A DNA stretch of 64,000 bases from Acidobacteriota bacterium (lineage in GTDB: Bacteria; Acidobacteriota; Terriglobia; Versatilivoradales; Versatilivoraceae): positions 124,001 through 188,000 of the forward strand of contig JAJDUG010000072.1 of NCBI GenBank assembly GCA_022826755.1, given 5' to 3'. Positions 1 to 64,000 of the stretch are shown here, piece after piece (within the stretch, counting starts at the first letter, position 1; every line of letters starts with the position of its first letter). The notes below the pieces were generated by a model, which saw nothing but the letters and a program-made list of their open reading frames with translations, was not told the origin of the DNA and did not search any database. Made by a program: the position numbers and the translations under genes.

Positions 1-2709
1 TGGGCTCAGCAAACCGCGCCTCAGGACGAAGAATGCCTTGAGGTTCGCGTTCTAGACCCCTCGGCGGCATCGATACCAGGAGCCACGGTCACCATTGGGA
101 ATCGGGAGCAGATGACCGACAGCTCGGGTGTGGCCACCTTTTGCGGTCTTGGCCCCGACCCCCACCGGGTTGTGGTATCGGCAGAGGATTTTGAGGTTCA
201 TGAAGGTTCGGCGGAGTCATCCCGGGGCAGCATCACCATCATCCTTCAGTTGCTGCTCGAGACCGAACTGGTGGTCGTTGGGAGCCGTGCCCAACCCCGA
301 TCGGTAACCGAATCCCCGGTACCCATAGACGCCATCCCGCTGCAGGACGTGGTGAGCCAGGGGTCCACCACCCTTGACTACCAGCTAAGGACGCTGGTCC
401 CGTCCTTCAACGTGGCCACCCATCCCATCAGCGACGCGGCCACCCTGGTGCGACCGGCCAGCCTGCGCAACCTGGCCCACGATCACACGCTGGTGCTGGT
501 GAACGGAAAGCGCCGCCACCGCTCCTCGGTCATCGCCTGGTTCGCCGGGGTGACGGACGGCGCGCAGGGTCCCGACATCGCGCCCATTCCCGCCATCGCG
601 CTGCGCCAGGTGGAGGTGCTGCGGGACGGGGCTTCCGCCCAATACGGCTCGGACGCCATCGCCGGCGTATTGAACTTCCAGCTCAAGGATGCCCGGCAGG
701 GAGGCAGCGTGGAGTTCAATACCGGCACCTACCGCGCCGGGGACGGGGATTCCTACACCATTGCCGCAAACATGGGGCTGCCCCTCGGCAAGAGCGGGTT
801 CGCCAACCTCAGCCTGGAATACGGCAACTCCGACCCCACCAACCGCAGCGTGCAACGCGCCGACGCTGCGGCCCTGATCGCGGCCGGCAACACGGCCGTG
901 GCCAATCCGGCACAGATCTGGGGCAACCCCACCATCGACAACGACGTGAAGTTCTTCGGCAACTTCGGCCACCTGTTCTCCAACTCGGTGCAACTCTACG
1001 GTCACACCAACTACGCCGAGAAGAAGGTGACGGAAGGCTTCTACTTCCGGAATCCCAACAATCGGGCCAACATCTACAGCCTTGACGAAGGCGAGACTCT
1101 CATGATCGCCGATGTGCTGGACGCACGCGACGGCGTGGTCGACGGGTCGGCGAACTGCCCCGTCGTGCGGATCACCGACAATGTACCCGACCCCGAAGCC
1201 CTGGCGAGAGTGTTTGAGGACCCGAACTGTTTCTCTTTCAGGGAAATCGCTCCTGGAGGATTCACACCCCGTTTCGGCGGCGTGGTCACCGACATGTCGG
1301 TCGTGGGCGGCGTGCGCGGCATTCTGGGCAACGGTATGACCTGGGACGCCAGCGCCAGTTTCGGCGCCCATGAGTCCGACTTCTTCTTCCAGAATACGGT
1401 CAACGCCTCACTCGGGCCCGACACACCGCGGGAGTTCGACCCGGGGCTCTACCGCCAGGAGGAAACAAACCTCAATTTCGACGTCTCCTATGCCGCCACC
1501 GACATGGTCAACATCGCGGCCGGCACCGAGTGGCGCAGGGAGCGATTCGAGATTGGCGCCGGCGGAAGACCCTCCTGGGAGGTAGGGCCCTACGCTGCCC
1601 AGGGCTTCGTCTCCGGCTCCAACGGCTTCCCCGGATTTCCCGACTATACGGCTGGTGCCTGGAACCGCAGCAACGTGGCGCTCTACGGCGATCTGGAGTT
1701 GCGGGATCCGGATGACCGCTGGACGGTGGGCGGCGCCCTCCGATTTGAGCACTTTGACCTCTTCGGCGCCACCACCAACGGAAAGCTGTCGGCCCGCCTG
1801 GGGCTGAACAAGGCGGTTTCCCTGCGCGGCGGCATCAGCACCGGGTTCCGCGCTCCCACGCCCGGTCAGCAGAACACGCTCAACGTGCAGACCACCATCG
1901 ACCCGAAAACACTGCAGTTGGTCGATAGCGCCAACGTGCCCTCCACCTTCCTGGCGGCGGAACTGAAGGGCGGCAAGCCGCTCGAGCCCGAGACCTCGGT
2001 CAACACCACCGCCGGGCTGGTGGTCGACACCGGAGCCTTCACGCTGACCGCCGACTATTTCCGGGTCGACCTCTCCAACCGCCTGGCGCTCTCACAAACG
2101 TTTACGCTCACCCAGGAGGAGCGCGAGTTGCTGATTTCGGAAGGGATCGCCTCTGCCGGCACACTGGCCTTCTTCCGGTTCTTCATCAACGATTTCTCCA
2201 GTCGCAACCAGGGGATGGACCTGGTTTCGACCTACACCCCGGCGGAACTGGGAGGCAACACGGTCTTCAGTTACGCGCTGAACTATACCCACACGGAACT
2301 GACGGAAGAGTCGGAGCTGCTCACCGCCGGAGACGTGCTGGGCCTGGAGCGCGGCGTTCCCCGGATTCGCTGGAACGCCGCCGTCACCCAGCGCCTGGGG
2401 CGGGTCAACCTGCTGGGCCGCGTGAACTATTTCGGCTCCTGGGTCGACCACTTCGACGCCCGGTTCGTCCGGGGTCCCGACTCGCCCAATCTGGACGGCC
2501 GGCACATCCTCGACCTGGAAGCGAGCATCGCCTTGACCGACAACCTGAGGCTGGCGCTCGGCGGTCAGAACGTCTTCAACACCTTCTCCCAGCGGATGGA
2601 CCTCTTCGCCAATATTTTCGGACTCCCCTACAGCCAGTTCACCCCCTGGGGCATGAGCGGCGGATACTACTACGCCCGAATCAACTATTCCTGGGGAAGC
2701 ACCTTCTAG
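1..2709 (+). CDS. TonB-dependent outer-membrane receptor, 5' end cut by window edge
   Basis: The frame is already open at base 1, so the start codon and signal peptide lie outside the window; 902 residues are visible, and the first residues (WAQQ) could sit just after a signal-peptidase site. The family imports large ligands such as siderophores or glycans through the outer membrane using TonB energy. Seen in order: a short beta-sandwich stretch at about residues 15-85 (GATVTIG, TDSSGVATF) like the carboxypeptidase-regulatory-like domain found in front of many Acidobacteriota and Bacteroidota receptors; a plug domain at about 100-240 with VEVLRDGASAQYGSDAIAGV; then a long beta-barrel ending in a terminal Phe, as outer-membrane barrels do. 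The ligand cannot be told from sequence. It is followed by an IS5 remnant, with no clear terminator between. Family assignment is firm; substrate is unknown. Confidence 0.93.
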   Translation, partial: WAQQTAPQDEECLEVRVLDPSAASIPGATVTIGNREQMTDSSGVATFCGLGPDPHRVVVSAEDFEVHEGSAESSRGSITIILQLLLETELVVVGSRAQPRSVTESPVPIDAIPLQDVVSQGSTTLDYQLRTLVPSFNVATHPISDAATLVRPASLRNLAHDHTLVLVNGKRRHRSSVIAWFAGVTDGAQGPDIAPIPAIALRQVEVLRDGASAQYGSDAIAGVLNFQLKDARQGGSVEFNTGTYRAGDGDSYTIAANMGLPLGKSGFANLSLEYGNSDPTNRSVQRADAAALIAAGNTAVANPAQIWGNPTIDNDVKFFGNFGHLFSNSVQLYGHTNYAEKKVTEGFYFRNPNNRANIYSLDEGETLMIADVLDARDGVVDGSANCPVVRITDNVPDPEALARVFEDPNCFSFREIAPGGFTPRFGGVVTDMSVVGGVRGILGNGMTWDASASFGAHESDFFFQNTVNASLGPDTPREFDPGLYRQEETNLNFDVSYAATDMVNIAAGTEWRRERFEIGAGGRPSWEVGPYAAQGFVSGSNGFPGFPDYTAGAWNRSNVALYGDLELRDPDDRWTVGGALRFEHFDLFGATTNGKLSARLGLNKAVSLRGGISTGFRAPTPGQQNTLNVQTTIDPKTLQLVDSANVPSTFLAAELKGGKPLEPETSVNTTAGLVVDTGAFTLTADYFRVDLSNRLALSQTFTLTQEERELLISEGIASAGTLAFFRFFINDFSSRNQGMDLVSTYTPAELGGNTVFSYALNYTHTELTEESELLTAGDVLGLERGVPRIRWNAAVTQRLGRVNLLGRVNYFGSWVDHFDARFVRGPDSPNLDGRHILDLEASIALTDNLRLALGGQNVFNTFSQRMDLFANIFGLPYSQFTPWGMSGGYYYARINYSWGSTF

Positions 2710-2740
2710 TGGCTAGCCCTAAATTCTGACCAAGGGCCGA

Positions 2741-2977
2741 ATGCAGGTGCGCCGCCGCCCCTTGAGTGAGGCCCAAAGGGCGCGCAACCGCCTCCAATCC
2801 AAGATACGGGCCAAGGTCGAACACCCCTTTCACATCATGAAACGGGTCCTTGGCTTTACTCATGTCCGTTACCGGGGATTGGCCAAGAACACCCATCGGG
2901 TGCAGGTCACCTGTGCCTTGGCGAATCTGTTCCTGGTGAGGAAGCAGTTGTTGAAACCGGCCTTGGCGATGGAGTAG
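2741..2977 (+). pseudogene. IS5-family transposase, C-terminal remnant
   Basis: Only the last 78 or so residues of a DDE transposase are present. The segment SKIRAKVEHPFHIMKRVLGF followed by TKVRYRGLAKN-like residues (here THVRYRGLAKNTHRVQ) and a final ALANLFLVRKQL is the characteristic C-terminal signature of IS5/IS1182-type transposases, including the catalytic-Glu helix region (KVEHPF). The N-terminal half with the first two catalytic aspartates is missing: the preceding 30 bases abut the receptor stop codon. The ATG at 2741 is therefore not a real start. No intact terminal inverted repeat was recognised on either side. It records an old insertion and deletion downstream of the receptor gene. 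Confidence 0.8.
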
Positions 2978-3456
2978 TGGGCCTGGTTGACCACGACCGG
3001 CTCGAAAGCGCCTGCCGCGGACTGCCCAGAGCCGGGGTCGGCCTCTCAAATCACCTGTTTTTTTGCTCCACCACCCTTCCCCTGTCTGTCTCCGGTTGAA
3101 ATCGATGATTGATCAGAGTTTCCTTAAGTCAGTCCAAAACACATCAGCCAGGACCTCATCAGGCGAATATAAAGCGGATATCGTATAGCACGACGCACCA
3201 ACGAAGGTGAATGATTCTTGAGTTCAATAGTTACGCTCCTCCCTTGTCCTGGTTGCCTGACCCCGAGAAGTTGCGGCACAAGACAACCGCGGGGGTTGTT
3301 TCCGAGGCGGATCGAGCCCAAAATAAGGATTGTCTACTATGCGTCTCTAGCGGTCGCCGAGGGATTTTTCGGCATGGGGCGGACCTGAAGACGGCAAGAG
3401 ATGTTCGGAAGGGATAGAACCGGCAGCCTGAACAGAGGACGGGGAGGGAATAGAGA
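2978..3456. other. Intergenic region without recognised gene (479 bp)
   Basis: The stretch between the IS5 remnant and the DUF2726 gene contains a T-rich run near 3057-3063 that may belong to the old insertion sequence, and is locally more AT-rich than its surroundings between 3080 and 3230. A 68-codon frame at 3211-3417 has no recognisable domain and no convincing ribosome binding site, so it is not called. No complete promoter pair was identified. Confidence 0.5.
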
Positions 3457-4452
3457 ATGGACGCCGTGGACATCATCCTGCGGGTGTGCCTGTGGGGCAG
3501 CGTGGCCCTGACTCCGATTTTGCTCTTGTGGGCCCTGTTCGGGGGCCGGCTTTCCGGCAGCGGCAAGCGAAGCCGGCCCAAGCGGGAATCGGTGCGGAGG
3601 CAGGGGTTGACTCCGCCGCCCCCGAGAACCGGCAGCCAGAGTCCGGAGGTTTCAAGAAGCACCCCAGGCGGAGCCTCGGCATCCCCCAAACCCGATGCAT
3701 CGAAACCCCAAGGCGGTCCGAAGCCCAAGCGGGTAAGTGGGCGCGGGTTCATTCTGCCGCCCCCGACGATCGACAAGCCAGGCCCGGAGGTTCCAAAGAG
3801 GCCCTCGGCCGAAGAGGGAACATCTGCCCCACCTGCCTCATCCAAGCCCCCGGGCGAGCCCAAGCCGGAACCGATGAGCGGGCGCGGCCTTGTTCCCCAG
3901 CCACCGCGATCCGGCAAGCCGAGCCCGGAGGATTCAAGACCCGGCACGGTCGCAGACGCGGTGTCGCCTCAGCCTGATCCCTCCGAGCGCCTGGGCGAGC
4001 CCACGGCGCAAATGGAGTTCATCTCCAAGGTCGATTTCGAGGCGCGTCCCCTTCTCAACAGACCGGAATACAGGATTCTCCGGATTCTGGAGGCGGTCGC
4101 CCAGGACACCCCCGGCGGCCTTCGCGTCATGGCGCAGACCAGCCTGGGTGAAGTTCTGACGCCCCAGCCCGCCTCCGGTTCGCAAGAAGCCCGCGACCTG
4201 GCCTTTCGCTCCATCAACAGCAAGCGCCTGGACTTCCTGATGATCGACGCTTACGGCATGCCCGTTCTGGCGGTGGAGTATCAGGGGCATGGACACTTCA
4301 GAGACACAACCTTCATGCGCGATGCCGTGAAACGGGAAGCCCTCAGAAAGGCCGGCATCCGCCTGCTGGAGGTTCCGGCAGTATTTGACGCCGAGGAACT
4401 TGAGAGAGACGTTCGCAAGGCATTGCCTTCGAACACCGCCCGCCGACCGTAG
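3457..4452 (+). CDS. Membrane-anchored DUF2726 protein with Pro-rich repeats
   Basis: A 331-residue protein of unknown function. Residues 5-29 form one hydrophobic segment (an N-terminal anchor); a basic stretch follows (KRSRPKRESVRR); residues 48-186 consist of three 47-residue Pro/Ser/Lys-rich repeats; and residues 190-325 match the DUF2726 pattern (RPLLNRPEYRIL, then LGEVL, SINSKRLDFLMID, PVLAVEYQG, REALRKAGIRLLEVP). DUF2726 has been linked to the PD-(D/E)XK nuclease fold; here the acidic pair would be the Asp in LDFLMID and the Glu in AVEYQG, with Gln where the nuclease Lys would be. That points to a non-catalytic or altered domain, but this is inference. The start is supported by a GGGGAGGG ribosome binding site 8 bases upstream. 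It converges on the second receptor gene. Confidence 0.75.
   Translation: MDAVDIILRVCLWGSVALTPILLLWALFGGRLSGSGKRSRPKRESVRRQGLTPPPPRTGSQSPEVSRSTPGGASASPKPDASKPQGGPKPKRVSGRGFILPPPTIDKPGPEVPKRPSAEEGTSAPPASSKPPGEPKPEPMSGRGLVPQPPRSGKPSPEDSRPGTVADAVSPQPDPSERLGEPTAQMEFISKVDFEARPLLNRPEYRILRILEAVAQDTPGGLRVMAQTSLGEVLTPQPASGSQEARDLAFRSINSKRLDFLMIDAYGMPVLAVEYQGHGHFRDTTFMRDAVKREALRKAGIRLLEVPAVFDAEELERDVRKALPSNTARRP
3598..4014 (+). repeat. Three tandem 141-bp (47-codon) coding repeats
   Basis: Units begin at 3598, 3739 and 3880. The first two are exactly 141 bp and the third is slightly degraded at its end. Each starts with (G/R)(R/Q)G(L/F) plus a PPP-type run and carries a SPEV/GPEV/SPED core at the same offset, with PKPKRVS or PKPEPMS closing units one and two. 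The unit encodes a Pro/Lys/Ser-rich, probably disordered linker between the membrane anchor and the DUF2726 domain. Confidence 0.8.
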
Positions 4453-4563
4453 AAGTCGATTCTTCGACGCCCTGCCCCCGCCAGCGCAGGCTCCCGTCAC
4501 TCCGCGGCGCACGTTTCCGCTATCTTGCCGTGAGGTCTCCGAGGCAACCCTCTCGGCAGCCAC

Positions 4564-7500
4564 TCAGAAGCGCAGGCTGAGCCCCACCTGGGCGCGCCGG
4601 GTGTCGCCCAGACCGCTGCGGAGCGTGCCGTCGAAGTTGAAGAGGAGCGAACCGACGGCGGCGTCGACGAAGTTGTCGGTGTTGGTCAGGTTGAAGATCT
4701 CGAAGAGCGGCTCGAGGGTAGCGCCGCCAAGCGAGAAATGCCGGGACACCCGCAGGTCCCAGGAAAAGAACTCGTTCTGCCGCCGAAGCGTGTTGCGGGT
4801 GAGGATGGAGCCGTCGGCGCAGACCCGGTCCGCCGGCTGGGCGGCCCGCTGGCCCCGATTGGCGCACTGCTCGGAGACGGGAGACGGGGACAGGTAGCGC
4901 ACGACCTGGCTCAACTGCATCCGGGCCGGGAGGGTAACCAGCACGTACCCGCTCACCTGGTGGCGCCGGTCGCGATCGGACCAGCCGTACTCCGGCGCCA
5001 GGTTGGCGGCGTGGGCATAGCGGAGGACGAACGGGTCGCGCTCGTTGTCGTCGTCGGAGCGATCGAACGCCAGCGTGTAGTGCGTCTCGAAGGTGATGGG
5101 CCAGCCCCCCAGGCCGCTGCGCCCGCGCAGCCCCGCGGTGAGCGCGTGATAGCGGGAGCGGGCGCTGCTCTCGGTGACGGTCAGCGTATTGATGCCGCCG
5201 CCGGCCGGGTGCGTCCCGATCCCGAACGGCGCCCCCAGGGCGGCATCGTTGCGGTTGACGAAGCGGAAGAGATTGTCGGTGCGCGCCTGGATGTATCCGA
5301 TGCTGGCGACGACTCCGCGCCCCAGGTCCTGGTCGAGGGCGGCGCTTAGCGACCAGGTGCGCGGCAATTCCAGATCGCGGTCCGCCACCTGGATGTCCGG
5401 CAGGAACGGCGGCGAGGCCGAGGTGTCGATCTGCTGGTCGATGGCGGGGACCGGACCCAGCCCCGGAGAACTGCTGCTGCGGAAGAGTATTTGCTGGAAA
5501 GCGCCGTTGGTCGTCCGGTGCTGGGCGAAGACCAGCATCGGGATGCGGGCCACGTAGGACCCGGCGTTGGCGCGGAGAACGGTGCGGCCGTTGCCGCCCA
5601 GGTCCCAGGCCAACCCGAAGCGCGGCTGCAGGTTGTCCAGGTCATCCGCAATGCGACCGTCGGACGGGAACCGCGGATCCTCCAGATAGGGAGCGAAGAA
5701 GGTGTCGGCCGGCTCGATGAAGACGCTCGGGTGCCAGGCGCCGTCCCAGCGCAGCCCGATGTCCAGCGTCACCCCTTCGCGCGGATGCCAGGTATCCTGA
5801 AGGAACAGTCCCAGCTCATGCATCCGGGACTGCTGGCGCCCGAGCTGCTCGGCCGGGACACCGGGAACGGTCCCCGACTGCAGGTAGACCAGGACCGGGC
5901 CGGCGACGGCGGAGCCGGGCGGACAGACTCCGAACGGGCCGGCCGATCCGTCCGAGCAGGTGACGTAGCGGTTGCCATGAGTAACGAAGCCGATAAATCC
6001 CTCCACCGAATCGAACAGGTAGCGGCTGTTGGCCATCCCGATGAACTGCTGGTCGACGCCGGTCCGGTTGTACTCCACCCCGGCCTTGACCAGGTGGGCG
6101 CCCGCTGCGAACGAGAGATTGTCCACGAGCTGCACCCGCGTGTCGAACGCCGGATCGATCGGCAGAAAGAAGGGCAGCCCGATGCGGAAGCCGTCCTCGA
6201 AGTCCATGGCGATGTCGGGAAAGGGCCGGCCGCCCAGATCGGCGAACTGGGGCGGCCCGGGCAGGCGCGCGCCCGGGAGCAGCGGTCCCCGGTACCAGCG
6301 CGGTCGGTCCTCGCGCGCTCCCTGTAGGCGCAGCTCGTTGGAGAGGGCATCGCTCAGCAGTGAGCGGAGACTGGCGTTGACGGCGTGCGAGCGCGCCCTC
6401 TCGATCCCGTTGGCGGATGCTCCCCAGGAATCGACGTCGAAAGTGCCGTTCACCTGCTCCGCCCAGGTGTAGTTGTACTTGACCGAGGCTTGGTGGCGTC
6501 CGTCGAGGTTCAGATCGAGCTTGGCCAGCAGCGAGCGCGCGTCGTCGGTGCGCCGGACAGGACCGAACTCGTCGTCGAAAAGGCCCGGCCAGCGCTCCTG
6601 CAGAAAACTCTCGAGACGCTGCAGGTTGGCTGAATTGCGGACGCGGCGGGTCGCCTGCTTGGTCTCGGCGGCCGCCTGCTGGTCGTAGGCCAGGAAGAAG
6701 AACGTCCGGTCCCGCACCAGCGGGCCGCCCAGTGTCCCGCCCAACTGATTGCGGTGGAAGTCGGGCCTCCCGCCGCCGCGCGGCTCCGGAAACGGGGCGG
6801 CGATCTCATCCCACTGCCCGAAGTAGTGGGCTGACCCCTTCACCTGGTTGGTGCCCGACTTGGTGATCACGTTGACGAAGCCGCCGGCCGAGCGGCCGAA
6901 CTCGGCGGTGGCGCCCTGATTCACCACCACCAGTTCCTCGATGGCGTCCTGATTGAAGGTGAAAGCCGGGCGCTGGCCGCCGCGCTGCTCGCCGAAGAAG
7001 GGGTTGTTGAAGTCTGCGCCGTCGACGATGAAGTTGTTGAAGATGCCGCGCTGACCGCTTATGTTGAGCTCGTCGCCGTCCGGTCCCTGAGAGACGGAGG
7101 CGCCGGGGGTGAGCAGCGTCAGGTTCACGAAGTTGCGGCCGTTGCTCGGGACCCCATCCACCACATCCTCCAGAACCCGCTGCGAGCTGGTGACGTCTAC
7201 GGTGTCGAGCGTTGGGGACAGCTCGCTGACGACGGTGATGGTCTCGGCTGTCACGATCTTGAGCGTGACGGCCAGGTCGAGCATTTCACCGACACGCAGC
7301 CTGGCGCCCCGGATGCGCTCGGTGCTGAAGTCGTCGGTTGCCGCCTTCACGGTCAGGTCGTAGGTCCCCGGCGGCAGCAGGGTGCGCGCGAACGTCCCGA
7401 AGGAAGAGGTCTCCACGGTGGTCCGGAGGTCGGTCTCCCGGTGCTGCAAGACTACCACCACGCCCTCCATCGGATCGCCGAGCGGATCGCGGACCGTGCC

Positions 7501-7626
7501 GCGGATGATACCGGTGGTCGTCCCGGCCTGGGCGGCCGCCTGGTAGGCAGTCTGATGCACCAGCATCGCGGCGGCAATAGTGAAGAAGAGGCAACGGAAG
7601 AAGCTGAAGCTGCAAGCTTTCGGCAT
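4564..7626 (-). CDS. TonB-dependent receptor with carboxypeptidase-regulatory-like domain (Oar-like)
   Basis: A 1020-residue outer-membrane receptor, the usual length for Acidobacteriota Oar-like proteins. Residues 1-33 look like a signal peptide ending AYQAAAQA. Residues 38-125 form a carboxypeptidase-regulatory-like beta-sandwich (GIIRGTVRDPLGDPMEGVVVVL, LPPGTYDLTVKA). Residues about 130-255 are the plug (VLEDVVDGVPSNGRNFVNLTLLTPG, AEFGRSAGGFVNVITKSGTN). The rest is a barrel ending in SLRF, with the aromatic last residue expected for BAM-dependent insertion. The substrate is unknown. No clear ribosome binding site is seen before the ATG at 7626. It diverges from the FAD/Fe-S dehydrogenase; about 250 bp separate the two start codons. 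Confidence 0.93.
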   Translation of the reverse strand: MPKACSFSFFRCLFFTIAAAMLVHQTAYQAAAQAGTTTGIIRGTVRDPLGDPMEGVVVVLQHRETDLRTTVETSSFGTFARTLLPPGTYDLTVKAATDDFSTERIRGARLRVGEMLDLAVTLKIVTAETITVVSELSPTLDTVDVTSSQRVLEDVVDGVPSNGRNFVNLTLLTPGASVSQGPDGDELNISGQRGIFNNFIVDGADFNNPFFGEQRGGQRPAFTFNQDAIEELVVVNQGATAEFGRSAGGFVNVITKSGTNQVKGSAHYFGQWDEIAAPFPEPRGGGRPDFHRNQLGGTLGGPLVRDRTFFFLAYDQQAAAETKQATRRVRNSANLQRLESFLQERWPGLFDDEFGPVRRTDDARSLLAKLDLNLDGRHQASVKYNYTWAEQVNGTFDVDSWGASANGIERARSHAVNASLRSLLSDALSNELRLQGAREDRPRWYRGPLLPGARLPGPPQFADLGGRPFPDIAMDFEDGFRIGLPFFLPIDPAFDTRVQLVDNLSFAAGAHLVKAGVEYNRTGVDQQFIGMANSRYLFDSVEGFIGFVTHGNRYVTCSDGSAGPFGVCPPGSAVAGPVLVYLQSGTVPGVPAEQLGRQQSRMHELGLFLQDTWHPREGVTLDIGLRWDGAWHPSVFIEPADTFFAPYLEDPRFPSDGRIADDLDNLQPRFGLAWDLGGNGRTVLRANAGSYVARIPMLVFAQHRTTNGAFQQILFRSSSSPGLGPVPAIDQQIDTSASPPFLPDIQVADRDLELPRTWSLSAALDQDLGRGVVASIGYIQARTDNLFRFVNRNDAALGAPFGIGTHPAGGGINTLTVTESSARSRYHALTAGLRGRSGLGGWPITFETHYTLAFDRSDDDNERDPFVLRYAHAANLAPEYGWSDRDRRHQVSGYVLVTLPARMQLSQVVRYLSPSPVSEQCANRGQRAAQPADRVCADGSILTRNTLRRQNEFFSWDLRVSRHFSLGGATLEPLFEIFNLTNTDNFVDAAVGSLLFNFDGTLRSGLGDTRRAQVGLSLRF

Positions 7627-7876
7627 GGCTCGAGACAGCGCGCAGGATTGTGCAAACGCGGCCGCTTCGTCGCCGAGGAGGAGCGAAATGGAGCGCGGCC
7701 GCCTGATAGTATACTGAACCGCGAGCCGCCGGAGAGTTTCTTCAGGCGTTTCCGACCCGGGTCACGGTATGATGACCGGCTCCGGGTGTCAAGCGGTGCG
7801 CAAGACCGATCCGGCGCTCGGAACAGCCATCCTCTCCCCCGAGAAGGATCAGGCTCCAAGGAGTTGCTGCCAACCG

Positions 7877-10744
7877 ATGTTGGAAGGACGCTATCTCGAT
7901 CTGTTCAGGGACCTTTCCCGAGTCATCCCGGGCGAGCGGTTGATCCGGGACGACCTGCGCACCCTGGCCTACGGGACGGACGCCAGCTTTTACCGCCTGA
8001 TTCCCAAGCTGGTGGTCCGGGTCGACACCGAAGCCGAGGTGGGGGAAGTCCTGAGGCAGTGCCACGCTCGACGGCTTCCACTCACCTTCCGCGCGGGAGG
8101 AACCAGCCTCTCGGGGCAGTCCCTGAGCGACTCGGTGCTCATGCAGTTGGGCACGGGGTGGCGGGGGATCAGGATCGAGGAGGAGGGCAGGCTCATCACC
8201 CTGCAGCCGGGCGTGGTCGGCGCCCATGCCAATGCCCGCCTGACTCCCTACCGGCGCAAGATCGGACCCGACCCCGCTTCCATCAACGCCGCCATGGTGG
8301 GGGGAATCGCCGCCAACAACGCCAGCGGCATGTGTTGCGGCACCTCCCAGAACAGCTACCAGACCCTTCAGGGCATGCGAATCATCCTTGCCGACGGCAC
8401 CGTCCTGGACACCCGCAGCCAGGCCAGCCGGGATCGATTCCGCCAGACCTGTCCGGACCTGGTGGAACGCATCGGTCGCCTGGCGGAGCGGACGCGGGAG
8501 AACGGGGAGCTGGCCGGTCGGATTCGCCGCAAGTTCAAGATGAAGAACACCACCGGCTACAGCCTGAATGCCCTGATCGACTTCGAAGATCCCCTCGACG
8601 TGATCCAGCACCTGATGATCGGCTCCGAGGGCACCTTGGGCTTCATCTCCGAAATCACCTATCGGACCGTCCCCGACTATCCCCACAAGGCCACCGCCCT
8701 CATCCTCTTCCCGGACATCCGGACCGCCTGCGAAGCCACCACCCTGTTGAGGAGTTGCCCCGTCTCGGCGGTCGAGATCATGGACCGCGCCGGCCTTCGC
8801 TCCGTGGAAGACAAGCCCGGCCTGCCCCTGGACCTGAAGAACCTGGACCCGTCGGTGGCGGCTCTGCTGGTTGAAACCCGGGGCGAAACACCGGAAGAGC
8901 TGGACCAACACCTGGGAGCCACCACCCGAAGCCTGGCCGATCTGCCCACGGTGGAGCCGGGCGCCTTCACGCTGGATCCCACTGAGCAGCTCCGCCTCTG
9001 GAACATCCGCAAGGGCCTGTTCCCCTCCATCGGGGCCATCCGGGAGATCGGGACCACCGTCATCATCGAGGACGTGGCCTTCCCCATCGACCGGCTGGCT
9101 GAAGCCACCCTGCAGCTCCAGCAACTGTTCCGCAAGCACCGCTACACGGAAGCCATCATCTTCGGGCATGCCCTGGAGGGCAATCTCCATTTCGTCTTCA
9201 CCCAGGACTTCAACCGGCCCGAAGAAGTTCGCCGCTACCGGGACTTCATCGGCGACCTCACCGAGATGGTGGTTCACGGCTACGACGGCTCGCTCAAGGC
9301 GGAGCACGGCACCGGACGCAACATGGCCCCTTTCGTGGAGCTGGAGTGGGGGGCGGAAGCCTACCGGCTGATGCTGGAGATCAAGGCCATCTTCGATCCC
9401 GCAAACCTTCTCAACCCGGGGGTGATCCTCAACAGCGACCCTCAGATCCACCTCAAGAACCTCAAGCCCCTGCCCAAGGCACACTCGGTGGTCGACAAGT
9501 GCACCGAATGCGGTTTCTGCGAGGTCAATTGCCCCTCCCGCGACCTGACACTCACCCCTCGCCAGCGGATCGCCGTCTGGCGTGAAATCTCCCGGCTTCG
9601 ATCCAACGGCGGCAACCCCGACCGACTGGTCGAGCTGACCGGCCGTTACGCCTACCAGGGCAACGCCACCTGCGCCACCGACGGCCTGTGCGCCATCGCC
9701 TGCCCGGTCAGCATCGACACCGGCAAGCTCATCAAGGACCTGCGGCGCCTTCAGGTCCCGGGTTGGCAAGACCGGGCCGCCACCCTGCTGGCCGACCATT
9801 TCGGCTTGGCCACCGCCTCGCTGCGGATTCTGCTGACTGCCGCCCACCAGTTCCATCAACTGCTGGGCGCGCAAGGCATGCGGCACGTCGCCGAGTGGGC
9901 GCGAAAGCTCTCGGGGAACCGGTTGCCGCAGTGGAACCCCTGTCTGCCAAAGGCCGCCGAGGTCCTTGCCACCTCGGGCGACGACGGCGGTTCACCCTTG
10001 AAGGCGGTCTACTTCCCGAGCTGTCTCAGCCGTACGCTGGGCGCAGCCGGCGACAGCCGGGGCCAGCCCTCTCAGAATCGCAAGATGGAGTCGCTGATGC
10101 GCAAGGCGGGAGTGCAGCCGGTCTATCCGAAGAACCTGGCCGGCCTCTGTTGCGGGATGCCCTTTGCCAGCAAGGGGTTCGAGCGGCAGGGAACCGGCAA
10201 GCAGGAGGAGTTGCAGCGGGCATTGAGAATGGCTTCCCGCGACGGCCTCTATCCCGTTCTGGTGGATACCAGCCCCTGCCTCTTTCGTCTGAAGGAGTCG
10301 GCTCTCTTCGAAGCGGACTTTCCCATCTACGAGCCGGCGGAGTTCATTCTGAAGGTTCTGCGGCCGGGACTCGCCTTCAGGAAGAGTGGCGGCCGGGTAG
10401 CCCTGCACAGTCCCTGCAGCTCCCGAAAGATGGGGCTGGACGGCGCACTGCGCCAGGTTGCCGAACTCTGCGCCGAGGCGGTGATCGTCCCCGACAGCGT
10501 GGGCTGCTGCGGGTTCGCCGGAGACCGGGGCTTCAGCCACCCCGAGCTCACCGCCTCGGCCCTCGGCCCCCTGAAGGCCTCCCTGCCCTCAAGCTGCTCC
10601 AGGGGTTACTCCACCAGCAAGACCTGCGAGATCGGGCTGTCGCTGCACGCCGACATCCCCTATCAGTCGATTGCCTACCTGGTGGACGAATGCACCGAAG
10701 GCGTGAGCCGGCAGGATGGGCCGGCGGACTCCGGGGGCGGGTAG
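7877..10744 (+). CDS. FAD-linked 2-hydroxyacid dehydrogenase fused to Fe-S and CCG modules (D-lactate/2-hydroxyglutarate dehydrogenase type)
   Basis: A 955-residue flavoprotein that would oxidise a D-2-hydroxyacid (lactate, glycolate or 2-hydroxyglutarate) and pass electrons through iron-sulfur clusters. Seen in order: a PCMH-type FAD-binding domain with FRAGGTSLSGQSL and AANNASGMCCG; a C-terminal oxidase domain with IGSEGTLGFISE, HALEGNLHFVF and EHGTGRN; a ferredoxin-like pair of cysteine motifs (CTECGFCEVNCP and CATDGLCAIACP); and two cysteine-rich domains with CCGMPF and CCGFAGDRG. This is the single-chain GlpC-like arrangement of the YdiJ family. The frame can be extended upstream to 7769, but the ATG at 7877 is preferred because the added 36 residues look non-homologous and AAGGAG lies about 14 bases before it. 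Exact substrate is not determinable. Confidence 0.9.
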   Translation: MLEGRYLDLFRDLSRVIPGERLIRDDLRTLAYGTDASFYRLIPKLVVRVDTEAEVGEVLRQCHARRLPLTFRAGGTSLSGQSLSDSVLMQLGTGWRGIRIEEEGRLITLQPGVVGAHANARLTPYRRKIGPDPASINAAMVGGIAANNASGMCCGTSQNSYQTLQGMRIILADGTVLDTRSQASRDRFRQTCPDLVERIGRLAERTRENGELAGRIRRKFKMKNTTGYSLNALIDFEDPLDVIQHLMIGSEGTLGFISEITYRTVPDYPHKATALILFPDIRTACEATTLLRSCPVSAVEIMDRAGLRSVEDKPGLPLDLKNLDPSVAALLVETRGETPEELDQHLGATTRSLADLPTVEPGAFTLDPTEQLRLWNIRKGLFPSIGAIREIGTTVIIEDVAFPIDRLAEATLQLQQLFRKHRYTEAIIFGHALEGNLHFVFTQDFNRPEEVRRYRDFIGDLTEMVVHGYDGSLKAEHGTGRNMAPFVELEWGAEAYRLMLEIKAIFDPANLLNPGVILNSDPQIHLKNLKPLPKAHSVVDKCTECGFCEVNCPSRDLTLTPRQRIAVWREISRLRSNGGNPDRLVELTGRYAYQGNATCATDGLCAIACPVSIDTGKLIKDLRRLQVPGWQDRAATLLADHFGLATASLRILLTAAHQFHQLLGAQGMRHVAEWARKLSGNRLPQWNPCLPKAAEVLATSGDDGGSPLKAVYFPSCLSRTLGAAGDSRGQPSQNRKMESLMRKAGVQPVYPKNLAGLCCGMPFASKGFERQGTGKQEELQRALRMASRDGLYPVLVDTSPCLFRLKESALFEADFPIYEPAEFILKVLRPGLAFRKSGGRVALHSPCSSRKMGLDGALRQVAELCAEAVIVPDSVGCCGFAGDRGFSHPELTASALGPLKASLPSSCSRGYSTSKTCEIGLSLHADIPYQSIAYLVDECTEGVSRQDGPADSGGG

Positions 10745-10766
10745 GGCTCGGTTGCAGGAACCGGGA

Positions 10767-11042
10767 TCACGTCTCCTGCTCCCGTTCGGCTTCGGCGCTT
10801 CCCAGAACCTCATAAAGCGAAGCCGCTTCGTTCCTTCGGGGATCTGAGCCGGGCAAGCAAGCCACCCTCACCCTCAGCGTTGCATTTCTCTTCCGGCACT
10901 CGATCACATCCCCGACCTTGATCGACCTGCCGCCCTTCGACACCTGCCCGTTGACCGAGACCGCTCCCGCCGCGCAGGCCTGCTGAGCCAAGGCCCGGCG
11001 GGGAATCAGGCGGGACCTTTTCAGGAATAAATCCAACCGCAT
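10767..11042 (-). CDS. S4-domain RNA-binding protein, RqcP/Hsp15-like
   Basis: A 91-residue basic protein made almost entirely of one S4 domain (MRLDLFLKRSRLIPRRALAQ, then GAVSVNGQVSKGGRSIKVGD). Length and the C-terminal NEAASLYEVL segment fit RqcP (YabO), which stabilises peptidyl-tRNA on stalled 50S subunits during ribosome-associated quality control, better than the longer Hsp15 proteins, which extend into a basic tail. It lies 23 bases after the surA-like stop codon on the same strand and is probably co-transcribed with it. Assignment as S4 family is firm; choice of RqcP over Hsp15 is an inference from size and tail. Confidence 0.8.
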   Translation of the reverse strand: MRLDLFLKRSRLIPRRALAQQACAAGAVSVNGQVSKGGRSIKVGDVIECRKRNATLRVRVACLPGSDPRRNEAASLYEVLGSAEAEREQET

Positions 11043-11065
11043 GGATTCGGGGGAGAGGCGGGAGC

Positions 11066-12148
11066 CTACTTCTTCTGTTCACCCTCGAAGGCTGCCGGAG
11101 GGAGTTCCTCGCCGGTCGGCTGCTCCTTGTCGGCAGAGGCCGTTGCCACCTCGGCGCCGCTGTCCACGTAGCCTTCCTTGAGACGGATGTAGCTTTGGCG
11201 GCGTAGCGTCTCCATGTACTTCCGGACAGCCGGGACCGCCTTGTCCTCGACGAGCTTGTTGCGGATCTGATCCTTGACCAGGTCCAGGGGCTGAATGCCG
11301 GCGGTGTTCTTTTCGATCACCTTGAAGATGCGGAAGCCGCCCTGGCCCTCCAGGATATCGGTGATCTGACCTCGCCGCAGGGAAAAGACGATATCCTCAA
11401 CCTCCTTCAGGAGCATTCCTCTACGGAAGAATCCCAGGTCGCCCCCCTGCCTGGCGGTCGGCCCTTCGGAATACTGGGCCACCAGGTCGCCGAACACCTC
11501 TCCGCCCCTGGCTTTCTCCAGCACTTCCTCGGCCCTTTTTCGGAGCCCCTCGACATCGGAGGAAGGACCCTTTCCGTTGGAAGCGATCAGAATTTCCTGG
11601 AGCCGCACCTGCTCCGGCCGATCGAACTTCTCCCGATTGGCTTCATAGAAGGTGGTGATCTCCGCGGTCGAAACCTGGATGCGGTAGTAGACTTCGCGCC
11701 CCAGAACCTGTTCCTTGAGGCTCTGCTCCTTGATTCTCTTTCTGAACTCGACGGGATTGATGCCCTGCCCGCGCATCTCCTGCTCCAGGGTTTCGATGCT
11801 GGGCAGATTGTTCTCCTTGCGAAGCCGGTCCAGGTACTTGATGACCTCGGTGTCGGCGGTCATCCCCAGCTCGACTGCCTTTTGCACCAGGAGGCGTTCC
11901 TCGATCATGTTCTTGAGCAAATCCTTTTCGCCCTCGCGCACCGCCTGCGCCAAATCGTCGCCGGAAAGCTTTTGCTGAGCCCGGACCCGCAGCTTGAGCA
12001 GGTTGACGGCCTCCTCGTATTCGGACTTGGTGATGATGTCGTTGTTGACCCGGCAGATTATCTCCTCGAAGATGGTGGTTTCCGCCAGAGACGTGCCGGA
12101 CAGCAGCAGCACTCCCGCCAGCACCCCGTGAGAAAGCCTTGGCTTCAT
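11066..12148 (-). CDS. SurA-like periplasmic peptidyl-prolyl isomerase / chaperone
   Basis: A 360-residue exported protein expected to help outer-membrane proteins fold in the periplasm. Residues 1-22 are a signal peptide (LAGVLLLSGTSLAET). Residues 25-165 form the SurA N-terminal chaperone region (ICRVNNDIITKSEYEEAV, MIEERLLVQKAVELGM). Residues about 180-285 hold one parvulin domain (RLQEILIAS, FGDLVAQYSEGPTARQGGDLGFFRRGML, DILEGQGGFRIFKVIEK). The family often has two parvulin domains; only one is seen here. A strong AGGAGGAGG ribosome binding site precedes the ATG. It lies 141 bp after mfd, whose gene is upstream on the same strand. The receptor genes in this window are plausible clients. 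Confidence 0.85.
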   Translation of the reverse strand: MKPRLSHGVLAGVLLLSGTSLAETTIFEEIICRVNNDIITKSEYEEAVNLLKLRVRAQQKLSGDDLAQAVREGEKDLLKNMIEERLLVQKAVELGMTADTEVIKYLDRLRKENNLPSIETLEQEMRGQGINPVEFRKRIKEQSLKEQVLGREVYYRIQVSTAEITTFYEANREKFDRPEQVRLQEILIASNGKGPSSDVEGLRKRAEEVLEKARGGEVFGDLVAQYSEGPTARQGGDLGFFRRGMLLKEVEDIVFSLRRGQITDILEGQGGFRIFKVIEKNTAGIQPLDLVKDQIRNKLVEDKAVPAVRKYMETLRRQSYIRLKEGYVDSGAEVATASADKEQPTGEELPPAAFEGEQKK

Positions 12149-12289
12149 GGTTCCTCCTCCTCGAACTCCCCCGCCGGGCAGAACCCGGTAGCCTCAATTC
12201 AGCGCATACCTGATGTTATCCGAAATCTCCACGGAAGTTAACCCGCCCGTGTCGAAGGGGGAAGTGATTGTAACATCGAGAGGGACTCC

Positions 12290-15200
12290 TCAGGAAGCCA
12301 GCTCGCCCAGCAGCGCTCGCACCGAGGCAAGCACCTCCCCGTGGGAGACACCTGCCGACCGAAGCCTCAATTGCCCCCCCGGGCTCACCGAAAGGCCGGG
12401 GACACTGGAGACCGTTTCCACCAGCTTGTGGGGCGATATGGGGGTCCTGGGGTGAAAGGTGATGGCGATGCCCTGACGATCTCTCTCCATCGACTCCACC
12501 AGAATCCTTTCCGCCAGACGGCGCACCCTCATATAGTCCAGGAGCCTCTCCACCTCCTCCGGCAAGGGCCCGTAACGGTCCTCCAGCTCATCCCGGAGGG
12601 CATCCATCTCCGAGTCCAGCTTCAGGGAGGAAACGCGCTTGTAGACGCTCAGGCGTTGATTTTCCTCGGGGATGTAGTCCGGTGGAATCTTGACGCTTAC
12701 CTTGAGATCGAGCCGGGTCTGGATGTCGGGCAGGACCTCCTGCCCCTGGAGCTCCCGGATGGTCCGTTCCAGCATCTGGCAGTAAAGATCGAAGCCGATG
12801 GTGTTGACATGGCCATGCTGGTCCCCGCCCAGCAGGTTGCCCGCACCCCTCAATTCCAGATCCAGGGCCGCCACCTTGAAACCGGATCCCAGCTCGCTGA
12901 ATTCCTTCAAGGCCGCCAGCCGCTGCCGTGCGATGCCGGAGAGCGTCTGGCGCGGCGGCACCAGCAGATAGGCGTAGGCGCGGCGGCTGGAACGGCCCAC
13001 CCGTCCCCGCAACTGGTAGAGCTGCGAAAGGCCGAACCGGTCGGCTCGATTGACGATCATGGTATTGACCAGGGGTATGTCCAGACCGTTTTCTATGATC
13101 GTAGTAGAAACAAGCACGTCGGCTTCATGCCTCAGAAACTTCAACAGGGTGGCCTCCAGATCTTTCTCCTTCATCTGACCGTGAGCCACCAGCAGGCGAG
13201 CTTCAGGGCAGATGTCCCGAATCAGCAGGGCAATGGAATCGATGGTCTCCACCGTGTTGTGGACAAAATAGACCTGGCCCTGGCGCTCCAGTTCATTTCT
13301 GATGGCGTTTTGGATGACCTGGCGGCTGAAGGGCAGCACCGCGGTCTGTATGGCCAGGCGATCCTGGGGAGGCGTCTCAATCACCGACATGTCCCGGATG
13401 CCGGTCAACGACATGTGCAGTGTTCTTGGAATGGGAGTGGCCGTCATGGTCAAGGTGTCGACGTTCTTCTTCAACTGCCTCAATCTCTCCTTATGGGCCA
13501 CACCGAAGCGCTGCTCCTCGTCCACGATCAACAGGCCCAGGTCTCTGAACCGGATGTCCTTGGAAAGCATGCGATGGGTGCCGATGAGGATGTCCACCTT
13601 GCCGGTGGCCACCCGCTCCAGAATGTCCTTTTGTTCCCTGGGTCTGCGGAATCGGCTCAACATCTCGATGGTGATGGGAAATGCGGTAAACCGCTGCCTG
13701 AAACGCAGGTAGTGCTGGTAGACCAGGATGGTCGTGGGAGCCAGGATCGCCGCCTGCTTGCCGTCGAAGGCCGCCTTGAAGGCGGCCCGCATGGCCACTT
13801 CGGTCTTGCCGAAGCCCACGTCTCCACAGAGCAGCCGGTCCATGGGGCCGCTCAACTCCATGTCCCGGTAAAGGTCCCGAATAGCGTCCCTCTGATCCGG
13901 GGTCTCGGTGAACTCGAAGGCATCCTCGAATTCCTGATGCCAGTGGCCGTTGGCGGAAAAGCGGTATCCCGGCGCGATCTTTCTCCGGGCATAGAGATCG
14001 AGAAGCTCCTGCGCCATATCCCGGATGGACTTCCTGGCGCGGGCCTTGGCTCTTTTCCAGCTCACTCCTCCCAGCTTGTCGAGAGGAGGGCGGGCGCCGT
14101 CGCCGCCGCTGTGCTTCTGAACCAGGTCCAGCCTCTCCAGGGGCACGTAAAGCCGGGCTTCGTCGAAATACTCCAGGATCATGAACTCCTGGTTCACTCC
14201 ATCGCGGTCGATCTGCTTCAGACCCCGGTAGCGACCGATACCGTGGTCCACGTGCACCAGGTAGTCTCCCGGACTCAGCTCGCGGAAGTCCGAAACAAAG
14301 GCTCCGCTTCTGGACCTGGACGGAGCCGGATGGGAGAGGAACTCCACTTCGTCGAAGACGTCCTCGTCCCCGAAGATACAGATCCCGGAGGAGGGCTGGC
14401 GGAATCCTTCCAGGACGTGGCCGACCACGACGGTAATCCGGTCGCTCGTCCCATCGCCTGCCCGGTCCCTGTCGTCGAAATCGGAAACGACCGGAAGATC
14501 GTATTCCCGCAGCATTTCCCCCAGGCGCTCGGCTCGTCCCAGGGAGGACTGGGCGAACAGCAGTCGAACGCCGGCTTGCAGCCACTGGCGCAGGTCCCGG
14601 GCCAGGCTGGCGATGTCGCCGTGGTATTTTCGGACGGGCGCCGTCTGGCAGTCCAGATGGATCGGGGCCGGGGCGGCAGTGGCTCCAGGCCTTGAATCGA
14701 CCGGGCGGGCGGGCGTCTCGCCCGCGGCCGGAAGCGAGGAGGACGAAGGGTCCGACTTCTGACCGGGCGTGATTCCCAGTTGCTTCAGGTCGATGACCGG
14801 TCGGCCCTCCAGCCTGTCCCCGGCTTCGGTCAGGGAAAGAAAGAGTTCTTCCGGATTCAGGCTGGGCCACCCGCGCCGGCTCAACGCCTCCCGGTCTCCG
14901 GCCATGTCCTGCCACCAGTGGCGCAATCCCTCCTCCAACTCGTCCGGCTCATCCCTCACCACCACGAAATCGGCGGCGTAGTCCAGAAACGGCACCTGCA
15001 CGGGAAGGGTCAGCCCATGCAGGAACTCGAACCCCTGGAAGTGCTCCCCCCGGCTTGCCTGGACCACCTGGGTTTCGAAGAAGGCGGGAAACTCCCGGGG
15101 ATTCCACCTTTCGGAAGCCTCACGGCTCCACCCCCGCAGAGCGTTCGGATCCACGAAGGTTTCTCTCATTGGAACGGGAGTCACGCTGTCGAGGCGCCCC

Positions 15201-15868
15201 ACCGACCGCTGCGAGCTGACGGAGAACTCCCGAAGCGATTCAACCTCGTCTCCAAAGAACTCGATGCGGGCCGGATTGGGGCTGCCCGGGGGATAGACAT
15301 CCAGAATCCCTCCCCGGCGGGAAAAGGTCCCCACGCCGGTCACCGGCTCTTCCCTGACGTATCCCGCCCGTTTCAGGTAGCCGATCAGCTCCTCCAGGGC
15401 AATCTCTCTGCCCGGAGACAATTCGGGCACCTGCCGGAGGTCGGGAAGGACCTCCGGCAAGCGAGTCACCAGGGCCGTGGGTCCACAGAGGAGAATATCC
15501 AGGGACCGCCGGTGCATCTTCCAGAGGGCCAGGGCCCGCTGCTCCACGGCCTCGGCGTGGGGAGAAAGACCGCTATAGGGACCCGGCTGCAGCGCGGGAA
15601 AGGTGGCCACCCGCTCCCCCTGCTTTCCGGAGAGGCCGCGGTGATAAAAGGCCGTGGTGGCGGCCATGGCTTCCAGGTCCGGGACACCGGCGCTGAGGAA
15701 CAGAATCGGCCGGCTCAGGATCCGATGCAGGAGAGCCAGATAGGCGGGTCGTGCAGCCGGGGTGATGCCGGACAGCGTGATTCGGCAGGGCCCGGAATCG
15801 ACCTGGCGGGGAATGGATTGGAGAAAAGAGTCCTGCGCCAGTTGGGAAAGCAGATGCTGGGTAGCCAA
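12290..15868 (-). CDS. mfd: Transcription-repair coupling factor
   Basis: A 1192-residue SF2 translocase, full length for Mfd. It removes RNA polymerase stalled at lesions and recruits UvrA. Visible: the UvrB-homology N-terminal region (RRGGILDVYPPG, PARIEFFGDEVESLR); the RNA-polymerase-interacting domain (SPGDYLVHVDHGIGRYRGL); helicase motif I GDVGFGKTEVAMRAAF; motif II DEEQRFGV; motif III TATPIPRT; late helicase motifs TTIIENGLDIP and QLRGRVGRS; and a C-terminal domain (RLDLKVSVKIPPDYIPEENQRL). The first codon appears to be TTG (complement of caa at 15866-15868), with no strong ribosome binding site, so the exact start is uncertain. It lies 45 bp after rfaE2. Confidence 0.96.
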   Translation of the reverse strand: MATQHLLSQLAQDSFLQSIPRQVDSGPCRITLSGITPAARPAYLALLHRILSRPILFLSAGVPDLEAMAATTAFYHRGLSGKQGERVATFPALQPGPYSGLSPHAEAVEQRALALWKMHRRSLDILLCGPTALVTRLPEVLPDLRQVPELSPGREIALEELIGYLKRAGYVREEPVTGVGTFSRRGGILDVYPPGSPNPARIEFFGDEVESLREFSVSSQRSVGRLDSVTPVPMRETFVDPNALRGWSREASERWNPREFPAFFETQVVQASRGEHFQGFEFLHGLTLPVQVPFLDYAADFVVVRDEPDELEEGLRHWWQDMAGDREALSRRGWPSLNPEELFLSLTEAGDRLEGRPVIDLKQLGITPGQKSDPSSSSLPAAGETPARPVDSRPGATAAPAPIHLDCQTAPVRKYHGDIASLARDLRQWLQAGVRLLFAQSSLGRAERLGEMLREYDLPVVSDFDDRDRAGDGTSDRITVVVGHVLEGFRQPSSGICIFGDEDVFDEVEFLSHPAPSRSRSGAFVSDFRELSPGDYLVHVDHGIGRYRGLKQIDRDGVNQEFMILEYFDEARLYVPLERLDLVQKHSGGDGARPPLDKLGGVSWKRAKARARKSIRDMAQELLDLYARRKIAPGYRFSANGHWHQEFEDAFEFTETPDQRDAIRDLYRDMELSGPMDRLLCGDVGFGKTEVAMRAAFKAAFDGKQAAILAPTTILVYQHYLRFRQRFTAFPITIEMLSRFRRPREQKDILERVATGKVDILIGTHRMLSKDIRFRDLGLLIVDEEQRFGVAHKERLRQLKKNVDTLTMTATPIPRTLHMSLTGIRDMSVIETPPQDRLAIQTAVLPFSRQVIQNAIRNELERQGQVYFVHNTVETIDSIALLIRDICPEARLLVAHGQMKEKDLEATLLKFLRHEADVLVSTTIIENGLDIPLVNTMIVNRADRFGLSQLYQLRGRVGRSSRRAYAYLLVPPRQTLSGIARQRLAALKEFSELGSGFKVAALDLELRGAGNLLGGDQHGHVNTIGFDLYCQMLERTIRELQGQEVLPDIQTRLDLKVSVKIPPDYIPEENQRLSVYKRVSSLKLDSEMDALRDELEDRYGPLPEEVERLLDYMRVRRLAERILVESMERDRQGIAITFHPRTPISPHKLVETVSSVPGLSVSPGGQLRLRSAGVSHGEVLASVRALLGELAS

Positions 15869-15913
15869 GTTGATCGTGAAACGGGTTCAGAATGCCCGGA
15901 GCTTGCGACTGTC

Positions 15914-16414
15914 TCAACCCCGCCAAGCCTTCCGGCCGTAACGGTGAAGAATGCGCTCAATGATTGCGGTGGAGGATTGGCCCTCCAGGTAGGGCAGGGG
16001 AACCACCCTGCCGCCGGCCGCCTCCACCTCCTGTCGTCCCACGATGGTTTCCACCGTCCAGTCGCCCCCCTTGACCAGCACGTCGGGAAGCAGCGCCGCG
16101 ATCAACCGATGGGGCGTATCCTCGTCAAAGACCGTGATGTAGTCGACGCTGTCAAGCCCCGAGAGCAGGCGGGTCCGCTCATCCTCGGTCAGGATGGGCC
16201 GCCCGGGGCCCTTGAGCTCTCTGACCGAACGATCGCTGTTGACTCCGACAATGAGGGCACCTCCCATTTGCCGGGCGCGGCTCAGGTAGTCGACATGGCC
16301 GGGGTGGAGCAGATCGAAGCATCCGTTGGTGAAGACCGCCCGCTTGTTCTCCTGGCGCAAACGATCCCGTTGCGCCAGCAGGTCCTCCAAAGCCAGAATC
16401 TTCTGCACAGACAT
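15914..16414 (-). CDS. rfaE2: D-glycero-beta-D-manno-heptose 1-phosphate adenylyltransferase
   Basis: A 166-residue stand-alone nucleotidyltransferase that adenylates heptose-1-phosphate in the ADP-heptose branch of lipopolysaccharide core synthesis. The HIGH-type signature [17 protein letters not shown] is at about residues 28-44, with the downstream ADVLVKG-like [11 protein letters not shown] and the closing [12 protein letters not shown] typical of RfaE domain II. The kinase half (RfaE1), fused in E. coli HldE, is not present here. It starts the mfd-surA-rqcP strand run; an extended -10 promoter lies about 50 bases upstream. Confidence 0.92.
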
Positions 16415-16466
16415 GTTGGAAACCGACGGGGAGATCGGAGGCAGGGAGCAGGGATGGCAGGCGGGG

Positions 16467-16475
16467 ATTATAGCA
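16467..16475 (-). promoter_or_regulatory. Extended -10 promoter element upstream of rfaE2
   Basis: Read on the minus strand the site is TGCTATAAT: a consensus -10 hexamer with the TG extension. No good -35 is visible at 16-18 bases, which is normal for extended -10 promoters. The predicted start of transcription would give a leader of about 45 bases before the rfaE2 ATG at 16414. Confidence 0.5.
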
Positions 16476-16510
16476 CAGCCCCGGAACAGGCCGGGGGAAT
16501 CCTCGGGGGC

Positions 16511-17482
16511 TTAACCGGCTTCCCGAAGCCGCATCCCCATGCGTTCCAGCAGGTCTCGGTCCAGGTCGGTTTGGGGATTGGGAGTCGTCAGCAACCGCTC
16601 CCCCATAAAGACCGAGTTGGCGCCGGCCAGCAGGCAAAGCGCCTGGGCTTCATCCGAGAGCGACAGGCGTCCGGCGCTCAGGCGCACCATGGCCTCCGGC
16701 ATCAGGACCCGGGCGGTTGCGGTCATGCGGACCATTTCGAAAGGATCCACCGCTGCTTGGTCCGCCAGCGGAGTTCCCTCCACCCGAACCAGCAGATTGA
16801 TGGGCACGCTCTCCGGGTGGGGGTCCTGGGTGGCCAACTGTTCCAGCAGGCGCCAGCGGTCCCGGCGGCTCTCCCCCATCCCGATAATCCCGCCGCAGCA
16901 GACGCTGATGCCCGCATTTCGCACCCGCTCCAGGGTTTCCAGGCGATCCCGGTAGGTCCGTGTGGTGATGATTCGACCGTAATATTCGGGCGAGGTGTCC
17001 AGGTTGTGGTTATAGGCCGTCAGTCCCGCCTCGGCCAGCGCCTCCGCCTGGGGCTGCGACAACATCCCCAGGGTGCAGCAGGCCTCCATGCTCAGCTCCC
17101 TGACGCCGCGCACCATGGCCAACACTTCCTCGAACTCGTCACCTTCAGGGGCCTGCCGCCAGGCCGCCCCCATGCAAAAGCGGGTCGCCCCCTGACGCCG
17201 CGCCTCCCGTGCAGAAGCCAGCACCCGCTCGGAGCTCAGGAGCTTCTGGCCGGCAACGCCCGTATCGTAACGGGCTGATTGCGGGCAGTAGCCGCAGTCT
17301 TCCGGACAGCCCCCGGTCTTGATGCTGAGAAGCGAACACCCCTGCACCTCCTCGGCGCAGTGGTGCCGGCGGTGCAGGCTCTGGGCGCGAAAGATCAGCT
17401 CGGGAAGGGGCAGGGTGTAGATGCCCTCGATTTCCTGCAGGCTCCAGTCATGACGGATGGGGCTTGAATCGGGCTGCTTCAT
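16511..17482 (-). CDS. bioB: Biotin synthase
   Basis: A 323-residue radical-SAM enzyme inserting sulfur into dethiobiotin, the last step of biotin synthesis. The radical-SAM cysteine motif is in [16 protein letters not shown] at about residues 55-70; [10 protein letters not shown]-like [22 protein letters not shown] and GGIIGMGES are further BioB signatures, and the C-terminal [15 protein letters not shown] is intact. The frame can be opened 32 codons upstream, but that part overlaps the M32 peptidase coding end and is unlike BioB; the ATG at 17482 has AAGGAAGAG about 8 bases ahead. No other biotin genes are in the window. Confidence 0.96.
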
Positions 17483-17558
17483 TTTTGCGCTCTTCCTTGA
17501 CCCCGCTTGGAGTCCAGGGTTGGCGACGCCGGGCGCTCCCCCGGCCCCGGGTAGCGGG

Positions 17559-19058
17559 TCAGTTATAGATCTCCCCATACTTGGCCTTCAGGTAGCTCAC
17601 GAAGGGCTCCGCCCTGAGCTCCTCTCCCGTTACCCGGCGGACCAGTTCGGCGGGCATGAATTTCCGGCCGTGGCGATGGACGCGCTCCCTCAACCAACCC
17701 AGCAGCGGCGAGAATTCCCCGCGTTCGATATCCGCCGGGATGCCGGGAACCTCCCTGCTGGCGCGGTCGTAAAGCTGCACCGAAATCAGATTGCCCAGGG
17801 AATAGGTGGGAAAGTAACCGAACAGGCCGTGAGACCAGTGGACGTCCTGGAGCACTCCCAGGGCATCGTTGGGGGGAGTGATCCCCAGATAGTCCCGCAT
17901 CTTGCCGTTCCAGGCCTCCGGCAGGTCCGCCACCGGGAGGCTGTCATCGACCAGTTGGACTTCCAGCTCGTAGCGCAGCATGATGTGCAGATTGTAAGTC
18001 ACCTCGTCGGCCTCCACCCGGATGAGTGATGGCTCGACACGATTGATGGCCCGGTAGAAGTCTTCCAGGGAGCAGCCAGCCAACTCCTGAGGAAAGGTGC
18101 GCTGGAGCCTCGGGTAGGCGAATTTCCAGAACCCCCGGCTCCGGCCCACCAGGTTTTCCCACATCCGCGACTGGGACTCATGAATGCCCAGGGAGGTGCC
18201 ACCGCTCAGGGGGGTACGCTCCAGGGCCGTGCTCACTCCCTGTTCATAGAGGGCGTGGCCGGTTTCGTGAAGGGTGCCGAACAGCGCCGACGGGAGGAAC
18301 CTCTCATCGAAGCGGGTGGTGATGCGAACGTCCCGGTTGGAAAAAGAGGTGCAGAAGGGATGGACCGACTCGTCCTGGCGTCCGGCACCGAGATCGAATC
18401 CCATCTCCTGCGCCAGCTCCAGGCCGAAGGCCGTCTGCTTGTCGATGGGGAAGCGCTGGCGCAACACTTCATCCTGCACGCTGTCCAGCTTCCGGGAGAT
18501 CTCCTGCACCAGCGGAACCAACCCGCGCTTCAAATCGGCAAAGAGCCGGTCCAGGTCTGCGGATTGCATGCCCGGCTCATACTGGTCGAGCAGAGCGTCG
18601 TATCGTCTCTCCCGATATCCCAGGCAGTCGGCCAGCTTCCTCTGGAGATCCACGAGGGTTTGCAGCGCCCCTTGAAACAGGCTGAAGTCGGACTGGCTGC
18701 GGGCCTTTACCCACACCTCCATCCCCAGGGAGGTCTGTCGCGCCAGCTCCTCCACCAGCGCCGGAGGAATTCTGCGGGCCTTGTCGTAGTCCCGCCGGGT
18801 GAGTCGCACCAGGCTGGCGTCGTCCGATTCGTAGGCGAGGGCCCGGGTCTCGGCAGCCGCTCCCTCCAGCCAGGCGCCTACCTCCTCGGTGACGAAGCGC
18901 CCGTGGGCGAGCTTCTCCAGGGTGGCGATCTGTTCGGCACGCGCCGGCGCGCCGGCGCGCGGCATACAGGTTTGCTGGTCCCAGCTCAACAGCGCGGCAG
19001 CCGCCTTGAGATCGGAAACCTCCGCCATCCTGCTTTTGAGATGATCGAGCTGGCTCAT
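17559..19058 (-). CDS. M32-family metallocarboxypeptidase (Taq carboxypeptidase type)
   Basis: A 499-residue zinc carboxypeptidase, normal length for M32. The zinc motif HEXXH appears as [13 protein letters not shown] at about residues 265-277, followed by [10 protein letters not shown], which supplies the third ligand Glu, and GRSRGFW, all hallmarks of the family. N-terminal [20 protein letters not shown] also matches. It releases C-terminal residues from peptides in the cytoplasm; no signal peptide is seen. bioB begins 76 bp downstream on the same strand. Confidence 0.93.
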
Positions 19059-19409
19059 TTCCCCTCGGCACCCGGCCTGCCCCCGCCAGGATCAAGACCC
19101 CGGCGAGACCAGCGGGCTGGAATTCACCTCGTTCCGGCGCTCGGTTGGAGCGCGAGTATACCACAGGGGATGGGGGGGCAGCGGCGGCGCGGCATGTTCC
19201 GACAGCTCGGATTCCTCCACCGCACGAGAGTGAAACAAGAAATCTCCCCTGCCTGATTTTTGGACCGACCACCAACTCCTCGTCTTGTGATGTCCTCCCC
19301 GGCGTGGTACGGTTGCTGCGCCGTTGGTACCCGTCCCCTGGCCCTTCCCCCGCGGCCGCAACCTCGGAGCCCACTGCCCCGGAAGCTTCCGAATCCGGAA
19401 TCGACCTCG
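19059..19409. other. Divergent intergenic region (351 bp)
   Basis: The spacer between the M32 peptidase and the plus-strand membrane protein contains a small perfect inverted repeat at 19137-19153 (GCGCTC / GAGCGC, 5-base loop) without a T tract. No convincing promoter pair was found. The long plus-strand frame that starts at 19260 is its continuation into the membrane protein and is not believed to be translated upstream of 19410. Confidence 0.5.
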
Positions 19410-20432
19410 ATGAGAGTCCTGCTGCCCTGGATCGTCAGCCTGAGCCTGACGCTTGCTGTCGGTCTGCTGATTTACTTCAGCGTTCCCGACTGGGCGCAGT
19501 CCTGGAGAGTGATGCTGCAGGGACAGCCGGTCCTCTTGCTGGCCGGCCTCTGCCTGACCCTGCTTCATATGGGCCTGCGAGCCTGGAGGTGGGGTGTCCT
19601 GCTGGCCCCCGTCAAGCAGCCCATCGCCTACCACGGGCTTTTCTCCCTGACGGTAGCCAAGTACGTCATCAACCTGATTCCGCCGCGGGCCGGCGAGGTG
19701 GTGGCCTCGGTCGTGCTGGCCAGAAGGGAAAAAATACCCGCCGCCTCGGTCATCGCCACCTCTCTGCTGGAACGGCTGCTGGACCTCGCCACCGTCGGAG
19801 GGATCTTTGCCGTCTACCTGGCACTGTTCTCCGGCCAACACCCGCCCAATTCCGAGCAGGGGCGCGAAATCATGTTGGCCATCCAGAGATTTTCGCTGAT
19901 CGGCATCCCTCTTCTGGCCTTGGCATTGCTGGGGCTGGCTTTCCTGGTCCGGCGATGGGACTGGACCGAAAAGATCCCAGGCTGGCTTTCCCGCATCGTG
20001 GTTTCCTTTGGGGATGGCTTCCGGGCGTTGCGAAGGGGGGGAGGGCGTGGCCAAGTGATGGTGCTTTCGCTGGGCATCTGGATCACCATCAGCCTGCAGC
20101 TCTGGTTTCTGGCCAGGGCCTACCTCAGCGATTTCCCCTTGGACGGCGCGTTGTTGTTGACGGTGATTACGGTGGTGGGAGTCGCCATTCCGACGCCGGG
20201 AGGAGTGGGCGGCTTCCAGTTCTTCATGCACCTGGCCCTGACCAACTTCTTTGCCCCCCTCCTCTCGACCCAGGATCCCAGCTCACAGGCCGCCGGCATC
20301 AGCAACGGCTGCTACCTGGTTTCCATGGTGCCGCTGCTGCTGCTCGGGTTCGTGCTGCTCCATCGAGAAGGTCTCTCCTGGAGCAGAATCTCAAGGATTG
20401 CCGGCGAGAAGAGGGCTCCAGCGCAGAGCTGA
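19410..20432 (+). CDS. Lysylphosphatidylglycerol synthase transmembrane-domain family protein (UPF0104/YbhN-like)
   Basis: A 340-residue integral membrane protein with about eight hydrophobic segments, first LLPWIVSLSLTLAVGLLIYF, then LLAGLCLTLLHMGLRAWRWGVLL. Family signatures include LRAWRWGVLL, FSLTVAKYVINLIPPRAGEVVASVVLARRE (about residues 80-110), ATSLLERLLDLATV and PTPGGVGGFQFF. The family resembles the flippase half of MprF; members are implicated in moving lipid-linked substrates, but the substrate here is unknown. The ATG at 19410 is chosen because hydrophobic family sequence begins there, whereas the 50 upstream codons are Pro/Arg-rich and featureless. It converges on the transaldolase gene. 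Confidence 0.82.
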   Translation: MRVLLPWIVSLSLTLAVGLLIYFSVPDWAQSWRVMLQGQPVLLLAGLCLTLLHMGLRAWRWGVLLAPVKQPIAYHGLFSLTVAKYVINLIPPRAGEVVASVVLARREKIPAASVIATSLLERLLDLATVGGIFAVYLALFSGQHPPNSEQGREIMLAIQRFSLIGIPLLALALLGLAFLVRRWDWTEKIPGWLSRIVVSFGDGFRALRRGGGRGQVMVLSLGIWITISLQLWFLARAYLSDFPLDGALLLTVITVVGVAIPTPGGVGGFQFFMHLALTNFFAPLLSTQDPSSQAAGISNGCYLVSMVPLLLLGFVLLHREGLSWSRISRIAGEKRAPAQS

Positions 20433-20514
20433 CCACGCCGCAAAACGTCCTTCAAGAAACTCCGAACGGGTGATGCCGGGGGTGGTGGATCGGCGGAAGG
20501 TGGCCGGCGGGGCT

Positions 20515-21672
20515 TCAAGCGCTGAGGACCGCTTGCTGTTTGCTCCGGATGGAGGACAGCAGCCGGTCATAGGCGTCGGCGAAAAGCTTGACGCCGTCTT
20601 CCTGCAGCTTGTGGGTCACGGCGTCCATATCGACACCCATCTCCCGCAGCCGAACAAAGGTCTGCCGGGCATCCTCCAGGTCCTCGTCCAGGGTGGCTCT
20701 CACCACGCCGTGATCCCGAAAGGCAGCCAGCGTCCCTAGGGGCATGGTGTTTACCGTGTCGGGGCCGATCAGGGTTTCCACGTAGAGCACGTCCCGATAG
20801 CGGGGGTTCTTGGTGCTGGTGCTCGCCCACAGAGGGCGCTGCACCCGGAAGCCTTGTCGCTTGAGCTCGAGAAAGCGACTCTCGCCAAAGATCTCCCCGA
20901 ATTTCCGATAAACCAAGCGCGCATTGGCAACAGCGGCGCGGCCCTGCAGGGCCCGGCAGCGTTCTTTCTCCTTGGCGCTGCCGGCTCGTGACTCCATTTC
21001 CTGCAGCAGCTTGTCGACCACGGTGTCGACCCGGCTGACAAAGAAGCTGGCCACCGAGGCGACCCGAGCGGTGCGGCCGGAGGCGGCCAGGGTCTCGATC
21101 CCCTGCAGGTAGGCCTCGGCCACCTGGAGATAGTGCTCCATGGAGAACATCAGGGTGACGTTGACGTTGATCCCCTCCCCCAGCAGTTGACGGATGGCCG
21201 GCATTCCGGCCGGGGTTGCGGGAACCTTGATCATCAAATTGGGTCGCGCCACGGCTTTCCACAGGCGACGGGCTTCCTCCACGGTCTCCCGGGTCCGGTA
21301 GGCCAGGTGGGGCGAGACCTCCAGACTGACGTAGCCGTCTCCACCCCCGGTCGTCTCGAAAAGCGCCCTGAACTGGTCGGCGGCTGCCTGAATATCCTTG
21401 ATGGCCAGCACTTCGTAGATCCGCTCGGCGGAGAAGCCGGCCCCGGCCAGGGTGCGGATCTCCCGGTCGTAATCGGTGCCGCCGTCGATGGCCTTCTCGA
21501 AGATGGAGGGGTTGGACGTCACCCCGCGCAAGCCATCCTCGGCGATCATCCGGCGCAATTCGCCTGAATCCAGCAGGGATCGGCTGATCGAATCGCACCA
21601 GACGCTCTGGCCCTGTTGCTGCAAGTCGAGCAGCGGACTCGTGCCCTTGCCGCCCCAATTCCGGCTGTCCAT
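20515..21672 (-). CDS. tal: Transaldolase
   Basis: A 385-residue transaldolase moving a dihydroxyacetone unit between sugar phosphates in the non-oxidative pentose phosphate pathway. Visible motifs: GVTSNPSIFEKAI near residues 45-60; the Schiff-base Lys in NLMIKVPATPAG; NVNVTLMFSMEHY; and WASTSTKNPRYRDVLYVETLIGPDTVNTMP near the C terminus. Size and these motifs match the longer (about 370-390 residue) transaldolase subfamily. The ATG at 21672 has GGGAGG 6 bases upstream; the frame runs another 69 codons further but that extension is low-complexity Arg/Pro. The FGGY kinase gene 131 bp upstream on the same strand suggests linked sugar metabolism. Confidence 0.93.
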   Translation of the reverse strand: MDSRNWGGKGTSPLLDLQQQGQSVWCDSISRSLLDSGELRRMIAEDGLRGVTSNPSIFEKAIDGGTDYDREIRTLAGAGFSAERIYEVLAIKDIQAAADQFRALFETTGGGDGYVSLEVSPHLAYRTRETVEEARRLWKAVARPNLMIKVPATPAGMPAIRQLLGEGINVNVTLMFSMEHYLQVAEAYLQGIETLAASGRTARVASVASFFVSRVDTVVDKLLQEMESRAGSAKEKERCRALQGRAAVANARLVYRKFGEIFGESRFLELKRQGFRVQRPLWASTSTKNPRYRDVLYVETLIGPDTVNTMPLGTLAAFRDHGVVRATLDEDLEDARQTFVRLREMGVDMDAVTHKLQEDGVKLFADAYDRLLSSIRSKQQAVLSA

Positions 21673-21803
21673 CGAAACCTCCCAGAGTGAGTGTCGGGAC
21701 TCCCGCGTCCCCCAAGTCCATCGATGCCAAACTGTAGCCCCCGCGCCCCGGCCAGGACAACCAAAATTCCTGGGCCAGGATCGCGCACCCGGTGAGTGGC
21801 GGG

Positions 21804-23297
21804 CTAGGGCAGCAGCAGCCGGTAGAGCCGGTCGTGCCTTTCCAGAGCGTTCCGGTAACGCTGGTGCCGTTCCGGGCAAGGATCGAAGCGTTCTCCCAGA
21901 GGAGTCTCCACCTCTTCGATGCGGTCGAGAAACCCCAGGGCTTCCAGGGCCAGCAGGGCTGCGCCTCGACTCGAGGCTTCCTTCACCGCGGAAGCCACCA
22001 CCGGCTGTCCCAACACGTCCGCCATGATCTGCAGCCAGGCTGGCGATTGCAGGAGCGCCCCGCCGGAAGCCACAATCTCTCGATCGTCCGGGACCACAGG
22101 CTCCAGCAGCCGTGCGATCTTTGCAAACCGGTAGGCCACCGATTCCAGCGAAGCCCGCAGGATCTCAATGGGACGGGTGTGCAGGCTCAGGCCCGTTACC
22201 GCTGCCCGGGCCTTGGATTGCCAACCCGGGCTGCGCTCTCCGGCCAAAAAGGGGAGAAGGGTCAGTCCATGGGAATCCGGGGGCATCTCAGCCAGTCCGC
22301 GCTCGACGGCCGCGGGGTCCCGCTCCAGCCGCAGTGTCTCGGTCATCCATTCGAAGAGGAGTCCGCCGTTGCTCAGAGATCCACCCATGACAAAGCGGCT
22401 CCGATTGCCCCGATAGCACCACAGCCCCCAAGGGACCGACGGCTTGTCCCCCTTCCCCATCACTCTCATGGCCCCCGACGTGCCCACCATCAGGGCCAGG
22501 CGGCCGGGAGCGCAACATCCGCTGCCCACGTTGCTGCAGACCCCGTCTCCAACGGCTGCAACCCAGGGAATTCGCCTCAGGTCGGACCAGCGTTCGGCGA
22601 AGGGCGAGCCGAGGCCCGACAGCGGCGTGTCCAGGTCGATGAGGGGGGACAACTGGGTTCGCTCCAGGGGCAGGACCTGCAGAATTCCTTCGTCCCACTC
22701 CAGGCGGTCCTGATCCAGCAAGCCCGTCCCCGACGCCATGGACAGGCTGCACCGGTTGACGCCAAAAAGTTTCAAATAGGCATATTCCCCGAATGACATC
22801 CAACGGGGGGTCCCGCGGAACAACTCCGGACGGGACCGATACAGCCACAACAACTTGGCCGGCAGGTAGCTGGGGTGGAGCGGGCAGCCCGTGCGGGCGT
22901 GGTATCGGCTTTCGTCCACCAGGCTGCGAAGCTCCTCAGCGGCGGCGGCGCTGCGGGTGTCGGCCCAGGAGTAGACCGGGGTCAGCGCCCGCCCCCCGGC
23001 ATCCACCCCCACCAGGTTGTGCCAGAAGGTCGACATGGCAACGGCGGCGATCCCCCCGCGGCGGCGCCCGCTTCGGGCCAGGATCTCGTCGACTGCCTCC
23101 ACCACCAGCTTGAACAGGGCATCGGCGTCCACCTCCACGCCGCCATCCGAGGTGGTGGCGAACTGGTAGGGTCTCCGGGCCTCCAGACCGGGCAGGGCAC
23201 GGCCGCAACGATCGTGGATGGTGGCCCGAACCGAGGAGCTCCCGGCGTCGATGGTGAGGATCAGGGGGCCACTGGAACCGGTCGGCAAACTGAACAC
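21804..23297 (-). CDS. FGGY-family carbohydrate kinase, gluconokinase-like
   Basis: A 497-residue sugar kinase. The N-terminal nucleotide-fold motif is LTIDAGSSSVRATIHD; WADTRSAAAAEEL carries the catalytic-type Asp region; VGDGVCSNVGSGC, VGTSGAMRV and VMGGSLSNGG form the ATP site; and IVASGGALLQSPAWLQIMADVLGQPV is the C-terminal FGGY signature. The pattern (DAGSSSVRA, FWHNLVGVD) is closest to gluconate kinases of the FGGY type, which would feed the pentose phosphate pathway and fits the transaldolase next door. Xylulose or another polyol as substrate cannot be excluded. Confidence 0.85.
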   Translation of the reverse strand: MFSLPTGSSGPLILTIDAGSSSVRATIHDRCGRALPGLEARRPYQFATTSDGGVEVDADALFKLVVEAVDEILARSGRRRGGIAAVAMSTFWHNLVGVDAGGRALTPVYSWADTRSAAAAEELRSLVDESRYHARTGCPLHPSYLPAKLLWLYRSRPELFRGTPRWMSFGEYAYLKLFGVNRCSLSMASGTGLLDQDRLEWDEGILQVLPLERTQLSPLIDLDTPLSGLGSPFAERWSDLRRIPWVAAVGDGVCSNVGSGCCAPGRLALMVGTSGAMRVMGKGDKPSVPWGLWCYRGNRSRFVMGGSLSNGGLLFEWMTETLRLERDPAAVERGLAEMPPDSHGLTLLPFLAGERSPGWQSKARAAVTGLSLHTRPIEILRASLESVAYRFAKIARLLEPVVPDDREIVASGGALLQSPAWLQIMADVLGQPVVASAVKEASSRGAALLALEALGFLDRIEEVETPLGERFDPCPERHQRYRNALERHDRLYRLLLP

Positions 23298-23363
23298 CGT
23301 CCCTTTCCCTTTTTGCGGATAGAGAGGCCGTCGAACAGGTCAGACAAGAAATCCTTCGCGGCC

Positions 23364-24065
23364 TCAGAACTGATATTTGAGTCGCCGCCGCGACTTGCGA
23401 GCCTTCAGGATCAGGACCAGGCCGGCGACGAAGCCGCCGATATGAGCCCACCAGGCCGTGCCTCCCATGGAGAGATCCCCCGCCGTCAGGGAAACGGCGC
23501 CGTTGAAGAACTGCAGCAGAAACCACAGTCCCAGGAAGATCACGGCCGGCAGCCGGACCAGATAGAAGAAGAACAGGATGGGCACGAAGGTGAGAACCCG
23601 GGCTCCCGGGAACAGCACCAGGTAGGCCGCCAACACCCCGGAGATGGCGCCGCTGGCTCCGATCATGGGTATGGGCGAGCCGGGATGGACGGCAATCTGC
23701 AACAGGGCCGCCAGGAGACCGCACACCAAGTAGAAAAGCAGGAAGCGCAGCGCTCCCAGCCAGTCCTCCACGTTGTCGCCGAACACCCACAGGTAGAGCA
23801 TGTTCCCCAGGAAATGCATCCAGCCGCCATGAAGGAACATTGACGTAAAGAGGGGAGCCAGACCCAGCAGGACCCCGGCCTCCTGCCAGTAGCCGATACT
23901 CAGCAGCGCCCGGGGAACCAGTCCGAACTGGTAGATGAACCCTGTCAGCACGGGCCCGGACCCCAGGGACAACTGGTAGATGAAGACGGCCGCATTGACC
24001 GCCAACAGCAGCAGCGTGACTGCCGGAAAGGACCGGGTTCGGTTGGTGTCTTTCAGGGGAATCAT
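23364..24065 (-). CDS. Rhomboid-family intramembrane serine protease
   Basis: A 233-residue protease cleaving within transmembrane segments. Six hydrophobic segments are seen. Conserved features: TSMFLHGGWMHFLGNMLYLWVFGDNVED (oxyanion His and Asn), PMIGASGAISGVLAAY with the catalytic Ser, and WWAHIGGFVAGLVL with the catalytic His. The ATG at 24065 is preferred to 24116 because GGGAAG precedes it and family homology starts at MIPLKDTNRTRSFP, a typical rhomboid N terminus. It follows the lipid-enzyme gene closely on the same strand side (81 bp). Confidence 0.92.
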   Translation of the reverse strand: MIPLKDTNRTRSFPAVTLLLLAVNAAVFIYQLSLGSGPVLTGFIYQFGLVPRALLSIGYWQEAGVLLGLAPLFTSMFLHGGWMHFLGNMLYLWVFGDNVEDWLGALRFLLFYLVCGLLAALLQIAVHPGSPIPMIGASGAISGVLAAYLVLFPGARVLTFVPILFFFYLVRLPAVIFLGLWFLLQFFNGAVSLTAGDLSMGGTAWWAHIGGFVAGLVLILKARKSRRRLKYQF

Positions 24066-24146
24066 GACGCTTCCCGGCCAAGGCGGCCCAATCCTTCTTC
24101 GATGCGCAGCACGCAACCCTGGCGGCGCCCGGACCTCATGCCGGTC

Positions 24147-27089
24147 TCACTCGGCGCCGGCCCTGGGCGGCCCCGCCAGCACCAGGTCCAGGGGTCCTTC
24201 GCCGCAGTGTTTCAAGACCTCCGCGTAGGCCGCATCCCTCAAGCGAATCATTTCCGCCCACCCCTTTCCGCCTGGCTGGATGGCCGGGCTGACAACCACC
24301 CGGAGCGGGCCCGGCGAGGGCAGCAGGCTGCCGTCGCGGAGCACCTGCCGGGTCCCGCAAAGCGTGACCGGCAGCAACGGCGATCCGGTATCGGCCGCCA
24401 ACTTGAAGGCGCCCATCTGAAATGGCCGCAGGCCGCTGGCGTGAGTGAAGGTGCCCTCCGGGAATACATGGACCGGGGTCCCGCCCAGCAACCTCTCCTC
24501 AATGCGGCGGCCGTCCTGGACGGCCTCGGGCGCGTTCTCGCGGTCGACGGTGAGGTAGCCGGACCGGCGAATAAAGGTGCCCACGAAGGGCCAGGAGGCG
24601 GCCTCCCGCTTGGCCACAAAGGAAAAATCGAAGGGCAGGGCCGCCATCAACACCAGGATGTCCAGATAGCTGGCGTGGTTGGAAACGATCAGGAACCGCG
24701 ACTGGCCGGAGCGATCAGCCGGGGGCAGGTGCTCCAGTCCGGCCACCACCGGCTGCAGCCCTGCCAGTCGGAGCGTGATCCGTGAGATCCGTCTGAGCAG
24801 GGCCGGTCCGGCTCGAGGTCCGGTGCGGGACGGCGTCAACAACAGCAGCACCCAGCAGGGCAGGCCGACCGCAACCAGCACCACCCACACGTAACCTCCG
24901 TAGAGCCACCCGCCCACCGTCCCGATCACCCGGCGGCTCCGCTGCGCCAGACTGCGGACTGCCAGCCGCGCCACCTGAACCCAGACCGCCGATCTCGGGG
25001 AATCGAGCTTGCCTTGCAGGTAGAGGCGGCGACAGTTGTCCCTCCGGATCTTGCCGCTGGAGGTCTTGGGGACGCTTTGCGGGGGAACCAGCACTACCTC
25101 ATCCAGAGGGATGCCCACTTGAGCGTCCATCCTCTCCCTGATGGCTGCAGCCAGCTTTTCCTTCTCCTCGGGTTCGGTTCGACGCGTTTCGGCCACCAGG
25201 ACCAGGCGCTCGCCCGCCACGCGGCTCCCGCTGACCCCGAATGCGGCGACACAGCCTCGCCGAACGCCCTCGACATCCCCCGCAATATGCTCCAGTTCCT
25301 GCGGGTAGAGATTTCGCCCCCCCTGGATGATGATGTCCTTGACTCGACCGGTGACAAAGAGTTCTCCATCCGCCAGGTAGCCCAGGTCGCCCGTCTTCAG
25401 CCAGCCATTCTGCAAGACCTCGGCAGTAGCCTCGGCTCGTCCGAAGTAGCCCTGCATGACGGAGGGCCCGCGACACTGGATGTGGCCCTGGACCCGGTCC
25501 GGAAGGGGATTGCCGGCACGGCCGACGATTCTGACCTGGTGGCCGGCCAGCGGCCGGCCGGCAGATACAAGGGTCAGCGGGTTCACGGATTGACCGGAGG
25601 CGGGCCGCGCTCGTCCGGTCGCTTCAAGAGCGCCCCTGTCGACGGGGTCGAGTAGAGGCCTCCTGCCCAGGGGCGGGATGGTCACCGCCAGCGAGGACTC
25701 GGCCAGGCCATATACCGGCATCAGGGCTTCCGCGCGGAAGCCATAGGGCTGGAACCGCCGTGAGAACCCCTCCAGGGTTTCGGGTTGAACCGGCTCGGCG
25801 CCGTTCAGCGTGCCCCGCAAGCAGGAGAGGTCCAGTCCTTCCAGGCTCCGATCGTCGACCCGCCGCATGCAGAGTTCGTAGGCGAAGTTGGGTGCGGCCG
25901 AGAGGGTGGCGCGATAGCGGTGTATGGCCCACAGCCACCGCTCCGGTCGGGTCAAGAAAGCCTGAGGGGACATGATCATGATGGGAACCCCGAGATAAAG
26001 GCAGGAAAGCCAGGCTCCGATCAGGCCCATGTCATGGTAGAGGGGAAGCCAACTCACGCCCACGTCCCGCGAGTCGATCTTCAGCGCCTCCGCGATGGCC
26101 CGGATATTGGCAATGAGATTGGAATGGGTCAGCACCACCCCCTTGGGGTCGCCGGTGCTCCCCGAGGTGTACTGAATGAAGGCGACGTCCCGGGGCAGCG
26201 GCCGGACAACGGTGCCGGCGGCCTTGCCCAGGCTCCCCACGGTCACCACCCTTTCCAATCCGGGAACTTGGCTGCCCAACAGACGCGCCAAGCGGCCAAC
26301 CTCCCGAAAGGTCACCAGCACCCGTGCCCCGGAATCGGCGATTATCCCGGCCTGGCGCCGGGCGTACTCCTCGATGCGGTCGGGACGCCAGGGGGGATAA
26401 AGGGGAACCGGAACGGCGCCGGCCAGAACGGCGCCGAAGAAAGCCGGGAAGAACTCGGGGGCGGTGGGGAGCATGAGCGCAATCCGGTCCCCGGACTGCA
26501 CGCCCGCCCGTTGCTGCAACGCCGCCGCCACCGCCGAGCTCTCCGAAAGCAGCTCGCAATAGGTGATCGGGCGCATCTCCCCATTCTCCAGCCGCAGTTG
26601 AATGTGAACCCGCTGCGGGTCCCGCTGAGCAAAATGGAAGAGCGCCTCATCGAGGGTGGTGGGCCAGCCGCCCTCCCGGTTCCAGGCATCCACTCCGCCC
26701 GGCCGCGGCGTGGGTCTCCCGGTCTGCCGGAGCAGGAGGGGATCGATTTCGCCCGTCCCCGGGGAGCGCGATGCCGGCACGCCTGCCTGAGACCTGGCCG
26801 TCATCACGGCTCGGACCAGGTCGCCGACTGCCTCGGCCCGGGACAGGAGATGCTCCGGCAACTTGAGGGAGAGTTCTCTTTCCAGCCGCAGCAGGAGTTC
26901 CACCCGTTCCAGGCTGGCCAGCCCCAGGTCTCGCTCCAGCGAAGCGCTCCGTGAGAGGTGTCGCAGGGCTCGGTGAGCCCCCAGTTCCACCAAGAGATCC
27001 CGAACCACCTGGAGGATCTTCTCCTCCAGGTCTTTCTGTTTCGGTTTCCTCGAGTCGGCAGGGGAGGATTCGGTCTCCAGGGGATTCAT
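24147..27089 (-). CDS. Acyl carrier domain - fatty acyl-AMP ligase - acyltransferase fusion
   Basis: A 980-residue three-module lipid enzyme. Residues 20-100 form an acyl carrier domain with the phosphopantetheine Ser at about residue 59 (DLGLASLERVEL). Residues about 140-720 form a fatty acyl-AMP ligase: YPPWRPDRIEEYARR, the phosphate loop YTSGSTGDPKG at 307-317, the FAAL-type LYHDMGLIGAW, APNFAYELCMRRV and the late SGKIRRDN Lys. A hydrophobic segment at about 740-765 follows, then a PlsC-type acyltransferase with NHASYLD (HX4D) and FPEGTFTHASG. Inferred job: activate a fatty acid as AMP ester, load it on the in-cis carrier, and transfer it to a lipid or other acceptor. The ATG at 27089 avoids overlap with metK, whose stop is 86 bp upstream. 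Product unknown. Confidence 0.88.
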   Translation of the reverse strand: MNPLETESSPADSRKPKQKDLEEKILQVVRDLLVELGAHRALRHLSRSASLERDLGLASLERVELLLRLERELSLKLPEHLLSRAEAVGDLVRAVMTARSQAGVPASRSPGTGEIDPLLLRQTGRPTPRPGGVDAWNREGGWPTTLDEALFHFAQRDPQRVHIQLRLENGEMRPITYCELLSESSAVAAALQQRAGVQSGDRIALMLPTAPEFFPAFFGAVLAGAVPVPLYPPWRPDRIEEYARRQAGIIADSGARVLVTFREVGRLARLLGSQVPGLERVVTVGSLGKAAGTVVRPLPRDVAFIQYTSGSTGDPKGVVLTHSNLIANIRAIAEALKIDSRDVGVSWLPLYHDMGLIGAWLSCLYLGVPIMIMSPQAFLTRPERWLWAIHRYRATLSAAPNFAYELCMRRVDDRSLEGLDLSCLRGTLNGAEPVQPETLEGFSRRFQPYGFRAEALMPVYGLAESSLAVTIPPLGRRPLLDPVDRGALEATGRARPASGQSVNPLTLVSAGRPLAGHQVRIVGRAGNPLPDRVQGHIQCRGPSVMQGYFGRAEATAEVLQNGWLKTGDLGYLADGELFVTGRVKDIIIQGGRNLYPQELEHIAGDVEGVRRGCVAAFGVSGSRVAGERLVLVAETRRTEPEEKEKLAAAIRERMDAQVGIPLDEVVLVPPQSVPKTSSGKIRRDNCRRLYLQGKLDSPRSAVWVQVARLAVRSLAQRSRRVIGTVGGWLYGGYVWVVLVAVGLPCWVLLLLTPSRTGPRAGPALLRRISRITLRLAGLQPVVAGLEHLPPADRSGQSRFLIVSNHASYLDILVLMAALPFDFSFVAKREAASWPFVGTFIRRSGYLTVDRENAPEAVQDGRRIEERLLGGTPVHVFPEGTFTHASGLRPFQMGAFKLAADTGSPLLPVTLCGTRQVLRDGSLLPSPGPLRVVVSPAIQPGGKGWAEMIRLRDAAYAEVLKHCGEGPLDLVLAGPPRAGAE

Positions 27090-27175
27090 GGAGTATGCGT
27101 CTTCCAGGCAGCTTGGCGCAGGGCCGGCAGGTTCAGGACTGCCCATCCGGGTCCGTGGACGATTCCGCCGGCATC

Positions 27176-28381
27176 TCAGCCCGAGCTGGATGCCACCGCC
27201 CGGGCGAGCCTTCCCAGGGTCTCGGCATGATCGGTCTTTTCCCAACTGAAGGAGCCGTCCGCGCCGGGAGGCCTGCCAAAGTGACCGTAGGCGGCCGTGG
27301 CCCTGAAGATGGGGCGCTTGAGAGAGAGCGCGTCGATGATCCCCTTGGGACGAAGATCGAAGACCTCTCGAACCACCGTCACCAGCTCCTCTCCGCTCAG
27401 CTTGCCGGTGCCGAAGGTGTCGACCAGAATCGAAACCGGCTGCGCCACGCCAATGGCATAAGCCAACTGGACCTCGCATTTCTCCGCCAGTCCGGCCGCC
27501 ACGATGTTCTTGGCCACGTAGCGAGCGGCGTAGGCGGCGCTTCGGTCCACCTTGGAAGGGTCCTTTTCGGAAAAAGCCCCGCCGCCATGCCGAGCCCAGC
27601 CCCCGTAGGTGTCCACGATGATCTTGCGACCCGTCAATCCCGTATCTCCCTGGGGCCCTCCTCGGACAAATTTTCCCGTGGGATTGACATAGTAATTGGT
27701 CCGATCGTCCAGCAGGCCGGCAGGGACGACGGGGCGCACAACTTGCTCCAGGACATCGTCATAGATCCGGCTGTAGGGGGCGCTTTCGTGGTGCTGGGTC
27801 GAGATGACCAGCGAGTCGATGCGCACCGGCTTGCCGTCCGCATATTCCACCGTCACCTGGCTCTTGCTGTCGGGCCGGATATAGTCCAGGGCGCCCGCCT
27901 TGCGCAGCCTGGCCATTTCTTCCACCAGCTTCTGCGCCAGAACGATGGGGGTGGGCATCAGTTCCGGAGTCTCGTCACAGGCGTAGCCGAACATCATGCC
28001 CTGGTCCCCGGCTCCCTGTTCCTTGAAAAGCCCCGTGCCCTCGGTGACTCCTTGAGAGATATCCTCCGACTGGGGATCGATCCTGACGTCGACCCGGCAA
28101 CTCCCAAAGTCGAAACCGATACCGCCTTCCACGTAGCCGATCTCCCGAATCGTGTCCCTGACAACCTGCTCGACGTCGACCCGGTCTTTGGCCTTGGAAG
28201 TCACTTCCCCCGCAACCAGGCAATAGTCGGTGGTCACCAGCGTCTCACAGGCGACGCGGGACTCGGGGTCGCCTGCGATGTAGGCATCCACGATAGCGTC
28301 GGACACCTGGTCCGCAACCTTGTCGGGATGTCCTTCCGAAACGGCCTCACTGGTGAACAGCATTCTTTCCCTGTCTGCCAT
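27176..28381 (-). CDS. metK: S-adenosylmethionine synthetase
   Basis: A 401-residue enzyme making S-adenosylmethionine from methionine and ATP. Signatures: [21 protein letters not shown] at the N terminus, [12 protein letters not shown] (MAT signature 1), and [22 protein letters not shown] (signature 2). GAGGGAG lies about 9 bases before the ATG. The upstream region carries a good promoter and two or three stem-loops, described separately. It is followed on the same strand by the ACP-ligase-acyltransferase gene. Confidence 0.98.
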
Positions 28382-28522
28382 AACTGCCTACTCCCTCTAT
28401 GGTCTGGTTACATTCGCCGCAATCCAATGCTGCGGTTTAAGCGCAAACTCGTCATATAATTCCACTTCAGCCATGAAAAGGACCGGTGGGCCCGGTCCCG
28501 GGGGCTTGGAGCGAGCGGCTGA
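28382..28522 (-). promoter_or_regulatory. Structured metK leader
   Basis: Reading along the minus strand from the predicted transcript start near 28516, the leader first has a 7-bp GC stem with UUUU behind it (called separately), then GUUU-gcgcuu-AAAC at about 28434-28449, then CCGCA-gcauuggau-UGCGG just after it, and finally the GAGGGAG ribosome binding site. This is the architecture of an attenuated or ligand-sensing leader, but no canonical SAM-I, SAM-II or SAH motif was recognised. Function is inference. Confidence 0.4.
28476..28498 (-). terminator. Intrinsic-terminator-like hairpin in metK leader
   Basis: On the minus strand GGACCGG pairs perfectly with CCGGTCC around a 5-base loop, directly followed by TTTT. 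It lies only about 20 bases after the predicted transcription start, so it would act as an early attenuator rather than end an upstream gene; no minus-strand gene lies just before it. Confidence 0.45.
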
Positions 28523-28552
28523 ACGATAGTCTTGAGCCTTCCGATTTGTCAA
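28523..28552 (-). promoter_or_regulatory. Candidate metK promoter
   Basis: On the minus strand a perfect TTGACA -35 is followed after 18 bases by TATCGT (four of six -10 matches). A second weaker candidate (TTTTCA, 17 bases, TATGAC) lies closer to the gene, past the hairpin; which one is used decides whether the hairpin is transcribed. Confidence 0.45.
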
Positions 28553-28624
28553 GCCAATTGCCGTTCGGAGGGCGGGCGGGCGAACTCGCCACGGACCGCC
28601 TCCGATCAAGGAGCAGATGACGCC

Positions 28625-29800
28625 ATGACCATGGATCTCCAGGAAGTTCAAGCGCAATTGAAAGCCAGGCAACTGGATGGATGGCTGCTTTACGACTTTC
28701 AGGGCCTCAATCCGATTGCCCGCAAGCTGCTCGGTCTGCAGGACGCCATGCTGACCAGGCGCTGGTTCGGCTGGATCCCTTCCCAAGGTCCCATGACCCT
28801 GCTTTGTCACCGCATCGAGCGTCAGGGATTCGAGCACCTGCCGGCGTCCTCGGTTCTCTTCAGCAGTTGGGAGGAGATGCAGGCGGGTTTGGAGCGCCTG
28901 CTTCAGGGGAGCAGTCGGGTAGCCATGGAGTATTCTCCTCAATGCTTTATCCCCTATGTTTCCAGAGTGGATGCCGGCACGCTGGAGCTGGTGCGCAGCC
29001 TGGGCAAGACGGTGGTTTCCTCGGCCGACCTGGTTCAGTACTTCGAGGCGCGCTGGAGCCGGGAGCAACTCCAGACCCACCTGCAGGCCAGCCGTCTTCT
29101 GATGGAAGTCCTGTTCGAGACCTTCGATCAGGTGCGTGAGGCCACCAGGAGCCGCAGCCATCTCACCGAGTACGCTTTGCAGCAGAACATGTGCCAAAGG
29201 TATCGGGAGCGGGGCCTGGAATCCTCTTCTCCTCCCATTGTGGCCGTCAACCGGAACAGCGGGAACCCCCACTATGAGCCCTCCTCGGAGGATTCGGCTC
29301 CCATCCGGGCGGGGGACCTGCTGCTCATCGATTTCTGGGCCAAGCTCTCCCGGCCGCATGCCGTCTACGCCGACTATACCTGGGTCGCCTTCCTGGGAGA
29401 GTCGGTTCCCGAAAGAATCCTCCGGGTCTGGGACGTGGTTCGGGAGGCGCGGGACCGCACCCTCGAGTTCGTGCGCTCCAAGACCGGCCGGCAGACCGCC
29501 GTGCGGGGATGGGAGGTGGATGGAGTGGCTCGCCAAGTGATCTCCCAGGCAGGGTTCGGGGAGTATTTCATCCACCGGACCGGCCACAGCATCGGGGAGT
29601 CGGACCACGGCAACGGAGCCAACATGGATGGATTGGAAACCAGGGACGAACGGCTCTTGATTCCACGCACCTGCTTTTCCATAGAGCCGGGAATCTACTT
29701 GCCGGATTTCGGCATCCGCAGCGAGTTGAACGTTTACCTGGGCGAGGAGGATCTGCTGGTCACCGGGGACCCCATCCAGCAGGAGATACGAAAGATCTGA
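28625..29800 (+). CDS. M24-family metallopeptidase (Xaa-Pro aminopeptidase/dipeptidase type)
   Basis: A 391-residue two-domain peptidase. Residues 1-165 are the creatinase-like N-terminal domain. Residues 165-390 are the pita-bread domain with the five metal ligands: Asp in LLIDFWAK, Asp in VYADYTWV, His in RTGHSIG, Glu in FSIEPGIYL and Glu in IRSELNVYL. It would remove N-terminal residues next to proline; it is cytoplasmic by lack of a signal peptide. The ATG at 28625 has AAGGAG about 10 bases upstream, unlike the upstream alternative at 28532. It diverges from metK. Confidence 0.9.
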   Translation: MTMDLQEVQAQLKARQLDGWLLYDFQGLNPIARKLLGLQDAMLTRRWFGWIPSQGPMTLLCHRIERQGFEHLPASSVLFSSWEEMQAGLERLLQGSSRVAMEYSPQCFIPYVSRVDAGTLELVRSLGKTVVSSADLVQYFEARWSREQLQTHLQASRLLMEVLFETFDQVREATRSRSHLTEYALQQNMCQRYRERGLESSSPPIVAVNRNSGNPHYEPSSEDSAPIRAGDLLLIDFWAKLSRPHAVYADYTWVAFLGESVPERILRVWDVVREARDRTLEFVRSKTGRQTAVRGWEVDGVARQVISQAGFGEYFIHRTGHSIGESDHGNGANMDGLETRDERLLIPRTCFSIEPGIYLPDFGIRSELNVYLGEEDLLVTGDPIQQEIRKI

Positions 29801-29834
29801 ATGCCAGGGGGGCTGGGCGCGGCCGAAGAGCGGC

Positions 29835-30575
29835 TCAGCCTTGTTTCTTGGACAGGCTCCTGTCCAATGCAGCCAAGCTGTCGATCAGCTTCTTTCTCTG
29901 GCCGGGGGCAAAGCGGTTCATCTGCTGCAGGTCGCGGAAGAGCTGCCTGGAATCGCCCCTGACATCCTGAAAAGCCCGAAACAGTTGGGCGGGGCCGGGC
30001 GTCGCCAGGGTGTCGGGGCCCACCTTCATCCGGGAAAATCCTTGAGCCAGGAAGTGGAACAGGGCCTGGGTCCTGGCCATGGCCCGGTCGTGCTCGGTGG
30101 GTGTCGTAATGCTCACCTTCACCCCCCGGCTCTCCAGGTGCTGCTTGATTGTCCGGACCCGGTTGCCCCTGCCGGGGCAGAGCACCACTTCCAAACCGGC
30201 GATCCCGTGGCGTCCTGTCTCCGGGCCGAAGAGGGGATGGGTGCCCAAGACTTCGACCGACTCGGGGAAGTGCTCCAGCATGAGCCTGAGCGGCTCCTCC
30301 TTGACGGAGCAGGTATCCATGACCAGTTGGCCCGGGGTCAGCAGAGGCCCCAGTCGGCGGCACACCCGCTCCATTTGGGAGATGGGGACGCAAAGCAGCA
30401 GGCAGGGCTTGCGGGCCACCTCCCGCAGGCTGCCGCGGCAGACACCCGGATCCCCCGAGGGACTCTTGGGGTCATAGGCGGACACCGAAAAATCCCTGCC
30501 GAGGATCCGGGCGGCAAACTGACCGAACCTTCCAAAGCCGACGATGCCGATTTCCACACCTTGCTCCCGACGCAT
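29835..30575 (-). CDS. tyrA: Prephenate/arogenate dehydrogenase
   Basis: A 246-residue NAD(P)-dependent dehydrogenase of tyrosine synthesis. The Rossmann motif is IGIVGFGRFGQFAARIL at the N terminus; LLLCVPIS, VMDTCSVKE and GTHPLFGPETG (catalytic His region) follow. GTHPLFGPETG resembles the plant/arogenate-type HPMFGPESG, so arogenate may be the substrate. It is shorter than most TyrA proteins (about 280-370) and has no chorismate mutase or ACT domain. The ATG at 30575 is chosen: the frame runs on upstream but that portion is not TyrA-like. It converges on the M24 gene. Confidence 0.82.
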   Translation of the reverse strand: MRREQGVEIGIVGFGRFGQFAARILGRDFSVSAYDPKSPSGDPGVCRGSLREVARKPCLLLCVPISQMERVCRRLGPLLTPGQLVMDTCSVKEEPLRLMLEHFPESVEVLGTHPLFGPETGRHGIAGLEVVLCPGRGNRVRTIKQHLESRGVKVSITTPTEHDRAMARTQALFHFLAQGFSRMKVGPDTLATPGPAQLFRAFQDVRGDSRQLFRDLQQMNRFAPGQRKKLIDSLAALDRSLSKKQG

Positions 30576-30763
30576 AAGCCCCTTGCCGGCGCAATTTTGC
30601 AAGAGGCTCGGATGACTGTCTCGATGGAGGGGGAGAGAGCGCCCGGCGCATTCGAGGCCGAACCGGCGGAGGCCCGCGCAAGCAGTGAGGAGGGTGACTC
30701 GCAGCCGGAGCGGCTGCCGCCCCGGCTGCGAGTCGTTGTCAGAGACCGGAACCGGCCAGGGGA

Positions 30764-31765
30764 CTAATTCAACTCCGCCATGGCGGCCTTCCGGATGCGG
30801 TCGAGACCGTCCAGCGAACCCCCGGTGGCGGCCCTGAAGAGGGCCTCCAGAGCCTTTTTGGCCCGAGCACCGTAGCTGCCGCCGAGGCCCTCGGCCTGGG
30901 CCAGGAGCTTCATCGCCACCCGGTTCTCCTTCAGTTGCCATTGGCTCATTCCCATGTGGTAATAAGCCGCGGGATCTCTTGGCTTGAACCTCAAGCTGTT
31001 CCGGTAGTTGACCATTGCCGGGCGCCACCGCTTTCGATTGAAGTGATTCAGCCCGATGGTTGAATAGAGCTGGCCCTTGACCTGGTTCCAACTCTCCTGG
31101 GTAAAGCCGGTGGGCAGCTCCTCTCCCGGGTACGCCGCCAGCATCTTTTGGGCAAAGCCCGCCGCTCGACCGACACTCCTGCGACGGGAGTAGTGATCGA
31201 AGAGCTTGATGTTGTAGGGAAACGCTTCCTTGTCGCTCTTCCCCTCGGTCACCGTCCGGGCATAGGTCGCGAATTTATTGGCGTCCTTCAGCTTGTCGTA
31301 GCAATCGGCCAGGGCAGCGGCAATGCCCGGAGACGGCTTTTTGGCATAGAGCTGCTCCCCGAACCTGGCCGCCTTGGCGTAGTTCTTGGTGGCGTAATAG
31401 GCCTCCAGAGCTGCTCCCAGACCTGTGTCGTTGCCCGGCTGCATTCGAAGCAACTGCTCCGACGCGGGGCCCAGCGCGGCCATGTCCTTCTTCTGGTAGA
31501 GCTCCACGACCCACTGGTGCGTGGCGTTGACGGCTTGTTTCTGCGCGTAGTCCTTGTACTGCGAGTCCGGGTGGGCCCTGACGAACGCCCTCAGCGCATC
31601 GGACTTCCCTTTCCAGCCGTTGGCCTTCAGCGCCTTGTCCAGCACGGCGTATTCCTGCCTGGCCTTTGCGTTCGGATCCGCTTGCACCGGTGCCGCCGTC
31701 AACGAATCGACGGCCAACCCCAGCGACAGCAACAGCGCCAGAACCAAGGATGCGACTTTTAACAT
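30764..31765 (-). CDS. Exported TPR-repeat protein of unknown function
   Basis: A 333-residue protein with a signal peptide (LKVASLVLALLLSLGLAVDSLTA) and helical repeats. Two clear TPR-like regions are seen: around residues 95-165 (YYATKNYAKAARFGEQLYAKKPSP-type) and around 255-310 (GLNHFNRKRWRPAMVNYRNSLRFKP, YYHMGMSQWQLKEN). It is likely a periplasmic scaffold; no enzyme motif is seen. The start at 31765 is supported by a good promoter at 31856-31884 that lies inside the longer upstream frame and so excludes it. The tyrA gene lies 188 bp downstream on the same strand. Confidence 0.78.
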   Translation of the reverse strand: MLKVASLVLALLLSLGLAVDSLTAAPVQADPNAKARQEYAVLDKALKANGWKGKSDALRAFVRAHPDSQYKDYAQKQAVNATHQWVVELYQKKDMAALGPASEQLLRMQPGNDTGLGAALEAYYATKNYAKAARFGEQLYAKKPSPGIAAALADCYDKLKDANKFATYARTVTEGKSDKEAFPYNIKLFDHYSRRRSVGRAAGFAQKMLAAYPGEELPTGFTQESWNQVKGQLYSTIGLNHFNRKRWRPAMVNYRNSLRFKPRDPAAYYHMGMSQWQLKENRVAMKLLAQAEGLGGSYGARAKKALEALFRAATGGSLDGLDRIRKAAMAELN

Positions 31766-31855
31766 GATGTCCTCCCGACGACACTTCATCGGCCTTGCCC
31801 TTCCCCGGCCGGCCCACGAAGAGCATTCCTTACTGGTTTCATACAGGTAAGGGGC

Positions 31856-31884
31856 ATTATCGGGATTTGCCGGTTGCCTGTCAA
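31856..31884 (-). promoter_or_regulatory. Sigma-70-type promoter of the TPR gene
   Basis: On the minus strand: TTGACA (perfect -35), 17-base spacer, GATAAT (five of six -10). The predicted start lies near 31849, giving a leader of about 85 bases to the ATG at 31765. Confidence 0.65.
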
Positions 31885-31965
31885 TAGTCATGCGACTCAG
31901 GCGCCAGCGAGGATCGCCTTCCTCCGACAGAACCATCACGCCTGCCGTGAGGCCACCGAAAGGGC

Positions 31966-31994
31966 TTCGAAATAGACGGCTTCGATGCTATAAA
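31966..31994 (+). promoter_or_regulatory. Extended -10 promoter candidate for the AhpD-like gene
   Basis: TGCTATAAA at 31986-31994 is an extended -10; TTCGAA stands 17 bases before the hexamer as a weak -35. Transcription would start near 32001 and run through the first copy of the 101-bp element before reaching the TTG start at 32203. Confidence 0.35.
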
Positions 31995-32054
31995 ATCCAT
32001 TGGGCCCTGCCTCGTGACCTGGCTCGGCAACACGGCGGTCCTCTTTCGGCGCGC

Positions 32055-32156
32055 AACGGCCCCCGATTGCTGGAACCCATAAGGATCTCTCGAGCCGACC
32101 TTTTCCCGGTGGAGCCTTCACCGAAAGGGGCAACTCTATTTCTGAGACAGGACACC
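32055..32156 (+). repeat. Copy 1 of ~101-bp element
   Basis: This segment can be aligned along its whole length with 33541-33641 in the same orientation. Both begin AACGGC, share TCTCTCGA in the middle and GTGGA further on, and end with the same 16 bases, TCTGAGACAGGACACC. It lies 46 bases before the AhpD-like start codon. Whether it is the end of an insertion sequence, a miniature element or a cis-regulatory RNA is not decided by the sequence. Confidence 0.6.
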
Positions 32157-32202
32157 GGGATCGGACCAGGACACCCCAAACCCCCATACAAGGAGTTGGC
32201 AC

Positions 32203-32571
32203 TTGAACCGCAAGACTGACCGGACTTCGGAGGACGCCCCCACGCCTTCTCACCACAACGAGTCGGCTCGCAAGATCGAAAGCTACAGCATGCTGGCTCC
32301 GCGAATGAAGAGAATCTACTTCGAATTCTACTCGGAGACCTACAAGGAATCCCGACTGGACCGTAAGACCAAGGAGCTCATTGCGATTTCCGCATCGCTG
32401 ACGGCCAAGTGCCAGGGCTGCCTGGAGGGCCATATCAAGAAGGCCCTCAAGTTGGGCGTTACCAAGGAAGAAATCAGCGAGACCATCGCCATCGCCATGG
32501 GAGTCAATGCCGCGGCCGTCGTGGATGTGACCGATATCGCCGCAGCCAACCTCAACCTGAAACATTATTAG
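32203..32571 (+). CDS. Carboxymuconolactone decarboxylase / AhpD-like protein
   Basis: A 122-residue all-helical protein of the CMD superfamily. The redox-type CxxC with following His is in KCQGCLEGHIKKALKLG at about residues 68-84, the AhpD-like arrangement that supports alkylhydroperoxidase or disulfide-reductase activity, rather than decarboxylation. Family core: LDRKTKELIAISASLTAKC and TKEEISETIAIAMGVNA. The start is TTG at 32203, with AAGGAG 7 bases upstream; no ATG fits. It is likely a peroxide or thiol-stress protein; substrate unknown. Confidence 0.85.
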   Translation: MNRKTDRTSEDAPTPSHHNESARKIESYSMLAPRMKRIYFEFYSETYKESRLDRKTKELIAISASLTAKCQGCLEGHIKKALKLGVTKEEISETIAIAMGVNAAAVVDVTDIAAANLNLKHY

Positions 32572-32738
32572 GCTTACGCACGACACCGCGCCGTCGAGGA
32601 CTTTCGTCGAAACCCGCTCCCTACTATCAGCGGTTGATCTGCCACGATCGGAGCTTTCTGCCCCATAAAGGACAACTGGCGGCTTTGTTTCCGGAAGGCA
32701 TTCCCTGAAACCTCCTCCGGCGCCGCGCTTTCCCCCGA

Positions 32739-33446
32739 ATGGAACGACTTCATCAACCTGACGGCAGTGATCCCGCGGAGGGCCTCCGTCTCAGTGAATC
32801 GGAGGTGCGGGCCCAAGCCTTCTACGATCGTTGGATCGGAGAGGGTGACTTCTTCTCCCAACTGGGGCGCGCGGTATTCAGCCTGAGCGGCGCGGTCTAC
32901 GCCGGAAGCTTCATCCGGGCAGCAGGCCTTCGACCCGAGGATCGGGTGATGGAGGTCGGTTCGGGGCTGGGCAGAATCCTGACGACCAGCCAACGTCGCG
33001 TCCGGGCGGAGCAGCTCTACGTCGGGATCGACCTGTCCTACCAGATGGTGCAGAGGGCCCGAAGGGGCCTGGACCCGCAAAAGCCGCCACCCCACTTCCT
33101 GGTCGCCAGCGCCCTGCAAATGCCCTTCCGCCCGAGATGCTTCGATGTCGTGCTGCTCTCCCACGTGGCGAAGTACCTGACCGACCCGCAGTTGCGCCAG
33201 GTGCTGGCCCAGGTGAGGGAATTGCTGCGCCCGGGAGGAAGGATCGTTCTGTGGGAGTTCCGGCCCTATGCCTGGGGCCGGATCAATCGCGCCATCCTGC
33301 GCGGCAGCCGATCGCACAAGCTGCGAAGCGCCGCCGAACTGGTGGCCTTCCTTCAGGAACAGGGCTACCGCAACCTGCAGCCTTTTCGAGTTCACACCCC
33401 CTGGCCCCCTTTCCGCAACCTGGCCTATCGGGCGCAGGCGGGCTGA
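32739..33446 (+). CDS. Class I SAM-dependent methyltransferase
   Basis: A 235-residue methyltransferase. The SAM-binding motif I is VMEVGSGLGRIL at about residues 70-81, motif II is the acidic YVGIDLSYQMV, and motif post-I to III is FDVVLLSHVAKYL followed by LLRPGGRIVLWEF. The protein belongs to the Methyltransf_11-like group. There is no clue to the acceptor: neighbours are the AhpD-like and amidohydrolase genes, each preceded by a copy of the 101-bp element. The ribosome binding site is weak, so the start is moderately sure. Confidence 0.83.
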   Translation: MERLHQPDGSDPAEGLRLSESEVRAQAFYDRWIGEGDFFSQLGRAVFSLSGAVYAGSFIRAAGLRPEDRVMEVGSGLGRILTTSQRRVRAEQLYVGIDLSYQMVQRARRGLDPQKPPPHFLVASALQMPFRPRCFDVVLLSHVAKYLTDPQLRQVLAQVRELLRPGGRIVLWEFRPYAWGRINRAILRGSRSHKLRSAAELVAFLQEQGYRNLQPFRVHTPWPPFRNLAYRAQAG

Positions 33447-33540
33447 AGCGGCCTTGCGGCGCGCTTTTTCCTGCGGTCGGCCTCCCACCCGGAGAGAAAT
33501 GCGCGCCAAGGCCGATGGAGGTTTCGGGGAGGGGAAGCAC

Positions 33541-33641
33541 AACGGCGCTGGTTGGCTGAAAGGCCACGGGTCTCTCGACCCCACCGTTTCTCTGTGGAAC
33601 CTCCAGCGGAGATGGTAATCTTATCTCTGAGACAGGACACC
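33541..33641 (+). repeat. Copy 2 of ~101-bp element
   Basis: Directly repeated relative to 32055-32156, 1485 bases downstream; the last 16 bases are identical in the two copies and end 7 bases before the amidohydrolase ATG. Within this copy GGTCTC near 33569 could pair with GAGAC near 33629, so the element may fold as one long hairpin. Confidence 0.6.
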
Positions 33642-33648
33642 CGTTATC

Positions 33649-34599
33649 ATGGCCCTCATGGATGCTCTGTGTGACGCTCACCTTCATTTTTTCACCCGGG
33701 AGGTGCTGTGTTTTTACGCCAGGCAGTCCGCGGAGTACCGGGCACTCGAGGATCCCGCCACCCGGGTGGCGCAACGGTTGGGCATCTCACTGCCGCCCGG
33801 GGAGCCGCAAGATCTGGCCAGGTTGTGGGCGGAGCAACTGGATCGTCACCGGGTCTCCCGTGCGTTCCTTTTCGGAAGCGTCCCGGGCGAGCAGAAGGCG
33901 GTGTCTCAGGCGGTTGCCGCCTTTCCGCGCAAGTTCGCCGGCTTCCAGATGCTGAACCCGCTGGACCCGCAGGCCGGCAGGGCCACTGCCGACATCGCCG
34001 CCAGGGGGCTCCGAGGGCTGCTGCTCTTTCCGGCCATGCACCGGTTTTTCCCGGACGACCCCGCCTGTCTGGAAACCTGCCGCCAGGCCGAACAGCATGG
34101 GCTGATAGTCTTCGTCCACCTCGGACCCTTGCGCATCGTCATTCAGGAAAAACTGGGGGGCGGCGGCGCCATCCGGGAGAGCTACGGAGACCCCCGGCGT
34201 TTGGGCATCGCCCTCCGTGCCTTTCCGGAGGTCCCCTTTATCGTTCCCCACTTCGGCTGCGGCCTGTTGACCGAGGTGCTGGATTCGGCCAGGGAAACCC
34301 GCAACCTCTACCTGGACACCTCCAGCTCCAACTCCTGGATGCAGCAGGGACCGGAGCCCACCGATCTGGAGACCGTCTTCGGCAAAATGCTGGAGGAGAA
34401 AGCCTTCGGGCCCGAACGCCTGCTGTTTGGGAGCGATTCCACCGTGTTTCCCCGAGGGTGGAGAAAAGACATCTATCTGGCTCAGCGGGCGGCGCTGGAT
34501 CGATTGAGGGTATCGTCCCGCGAGAGACGGCTCATTTTTTCCGGCAACCTGGAACGCCTGCTGGAGCCTGCCGGAGCCGCCACCCGGCCAACGGCTTGA
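33649..34599 (+). CDS. Amidohydrolase-family (TIM-barrel) hydrolase
   Basis: A 316-residue amidohydrolase_2-type protein. The first metal-binding motif appears as CDAHLHFF near the N terminus; later features are [31 protein letters not shown] and [14 protein letters not shown], matching His, His and Asp ligands of the barrel. The family hydrolyses or decarboxylates small carboxylate or lactone substrates; the substrate is unknown. An internal ATG at 33658 is an equally possible start. The Gfo/Idh gene follows 56 bp downstream on the same strand and may be co-transcribed. Confidence 0.83.
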
Positions 34600-34655
34600 G
34601 GCCCCGTGCGGCCGCCGTCAGACCATTTTACGATCAGCCAAGAAGGGAGATCATC

Positions 34656-35930
34656 ATGAAGGACCCAGGAGTGGATCGCCGCGGTTTTCTCAGACGGCTG
34701 GGGATGGGCGCCGCCCTGGCCCCGGCCTGGAACGCCCGAAGCTACCTGGCCATCCCGGGGGCCAATGAGCGGCTTCGGATCGGGGTCATCGGTTGCGGCA
34801 GCATGGGCAACTCCCACATGAAGGCCCTGCTGGGCATGCAGGACAGCGCCAACATCAAGGTGGCGGCAGTTTGCGACGTCTTCCGCAAACGCCTGGATGC
34901 CGCCGCCACACTGACCGGCGGCACCGCCTACTCCGACTACCGGACCCTTCTGTCCCAAAAGGAACTGGACTACGTCCTGATTGCCACGCCCGAGCACTGG
35001 CACCACCGTATGACTCTGGACGCCCTGGATGCCGGCAAGCACATCTACCTGGAGAAGCCCCTGACCCAGACCATCCGGCAGGCCAAGGAGGTGGTGCGGC
35101 GGGTGCGGCGCTCCAAGCTGAAACTGCAGGTGGGGGTGCAGGGCATGTCGGACGAATCCTATGAGGTGGCCGGCCGCTATATCCGGGAGGGAGTCCTGGG
35201 CAAACTGGTCATGGCCCAGATCGACTACTCCCGAAACTACACCGACGACTTCTGGGCCTACGACATCGACCCGGACGCCAATCCGCGGACCAATCTGGAT
35301 TGGGCGGCCTGGCAGGGTCCGGCCCCCAAGCGTCCATGGGACCCGCGCCGTTTCTTCCAGTGGAGGCGCTACTGGGACTATTCGGGCGGCATCGCCACCG
35401 ACCTCTTTATCCACCGCGTGACCCGGATCATCAAGGCAGCCGGGTTGACTTTCCCGGACCGGGTGGTTGCCAGCGGCGGGACCTGGCAGTTCACCCAAAG
35501 CGTCGCCCAGATCCCCGACACCTTCAGCATGCTCTGCGACTACCCCGGAGGCCCCACGGTGGCCCTGATCTCCTCCATGGCCAATAATTTCAAAGTGGCC
35601 CACGTGATTCGCGGCCACAAGGCCACCCTCCGCTTCACCCGGGACGGATTCGTGATCAATCCTCAGTCGGTCAGCCTGGAAGACCGGGTTGAGCGGGGAG
35701 AGTTGAGAGCTCAGGAGACCTGGTCCAAGGTCTACCGAAAGACGGGAGGCGAGGACATTCGGCTGCATCATCAGAATCTGCAGAACGCCGTTCGCCTGGG
35801 GGAACAACTGAAGTGCGACGTCATGCTGGGCTACTACGGCACCGTGGTCACGGCCATGGGCGTGCAGTCCTTCCGGCGGAGGAAGTACCTGAAGTGGAAC
35901 CGGAGGAAAGAACGGGTGGAAACCGCTTGA
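34656..35930 (+). CDS. Gfo/Idh/MocA-family oxidoreductase with Tat signal
   Basis: A 424-residue NAD(P)-dependent oxidoreductase acting on sugars or sugar derivatives. Residues 7-15 carry a twin-arginine motif ([11 protein letters not shown]) with a following hydrophobic stretch, so export in folded, cofactor-loaded form is likely. The Rossmann motif is [11 protein letters not shown] at about 41-51; the catalytic Lys lies in the family motif EKPLTQT; and [16 protein letters not shown] is the second-domain signature. The ATG at 34656 is set by AGGGAGA just upstream; a much longer frame from 33708 merely overlaps the amidohydrolase in another frame. Such exported Gfo/Idh proteins are common in Acidobacteriota and Planctomycetota. 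Confidence 0.9.
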
Positions 35931-35963
35931 GGGTCGCTTGGATGCGGGCGGGCGGCGGCTCGG

Positions 35964-38432
35964 TCAGTGAACCACGTTGGATTGACCGTCCAGCAATCGC
36001 TCCGACTGGTGGGTGATCAGACAGGCAGCCGCGACTTGATCTCCCTCCAGGAGATCCATCAACTTCACTCCCTGCGTGCTTCTGCCCACGGCTCTTATAG
36101 TCTCGGCTTTCAGGCGGATCAGTTTCCCCTGGGTGGTGATGAGGATGATTCCCGAACTCTTGTTCACCTTCATGATGGCCATTACCTTCCCGTTGCGGTC
36201 GGTGGTCTTCATGTTGATGACGCCCTGGCCGCCCCGGGACTGCTGGCGATAGGCGCCGATCGGCGTGCGCTTGCCGTAGCCGTTCTCGGTGACCGACAGG
36301 ATCAGGCCCTCGTCCTCCCCCACGGTCATGCCGACCAGATAATCGCTACGGGTCAATTTGATGCCCCTGACGCCGCGTGCCGGCCGACCCATGTGCCTGA
36401 CATCCGACTCGCTGAAGCGGATGCACTTGCCCCGGTGGGTTCCCAGGAAAATCTGATCCTCTCCCGAGGTCAATTCGGCGCCGATCAACTCATCTCCCTC
36501 GTCCAGGGAGATCGCATGGATTCCTCTGGCCATCGGGCGGCTGAATTTATCCAGCCGGGTCTTCTTGACCGTTCCCCGCCGAGTGGCGAACATGACGTAC
36601 TTGTCCTGGGCAAACTCGGTGACCGGCAGCATGGCGGCCACTCTCTCACCGCGGGAGAAGTTGACCAGGTTGACGATGGCCTTGCCCTTGCCGCTGCTGC
36701 CCACATCCGGGATCTCGTAGACCTTGAGCCAGTAGACCTTCCCCTGGTTGGTGAAGATCAGCAGATAGCTGTGGGTTGAGGCCACAAAGAGGGTCTCGAC
36801 GAAATCCTGGTCCCGGGTGCGCATCCCGATACGGCCCTTGCCGCCGCGGTGCTGCATGCGATAGATGCTGATCGGGGTTCGTTTCAGATACCCCGTATGG
36901 GTCACGGTGACCACCACGTCCTCGACGGCGATCAGATCTTCCAGGGTGATCTCGGCAGCCTCGTCCACGATGTCCGTGCGACGCTCGTCCCCGTATTGCT
37001 TGCGGACCGCCCTGAGTTCCTGGACCAGAAGCTTCTTGAGGGCGGGGTCGCTGGAGAGGATCTCGCGGAGCTCGGCGATTTGCCTGGACAGTTCGGCATA
37101 TTCCTGATCCAGCTTTTCCCGCTCCAGGCTGGTGAGGGCCCGCAGCTGCAACTCCAGAATGTGGCGGGCCTGGACGGCCGAGAGCGCGAATTCCGCCATC
37201 AGGCGATCCCGAGCTTCCTGGGGAGACCGGGACCGGCGGATGATCCGGATCACCCGGTCGATATGGTCCAGCGCCTTGAAGAGGCCCTCCAGGATATGGG
37301 CCCGTTCTTCAGCTTTTTTCAACAGGTAGCGGCTGCGGCGCCGAATCACCTCGCTACGGTGATTCACGAAGCTCCGCAGAGCATCCACCAGATTCAGGAC
37401 TCGCGGTTGGCCGTCGGCTATCGCCAGCATGATCACGCCGAAGCTGTTCTGCATGGGCGTGAGCTTGTAGAGATTGTTCAAGATGACTTCCGGCTGTTCG
37501 CCGCGGCGCAACTCCACCACGATGCGCATCCCGTCACGGTCCGACTCGTCGCGCAGGTCGGCGATGCCGTCGATTCTCTTGGTCTGGACCAGGTCCGCAA
37601 TCTTTTCGATCAGCTTGGCCTTGTTGACCTGAAAGGGGATTTCCGTGATCACGATCATGTGACGATCGCCACGGGCCTGCATCTCGATGGCGGCCTTGGC
37701 CCGGATGACGATCGAGCCTCGACCGGTGGCGTAGGCCCGGGCGATTCCTTCCCTGCCGTAGATTACGCCCCCGGTGGGGAAGTCCGGCCCCGGCACGATC
37801 TTGGCCAGTTCCTCCAGCGTGGCGTCCGGTTTCTCCACCAGGCGGATCACGGCGTTGATCACCTCGGTCAAGTTGTGCGGGGGGATATTGGTGGCCATCC
37901 CCACCGCGATGCCGGCCGAACCATTCACAAGCAGGTTGGGAATCCGGGTGGGCAGACAGACGGGCTCGAGCTGGCTCTCATCGTAGTTGGGAACGAAATC
38001 CACCGTGTCCATTTCGATGTCGGCCAGCATCTCCCGGGCAATGCCGGCCAGACGGGCTTCGGTGTAACGCATGGCCGCGGGAGGGTCTCCGTCGACCGAT
38101 CCGAAGTTTCCCTGCCCGTCCACCAGGGGGTAGCGCATGGCAAAGTTCTGAGCCATTCGCACCTGGGCGTCATAGATGGCCGTATCGCCATGAGGGTGGA
38201 AGTTGCCCATGACCTCGCCGACGATCTTGGCGCACTTGCGATAGGGCTTGTTGGGCGTCAGCCCCATCTCCCGCATGCCGTGCAGGATCCTGCGATGGAC
38301 CGGCTTGAGTCCGTCCCGAACGTCGGGCAGCGCACGTCCGATGATCACGCTCATGGAATAGTCCAGGTAGGAGCGCCTCATCTCCTCTTCGATGTTGACC
38401 GGCACTTGATTGAGGGGTATCGAGTTTTCCAT
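35964..38432 (-). CDS. gyrA: DNA gyrase subunit A
   Basis: An 822-residue type II topoisomerase subunit that cuts and rejoins DNA. The quinolone-resistance region reads [17 protein letters not shown], with Thr at the E. coli Ser83 position and Asp at 87. The active-site Tyr lies in [12 protein letters not shown]-terminal beta-pinwheel repeats follow from about residue 500, with a QHRGGKG GyrA box that marks a true gyrase rather than topoisomerase IV. It lies 100 bp after gyrB on the same strand. Confidence 0.97.
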
Positions 38433-38457
38433 GAGATTCTCGGGTGGACTCTACCCG

Positions 38458-38515
38458 GCTGGGGGGTGACGCCGAAACGGCGTCAAATGGGCCTAACCGG
38501 CCCTATGGCGGCAGC
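38458..38515. other. Hairpins in the gyrB-gyrA spacer
   Basis: A perfect 8-bp inverted repeat at 38467-38485 (TGACGCCG / CGGCGTCA, 3-base loop) is followed by a second stem GGGCC/GGCCC at about 38490-38504. Neither has a T tract, so they are not called terminators; in the gyrB-gyrA transcript they would form stable stems just before the gyrA start. Confidence 0.5.
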
Positions 38516-38532
38516 ATGGCGTGGCATGCGGG

Positions 38533-41040
<2,508 letters not shown>

Positions 41041-42177
41041 TTAGTGGACAGAGGCCGTTTCCGCAAAGCGCCCCGACTCGACCTGGAACACTTTCGATCC
41101 CCTGTCTGCGGTGAATTCAACCGATCGGCCCCGTATGAAGTCCGGCTTGTTGGTAGTGATGAACAACTGCGCCTTGGCCCCCAGGACCTGCAGGAGGCGG
41201 TCGATGCGTTGTTCGTCCAACTCGGCGTCCAGGTCATCCATAAGGAACAGCGGATACTCCCCGCGCTGGTCAAAATGGACCTCCATCTGGGCAAGCTGGT
41301 ATGCGATCAAGGAACTCCTCTGCTGCCCTGCCGACCCGAAACGTTGCATGCCCCTGCCGTCCACATCCATCGAAATGCGGTCTCGGTGAGGCCCGATCAA
41401 GGCCCTGCGAGCCCGAAATTCGCTTTCGCGTCCCGAGTTCAGCATTGCCATCAATTGTTCTTCGATCTGAGCCAGGCTGGCGCCGGCATCCACCTCGGAC
41501 GAGGCAACGTAGCGCAGAGTCAGTTTTTCTGGGGTGAAGCGGTTGTTGCGGAGGAGTAATTTGCTCCGGATCTTTTGGATATATCCGTGTCGTGACTGGA
41601 TGATTCTTGCTCCCAGTGCCGCTATCTGCGGGTTCCAACTGTCCAACAAATCACGGCTGTGATTATTATAGCCGGAAGGGCCTTCCCGCAGTAGAGAATT
41701 CTTCTGTCTTATAACTCGACCGTAGTCCAAAACCCTTTTTAGATGAGTTGGTTGAAGAGGGTAGAGCCCTCGATCGAGCAGCCGGCGGCGGCTGGCGTCG
41801 CCAGACTTGAACTGCTCCACCTGGGCGGTGGAAAAAACGACAACGCTCAGGCGACCGACATACTCCAGGAGATCCACCCGGGACCGATTGACGCAATACC
41901 TGCGCGAAAGGGCTTTTTGCTCGATAGAAAGCCAGTAGTCGCTGTCCCGGCTTCTAACCTGCCCCCCCAGGTAGGACTGTCCGGATTCCCACTGAATCAG
42001 GTCGCTGGACTGGTGAGTCCGGAAAGAGCGACTCAATGCCAGGACATGGATGGCTTCCAGCAGATTCGTCTTGCCGTGGCCGTTCCCCCCCAGGATCCAG
42101 TTGGCTCCCGATGAGAAACCGAGTTGGCATTCCGAGAAGTTCCGAAAGAACCTGACTGACAACCGAGAGAGAATCAT
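41041..42177 (-). CDS. recF: DNA replication and repair protein RecF
   Basis: A 378-residue SMC-like ATPase that helps load RecA at gapped DNA. Walker A is GGNGHGKTNLLEAIHVLALSRS near residue 30; the signature region is RFGSAGQQRSSLIAYQLAQ and Walker B is YPLFLMDDLDAELDEQR near the C terminus. It sits between dnaN (24 bp) and gyrB (27 bp) in the classic dnaA-dnaN-recF-gyrB-gyrA order. Confidence 0.97.
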   Translation of the reverse strand: MILSRLSVRFFRNFSECQLGFSSGANWILGGNGHGKTNLLEAIHVLALSRSFRTHQSSDLIQWESGQSYLGGQVRSRDSDYWLSIEQKALSRRYCVNRSRVDLLEYVGRLSVVVFSTAQVEQFKSGDASRRRLLDRGLYPLQPTHLKRVLDYGRVIRQKNSLLREGPSGYNNHSRDLLDSWNPQIAALGARIIQSRHGYIQKIRSKLLLRNNRFTPEKLTLRYVASSEVDAGASLAQIEEQLMAMLNSGRESEFRARRALIGPHRDRISMDVDGRGMQRFGSAGQQRSSLIAYQLAQMEVHFDQRGEYPLFLMDDLDAELDEQRIDRLLQVLGAKAQLFITTNKPDFIRGRSVEFTADRGSKVFQVESGRFAETASVH

Positions 42178-42201
42178 TCCGACCCGGTGAGGTACGCCGG
42201 C

Positions 42202-43314
42202 TTAGACCCTCATGGGCATGACCACATACCGATAGCGATAGTCCTCCGCGCCAGCGGGACGGAGTTGTCCCGCGCTCTCATCGTCCTTGAAATCGAAGCT
42301 TACCGAGGGATCCTCGGTCGCTGCGAGAAAATCCAGAATGTACTGGCAGTTGAATCCGATGTCGATCTTGCCGGCGGAATAGTCGGTATCCAGCTCGTCC
42401 TTGGCTTCACCAAGTTCGGCGTTGCTCGATCGGATCTCCAGCTTGTTGTCGTCCAATACAATCTGGACCGTGTGAGACTTGTTGTCGGCCAATAGCGCCA
42501 CCCTCCTGACGGCAGTGGCCAATTCCTCACGGTCCAACACGACGCTCCGATGGTTCTCTTTGGGAAGCACTGCCTCATAATTGGGGAATTGTCCCGTCAC
42601 CATTCGGGACACCAGCAATCGCTTGCCCATCTGAAAGAACAGGTGGGTCTCATCCTGGCCAAAGCTCACCGTGTCCTTTTCGCCCGCTTCCGACAACAGC
42701 CGTTGCAACTCCGCCAAGGCTTTTTTCGGAATCAAGGCACTGATTTCGCTGGACAAGTGCTCAAAATTGGCCGGCCTCTCCACGTGTGCCAATCGGTGCC
42801 CGTCCGTCGCAACCATGGTCAGGCTCAAGGGCTTGATCAAAAGAAGAGCCCCGTTGAGAGCGAAGCGGACTTCTTCTTCAGCCACCGAAAAGATGGTCTT
42901 GTTGATCAGGTCGAGCAAATCCCTGGCGGAAATCTCCACCAAAGCCGTCCCGAACACGGGCAGCGTAGGGAAATTGTCGGTCGGCAAACCTACCAGCTTG
43001 AATGAGGCCGAAGCACACTCGATCCTCAGCCAGTTGTTCTCCAGTTTCCTGATCCGGACTTCTTCGTCGGGCAAAGAGCGAAGGATATCCAGGAAGTTTT
43101 TGGCCGGCGTGGTGACGGCGCCGGGTTCTTCAACCTTGGCGATACAAGAACTCTTGATTCCCAGATCCAGATTGGTGGCTGCAAGGTTTACTTCACCCGA
43201 ACCGACATCCAGCAATAGATTGGCCAGAATGGGAATCGTGGTCTTCTTCTCAACAGCTCCCTGGGCCAATCCGACCTCTTGCAGAATGTCCAATTTTCTA
43301 ACTGTGAATTCCAT
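42202..43314 (-). CDS. dnaN: DNA polymerase III beta sliding clamp
   Basis: A 370-residue clamp subunit with the three-domain beta pattern: MEFTVRKLDILQEVGLAQGAVEKKTTIPILANLLLDV at the N terminus, ATDGHRLAHVE in the middle, and the C-terminal DFLAATEDPSVSFDFKDDESAGQLRPAG followed by YRYVVMPMRV, the expected clamp end. It is full length and lies between the putative origin spacer and recF. Confidence 0.98.
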   Translation of the reverse strand: MEFTVRKLDILQEVGLAQGAVEKKTTIPILANLLLDVGSGEVNLAATNLDLGIKSSCIAKVEEPGAVTTPAKNFLDILRSLPDEEVRIRKLENNWLRIECASASFKLVGLPTDNFPTLPVFGTALVEISARDLLDLINKTIFSVAEEEVRFALNGALLLIKPLSLTMVATDGHRLAHVERPANFEHLSSEISALIPKKALAELQRLLSEAGEKDTVSFGQDETHLFFQMGKRLLVSRMVTGQFPNYEAVLPKENHRSVVLDREELATAVRRVALLADNKSHTVQIVLDDNKLEIRSSNAELGEAKDELDTDYSAGKIDIGFNCQYILDFLAATEDPSVSFDFKDDESAGQLRPAGAEDYRYRYVVMPMRV

Positions 43315-43526
43315 GAGATTTGTTTTCTAGAAATAACCAATCGTAGTGTTGGTAGTGTTGTTGAAAACGAGGAAAAATCCCGGATGTGATGCCGTTTCAA
43401 TGACCAAGCTTGTGCAAAACCCTGAGGAGAACCCCGTGGAAAGCAAGTGGAAAATAGAGCACCCGAAGAATTCCACACGATTTCCACAGGGCTCCTGCCG
43501 GTACTCCTTGTGGAAAACTCGGTGAC
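43315..43526. other. Putative oriC: dnaA-dnaN spacer with DnaA boxes
   Basis: The 212-bp spacer contains two exact matches to TTWTNCACA on the minus strand, TTTTGCACA (43411-43419) and TTTTCCACA (43509-43517), plus one-mismatch versions at 43446-43454, 43469-43477 and 43480-43488. Five such 9-mers in about 110 bases, next to dnaA and at the point where gene direction flips, is the expected look of a bacterial origin. A less GC-rich stretch (43318-43345) at the dnaN side could be the unwinding element. Confidence 0.7.
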
Positions 43527-44846
43527 TCATTCCAGTGACTCCAGAAACATGTCGATCAGGTTGTTGAAATCCTTTTCGCTCGATCGTTTGGCCTCCACTT
43601 TCCTGATGGAGTGCATGACGGTCGTGTGGTGCTTGCCGCCGAAGGCGCGGCCGACTTCGGGCAGGGAGGCGGAGGTCAGGTTCCTGCAGAGGTACATCCC
43701 GATCTGCCGCGGTTGGGTAATCGTTTTCGAGTTGTTCCTGGCTTTCAGAGCGGAGACCTTGACACTGAAGTAGTCGGCGACGACCTTTTGAATACGCTCG
43801 ATGGAGACGGTTCTCTCTCTGGTCTTCAGGGTGTTCTTCAAGACCCTTTGAGCCAGTGCAAGAGAGATGGGCTCTCCGGTCAGGGAACTGAAGGCTATCA
43901 ACCGGTTCAGGGATCCCTCCAGTTCCCTGATGTTGGATTCAATCTTGCTGGCAATGAAAAAGGCCACGTTGTCCGGGAGTTCACAATTTTCGAATTCCGC
44001 CTTCTTTTTCAAGATCGCGACCTTGGTTTCCAGGTCGGGCATTTGAATGTCGGCAATCAATCCCCACTCCAGGCGCGACGTCAGCCGGTTCTGAATATCC
44101 GGAATCTCTTTTGGAAGCAGGTCGCTGGAGAGGACGATCTGCTTCTGGGCATCGTAAAGGGTGTTGAAGGTATGGAAGAACTCCTGCTGGGTCGCCTGCT
44201 TGCCGGAGATAAAATGAATATCGTCAACGAGAAGCACATCGACGTTCCTGTATTTTTCCCGTAAGGCCAAGGTCTTGTCGTAGCGAATGGCGTTGACGAC
44301 CTCGTTGGTGAATTTTTCCGAGGATACGTAGCTCAAGCGAGCTGCCTTGGAGATCGACCGGACCTTGTGACCTACGGCTTGCATCAGATGGGTCTTGCCC
44401 AGACCCGCGCCGCCGTAGAGGAAGAGCGGGTTGTAGATCCGGCTCGGAGCCTCGGCGACAGCCCGGGCGGCAGCATGGGCGAACTGGTTGCAGGAGGCGA
44501 CCACAAATCGATCGAAGGTGTACTTGGGATTCAGCAGGTTCTCATCGGCGGTGAAATCCAGTTCTCTTTGGTAGGGAGCGATTTTCTGGACGGGCTCGGG
44601 TTGGTCGGCGTTCTTGGCATGGAAGAGAATCTTGAGGCCGTCAAAGTGAGACTCGCGAGCTGCGTCCTCGAGAACGTCGGAGAAGTGCTCCACGATCCAG
44701 CTTTCAAAAGTCAGGTTGGGGACGGTCACGTGGAGGGTGTTGTCAGCCTGCAAACTCTGGAACTGGGTGGGCTTGAACCAGGTTGTATAGGTCTGCTTGT
44801 TGAGTTTGTTCTCGACGCACTTCAAGATCTGTTGCCAAGCATTCAT
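43527..44846 (-). CDS. dnaA: Chromosomal replication initiator protein DnaA
   Basis: A 439-residue initiator ATPase. Domain I starts MNAWQQILKCVENKLNKQTYTTWF; the AAA+ domain carries Walker A FLYGGAGLGKTHLMQAVGH and Walker B VDVLLVDDIHFISGK; the sensor region is SRLEWGLIADIQMPD; and the DNA-binding domain IV ends with GRAFGGKHHTTVMHSIRKVE, the DnaA signature that reads the DnaA box. It is full length. There is no strong ribosome binding site before the ATG. Confidence 0.98.
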   Translation of the reverse strand: MNAWQQILKCVENKLNKQTYTTWFKPTQFQSLQADNTLHVTVPNLTFESWIVEHFSDVLEDAARESHFDGLKILFHAKNADQPEPVQKIAPYQRELDFTADENLLNPKYTFDRFVVASCNQFAHAAARAVAEAPSRIYNPLFLYGGAGLGKTHLMQAVGHKVRSISKAARLSYVSSEKFTNEVVNAIRYDKTLALREKYRNVDVLLVDDIHFISGKQATQQEFFHTFNTLYDAQKQIVLSSDLLPKEIPDIQNRLTSRLEWGLIADIQMPDLETKVAILKKKAEFENCELPDNVAFFIASKIESNIRELEGSLNRLIAFSSLTGEPISLALAQRVLKNTLKTRERTVSIERIQKVVADYFSVKVSALKARNNSKTITQPRQIGMYLCRNLTSASLPEVGRAFGGKHHTTVMHSIRKVEAKRSSEKDFNNLIDMFLESLE

Positions 44847-45040
44847 GGGGAGAGGGCTTGCCGATTCTTGCCAGAGCTTCAGGGAGAGGGCATTTTCGTA
44901 TAATGTAATAAAATAGAGCTTAAACAGACAAATAAAAAACGAAAAAGAGGCTGTTGAAAACGTGTAAAAGATACCATAGCAGGGGGGAGAGGTTCAACTC
45001 AAAAGGATCCCTCGAGAGTGCTCGGATCCTCCCGGTCGGA
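44847..45040. other. AT-rich dnaA-rpmH spacer with inverted repeat
   Basis: Between the dnaA start and the rpmH promoter, 44891-44947 is markedly AT-rich compared with the GC-rich surroundings and contains TATAAT at 44899. A perfect 7-bp inverted repeat at 45004-45030 (AGGATCC / GGATCCT) has an inner GAG/CTC extension. No exact DnaA box was seen here. The tract may hold the dnaA promoter and/or an unwinding region. Confidence 0.5.
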
Positions 45041-45070
45041 TTGACAGGTCAAAAAGGCCTGTGCTATAAA
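45041..45070 (+). promoter_or_regulatory. rpmH promoter
   Basis: A perfect TTGACA -35 (45041-45046) and TATAAA -10 (45065-45070) are 18 bases apart, and the -10 has a TG extension (TGCTATAAA). Transcription would start near 45077, 40 bases before the rpmH ATG, and serve the rpmH-rnpA-yidD-yidC group. Confidence 0.75.
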
Positions 45071-45116
45071 AAGTGGCCCTGGACTGGAGCACAGGTGACG
45101 CTCCTTCGGGGTACCT

Positions 45117-45251
45117 ATGCGGCCGACTTTTCGTCCCAACAATCGCAAGCGCGCCAAGACCCACGGCTTCCGAGCTCGAATGAGGACCAGGTCGGGGCGG
45201 CTCATTATCAAACGCCGTCGTGCCAAGGGCCGCAAGCGTTTGACTCCCTGA
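45117..45251 (+). CDS. rpmH: 50S ribosomal protein L34
   Basis: A 44-codon gene encoding [20 protein letters not shown] at the start and ending [12 protein letters not shown], the highly basic, invariant pattern of L34 ([16 protein letters not shown]). Its position directly before rnpA is nearly universal in bacteria. It forms part of the large ribosomal subunit near domain III of 23S rRNA. Confidence 0.97.
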
Positions 45252-45263
45252 TGGCGTAGGGCT

Positions 45264-45737
45264 TTGGACTGCGGTTTTCCAAAATCGAGCCGCCTGTTGA
45301 CGGCCGAACAATACCGGCGGGTTTATTCCGGCGGCAAGGCCCTTCGCGGCCGGCAGATCCAACTGTTCTATTTGAGGAACAGCATTCGACGTCCCCGCTT
45401 TGGAGTCTCGGTCGGCCGCAAGTTGGGAAAGGCCGTCAGGAGGAACCTGCTACGGCGTCGTATCCGAGAGGCAATACGGCTGAATAAAGCCCGCTTGGCC
45501 CAATATGGCGTGGATGTGGTGGTCCACCCGAGGCCTGGGGCGGCATCGGTGGGATCTCGATCGGTCTTTTCTGAATTGCACCGTCTTTTGGGACATTTGA
45601 CGAGGACACTTGGAACTCCTCAAGAGAGGCGTACTCAGCATCATATGCTGCTACAAGCAGTTTGTTTCGCCGCTTCTACCTCCAGCTTGCCGGTTCTGGC
45701 CCTCCTGCTCGGAATATTCCTATCAAGCCATCAGTAG
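45264..45737 (+). CDS. rnpA: Ribonuclease P protein component, with C-terminal extension
   Basis: The protein subunit of RNase P, which matures tRNA 5' ends. The core is residues 1-112: RLLTAEQYRRVYSGGKALRG, FGVSVGRKLGKAVRRNLLRRRIREAIR (the conserved RNR-type basic signature) and DVVVHPRPGAA. The start is TTG at 45264, 12 bases after the rpmH stop. The frame then continues 45 more residues, ending in a hydrophobic tail (LPVLALLLGIFLSS), so the last 128 bases overlap yidD in another frame. Typical RnpA is 110-125 residues, so the tail may be an incidental product of the overlap. Confidence 0.92.
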   Translation: MDCGFPKSSRLLTAEQYRRVYSGGKALRGRQIQLFYLRNSIRRPRFGVSVGRKLGKAVRRNLLRRRIREAIRLNKARLAQYGVDVVVHPRPGAASVGSRSVFSELHRLLGHLTRTLGTPQERRTQHHMLLQAVCFAASTSSLPVLALLLGIFLSSHQ

Positions 45738-45828
45738 ATATGGTCTCCTGAAAGGGACACTGCTCGCCATGAGGCGAGTTGCGCGTTGCCATCCGCTTCA
45801 CCGTGGCGGCTACGACCCGCTTGAATAG
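45610..45828 (+). CDS. yidD: Membrane protein insertion efficiency factor YidD
   Basis: A 72-residue small membrane-associated protein that aids YidC-dependent insertion. It has the family signature KQFVSPLLPPACRFWPSCSEYSYQAISRYG followed by GTLLAMRRVARCHPLHRGGYDPLE, including the conserved cysteines. The start is TTG at 45610, inside the rnpA frame; no ATG fits without cutting the conserved N terminus. yidC begins 12 bases later, giving the common rpmH-rnpA-yidD-yidC order. Confidence 0.93.
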   Translation: MELLKRGVLSIICCYKQFVSPLLPPACRFWPSCSEYSYQAISRYGLLKGTLLAMRRVARCHPLHRGGYDPLE

Positions 45829-45839
45829 TCGGATCGCCG

Positions 45840-47600
45840 ATGAACAGAGACTTTCTCCTAGCCATTGCTCTTTCCTTCCTCGTTCTGCTGGCTTCCCGCT
45901 ACTTTCTGGAGCCTTACTTCCGACCGGAACCTTCCGAGCCAACCGCCGATGCAGAGCCGCCGAGTCCTGATCCGGAACCCGCGCCGGCACCGGCGGCGGT
46001 GCCTCCCCGGATTCCCCAGGAAAGGTCGCAACCGGACATTGACAGGCCCCGCAAAGCCGTCCAGGAGCAGGTGTACTCGGTAGAAACCGACTTGTACAAG
46101 CTGTCGTTTTCGAACCGGGGAGCCGTGGTGAAGGAATGGGTGCTGAAGCGCTACCTGGACGCCCATGGCGAACCCTTGAATCTCATCGACACGGCCGACT
46201 CGCCGCGGGCCGTGTTTCCCCTGGCCGTCATGGTCGGCAGTCCGGCTGAGGACTCGGTCCTCCGGAACGCACTCTTTGTCAGCGAATCCCCCAAGCACGT
46301 CGATCTGACCGGCGGTGGAGTAACCTCGGGACGTCTCCGATTCCGCTATGCGGACGGTGGTATCGAGGTGGTGAAGACCCTATCCTTCCGCTCGGGTTCC
46401 TACGAGGTAGAAGTGCATTGCGACGTGTCCATCAACGGCCGGCCGGTCGATTACGTGCTGCTCTGGCAGGGTGGATTCGGGGATGCCACCCTGGCAAATA
46501 CCTGGGCCAAGCGCACGGTTTTCTATCGTGGCCAGGAAGCGATCGAACGGATGGACGCCGGGGACCTGGAGAGCAAGCAGGAGATGGAAGGCCGATTCAG
46601 ATTTCTGGGAGTGGAGGATCACTACTTTGCGGCCGTTTTTCTGCCGGTAGGGCCGAACGGCCTCCACCGGATCCACCTGGCGCAGCACACGGATCCTTCG
46701 GCCGAAGACTCGGAAGCGCATTCCCTCCGGGCCGGGGTATACAGCGCGGCGTCGGAGGGTCGTTTCAGACTGTTCGTCGGCCCCAAGGACACCGAGGTTC
46801 TGCCCGAGGAGTTGCCGGATCTTATTGATTATGGGTGGTTTGCCTTCCTTTGCAAACCGTTGTTCGTGGGACTGAAGTGGATTTACGGCGCGGTGGGAAA
46901 CTATGGGGTGTCCATTATCCTGCTGACGGTCGTCATCAACGCGGCGCTGTTTCCATTGCGGTACAAGTCGGTGACGGCGTCCCAGAAGATGCAGAAGATC
47001 CAGCCACGGATAAAGGCCATCCAGGAAAAATACAAGAAGCTGAAGGCCAGCGATCCCAAGCGTCAGCAGATGAACAGCGAGGTCATGGCGCTCTACAAGG
47101 AGCATGGCGTGAATCCCTTGGGAGGGTGCCTGCCCCTTTTGCTGCAGATGCCGTTTCTGTTCGCCTTCTACAGCCTGTTGAACGTGGCCATCGAGTTGCG
47201 GCAGGCTCCCTTTTTCGCCTGGATCCAGGATTTGTCCTCCCCGGATCCGACCTACGTGCTGCCTGTGCTCATGGTCGGCTCCATGATGCTGACTCAAAAG
47301 CTGACGCCGATGCCATCGGCGGATCCGTTGCAGGCCAAGATGATGCTGTTCATGCCGTTGATCTTCGGCTTCATGATGGCCACTCAGTCCAGCGGCCTGG
47401 TTCTCTACTGGTTTACCAGTAACCTCGTCAACATATTTCAGCAGTTGGCCATGAATCGCTTTGGTCCGGGAGCGGCGGCGAAGCAGGAGACGGGGGGCGG
47501 CGGGGGAGGCAAGAACGCAGCCAAGGTGGAGCAGACGAAGCCCGAGACCAAAGCGGTGACCCGCAGGTCGAAGAGAAGAAAAGCGCGGTCGGCGCGATGA
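45840..47600 (+). CDS. yidC: Membrane protein insertase YidC
   Basis: A 586-residue insertase of the inner membrane. Residues 6-22 form the first membrane segment; a Pro-rich linker follows; residues about 75-330 are the periplasmic beta-supersandwich domain seen in Gram-negative YidC (YSVETDLYKLSFSNRGAVVKEWVLKRY); residues 335-545 hold the conserved five-segment core with YGVSIILLTVVINAALFPLRYKS, MQKIQPRIKAIQEKYKKLK and GGCLPLLLQMPFLFAFYSLL. The C terminus is a Lys/Arg-rich tail (RRSKRRKARSAR) likely to touch the ribosome. It overlaps khpB by ATGA. Confidence 0.97.
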   Translation: MNRDFLLAIALSFLVLLASRYFLEPYFRPEPSEPTADAEPPSPDPEPAPAPAAVPPRIPQERSQPDIDRPRKAVQEQVYSVETDLYKLSFSNRGAVVKEWVLKRYLDAHGEPLNLIDTADSPRAVFPLAVMVGSPAEDSVLRNALFVSESPKHVDLTGGGVTSGRLRFRYADGGIEVVKTLSFRSGSYEVEVHCDVSINGRPVDYVLLWQGGFGDATLANTWAKRTVFYRGQEAIERMDAGDLESKQEMEGRFRFLGVEDHYFAAVFLPVGPNGLHRIHLAQHTDPSAEDSEAHSLRAGVYSAASEGRFRLFVGPKDTEVLPEELPDLIDYGWFAFLCKPLFVGLKWIYGAVGNYGVSIILLTVVINAALFPLRYKSVTASQKMQKIQPRIKAIQEKYKKLKASDPKRQQMNSEVMALYKEHGVNPLGGCLPLLLQMPFLFAFYSLLNVAIELRQAPFFAWIQDLSSPDPTYVLPVLMVGSMMLTQKLTPMPSADPLQAKMMLFMPLIFGFMMATQSSGLVLYWFTSNLVNIFQQLAMNRFGPGAAAKQETGGGGGGKNAAKVEQTKPETKAVTRRSKRRKARSAR

Positions 47601-48034
47601 ACAAACCGATGACCCTGCAGGATTTCCTGAACCTTTTCGTCCGGTCGGCAGGACTGAAGTTGTCTATTGAAGTGGCGGAACGGGACAATCAGGTAGCGGT
47701 GAACTTCACGGGAGAGGATCGGGGGATTCTGCTCGCTCGTTCGGCAGCAGTCCTTCAGGCCCTGGAGTCCCTGTGCAACCGCATGTTCGAACGAAGCGGG
47801 TGGCGAATCGTGCTGGATTCCGAGGGGTACCGTTCGGTGCGGACCGAGGAGCTGCAGCTCATGGCGGTTACCGCCGCCGAGCAGGTGAAGCGGCTGGGTA
47901 CACCCTTTCCGTTGAACCCCATGTCTCCGGAGGAACGACGCATCGTTCACCTGGCCGTAGCCGAAGACGAAGGCATCCGCACGGAGAGCGAGGGATACGG
48001 AGAATACAGAAAGGTCGTCATCCACCCCAGATAG
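47597..48034 (+). CDS. khpB: R3H/KH RNA-binding protein KhpB (Jag), short form
   Basis: A 145-residue RNA-binding protein. Residues 8-80 form a KH-II-like domain (NLFVRSAGLKLSIEV, GEDRGILLARSAAVLQALESLCNRMF). Residues 85-145 form the R3H domain (PLNPMSPEERRIVHLAVAEDEGIRTESEGYGEYRKVVI). The N-terminal Jag domain found in Firmicutes is absent, as in many Gram-negatives. Its start overlaps the yidC stop. It is presumed to bind mRNA or sRNA; its partner KhpA is not in the window. Confidence 0.9.
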   Translation: MNKPMTLQDFLNLFVRSAGLKLSIEVAERDNQVAVNFTGEDRGILLARSAAVLQALESLCNRMFERSGWRIVLDSEGYRSVRTEELQLMAVTAAEQVKRLGTPFPLNPMSPEERRIVHLAVAEDEGIRTESEGYGEYRKVVIHPR

Positions 48035-48163
48035 TCGGCAGAGCAGCGTCCCCCAGCCGCTTAGGCGGCGGCAACCTGTAGCCTCCCCACCAGCGCCACG
48101 ACGGCACCAAGAGAGCACCACTCGGGCACAAGTGCAAGTGGTTCCATACCGGGATCGGTAATC

Positions 48164-49537
48164 ATGCCCACCCTGATTGACGACACCATAGCCGCCATTG
48201 CGACGCCCAAGGGCAAGAGCGGCATCGGGGTGATTCGCTTGAGCGGGGGAGAGGCCCGAAGGATCGCGGAGGCTGTCTGCGGCTGTCGGGGCAATGGTCT
48301 TCAGGATCGGACCACCCGATTGCGCAGCATAAGGCGCCCAAAAACGGGGGAGGTTCTGGACCAGGCCATGGTGACCTATTTTCGGGCTCCACGATCCTTT
48401 ACCGCCGAAGACGTGGTGGAGATCGGCTGTCATGGCAGTCCGGTGGTGCTTGAGGCCGTGATGGCGGCCTTGCTGGAAGCCGGCGCCCGGATGGCAACGC
48501 CGGGCGAGTTCACGCTGAGGGCCTTCTTGCGGGGTAGAATCGACCTGGTACAGGCGGAGGCGATTCGGGACCTGATCGAGGCCAAGACACTGTTTCAGGC
48601 TCGAGTGGCGCGCCAGCAGGCAGAGGGATCACTGTCCCGCCGGATGAAGCCGGTCAAGGAATTGCTGGTGAGGTTGATCTCGTTGCTGGAAGCCGGTATC
48701 GACTTTGCCGACGACGACGTGCCGGTTCTGGGGGAGGAAGCGATACGCGACCAGTTGCAGCCCGTGGTTGCCGCATTGCAGGAGTTGGAGGTCGGGTTTG
48801 GGCGGGGACGGTTGCTGAGCGCCGGCATCACGGTAGCCGTGGTCGGCCGCACCAACGTAGGTAAGTCTACTCTTTTCAACACGTTGCTAAGTCAACAGCG
48901 CGCCATTGTCAACGAGCATCCCGGAACCACCCGTGACGTTGTGGCGGAAGACGCTCATTTGGGGGGGATTCCGGTACGCTGGCTGGATACGGCCGGGATT
49001 CGAAGCTCGACCGACCCGGTGGAGCGCATTGGAATCGACAAGACCCGTGAGGTGCTGGCCGACGCCGACAGGTTGCTTCTGGTGCTGGATGGATCGGTCG
49101 AACACACGGAAGAGGACCGTAGGTTGCTGGAGGAGTTGAAACAGCAAGCCTGCTGCCTGGTCGTCAACAAGATCGACCTGCCGCAGCGCTTGTGCGGAGA
49201 GAGGTTGGGGAATATCGAGGCGCCCGTGGTCCGGGTATCGGCGTTAACCGGAGAAGGCGTGGAAAGGTTGCGGCAGGTTCTCCTCGAGGACCTGGGACAG
49301 GGGAAGGCGGTGGAGCAGGGAGGGTCGCTGGTCACCAACCTCCGGCAGCAGGAACGAATCGGGGAGGCAATGAAGGCGTTGAAGCGGGCGGCCGGCGCGG
49401 TGGAGCAGGAATTGCCTCATGAAGTGATATTGCTGGACTTGCATGCGGCCTTGAGAGCACTGAACCAACTGACCGGAGAGACGGGCATTGAAGATATTTT
49501 GGGACGCATCTTTCAAACGTTTTGTGTGGGCAAGTGA
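48164..49537 (+). CDS. mnmE: tRNA uridine-5-carboxymethylaminomethyl modification GTPase MnmE
   Basis: A 457-residue GTPase that with MnmG modifies the wobble uridine of several tRNAs. The N-terminal tetrahydrofolate-binding domain starts [23 protein letters not shown]; the inserted G domain has [25 protein letters not shown] and NKIDLP; and the C terminus ends FCVGK, the conserved C-x-G-K. All domains are complete. mnmG follows after 29 bp. Confidence 0.97.
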
Positions 49538-49566
49538 CCTGGGGAAGCGGCCGGCGGGGGCCAGAG

Positions 49567-51459
49567 ATGGGTAACGGCACCTTTCAAGACCATGATGTGA
49601 TAGTGATCGGCGGCGGGCATGCCGGCGTGGAAGCGGCAGTGGCGGCGGCGCGGATGGGGTTGGATACCGCGCTCTACACCATGAATGCCGACCTGATTGC
49701 GCAGATGTCCTGCAATCCGGCCATTGGGGGTATCGCCAAGGGCCACCTGGTCCGCGAGCTGGATGCCATGGGCGGCGTGATGGGAGAGGTAATCGATCGG
49801 ACCGGGATTCAGTTTCGGTTGCTGAACCGCAGCCGCGGCCCGGCCGTGTGGTCACCGAGAGCCCAGGCTGACAAGCAGCGGTATCGTGTCGCCATGCGCC
49901 GTTTGCTGGAAGGGGAGGCCCGCCTCGGAATCAAGCAGGCCGAGGTCGTGGAGATTGTGAAAGAGAACGGGCGAGTCAGCGGAGTCGAATTGGCAGACGG
50001 CCGCCGAGTGGGCGCCCGCGCCGTGGTGTTGACCACGGGCACCTTCCTGAACGGGCTGATCCATGTCGGCGAGCGGAAGAGTGCTGCCGGCCGCAGCGGC
50101 GAATCGCCGTCGGTCCCGCTGGCCGAATCGATCAAGGCCATGGGGTTCAGTTGGGGGCGCATGAAGACGGGAACGCCGCCGCGGCTGGATGGACGGACGA
50201 TCGACTTCGGGTTGGCCGAAGAGCAGGAAGGAGACAAGGACCCCACGCCCTTCTCCTTTAGAACCAAGCGGATAGACCAACCTCAGGTATCCTGCTTCAT
50301 CGCCTACAGCAATCAACGGACGCACCAGGTGGTCCGGGACAATCTGAACCGGTCACCGCTCTATAGTGGACGGATTCAGTCAATCGGTCCTCGCTACTGC
50401 CCTTCCTTCGAGGACAAGGTGGTGAAGTTCCCGGAAAGGCCGAGGCATCAGATTTTTCTGGAGCCTGAAGGACTCGACACCAACGAGATTTACGTCAATG
50501 GGCTTTCGACCAGCATGCCGCCCGATGTCCAGATGGAGATGGTGCGCTCCATTCGGGGCTTGGAAGAGGCAGAGTTGATTCGGCCGGGATATGCCGTTGA
50601 GTATGACTACGTGGATCCCCGCGAGCTGTTTCCGTCCCTGCAAACCAAGCGCATGGCCGGATTGTTCCATGCAGGCCAGATCAATGGGACCACCGGCTAT
50701 GAGGAGGCTGCCTGCCAGGGGCTGATGGCCGGAATCAACGCGGCCCGCTGGGTGAGGGGCGAGGAGCCGGTGGTGCTGGGACGGGATGAGGCTTATATTG
50801 GTATCCTTGTCGATGACTTGGTCACCAAGGGAACCGACGAGCCCTATCGAATGTTCACCTCCCGGGCCGAATTCCGGCTGCAGTTGAGAATCGACAATGC
50901 GGACCGGCGGCTGACACCTCTCGGGGGGAAGTTGGGACTGATCGGGAGGGACGATCTGGAGAACTACCAGGCCAAGCAGCAGCGCATGGAGAACTTGAGG
51001 GCCGTCTTGGCGGAGAGGCGCATTCATGTGGGGAGTGGCAGGATTTCGGCAAAAGAGGCCCTGAAGCGCACGGATTTCCGCATCGGGCAGTTTGTCTCGG
51101 AGCTTCCCGGAGCCCTGCGGGAGGAGTTGAGCGCGGAAGAATTGCGCAGCGTGGAGACGGAGATCAAGTATGAGGGGTATCTACGGCAACAGAAGGCGGA
51201 AATCGAAAAGATGAGGCGGGCCTCGGCCAAAGCGCTGCCCGCTGATTTTGAGTATGGGAGCATTGCGGGTCTGTCGCGCGAAATTGTGGAGAAACTCTCC
51301 CGAATCCGGCCGGTGACCATCGGTCAGGCCAGTCGGATCCCGGGGGTGACACCAGCTGCGCTTGCCATCATCCATGTTCACCTGGAGATCGATCGCCGCA
51401 AGAGAGAAGCGGGTGTCCTTTCTCGGAAGACACAACACGAGGGCTTAGGCACGGGATGA
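49567..51459 (+). CDS. mnmG: tRNA uridine-5-carboxymethylaminomethyl modification enzyme MnmG
   Basis: A 630-residue FAD protein, partner of MnmE. FAD-binding motif [21 protein letters not shown] near the N terminus; [18 protein letters not shown] and [22 protein letters not shown] are invariant signatures; [29 protein letters not shown] closes the FAD domain, and the C-terminal helical domain is present. The ATG at 49567 is preferred to 49522, which would overlap mnmE. rsmG overlaps by ATGA. Confidence 0.97.
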
Positions 51460-52115
51460 CAGCCGGTGGCTTCTGCGAAGACCAGGGAGTCGGGACCCTT
51501 TTGGGCCGGTGGGGAATCGAATGTGCGGGCCCGGTGGCGCAAAGGGTGGAAATCTACCTGGGCCTGCTGGAGCAGTGGAATCGGAAGACAAACCTGACCG
51601 GACTCCGTGGCCGGGTGGAAATACTGAGAGATCTGTTCGCCGAGTCGTTTCTGGCTGCCTCGTTGCTGACCGCAGAGGACGGGCCCCTGTTGGATGTGGG
51701 CTCCGGCGCAGGATTCCCGGGCATGGCATTGAAGATATACCGTCCGGAACTCACTGTTTATCTTCTGGAGCCGCGGAGGAAGAGGGCCGGCTTCCTGGAA
51801 ACGGTGCGCCGCCGCTTGGGCCTGGAGGGCGCCGCCGTGATCTGCAAGCGGCTGGAGGAGTGCCGCCCAAGCGACTTCGCCCCAGCCCCTGGCACGGTAA
51901 CGTTGCGGGGTCTGGGCGCGGTTGGCACCAAGCTGACTTGGTGTGACAGATTGATTCAGGGCAGGGTGAAGGTGGTGCTGTTCACCACCAGGAGAATTTG
52001 GAACGGCGAGATGCGTCAATTGCCGGGAGTGGATTGGGCGGCCCCCATCCAGGTTCCTTGGAGTCGGCAACGGCTGTTGGTGAGTGGCACGAGGGAAAAC
52101 CAGTGTTCCACGTGA
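51456..52115 (+). CDS. rsmG: 16S rRNA (guanine-N7) methyltransferase RsmG
   Basis: A 219-residue methyltransferase for G527 of 16S rRNA. SAM motif [20 protein letters not shown] at about residues 75-94, preceded by [14 protein letters not shown], the RsmG hallmark, and followed by [15 protein letters not shown]. The C-terminal third is more divergent than usual, with TRGLGA-like [10 protein letters not shown] in place of the usual SRA motif. Its last codons lie in the parS site. It is the standard neighbour of mnmG and parA. Confidence 0.92.
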
Positions 52116-52119
52116 AACA
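52104..52119. promoter_or_regulatory. parS centromere site
   Basis: TGTTCCACGTGAAACA differs from the palindromic consensus TGTTTCACGTGAAACA at one position. It overlaps the rsmG stop codon and lies 25 bases before parA, the usual location for a ParB-loading site near the origin. Confidence 0.9.
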
Positions 52120-52144
52120 TCACGACAGCGGAATGAGGTAGTCG

Positions 52145-52954
52145 ATGTTCCAATCTCAAGGGGCCCCCGTGGCGAAAGTCATCGCCATCGCCAACCAAAA
52201 GGGTGGTGTCGGGAAGACCACCACCGGCATCAACCTGGCCGCGTCCCTGGCAGCAGCCGAGATGAAAACGCTGCTGGTGGACTGCGATCCCCAAGCTAAT
52301 GCCACCAGCGGCTTGGGGTTTCCCAAGAACGCCTTACGAAAGAGCCTTTATCATCTCCTGTCGGGAGAAATCCGCTGGCAACAGGGGGTGCTCCAAACCG
52401 AACTGGAGGGGATGGATGTGGTTCCGGCCGATCAGAACCTGACCGGGGCACTGGTGGAACTGGTTGACGTCGACCGTCGCGAGTACCGTTTGAAAGAGGC
52501 GATCGCGCCTCTCCGCGGAAAATACCAGTTTGTCCTGCTCGATTGTCCCCCCTCGCTCAATCTCTTGACCCTCAATGCCCTGGTGGCCGCAGACTCCATC
52601 CTGATACCCATCCAGTGCGAGTACTTTGCCCTGGAAGGAGTATCGGAGATGCTGGAGACACTCGTGCAGGTTCGCCGGCAGTGGAATCCGGGCTTGTCCG
52701 TGGAGGGATTTCTGTTGACCATGTTTGACGAGCGCACCAACCTCAGCCGGCAGGTGGCCGCGGACCTGCGCGCGTTCTTTGCGGGTCAGGTGTTCCGGAC
52801 CGTCATCCCGAGAAATGTTCGCCTGGCGGAAGCTCCCAGTCACGGGAAGCCCATCATTCTTTACGACGTGAAATCCAAGGGGGCCAGCAGCTATATCCAA
52901 TTGGCACTGGAGGTGATCGATCATGGCACGAAAGGCGCTGGGAAGGGGAATTAG
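52145..52954 (+). CDS. parA: Chromosome partitioning ATPase ParA (Soj)
   Basis: A 269-residue deviant-Walker ATPase moving origins during segregation. AIANQKGGVGKTTTGINLAASLA is the deviant Walker A with the signature Lys; LLVDCDPQANATSGLG is the A' motif; VLLDCPPSLNLLTLNAL is Walker B. A second start a few codons inside (VAKVIAIANQ) is possible. It overlaps parB by 32 bp, implying translational coupling. Confidence 0.96.
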   Translation: MFQSQGAPVAKVIAIANQKGGVGKTTTGINLAASLAAAEMKTLLVDCDPQANATSGLGFPKNALRKSLYHLLSGEIRWQQGVLQTELEGMDVVPADQNLTGALVELVDVDRREYRLKEAIAPLRGKYQFVLLDCPPSLNLLTLNALVAADSILIPIQCEYFALEGVSEMLETLVQVRRQWNPGLSVEGFLLTMFDERTNLSRQVAADLRAFFAGQVFRTVIPRNVRLAEAPSHGKPIILYDVKSKGASSYIQLALEVIDHGTKGAGKGN

Positions 52955-53765
52955 TGCGCTGCTGGGTGCGGCCAAGCCCGAGTTGGATACGAGCTTGCGC
53001 GAGCTGGAAGTGGCGCTGCTGGAACCCAATCCCTTCCAGACTCGAGAGATCTTTGACAAGGAGCGGCTGCGCGAGTTGGCGCGCTCCCTGGAGGTGAACG
53101 GGTTCGTTCAGCCCATTGCGGTTCGCCAGGTCGGAGACCGATTTCAAATCATTGCAGGAGAACGGCGTTGGAGGGCGGCTCAACTCCTGGGACTGCGCAA
53201 GATTCCGGCGGTTGTCAGGCCTCTTGACGACGACCAGTTGATGCAGGCCGCCCTGATCGAGAACCTGCAGAGAGAAAACCTCAATCCGCTGGAGGAGGCC
53301 CGCGCCTACTCCCGCTTGGCTAACGAATTCGGGTTGACTCAGGAGGAAGTTGCCCGCAGGACCGGCAAGGAGCGCTCCACGGTGACCAACTTCCTGCGCT
53401 TGTTAAAGTTGTCTGCCCCAGTCCAGGAGATGGTCAAGGGAGGGAAGCTCTCCATGGGTCATGCCAGGGCGCTGCTGGCTCTGGACGATCCCCAGTCCCA
53501 GCAAACGTTGGCTGCTCAAGCATCCAAGCGGGGATGGTCAGTCCGCCGGATTGAGCAACTGATTTCGCAGCAAAAGAAATCCACCGGAAAGACCGGGGAA
53601 GGAGAAGGCCCGGACCCCAATGTAAAGGCAGCGGCGGCCAAGCTGGAGACATCCCTGGGGACCCGGGTTCGCATCGTCCCCAAAGGCAACCGGGGCCGGA
53701 TCGAGATCGAATACTACTCCCAGGAAGAGCTGCAACGCCTCTACCAGCGCTTGCTCAGGAATTAG
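52923..53765 (+). CDS. parB: Chromosome partitioning protein ParB (Spo0J)
   Basis: A 280-residue CTP-dependent clamp that loads at parS. N terminus RKALGRGISALLG; CTP-binding domain motifs FVQPIAVRQ, IIAGERRWRAAQLLG and ALIENLQRENLNPLEEARAY; the helix-turn-helix LTQEEVARRTGKERSTVTNFLRLL; and a C-terminal dimerisation tail (GRIEIEYYSQEELQRLYQRLL). A full GGAGGTGATC ribosome binding site precedes the ATG within parA. The 3' end overlaps the convergent unknown gene by 11 bp. Confidence 0.97.
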   Translation: MARKALGRGISALLGAAKPELDTSLRELEVALLEPNPFQTREIFDKERLRELARSLEVNGFVQPIAVRQVGDRFQIIAGERRWRAAQLLGLRKIPAVVRPLDDDQLMQAALIENLQRENLNPLEEARAYSRLANEFGLTQEEVARRTGKERSTVTNFLRLLKLSAPVQEMVKGGKLSMGHARALLALDDPQSQQTLAAQASKRGWSVRRIEQLISQQKKSTGKTGEGEGPDPNVKAAAAKLETSLGTRVRIVPKGNRGRIEIEYYSQEELQRLYQRLLRN

Positions 53766-54477
53766 GCGCAGAGCCAGCCGACCCGCCCGGGCGAAATTCG
53801 GCGATGGAAGCCGGAATCGCCACATCCTGGACAAACCTCATTCGAAACACCGTCCCCGCCGGGAGTCGGAGTTCCTTTCCCCGGGTCAACAGAATCCCCA
53901 CGATGGCCCCGGCGACAGGTCCCGCTATGGCAGCCCCCAGGCTGCCCGTCGTAATGGCGATGGGAACCGAGGCCATGGACCCGATGGAGGCGCCCTGCTG
54001 GGCTTTTCCCAGATCGTGGCCGAGGTCTGGATTGGCTTTCAACTTTCCCTCCTCGTCGGCCCGAATCTTCTCGTCCTCCATGACGTCGTCGGCTGCATCC
54101 ACGGACACGGCAATCGGTTCAGTCCCGTAATAGGTCTCCAGGCCATCCATCAATGCGTAAAGCTGGGCCTTGCCCTTGACTCTTCCGGGCCGCTTGACGA
54201 AAGTGACCCGCCCGGAGAGCTCCATGCCTCTGGGCAGCACGTGCTCCTTGTCGATTCGAAGCGGTTCATACAGCGTCCAGTAGAGCATGTCGCCGACTTC
54301 GGAGAGCTTGGTGCTGACCGGGGTCTGCAAGGAGGCCTTGAACCGGGTTCCGGCTTGGATGGTGAGTGCTTGGTCGGAGGACCTGTTGCTGGCGGAGGTT
54401 GTTTGGGCCGCCAGGCCGAGCGGTTGATGGACGGCCATCAGGATCGCGAGAGCCCAAAGCGAGAGATCTCTTCTCAT
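53755..54477 (-). CDS. Exported protein of unknown function with Gly-rich hydrophobic segment
   Basis: Not recognised as a named family. 240 residues; residues 1-24 are a signal peptide (LSLWALAILMAVHQPLGLAAQ). Two beta-rich blocks, about 38-115 (IQAGTRFKASLQTPVSTKLSEVGD, VLPRGMELSGRVTFVKRP) and 200-225 (KELRLPAGTVFRMRFVQDV), are loosely like the TrbI/VirB10 outer barrel motif LPxGtxhxGxV; this is only suggestive. A Gly/Ala-rich segment at 165-197 could touch a membrane. AGGAGAA precedes the ATG by 6 bases. The next gene upstream on the same strand also encodes an exported unknown, so the two may work together. Confidence 0.65.
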   Translation of the reverse strand: MRRDLSLWALAILMAVHQPLGLAAQTTSASNRSSDQALTIQAGTRFKASLQTPVSTKLSEVGDMLYWTLYEPLRIDKEHVLPRGMELSGRVTFVKRPGRVKGKAQLYALMDGLETYYGTEPIAVSVDAADDVMEDEKIRADEEGKLKANPDLGHDLGKAQQGASIGSMASVPIAITTGSLGAAIAGPVAGAIVGILLTRGKELRLPAGTVFRMRFVQDVAIPASIAEFRPGGSAGSAPNS

Positions 54478-54524
54478 GGCGTTCTCCTGGTGCTTCAGTG
54501 GATGGATGGAATAAGGACGGGAGC

Positions 54525-55217
54525 CTACCTCAACTCAATATCGAAGTATAATAATTTTTGCTGTGTTTTATCATTTTCTACGTCAGGGATAATTATTTTG
54601 TAGCCGGTCAGGCGCGACTTTCTCTCGGGAAGCTGGAAAAAGACAAACCCCCAGGCGGTGGCTCGGGGTCGGATACGGCGCTTGAGCGATTTTCGAATGA
54701 AGTCGTCCTCGATCTCGAGAGCCTGCTTTTCCACGCGGCTCCTGCCCCTGCCAATGCCTGGCCTTGGCAGGGGCACCCGGCCGAGTGGACTCCGGCGACT
54801 GCGGTCCTGTCTCAGGATTATGTCTACTACTGCTTTGGGCGGCAGGGCCTGCAGCGACCCATACTCGGGATCCAGCAAGGTGATGGCTGCTCCGTCGATG
54901 GAGAGCGCGTCTGGGCCCTGGTTGCTGATGATGAGATTGATCGGAACCAGGCCCAGCTTGGAGAGGCCCTTGATGTCGAAGGCGGTTCGTATCCTGTTTT
55001 CCGATGGATAGGGGTCGGCGGCGATGGTCACCGGCCCCTGGCTTTGACGAGAGGCGTAGTCTTCCACCGGGCCGACCTTGACGGCCAGATTCTTGTAGGC
55101 CCCCCAGGCCGGCCACGCCGGCAGCAAGCACCACAGGAAGAGGAGAGAGATCCGGCGGAGAGTGGTCGGATGGTTCGGTCGGCTGTGCGGCATTCCGATA
55201 GCCCCGCTTCCATTCAT
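54525..55217 (-). CDS. Exported protein of unknown function
   Basis: Not recognised. 230 residues from the chosen ATG at 55217; residues 18-40 form a signal peptide (RRISLLFLWCLLPAWPAWGAY). Mature part is beta-rich: LAVKVGPVEDYASRQSQGPVTIAADPY, LGLVPINLIISNQGPDALSIDGAAITLLD, then a basic low-complexity piece (LPRPGIGRGRSR), then GFVFFQLPERK and GYKIIIPDVENDKTQQKLLYFD. The pattern of an NQGxxAL segment and a closing FVFFQLP strand suggests an immunoglobulin-like fold. The last 25 codons are strikingly AT-rich, and the basic piece coincides with a perfect 11-bp inverted repeat. It lies 48 bp upstream of the other exported unknown on the same strand. Confidence 0.6.
   Translation of the reverse strand: MNGSGAIGMPHSRPNHPTTLRRISLLFLWCLLPAWPAWGAYKNLAVKVGPVEDYASRQSQGPVTIAADPYPSENRIRTAFDIKGLSKLGLVPINLIISNQGPDALSIDGAAITLLDPEYGSLQALPPKAVVDIILRQDRSRRSPLGRVPLPRPGIGRGRSRVEKQALEIEDDFIRKSLKRRIRPRATAWGFVFFQLPERKSRLTGYKIIIPDVENDKTQQKLLYFDIELR
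54744..54774. repeat. Perfect 11-bp inverted repeat inside a coding region
   Basis: GCCCCTGCCAA at 54744-54754 and TTGGCAGGGGC at 54764-54774 are exact complements around a 9-base loop. It encodes the basic LPRPGIGRGR part of the exported unknown protein and has no T tract. Confidence 0.75.
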
Positions 55218-55437
55218 GGTTCCAGGGTCCCTCTCTCCTGATGCCGGGTTTAAATTCCAGGATGCTTCACCCGCATTATAGCCGGTTTCCCACAAGCCGT
55301 GCCCCCGCCCCCGACGACGGTGCGGACCCTTCGAGGGTGAAACAGGGTTGTTTTACAACAAGTTGCAGGTTCCGGGAGCAGGCAAGCGCCTTGTAACGTG
55401 GTTGCACTCTATTTTTTATGAACATGGATGCACAGGA

Positions 55438-56274
55438 TTAACAGGAGTCCAGGCCCTCCAGCACTCCCTGCAGATAACCGATGGCTCTGGCTGCCGCCGT
55501 GCTTCCGTCGGGCCTGTATTCGAAGGGTTCCACCGATGCCAGGCCCTGGTACCGGTGCCGGCGCAGGGCTTTCAGTATCGGGCTGAAGTTCAGGGCTCCC
55601 TGTCCCGGAGCCAGCCCGCTGGGATCGTTCAGGTGCACGTGCGCGATGGCGCCCGCCGGGAGCCATCGATCCACCAACTGGGGGAGGGATGCCGATTCCG
55701 AGTGGGAGGCGGCCCGGGTGTCGAGCATGGTGCGCAGGGAGGGGTTGCCCACGGCCTCCATCATGTCCACGGCGGCTTCGATGGTGTTGATGAAGTTGGT
55801 GTCGTGCGCCGCCAAGGGCTCGATGCAGTACAGGACGCCGGCTTGAGCGGCCTGGCCGGCAATGGTCGCCCAAAGATCGCGGGCTCGATTCCAGGCTTCC
55901 AGGGGTTCTTCGTCGGCCTTCACCTGGCGCTGCTTGGGAGATCCGTGAACCAGCACCGTGCCGCCGAGGTCGGCGCACAGGTCGACGAGTCGCTTCAGAA
56001 TATCAATGGTTGTGTCTCGAATGCCGGGGTCGGCGGCGGTGATCGACAGGCCCGGCGGTGTCAGAAGCAACCAATGAAGGCCGGTGATGGCGATGCCGGC
56101 GTCGGAAGCCGCCCGGCGAAGTTGGGCCCTTCGGTCGGCCGAGAGGCGGTGAGGCTCCTCTGCCAGCGTGAAGGGAGCCAGCTCCAGGCCGCTATACCCG
56201 AGCGCGGCCGCGCGTTGGCACTGGGCCGGGAACGGCAGGTCTCGCAGGACTTCGTTGCAGAGTGCGATCTTCAT
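55438..56274 (-). CDS. Xylose-isomerase-like sugar phosphate isomerase/epimerase
   Basis: A 278-residue TIM-barrel (AP_endonuc_2 family) protein. MKIALCNEVLRDLPFPAQCQRAAALGYSGLELAPFT is the typical start; GLHWLL, VLVHGSP, IEPL, MLDTRAA, HVHLNDP and SVEPFEY supply the Glu, His and Asp residues placed around the metal in ketose 3-epimerases. Exact sugar unknown. AAGGAG lies just upstream of the ATG, inside the receiver gene whose stop overlaps the start by 4 bases, so the two are translated together. Confidence 0.85.
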   Translation of the reverse strand: MKIALCNEVLRDLPFPAQCQRAAALGYSGLELAPFTLAEEPHRLSADRRAQLRRAASDAGIAITGLHWLLLTPPGLSITAADPGIRDTTIDILKRLVDLCADLGGTVLVHGSPKQRQVKADEEPLEAWNRARDLWATIAGQAAQAGVLYCIEPLAAHDTNFINTIEAAVDMMEAVGNPSLRTMLDTRAASHSESASLPQLVDRWLPAGAIAHVHLNDPSGLAPGQGALNFSPILKALRRHRYQGLASVEPFEYRPDGSTAAARAIGYLQGVLEGLDSC

Positions 56275-56669
56275 GCGGGTTCTCCTTGGCGTCCGCTTGC
56301 GTACCTAAGCGCCAGTTGAAGGATGGAAATCAGGCTGGCGCCGGTAAAGGGTTTTGGAAGGAACAGGATACAGCCCGAGGCAAAACTCTTTTGGACCATG
56401 CCGGGCTGGCTGCTGGCAGTGATCATGATAACCGGCAGATCCTTCAGGTTGGGGTCGGCCTTGATTTTCTCGGTCAGTGTGGGGCCGTCCAGGCCCGGCA
56501 TGAGGGCGTCGGTGATCATGGCGTCGAAGTGCGATCCCTTCAAGCTGTCGAGGGCCTGTTGACCGTCGCCGGCCGTGGTCACCCGGAAGTTCCCCTGGGT
56601 CAGGATGGTCCGGATCAGCGCCAGAATATGGGGGTCATCGTCCACGACCAGAATGTGTTTGTGGTCCAT
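56271..56669 (-). CDS. Single-domain response regulator (CheY-like receiver)
   Basis: A 132-residue receiver with no output domain. Acidic pocket VVDDD near residue 10; phospho-acceptor Asp in MITDALMPGLDG at about 55; switch Thr in IMITASS; and Lys in LPKPF. The last 15 residues end after helix 5. No histidine kinase is in the window. The overlapping start of the epimerase gene is an unusual pairing for a lone receiver. Confidence 0.92.
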   Translation of the reverse strand: MDHKHILVVDDDPHILALIRTILTQGNFRVTTAGDGQQALDSLKGSHFDAMITDALMPGLDGPTLTEKIKADPNLKDLPVIMITASSQPGMVQKSFASGCILFLPKPFTGASLISILQLALRYASGRQGEPA

Positions 56670-56804
56670 GGGCCGGCTTTGCGGTTGGGGGGCTGGCGAG
56701 GGAGGCGCAGTAGGGAGAGGGCCTCATTCTATCCAAAATCGGTTGGAATACCAAGCCCGGCAATGGTGCGCAATGCGGCCCCGTGCGGGGTGAGAAAATG
56801 CGGG

Positions 56805-57689
56805 TTAACGGATCTTGCCGATGGCGGCCAGCATTCGTCCGGCGCTTCCTCCTTCAGCCCGGTAGGAATAGAAGACATCCCGATGACAGGACGTGCAGGG
56901 TGGACGGCTGAAGATGCTGCTGCCGGGGAGCCCCGCGGTTTCCAGTTGACAGCGGCAGGCCGCCGACAGGTCCAGCGTTCGCCTGGGGTTTGCGGAGGCG
57001 TCCGAAAGACCGGTTCCGGAGGCGAGGACTCGTCCGGGAGGTTGGAAGTCACTCCACAACAGGGAGCGGCCGGGAAAAGCCTGCTCGAAAGGCATGGCCA
57101 CATCCTGGCCCACTTCGTAGCAGCAGGGTCCGATCGAAGGTCCGATCACCGCCAGGCACTGCCGCGGATCGGAGCCGTATCGGGACTGCATGGCCTCGAG
57201 GGTCCTGGGCACGACCCCTGCCAGGAGGCCTCGCCAACCCGCGTGCACGGCCGCCAGGATCCGCTTGGCCTCGTCGACGATGAGCACGGGCAGGCAGTCG
57301 GCCACCTGGACGGCCAAGAGCAATCCGGAGCGACGGGCAATTACGGCATCCCCCTCCGCCGGAAGGTCTCCCGGAGCAAACCCATCCAGGCAAACGACGC
57401 CGTCGGAATGGCATTGGCGCAACCGCACCAGGATCATGGTCTTTCCGGCCAGGCTGGTGACAAAGGCGTTCTGCGCCGGAAGGGATTTGACATCCTTTCC
57501 GGATTGCTCGAAACTCGAAGCGCCGGCCAACGGGTGGTCCCGGGAAAGGCGGTTTCGCAGGCCGAAACCGTGAACCAGCCAAGGGCAGGCCGCCAGCGCC
57601 GGGTGCTGCAGGCATAGGCCGCTTGGGGCCAGGCGCCATGGGTCTCCTCTGTGATGAGGCAGAAGCGTCGTGATCGTCGGAACCGGCAT
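56805..57689 (-). CDS. pgeF: Peptidoglycan editing factor PgeF / polyphenol-oxidase-like (DUF152, YfiH family)
   Basis: About 294 residues. Family signatures: RLRQCHSDGVV with the first His; VADCLPVLIVD with the catalytic Cys; AVHAGWRGLLAG with the second His; IGPSIGPCCYEVG; and CTSCHRDVFYSYRAEGGSAGRM at the C terminus. In E. coli YfiH, the enzyme corrects mis-incorporated serine in peptidoglycan precursors. The start is uncertain: this frame's ATG at 57689 overlaps the divergent acpS start, whereas a good AGGAG-ATG at 57639 is in another frame (see findings). Function call is firm, N terminus is not. Confidence 0.85.
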   Translation of the reverse strand: MPVPTITTLLPHHRGDPWRLAPSGLCLQHPALAACPWLVHGFGLRNRLSRDHPLAGASSFEQSGKDVKSLPAQNAFVTSLAGKTMILVRLRQCHSDGVVCLDGFAPGDLPAEGDAVIARRSGLLLAVQVADCLPVLIVDEAKRILAAVHAGWRGLLAGVVPRTLEAMQSRYGSDPRQCLAVIGPSIGPCCYEVGQDVAMPFEQAFPGRSLLWSDFQPPGRVLASGTGLSDASANPRRTLDLSAACRCQLETAGLPGSSIFSRPPCTSCHRDVFYSYRAEGGSAGRMLAAIGKIR

Positions 57690-58047
57690 TGACCTGGTCG
57701 AGATCGGCAAGCTGAGAGCAGCCATGGAGCGGCGGGGCGAACGCTTGCGGAACCGGATATTCACGCCCGGCGAAATCCGCTACTGTGACGGGCGCCCAAA
57801 CTCCTTTCAACACTACGCGGCCCGTTTCGCCGCCAAGGAGGCGCTGTTCAAGGCCATCGGGACGGGCTGGAGCGGTGGCGTCGGCTGGCGCGATGCCGAA
57901 GTTCGCAATCGAACCAACGGCAAGCCCGACCTTCTGCTCTCCGGCAAGGCCCTGGAGGTCGCTCGCCAACTGGGGGCTGTCCGCTACCAAGTGAGCCTGT
58001 CCCACACCGATCGCTACGCGGTGGCCCAGGTCATCCTGGAGGACTGA
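57670..58047 (+). CDS. acpS: Holo-[acyl-carrier-protein] synthase
   Basis: A 125-residue phosphopantetheinyl transferase that activates acyl carrier proteins. GTGIDLVEIGKL carries the metal-binding Asp; RFAAKEALFKAIGTG is the second signature with Glu and Lys; SLSHTDRYAVAQVI is the C-terminal motif. Start is GTG at 57670. It would also prime the carrier domain of the ACP-ligase-acyltransferase fusion elsewhere in the window. The 3' end overlaps mtaB by 17 bp convergently. Confidence 0.96.
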   Translation: MIVGTGIDLVEIGKLRAAMERRGERLRNRIFTPGEIRYCDGRPNSFQHYAARFAAKEALFKAIGTGWSGGVGWRDAEVRNRTNGKPDLLLSGKALEVARQLGAVRYQVSLSHTDRYAVAQVILED

Positions 58048-59419
58048 CCGTCCCGCCCTCCGGGGCGGCGGTAGCGCAACCCTTGACACCCTTCGCGGTG
58101 ATTCCCGTGACACGCACCCGCAGCAGTTGATTGGGCCGCCTCTCGGCTCCGGCCAGTTCGACCTGCAGGAAATTGGAACTCAGTGCTCGCGTGGTCGATC
58201 GCCGAGACTCCTCCTCGAGAGTGATCACCGGCAGATCTCGCCCGACCTGTGACTCCCGGAAGCGGCGGTTCTTGACTTCGCCCAGCGACCTCAACTCCAG
58301 GCTTCTGAGCGCCGCCACGGTCTTGGGCACTTCCGGCTCGAGCTGGGCGGCGGCGGTGCCCGGTCTCCGGGAGAAGGGGAAGACGTGCAGGTAGGTCAGG
58401 GGTGAGTTCCGGATCAGGTCCCGTGTCAGGGCATGATCCTCCTTTGTCTCTCCGGGGAATCCCACCATCACATCGGCTCCTATGGCCGCTTCAGGAACCC
58501 GCCGCCGGATCTTTTCCAACAGTTCCAGATAGCGAGCGGCTCGATAGGGCCGGCGCATGAGGCCCAGGATGCGGCTGGAGCCGCTCTGCAGCGGCACGTG
58601 GAAGTGCTTGGCCATCCTGGGGGAGGTCGCCACCAGATCGATGAGCTCGTCGGTGACTTCCAGCGGTTCGATGGAACTCAGCCGCAACCGCCGCAGGGAT
58701 TCTTCCTGAAGCAGCCGGCGGACCAGGCTCCCCAGACGGGCGCCGGGGTGCAACTCCCTCCCATAGCCTCCCAGATGGATGCCGGTCAGGACGATTTCCT
58801 TGTAGCCCTGGTTCAACAGGTGCCTGGTCTGCCGCAACACCTCCTTCATGGGAAGACTGCGCGAGTCCCCTCTTACAAACGGAATCACGCAGTAGGAACA
58901 TCGATAGCTGCAGCCGTCCTGCACCTTGAGAAAGGCCCGGGTTCTGCCTCCCCCTGACATGTCTGCAATGGATCGCAGCTCCCGGGACTCGAAGATGCTG
59001 CTGCAGTAAACCTCGGCCCCGCCGGGCAGACGCGCCTCCGACTCCGCGCAATCGGCCGTAGCGCGGCGGGGCAGGTGCTTCTCTGCGACCAGGGACGCCA
59101 ATTGCCGTTTGTGGGAGTTGCCGACGACGCAGGTCACGCCCTCCATTCGGGCGATTTCCTGGGGCGCGCGCTGAGCGTAGCAACCGGTCACCACGATGCC
59201 GGCCTCGGGGTTGTGGCGGTGAATGCGCCGGATCGCCTGACGGGCCTGGGCGTCAGCGTTGCGGGTGACGGTGCAGGTGTTGATGACCACGACGTCGGCG
59301 GCTGCGCCCTCCCGTCCCTTTTCCAGGTTCTTGCCAAGGAGCGCCTGCTCGAGCGCAGCTCCGTCCGACTGGCTGGCTCGACAACCGAAGTTGATTATGG
59401 AAAACGTGGAATTGCCCAT
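58031..59419 (-). CDS. mtaB: tRNA (N6-threonylcarbamoyladenosine-37 C2)-methylthiotransferase MtaB
   Basis: A 462-residue radical-SAM methylthiotransferase. The N-terminal cluster cysteines lie in FGCRASQSD, INTCTVT and TGCYAQRAPQE; the radical-SAM motif is CSYRCSYCVIPFVRG; VMVGFPGETKEDH and LHVFPFSRRPGTAA follow; a TRAM-like tail closes the protein. FGCRxxQxD and ITGCYAQR mark MtaB rather than MiaB or RimO. It makes the 2-methylthio group on t6A37 in ANN-reading tRNAs. Confidence 0.93.
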   Translation of the reverse strand: MGNSTFSIINFGCRASQSDGAALEQALLGKNLEKGREGAAADVVVINTCTVTRNADAQARQAIRRIHRHNPEAGIVVTGCYAQRAPQEIARMEGVTCVVGNSHKRQLASLVAEKHLPRRATADCAESEARLPGGAEVYCSSIFESRELRSIADMSGGGRTRAFLKVQDGCSYRCSYCVIPFVRGDSRSLPMKEVLRQTRHLLNQGYKEIVLTGIHLGGYGRELHPGARLGSLVRRLLQEESLRRLRLSSIEPLEVTDELIDLVATSPRMAKHFHVPLQSGSSRILGLMRRPYRAARYLELLEKIRRRVPEAAIGADVMVGFPGETKEDHALTRDLIRNSPLTYLHVFPFSRRPGTAAAQLEPEVPKTVAALRSLELRSLGEVKNRRFRESQVGRDLPVITLEEESRRSTTRALSSNFLQVELAGAERRPNQLLRVRVTGITAKGVKGCATAAPEGGTVSPPG

Positions 59420-59563
59420 GGAAAATTCCGAAAGTCCGAGAACCGGTTGACCGGCCGCCCAAGTTCGAGCATCGTAGGGCGGCAGTCCTCAGGGTTGTCC
59501 CGCCGGGATCGCGGCCGCAGCAAACCGCCCCTGCCCTCAACCGTGCCACACCCTGCAGGCGGC

Positions 59564-59593
59564 TTGAAGCAGCCGCTCGAAATTCCCTATAAT
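59564..59593 (+). promoter_or_regulatory. lepB promoter
   Basis: TTGAAG at 59564-59569 and a perfect TATAAT at 59588-59593 with an 18-base spacer. Transcription would start near 59600, about 45 bases before the lepB ATG. This also rules out the much longer upstream frame as lepB coding sequence. Confidence 0.65.
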
Positions 59594-59644
59594 AGCAGAA
59601 CCGGTTCAGAGGAGTTCCCGCCGACGCGGGGCTTTGGGGGAAGA

Positions 59645-60385
59645 ATGCCAGAGGAAAAAGAGGATCTCGTTCAAGACCACCCCGCCGAGGACCGAGCCAA
59701 CCCGAATCCGGGGAGGGCACGGCGCAAGAGCGCGGCCCGCGAATGGCTGGAAAGCTTGGCGTTCAGCCTGGTTTTCGTGTTCTTCTTCACCAAGTTCATC
59801 GCTCAGGCCACTCAGGTGCCGACCGAGTCGATGAAGCCCACCATTCTGGTCGGGGATCATTTCTTCCTGGACAAGTTCGCCTTCCCGGCCAATTACCCGG
59901 ATTTCCTCCTGAAAGTTCTGCCCAATCGCGAGATCGAGCGGGGAGACATCGTGGCCTTCAAGCCTCCCCATGATCCCGCCGTGCCCTTCATAAAGCGTGT
60001 GATCGGCCTTCCCGGCGAGACCCTGGAGGTCAGGGACAAGGCAGTCTACATCGACGGCAGGAGACTCGAGGAACCCTATCAAACCTTCGACCTGGGGGAG
60101 GACCACTACGCGCCCAAGGATTCCCACGGGCCTGTCCTGATTCCCCCGGACCACTACTTCATGATGGGCGACAACCGGGACAATAGCCACGACAGTCGGT
60201 ATTGGGGCCCGGTGCCGAGCAGGAACATCATCGGAAAACCTCTGTTCATCTACTGGTCCTACGACGACGACCCTTACGATCCGAGTCCCAAATCCGTTCT
60301 GCAGCACGCCAGGGAATACGGAAGCAAGGCCCTCAACTTCTTCAGCCGAACCCGCTGGTCCCGGACCGGTATGGTCTTGAAGTAG
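59645..60385 (+). CDS. lepB: Signal peptidase I
   Basis: A 246-residue inner-membrane protease that removes signal peptides. Residues 28-52 form the single membrane anchor (WLESLAFSLVFVFFFTKFIA); the catalytic Ser is in VPTESMKPT and the general-base Lys in PFIKRVIGLPGET; MMGDNRDNSHDSRYWG is the box E signature. A Glu/Asp/Arg-rich cytoplasmic N terminus is longer than in many Gram-negatives. The start has GGGGGAAG directly ahead. It serves the many exported proteins in this window. Confidence 0.96.
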   Translation: MPEEKEDLVQDHPAEDRANPNPGRARRKSAAREWLESLAFSLVFVFFFTKFIAQATQVPTESMKPTILVGDHFFLDKFAFPANYPDFLLKVLPNREIERGDIVAFKPPHDPAVPFIKRVIGLPGETLEVRDKAVYIDGRRLEEPYQTFDLGEDHYAPKDSHGPVLIPPDHYFMMGDNRDNSHDSRYWGPVPSRNIIGKPLFIYWSYDDDPYDPSPKSVLQHAREYGSKALNFFSRTRWSRTGMVLK

Positions 60386-60404
60386 TCCGCGGTCGGCACA
60401 GGCC

Positions 60405-61859
60405 TCACGGCGCCAGCCCCTCCAGCAACCGGTCAGCGCACTGCTCGGCCCGTCGAACGCAGTCCGGGATGCCGATGCCGGTCAGCCCGTTTCCCGCCAG
60501 CTGCAGGGACGGCCATTGGAGCAGCCGGCTTTCAATGCCGGCCACCAGGTCCAGGTGCCCGACGCCATACTGGGGTATGCCCTCGGGGTGGCGTTCCACC
60601 CGGCTCAGCAGAGGCGGTCGGGTGATGCCCAGCAATTCTCCAAGGGTCCGGCGGACCCCTGCAATCAACTCCTGATCGTCACCCTCCAGCGTTTCCGGGT
60701 GCAGCGCTCCGCCCACGAAAGCACGCAGGAGCGCCGCGTTTCCGGGGGCGCGTCCGGTGAACTTGCGGTGGCTGTAGCTGCAGGCCAGCACCGCCTCCTT
60801 TTCCACGGCCGGCACCAGGAAGCCGAAACCATCCATGGCGGCGGGAATATCCGCCGCCGGGTAAGCCAGGTTAACGGTTGCCGTGGAGGCATGCACCACC
60901 CTTCTCAAGCGTGCCGCCAGGCCGGGGTCGAGGTCCTCCAACAGGTCGGCCGACCGGTGGGCGGGAAGCGCAAGACAGATTCCGTCCGCCCGGATGGGGG
61001 GGGCCTTCTCCAGTTCGATCTCCCACCGGCGGGCCCGGGCCGGCCGCCGCAGCGACACGACCTTGCAACCCAAGTGGATCGACGGGGCGGGGATGGATTC
61101 CCGCAGTCGATCCACCAGGAGCTGCAATCCCCGATCCAGGGAGACGAAAAGACCATAGCGAGGACCGGCAGGGGGGGCATCCGCCGGAGACCGCTGTCGT
61201 TTGCGGTCCCGCCACATGGCCAGCAGCAGGCTGCGGTGGCGTTCTTCCATTTCGAGGAACTGCGGGAAGGTTGCCCTCAGACCCAGCTTCTCCGGATCGG
61301 CGGTATAGATGCCGCCCACCAGGGGCTGGGCCAACCGTTCCAGGGCCTCCTCTCCCAGGCGCCGGCGAACGAATGCGGCCAGGCTCTCATCGTCGTTGCT
61401 TGAATGCGGCCGCCGGCGCGGCAGAACCAGGTCGGCCGCCATGCGGAGCTTGCCCGCCCAACTCAGAAGGGGAGAGGCGGCAAAGGAACCGAATCGGGAG
61501 GGAGCGATCAGGTGGAACCCCTCCGGAACAGGCAGCAGCTTCCCGCCCCTGACGATGAAGGTCCTGCGATGGCGGGGAGAGGTGCCGATGAGGCTCGTCT
61601 CCAGACCCAGGCGCCGGCAGAGATCCACCGCCCAGGGCTTCTCGGAAATGAAGGAATCGGGTCCTCCTTCCAGGAGAAATCCCTGCTCCTTTACGGTGTG
61701 GATGACACCCCCCAGGCGATGGCCGGCTTCGAGCAGGTCCAGGCGGACGGCATGGTTCAGCCCGGAAGCTCTTTCCAGCAATCGATGAGCCGCCGCCAGC
61801 CCGGAAATTCCTCCTCCAACCACAACCAAACGAGTAGCGGGCTTCGATGCGGGGTTCAT
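60405..61859 (-). CDS. hemY: Protoporphyrinogen/coproporphyrinogen oxidase, HemY type
   Basis: A 484-residue FAD enzyme of late haem synthesis. FAD motif LVVVGGGISGLAAAHRLLER at the N terminus; EGGPDSFISEKPW, PLVGGIYTADPEKLGLRATFPQFLEME and the closing LQLAGNGLTGIGIPDCVRRAE are family signatures. Whether it acts on protoporphyrinogen or on coproporphyrinogen (HemY of the coproporphyrin pathway) cannot be told here. It converges on lepB with 19 bp between stops. Confidence 0.92.
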   Translation of the reverse strand: MNPASKPATRLVVVGGGISGLAAAHRLLERASGLNHAVRLDLLEAGHRLGGVIHTVKEQGFLLEGGPDSFISEKPWAVDLCRRLGLETSLIGTSPRHRRTFIVRGGKLLPVPEGFHLIAPSRFGSFAASPLLSWAGKLRMAADLVLPRRRPHSSNDDESLAAFVRRRLGEEALERLAQPLVGGIYTADPEKLGLRATFPQFLEMEERHRSLLLAMWRDRKRQRSPADAPPAGPRYGLFVSLDRGLQLLVDRLRESIPAPSIHLGCKVVSLRRPARARRWEIELEKAPPIRADGICLALPAHRSADLLEDLDPGLAARLRRVVHASTATVNLAYPAADIPAAMDGFGFLVPAVEKEAVLACSYSHRKFTGRAPGNAALLRAFVGGALHPETLEGDDQELIAGVRRTLGELLGITRPPLLSRVERHPEGIPQYGVGHLDLVAGIESRLLQWPSLQLAGNGLTGIGIPDCVRRAEQCADRLLEGLAP

Positions 61860-61981
61860 GGGAGATTGGCCAACTTCGGCGGGGTGTGGAACGTGCTGCA
61901 GTTGTCAATTCAACACTATAGGAGTCGGTCGAGGGCGATGTCAAACCCGTTGGCCGGACCCGAATGGTCTGTCCGCGAAGG

Positions 61982-62057
61982 CAGCCGGAACGGCGCCGGC
62001 CCCTTCGGGAAGGGGGTTTGCAACCCTCCAATCCCCTCCCTTGCGGCCTTCCGGCTG
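61982..62057. repeat. Spaced inverted repeat upstream of secA
   Basis: CAGCCGGAA (61982-61990) and TTCCGGCTG (62049-62057) are exact complements 58 bases apart, enclosing G-rich and C-rich runs that can pair further. It ends 6 bases before the secA -35 element, so it is more likely a regulatory or structural DNA site than a leader of secA. Confidence 0.45.
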
Positions 62058-62062
62058 ACGCC

Positions 62063-62090
62063 TTGACTTTGTCTTGAATCCCCTCATAAT
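62063..62090 (+). promoter_or_regulatory. secA promoter
   Basis: TTGACT (62063-62068) and CATAAT (62085-62090), five of six each, with a 16-base spacer. The predicted start near 62097 gives a leader of about 28 bases to the TTG start. Confidence 0.6.
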
Positions 62091-62124
62091 TAAGATTCCT
62101 GACGGCAGATCAAGGGGCCCTTCT

Positions 62125-64000
62125 TTGGTTATCGATTCCCTTCTCAAGACAGTTTTCGGAAGCAAGCACGAGCGGGACATCAAGGCCATCCAACCCACGG
62201 TCGATCGGATCAACGCCCTGGAGCCCGCCCTCTCCAACCAGACGGACCAGGAACTGCGTGCGCACACCGACCGGTTCAAGGCACGGTTGGCCGCCGGCGA
62301 GAGCCTGGAGGACCTGCTCCCGGAAGCCTTCGCCGTGGTTCGGGAGGCGGCCAGGCGCGTACTCAAGATGAGGCACTTTGACGTGCAGCTCATGGGCGGC
62401 GTGGTGCTTCATCAGGGGAAGATCGCCGAGATGAAGACGGGAGAGGGCAAGACCCTGGTTGCGACGCTGCCGGTCTACCTCAACAGCCTGGAGGGGAAGG
62501 GCGTCCATGTCGTCACGGTCAACGACTATCTGGCTCGCCGCGACGCCGAGTGGATGGGCAGGGTCTACCGATTCATGGGGTTGTCGGTGGGGGTGATTCA
62601 GCATGACATGGACGACGACCAGCGTCGCAATGCCTACCGCTGCGACGTGACCTACGGCACCAACAACGAGTTCGGATTCGATTACCTCCGCGACAACATG
62701 AAGTTCGAAATCGGCGACCGGGTCCAGAGAGGACATCACTACTCCATCGTGGACGAGGTCGACTCCATCCTGATCGACGAGGCCCGAACGCCTCTGATCA
62801 TCTCGGGGCCGGTCGAGAGCTCCCAGCAGAAGACCTACATGGCCATGAGATCGCTGGCTGAACGCATCCGTGCCCAGCAGACGAAATATCTGGGCCGCGC
62901 CTTGCGGGAGGCAATCCAGCAGATCGACTCTGACGGCCAGGCCAGCGAGGAGACACTGGAGAAACTGCTGCTGGTCAAGCGCGGCGATCCCAAGAACAGG
63001 CAGTATCTGGACCTGCTGGTCAAGCACCGTGGTCTGAAAAAGAAGATCGATCAGGTCGAAGGCCAGCTCATGAGCAACAAGCAGTTGTCGGAGTTCGACA
63101 ACCAGCTCTACTGCTTTATCGACGAGAAATCGCACAACGTCGAGATCACCGAGAAGGGCCAGGAGTTTCTGGCGGGCGGGCGCATGGAGGATTACGTCAT
63201 TCCCGACCCGGACGACCCGGACTACAGCGAGAAGCGCTACGTCGAAGTCACCGAGCGCCTGCACACCATTCAGCAACTGGTCAAGGCCTACTGGCTCTAC
63301 GAGAAGGACGTGCACTACGTCGTCAACGACAACAAGGTCACCATCGTGGACGAGTTTACGGGGCGTCTCATGCCGGGCCGCCGCTGGAGCGACGGCCTGC
63401 ACGAAGCCGTAGAGGCCAAGGAGCGGGTCAAGATCGAAAGGGAGAACCAGACCCTGGCGACGGTCACCTTCCAGAACTATTTCCGCATGTACGGGAAACT
63501 GGCGGGGATGACCGGAACGGCCGACACCGAGGCCATGGAGTTCAACAAGATCTACAAGCTGGAAGTGGTGGTGGCTCCCCCCAACAGGCCCATGATCCGG
63601 ATGGATTACCCGGACGTGGTCTATCGCACCGAACCGGAGAAGTTCAGAGCGGTGGTGGAGGAGATCCGGGAACTGCACGGGAAGGGCCAACCGGTGCTGG
63701 TGGGCACCATCTCCATCGAAAAGTCGGAACGATTGAGCGGCTTGCTCAAGAAGGCCGGGGTCAAGCACGTGGTGCTGAATGCCAAGTACCATGAGAAGGA
63801 AGCCGAGATCGTGGCTCAGGCCGGACGCAAGGGTGCGGTGACCATCGCCACCAACATGGCGGGCCGCGGGACCGATATCGTGCTGGGCGGCAACGCCGAG
63901 TTCCTGGCCAGGGAACGGTTGCACAAGCAGAACGTGGACCTGGCGGCGCTCACCCAGGAGGAGTGGGAGAGGGCCCTCAACGAGGTCGACCAGGCGTTTC
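62125..64000 (+). CDS. secA: Protein translocase ATPase SecA, 3' end beyond window
   Basis: The first 625 codons of SecA, the motor that pushes preproteins through SecYEG. N-terminal [19 protein letters not shown]; Walker [40 protein letters not shown]; Walker [21 protein letters not shown]; the preprotein cross-linking region; [25 protein letters not shown]; and [18 protein letters not shown]. The frame is open from TTG at 62125 to the window end, with AAGGGG 7 bases before the start and no in-frame ATG at the expected N terminus. A 604-codon frame on the other strand over the same bases is a shadow. Confidence 0.97.

Follow-up and report, generated by a model that had tools for sequence, protein, structure and literature searches.

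Two similar stretches of DNA stand directly upstream of two unrelated genes in the window (the whole stretch of 64,000 nucleotides analysed here), and the question is what brought them there. The preliminary description took them for an end-to-end duplicate of 101 bp in the same orientation and offered two readings, a mobile-element terminus or miniature element and a cis-regulatory RNA. The similarity and the orientation stood (76% identity over an ungapped 74 nt, 32083-32156 against 33568-33641), as did the common finish of 16 bases, TCTGAGACAGGACACC, and the distances of the stretch ends from the next start codons (46 bases upstream of the start at 32203 and 7 bases upstream of the start at 33649). 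The end-to-end duplicate of 101 bp did not, as the true bounds of the two copies are different (Table 1). Both stretches are very probably remnants of a non-autonomous miniature element, a MITE of the IS630/Tc1 type, and the first of the two readings was thus the right one.

Table 1. Features of the two copies, their surroundings and the shortest two-TIR forms; coordinates given without genome and contig are positions in the window
Feature	Position	Strand	Evidence
Copy 1 (GTGACC...GGACAC), MITE of 142 bp after internal deletion, two ends kept, the left one diverged	32014..32155	+	
Copy 1, left TIR, diverged	32014..32043	+	match to element positions 2-62
Copy 1, right TIR, with common 16-mer at 32141-32156	32126..32155	+	
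Copy 2, fragment with the right half of the MITE (element positions 139-270)	33510..33641	+	
Copy 2, right TIR, with common 16-mer at 33626-33641	33611..33640	+	
Copy 2, possible remnant of left TIR, AGAAAT (tentative)	33493..33498	+	by eye
Promoter-like site upstream of copy 1	31967..31996	+	1 found, 0.2 expected
Carboxymuconolactone decarboxylase (CMD/AhpD-like) gene, 3' of copy 1	32203..32571	+	PF02627, E 8.2e-19
Methyltransferase gene, between the copies	32739..33446	+	PF13649, E 1.7e-18
Amidohydrolase gene, 3' of copy 2	33649..34599	+	PF04909, E 1.6e-23
35-bp two-TIR form (L019/L020)	G000:C40:65230-65264		
Two-TIR form (L221)	G001:C1:3743352-3743400		
Two-TIR form (L222)	G001:C1:4480903-4480951		
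Two-TIR form (L223)	G002:C703:5893-5941		

A dispersed repeat family in the genus

Searching both stretches against the genome and its relatives, as had been suggested, revealed a multi-copy family in the home genome (G000, 4.62 Mb in 81 contigs) and in six congeners (G001-G006, of which G001 is a complete chromosome). The duplication goes beyond chance: with two mismatches or fewer, the home genome matches the 16-mer in 34 places and the reversed control in none. The survey of its distribution covered 40 further genomes, the six congeners and 34 from other genera. Each congener carries the 16-mer at 19-67 places (reversed control 0-2 per genome), and the genomes of other genera at 0-6 places (reversed control 0-3), which is no clear excess. 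Matches at E ≤ 0.01 identified 19 distinct places of the element in the home genome, when eight overlapping opposite-strand TIR matches were subtracted from the total of 27. A 20-mer, GGAACCTCCATCGGAGATGG, was present in 23 stretches of named genomes in a scan possibly without the home-genome records, all in five Acidobacteriota MAGs, and its carriers include Candidatus Versatilivorator vitaminiformans and one complete chromosome. The host animals of these genus genomes we take, from the kind of MAG, to be sponges.

Copies are located at gene ends and on both strands across the genomes. When 30 of the 34 TIR places of the home genome were compared with ORFs called by a home-made codon-usage caller, 24 fell outside the called ORFs, though about 83% of the window is coding. 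That two unrelated genes each have a copy in front reflects the dispersal of the family and no common regulator. With copies throughout the genome, sited like those of a transposable element, a shared function as RNA regulators fails by the refuting condition of the preliminary description itself, though local exaptation of single copies may have occurred. This closes the question: the two "leaders" go back to separate, unrelated insertions of the same dispersed element.

The 270-bp element had no match among plasmids and phages, and Rfam gave none in the window nor in four copy-bearing loci. The repeat family was not found in the literature searched on IS630, MITEs, CTAG sites and Acidobacteria, and no literature was found under the genus name Versatilivorator. 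The family itself is new; its kind, the IS630/Tc1-type MITE, is already known.

Structure and variation of the intact element

The intact element is about 268 bp long and has TIRs of about 30 bp beginning GTGTTCTGTCTCAGAAA, the element proper being GTGTTCTGTCTCAGAAATAGGGTTGCC...GGAACCTCCATCGGAGATGGTAATCCTATTTCTGAGACAGGACAC. Of near-full-length copies 37 distinct ones were collected; with one base counted at either edge, most of them measure 267-271 bp. The structure alignment consisted of 34 of these 37 rows (L091, L104 and L095 left out) and the pair-change analysis of 38 copies of 255-285 bp (L095 left out); the copy sets include orthologous insertions (e.g. L090/L091 and L120/L104), so the copies are not all independent. 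In the consensus structure a TIR stem some 30 positions long, in which most cells are paired, encloses a long arm 1 (33-131), then a small hairpin and then arm 3 (142-155/228-241) with a variable loop. The GTCTC/GAGAC pairing suspected earlier is real in the intact element, where GAGAC pairs with the GTCTC in the TIR at the other end; it does not hold for the window copies, GTCTC being mutated to GGCTC in copy 1 and missing from copy 2. The conserved arm 1 also contains a direct repeat, GGAGCGACGACGA (element positions about 60-71 and 97-109), which is possibly a protein-binding site.

No conserved reading frame was found in the intact element, and a length polymorphism of one nucleotide within the interior speaks against coding. 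Forms that are shorter but retain both ends measure 231-232, ~143, 119, about 47-49 and 35 bp, and solo ends occur too; the graded series of internal deletions keeps one or both ends. The forms of 35-49 bp are little beyond two back-to-back TIRs and make near-perfect intergenic hairpins. Elements of the REP/REPIN class are also short palindromic repeats, linked to a RAYT transposase.

The fold of the intact copy L090 reached -150.5 kcal/mol (z -9.9), and the median z of full-length copies was -10.6 on one strand against -7.6 on the other (first 20 of the 38 copies, 20 shuffles each). The pairwise difference per site among the 38 copies was 0.12 in the left TIR, 0.083 in arm 1 and 0.16 in the right TIR, 0.06 and 0.02 in the arm-3 stem, and 0.26 in the arm-3 loop; the difference in variability between arm 1 and the arm-3 loop was reached in 0 of 10,000 permutations. 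Since all parts of one copy are equally old, the interior would have been constrained while the family spread. This counts against the MITE account, as interior arms less variable than the TIRs are not predicted for a plain deletion derivative.

Rather doubtfully, the interior may encode on one strand a selected three-armed structure, either RNA or folded ssDNA, needed for spread or survival. This reading is based on the lower variability of arm 1 and the arm-3 stem in comparison with the TIRs and, by a wide margin, with the loop, and further on a weak excess of G-U over A-C on one strand, which is also the strand that folds more strongly. The excess was 45 against 35 columns over all predicted pairs (p 0.31), 25 against 16 columns in 66 conserved pairs (p 0.21; four majority-GU and no majority-AC pairs) and 13 against 4 when the variants counted were those occurring in at least two copies (p 0.049). 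Because the subset of 66 pairs was picked after the first result, the asymmetry is suggestive only. As proof of selection on RNA it was rejected, being weak and its subset post hoc.

TIR bases 11-14 change together with their partners: CTCA/TGAG is present in 20 of the 38 copies, AACA/TGTT in seven, CCCA/TGGG and TTCA/TGAA in two each and CCGA/TCGG and CTGA/TCAG in one each, while five are asymmetric. Ends to which a single transposase binds should be symmetric, and the co-change in the TIRs alone is thus no evidence of RNA. On a tree of the interior the joint TIR types required a minimum of 17 changes, with only one independent pair on supported branches. Outside the TIR stem, two-sided Watson-Crick changes were found in two pairs (46-119 and 51-114), three cells in all. 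If the three-armed structure were indeed selected, the element would be a MITE whose cargo is a structured molecule. The stronger conservation of the interior arms relative to the ends merits the attention of specialists.

The two copies and their neighbouring genes

The left part of copy 1 (32014-32074, 61 nt) is 74-75% identical to the left end of the intact element, and its right part matches the intact element from 32051/32069 to 32156. The deletion junction lies between short repeats ending CAACGG. Both length and junction are identical in five other copies (L212, L213, L214, L215 and L217, in G002, G003, G004 and G005), so the deletion has either spread or recurs. Copy 2 shows 80% identity to the intact element over 132 nt (E 1.7e-27, 2.4e-28 and 2.3e-28).

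Copy 1 probably sits in the leader of the CMD/AhpD-like gene. The TATAAAAT box of the promoter-like site is present in six of the seven genus genomes, G001 reading TATAAGAA, and copy 1 is absent from the syntenic leader, 3' of the TATAAAAT-like box, in all six congeners; the leader is lengthened by copy 1 in the home species only. It counts against the MITE account that copy 1 is only ~73-75% identical to the intact element, in contrast with the empty site in the nearest sister genome, which is ~7% diverged at fourfold sites.

The site of copy 2 is empty in G001 and G006, the two being alike, and in G002-G005 it holds a solo right end of 24-33 bp with differing left junctions. The 16-mer at this site is identical in all 16 positions in the home genome and G002, G003, G004 and G005, and stands in the same place and orientation in these five of the seven genomes. 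Such a pattern would be produced if the right end of an ancestral insertion, with its AGGA, had been kept in the translation-initiation region of the amidohydrolase gene: the left junctions differ as though the right end alone had been retained, and with 64 of 118 fourfold sites of the amidohydrolase gene identical across all five carriers, 16 identical sites have a probability of about 6e-5 at the fourfold rate. We nevertheless regard this local exaptation as improbable, because G006 and G001 lack the 16-mer, the AGGA lies 12 nt from the ATG, which is long for a Shine-Dalgarno sequence, and 16 bases are a small target chosen after the fact. No congener is closer to the home genome than G006, with 121 of 130 fourfold sites identical (~7% diverged), and yet its site is empty, so a single old insertion of copy 2 requires replacement in G006. 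Parallel insertion or recombination at the site is as likely as retention.

Elsewhere in the window, a TIR-like 16-mer with two mismatches (51412-51427, minus strand) is located near the end of an ORF that by eye resembles mnmG, and G000, G002 and G004 have comparable ends at a distance of 17.8-18.0 kb from the amidohydrolase site. An old insertion may there have become part of the C-terminus of the protein.

Target site and stop codons

The near-full-length copies have flanks of CTA type on the left and of TAG type on the right. TA is present at the left edge of 22 of the 37 copies, at the right edge of 14 and at both in 10, and the lack of an intact TA on both sides in the remaining 27 counts against the MITE account. 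Three loci have an empty CTAG target, and at only one of them (C74) did comparison with the empty site show a clean TA duplication. There the filled site of the home genome (G000:C74:125608-125876) reads GGTA-[GTG..CAC]-TAGCC and the empty site of G001 and G006 GCTAGCC, a comparison showing that TA was duplicated. At G000:C9:14432-14701 the empty site is CCCTAGCC in G001 and G003, where TAG closes the left ORF; G002 reads CCTTAGCC, and the contig of G006 stops before the site. The third, at rpsK, is an empty TCTAG in G006 and G001, and the home genome runs CTA-GTGTCCTG and then lacks ~40 bases of the spacer, which is an insertion followed by a deletion. Ancestral conservation of the solo end at rpsK was considered and rejected, as the end is present in one of the seven genomes.

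In G003:C100 and G005:C164 (L203 and L202) the region following rpsK differs from the other five genomes, and the rpsD-like sequence is replaced by unrelated sequence past its start, which suggests a rearrangement.

The CTAG on both sides is compatible also with a 4-bp duplication (CTAG/YTAR) made by another DDE transposase, of the IS5-like kind, as for MITEPsy1, which in the available text of its description duplicates CTAG or YTAA (PMC3189936). The inner G of the left end (G2), however, is invariant in 34 of 34 rows and bases other than G also follow the right TA, which favours a 2-bp duplication of TA over a 4-bp duplication of CTAG. As several IS630 ends of the genus moreover start with the same GTGT, an IS5-like mover seems quite improbable.

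The MITE starts with G and ends with C, and TAG is therefore restored on either side when it inserts into C-TA-G. Of the 40 intact copies counted, 15 coincide exactly with a stop codon, eight at the left end and seven at the right (copies with less than 700 bases of flank were dropped, and nine of the 40 overlap an ORF call). With TAG rebuilt on both sides, insertions into stop codons would be harmless and copies would gather at gene ends and in spacers. This target rule, C-TA-G with ends G...C regenerating TAG stops, merits specialist attention. The window itself is strongly depleted in CTAG, with eight found against 219 expected from base composition; two of the eight are at stop codons.

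A regulatory RNA at the two loci

The second reading of the preliminary description was a cis-regulatory RNA common to the 5' leaders of the CMD/AhpD-like and amidohydrolase genes, transcribed and folding into a regulatory structure. Its basis is the location of both copies on the coding strand, immediately 5' of the starts and, for copy 1, 3' of a promoter-like site, together with the very strong folding of intact copies and double changes in the TIR stem that preserve the pairing. The window copies themselves, however, are no more stably folded than shuffled sequences (z -0.75 and -1.36; about -1 in a repeat test), and a riboswitch-like regulator is thus unsupported. Neither are the positions conserved: copy 1 is missing from six of six leaders, and copy 2 is a solo end in four of six and absent from two. 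The family keeps no conserved position upstream of particular genes, its copies lying also at gene ends and on both strands, the symmetry of the TIRs is expected of any transposon, and Rfam gave no match. The regulatory reading is thereby largely refuted at the two window loci, and we consider it highly improbable.

IS630-type elements and the search for a transposase

The assignment of the MITE to the IS630/Tc1 superfamily is well supported. The element is short and non-coding, has TIRs, is dispersed and mainly intergenic, and shows insertion polymorphism and a target-site duplication, as MITEs do; the 2-bp TA duplication inside a preferred CTAG target is that of IS630/Tc1. An IS630-family transposase acting in trans would have cut and pasted the element, insertion at C-TA-G would have restored TAG on both sides, and older copies would have shed the interior or one end by deletion.

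DDE_3 (PF13358) had 28 matches in five of the seven genus genomes, 16 of them in G001 and none in G003 and G005; the latter two are the richest in copies of the element and yet without a DDE_3 match, which counts against the account, although MAG assemblies lose repeats. When copies were intercompared, the IS630 (DDE_3) elements of the genus were found to be bounded by CTAG; the start is TA-GTGT in several, whose ends read GTGTnnTG or the like. The sequences expected at the ends of an IS630-type partner are GTGTTCTGTCTCAGAAA or GTGTYCTGTAACAG directly after TA. The closest ends, those of L157 in G001 (GTGTCCTGACATTGAA), agree with the element in 12 of 16 positions, only the outer GTGTCCTG being identical, and the others in 6-11 of 16. 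The ends of the element had no close match at the 28 DDE_3 loci, and its interior had no match to the genus IS630 loci (best E 0.057 over 28 nt). Inspection of the matches in six genomes (G000 and G002-G006) revealed no inward-facing pairs of ends 0.6-3 kb apart. An autonomous partner with these TIRs was thus found neither by the DDE_3 search and the scan of the 28 loci nor by the TIR pattern in six genomes, and this too counts against the account. In G001:C1, two IS630-type elements with four nearly or fully identical copies each (L147, L149, L150, L151; L152-L155) have apparently been active recently.

That the two stretches are broken ends of a full known insertion sequence, as their likeness to IS630-type ends (12/16 for L157) could imply, is next to impossible, given dozens of complete copies of 267-271 bp with both ends and no transposase gene, and an interior unlike the IS630 loci. 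The MITE provides a new repeat family for a genus of uncultured sponge-associated Acidobacteriota, which aids annotation, strain typing and the dating of rearrangements.

Comparison with known systems

Tenzen and Ohtsubo in 1991 reportedly described a preference of IS630 for the TA in CTAG. Elements of the IS630 family insert at TA with duplication, according to the available text (PMC2170065). The element shares with this family the TA duplication and the CTAG sites, and several IS630s of the genus also have TA-GTGT ends; it differs in having no transposase gene. MITEPsy1 of Pseudomonas syringae is likewise a MITE using CTAG sites, but in the accessible part of its description it has 100 bp, IS5-like ends and a 4-bp duplication (PMC3189936).

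The Correia/NEMIS elements of Neisseria, as far as the consulted text describes them, resemble it in the length of the TIRs, in their TA termini, in having size classes that differ in internal sequence and in a strongly base-paired RNA (PMC2229807). Unlike the present element they are, in the same text, 105-155 bp long, reside in a different host phylum and have been proposed to be processed by RNase III.

The ERIC/IRU elements of enterobacteria are ~127 bp long. In the part of the literature at hand they also have TA termini, a TIR, a target duplication and a highly base-paired transcript (PMC2229807); their TIR is, in contrast, 7 bp, and the likeness is one drawn from descriptions.

The Repeat Unit of Pneumococcus (RUP), compared by its available description, is with 107 bp and a 9-bp TIR unlike the present element of ~268 bp, with its TIRs of ~30 bp and long internal arms. 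RUP is, in the same sources, likewise a short non-coding TIR element with TA termini, a target duplication and IS630-like ends, for which IS630-Spn1 is the proposed mover, and its transcript is structured (PMC2229807, PMC3049150), as the intact element described here folds strongly.
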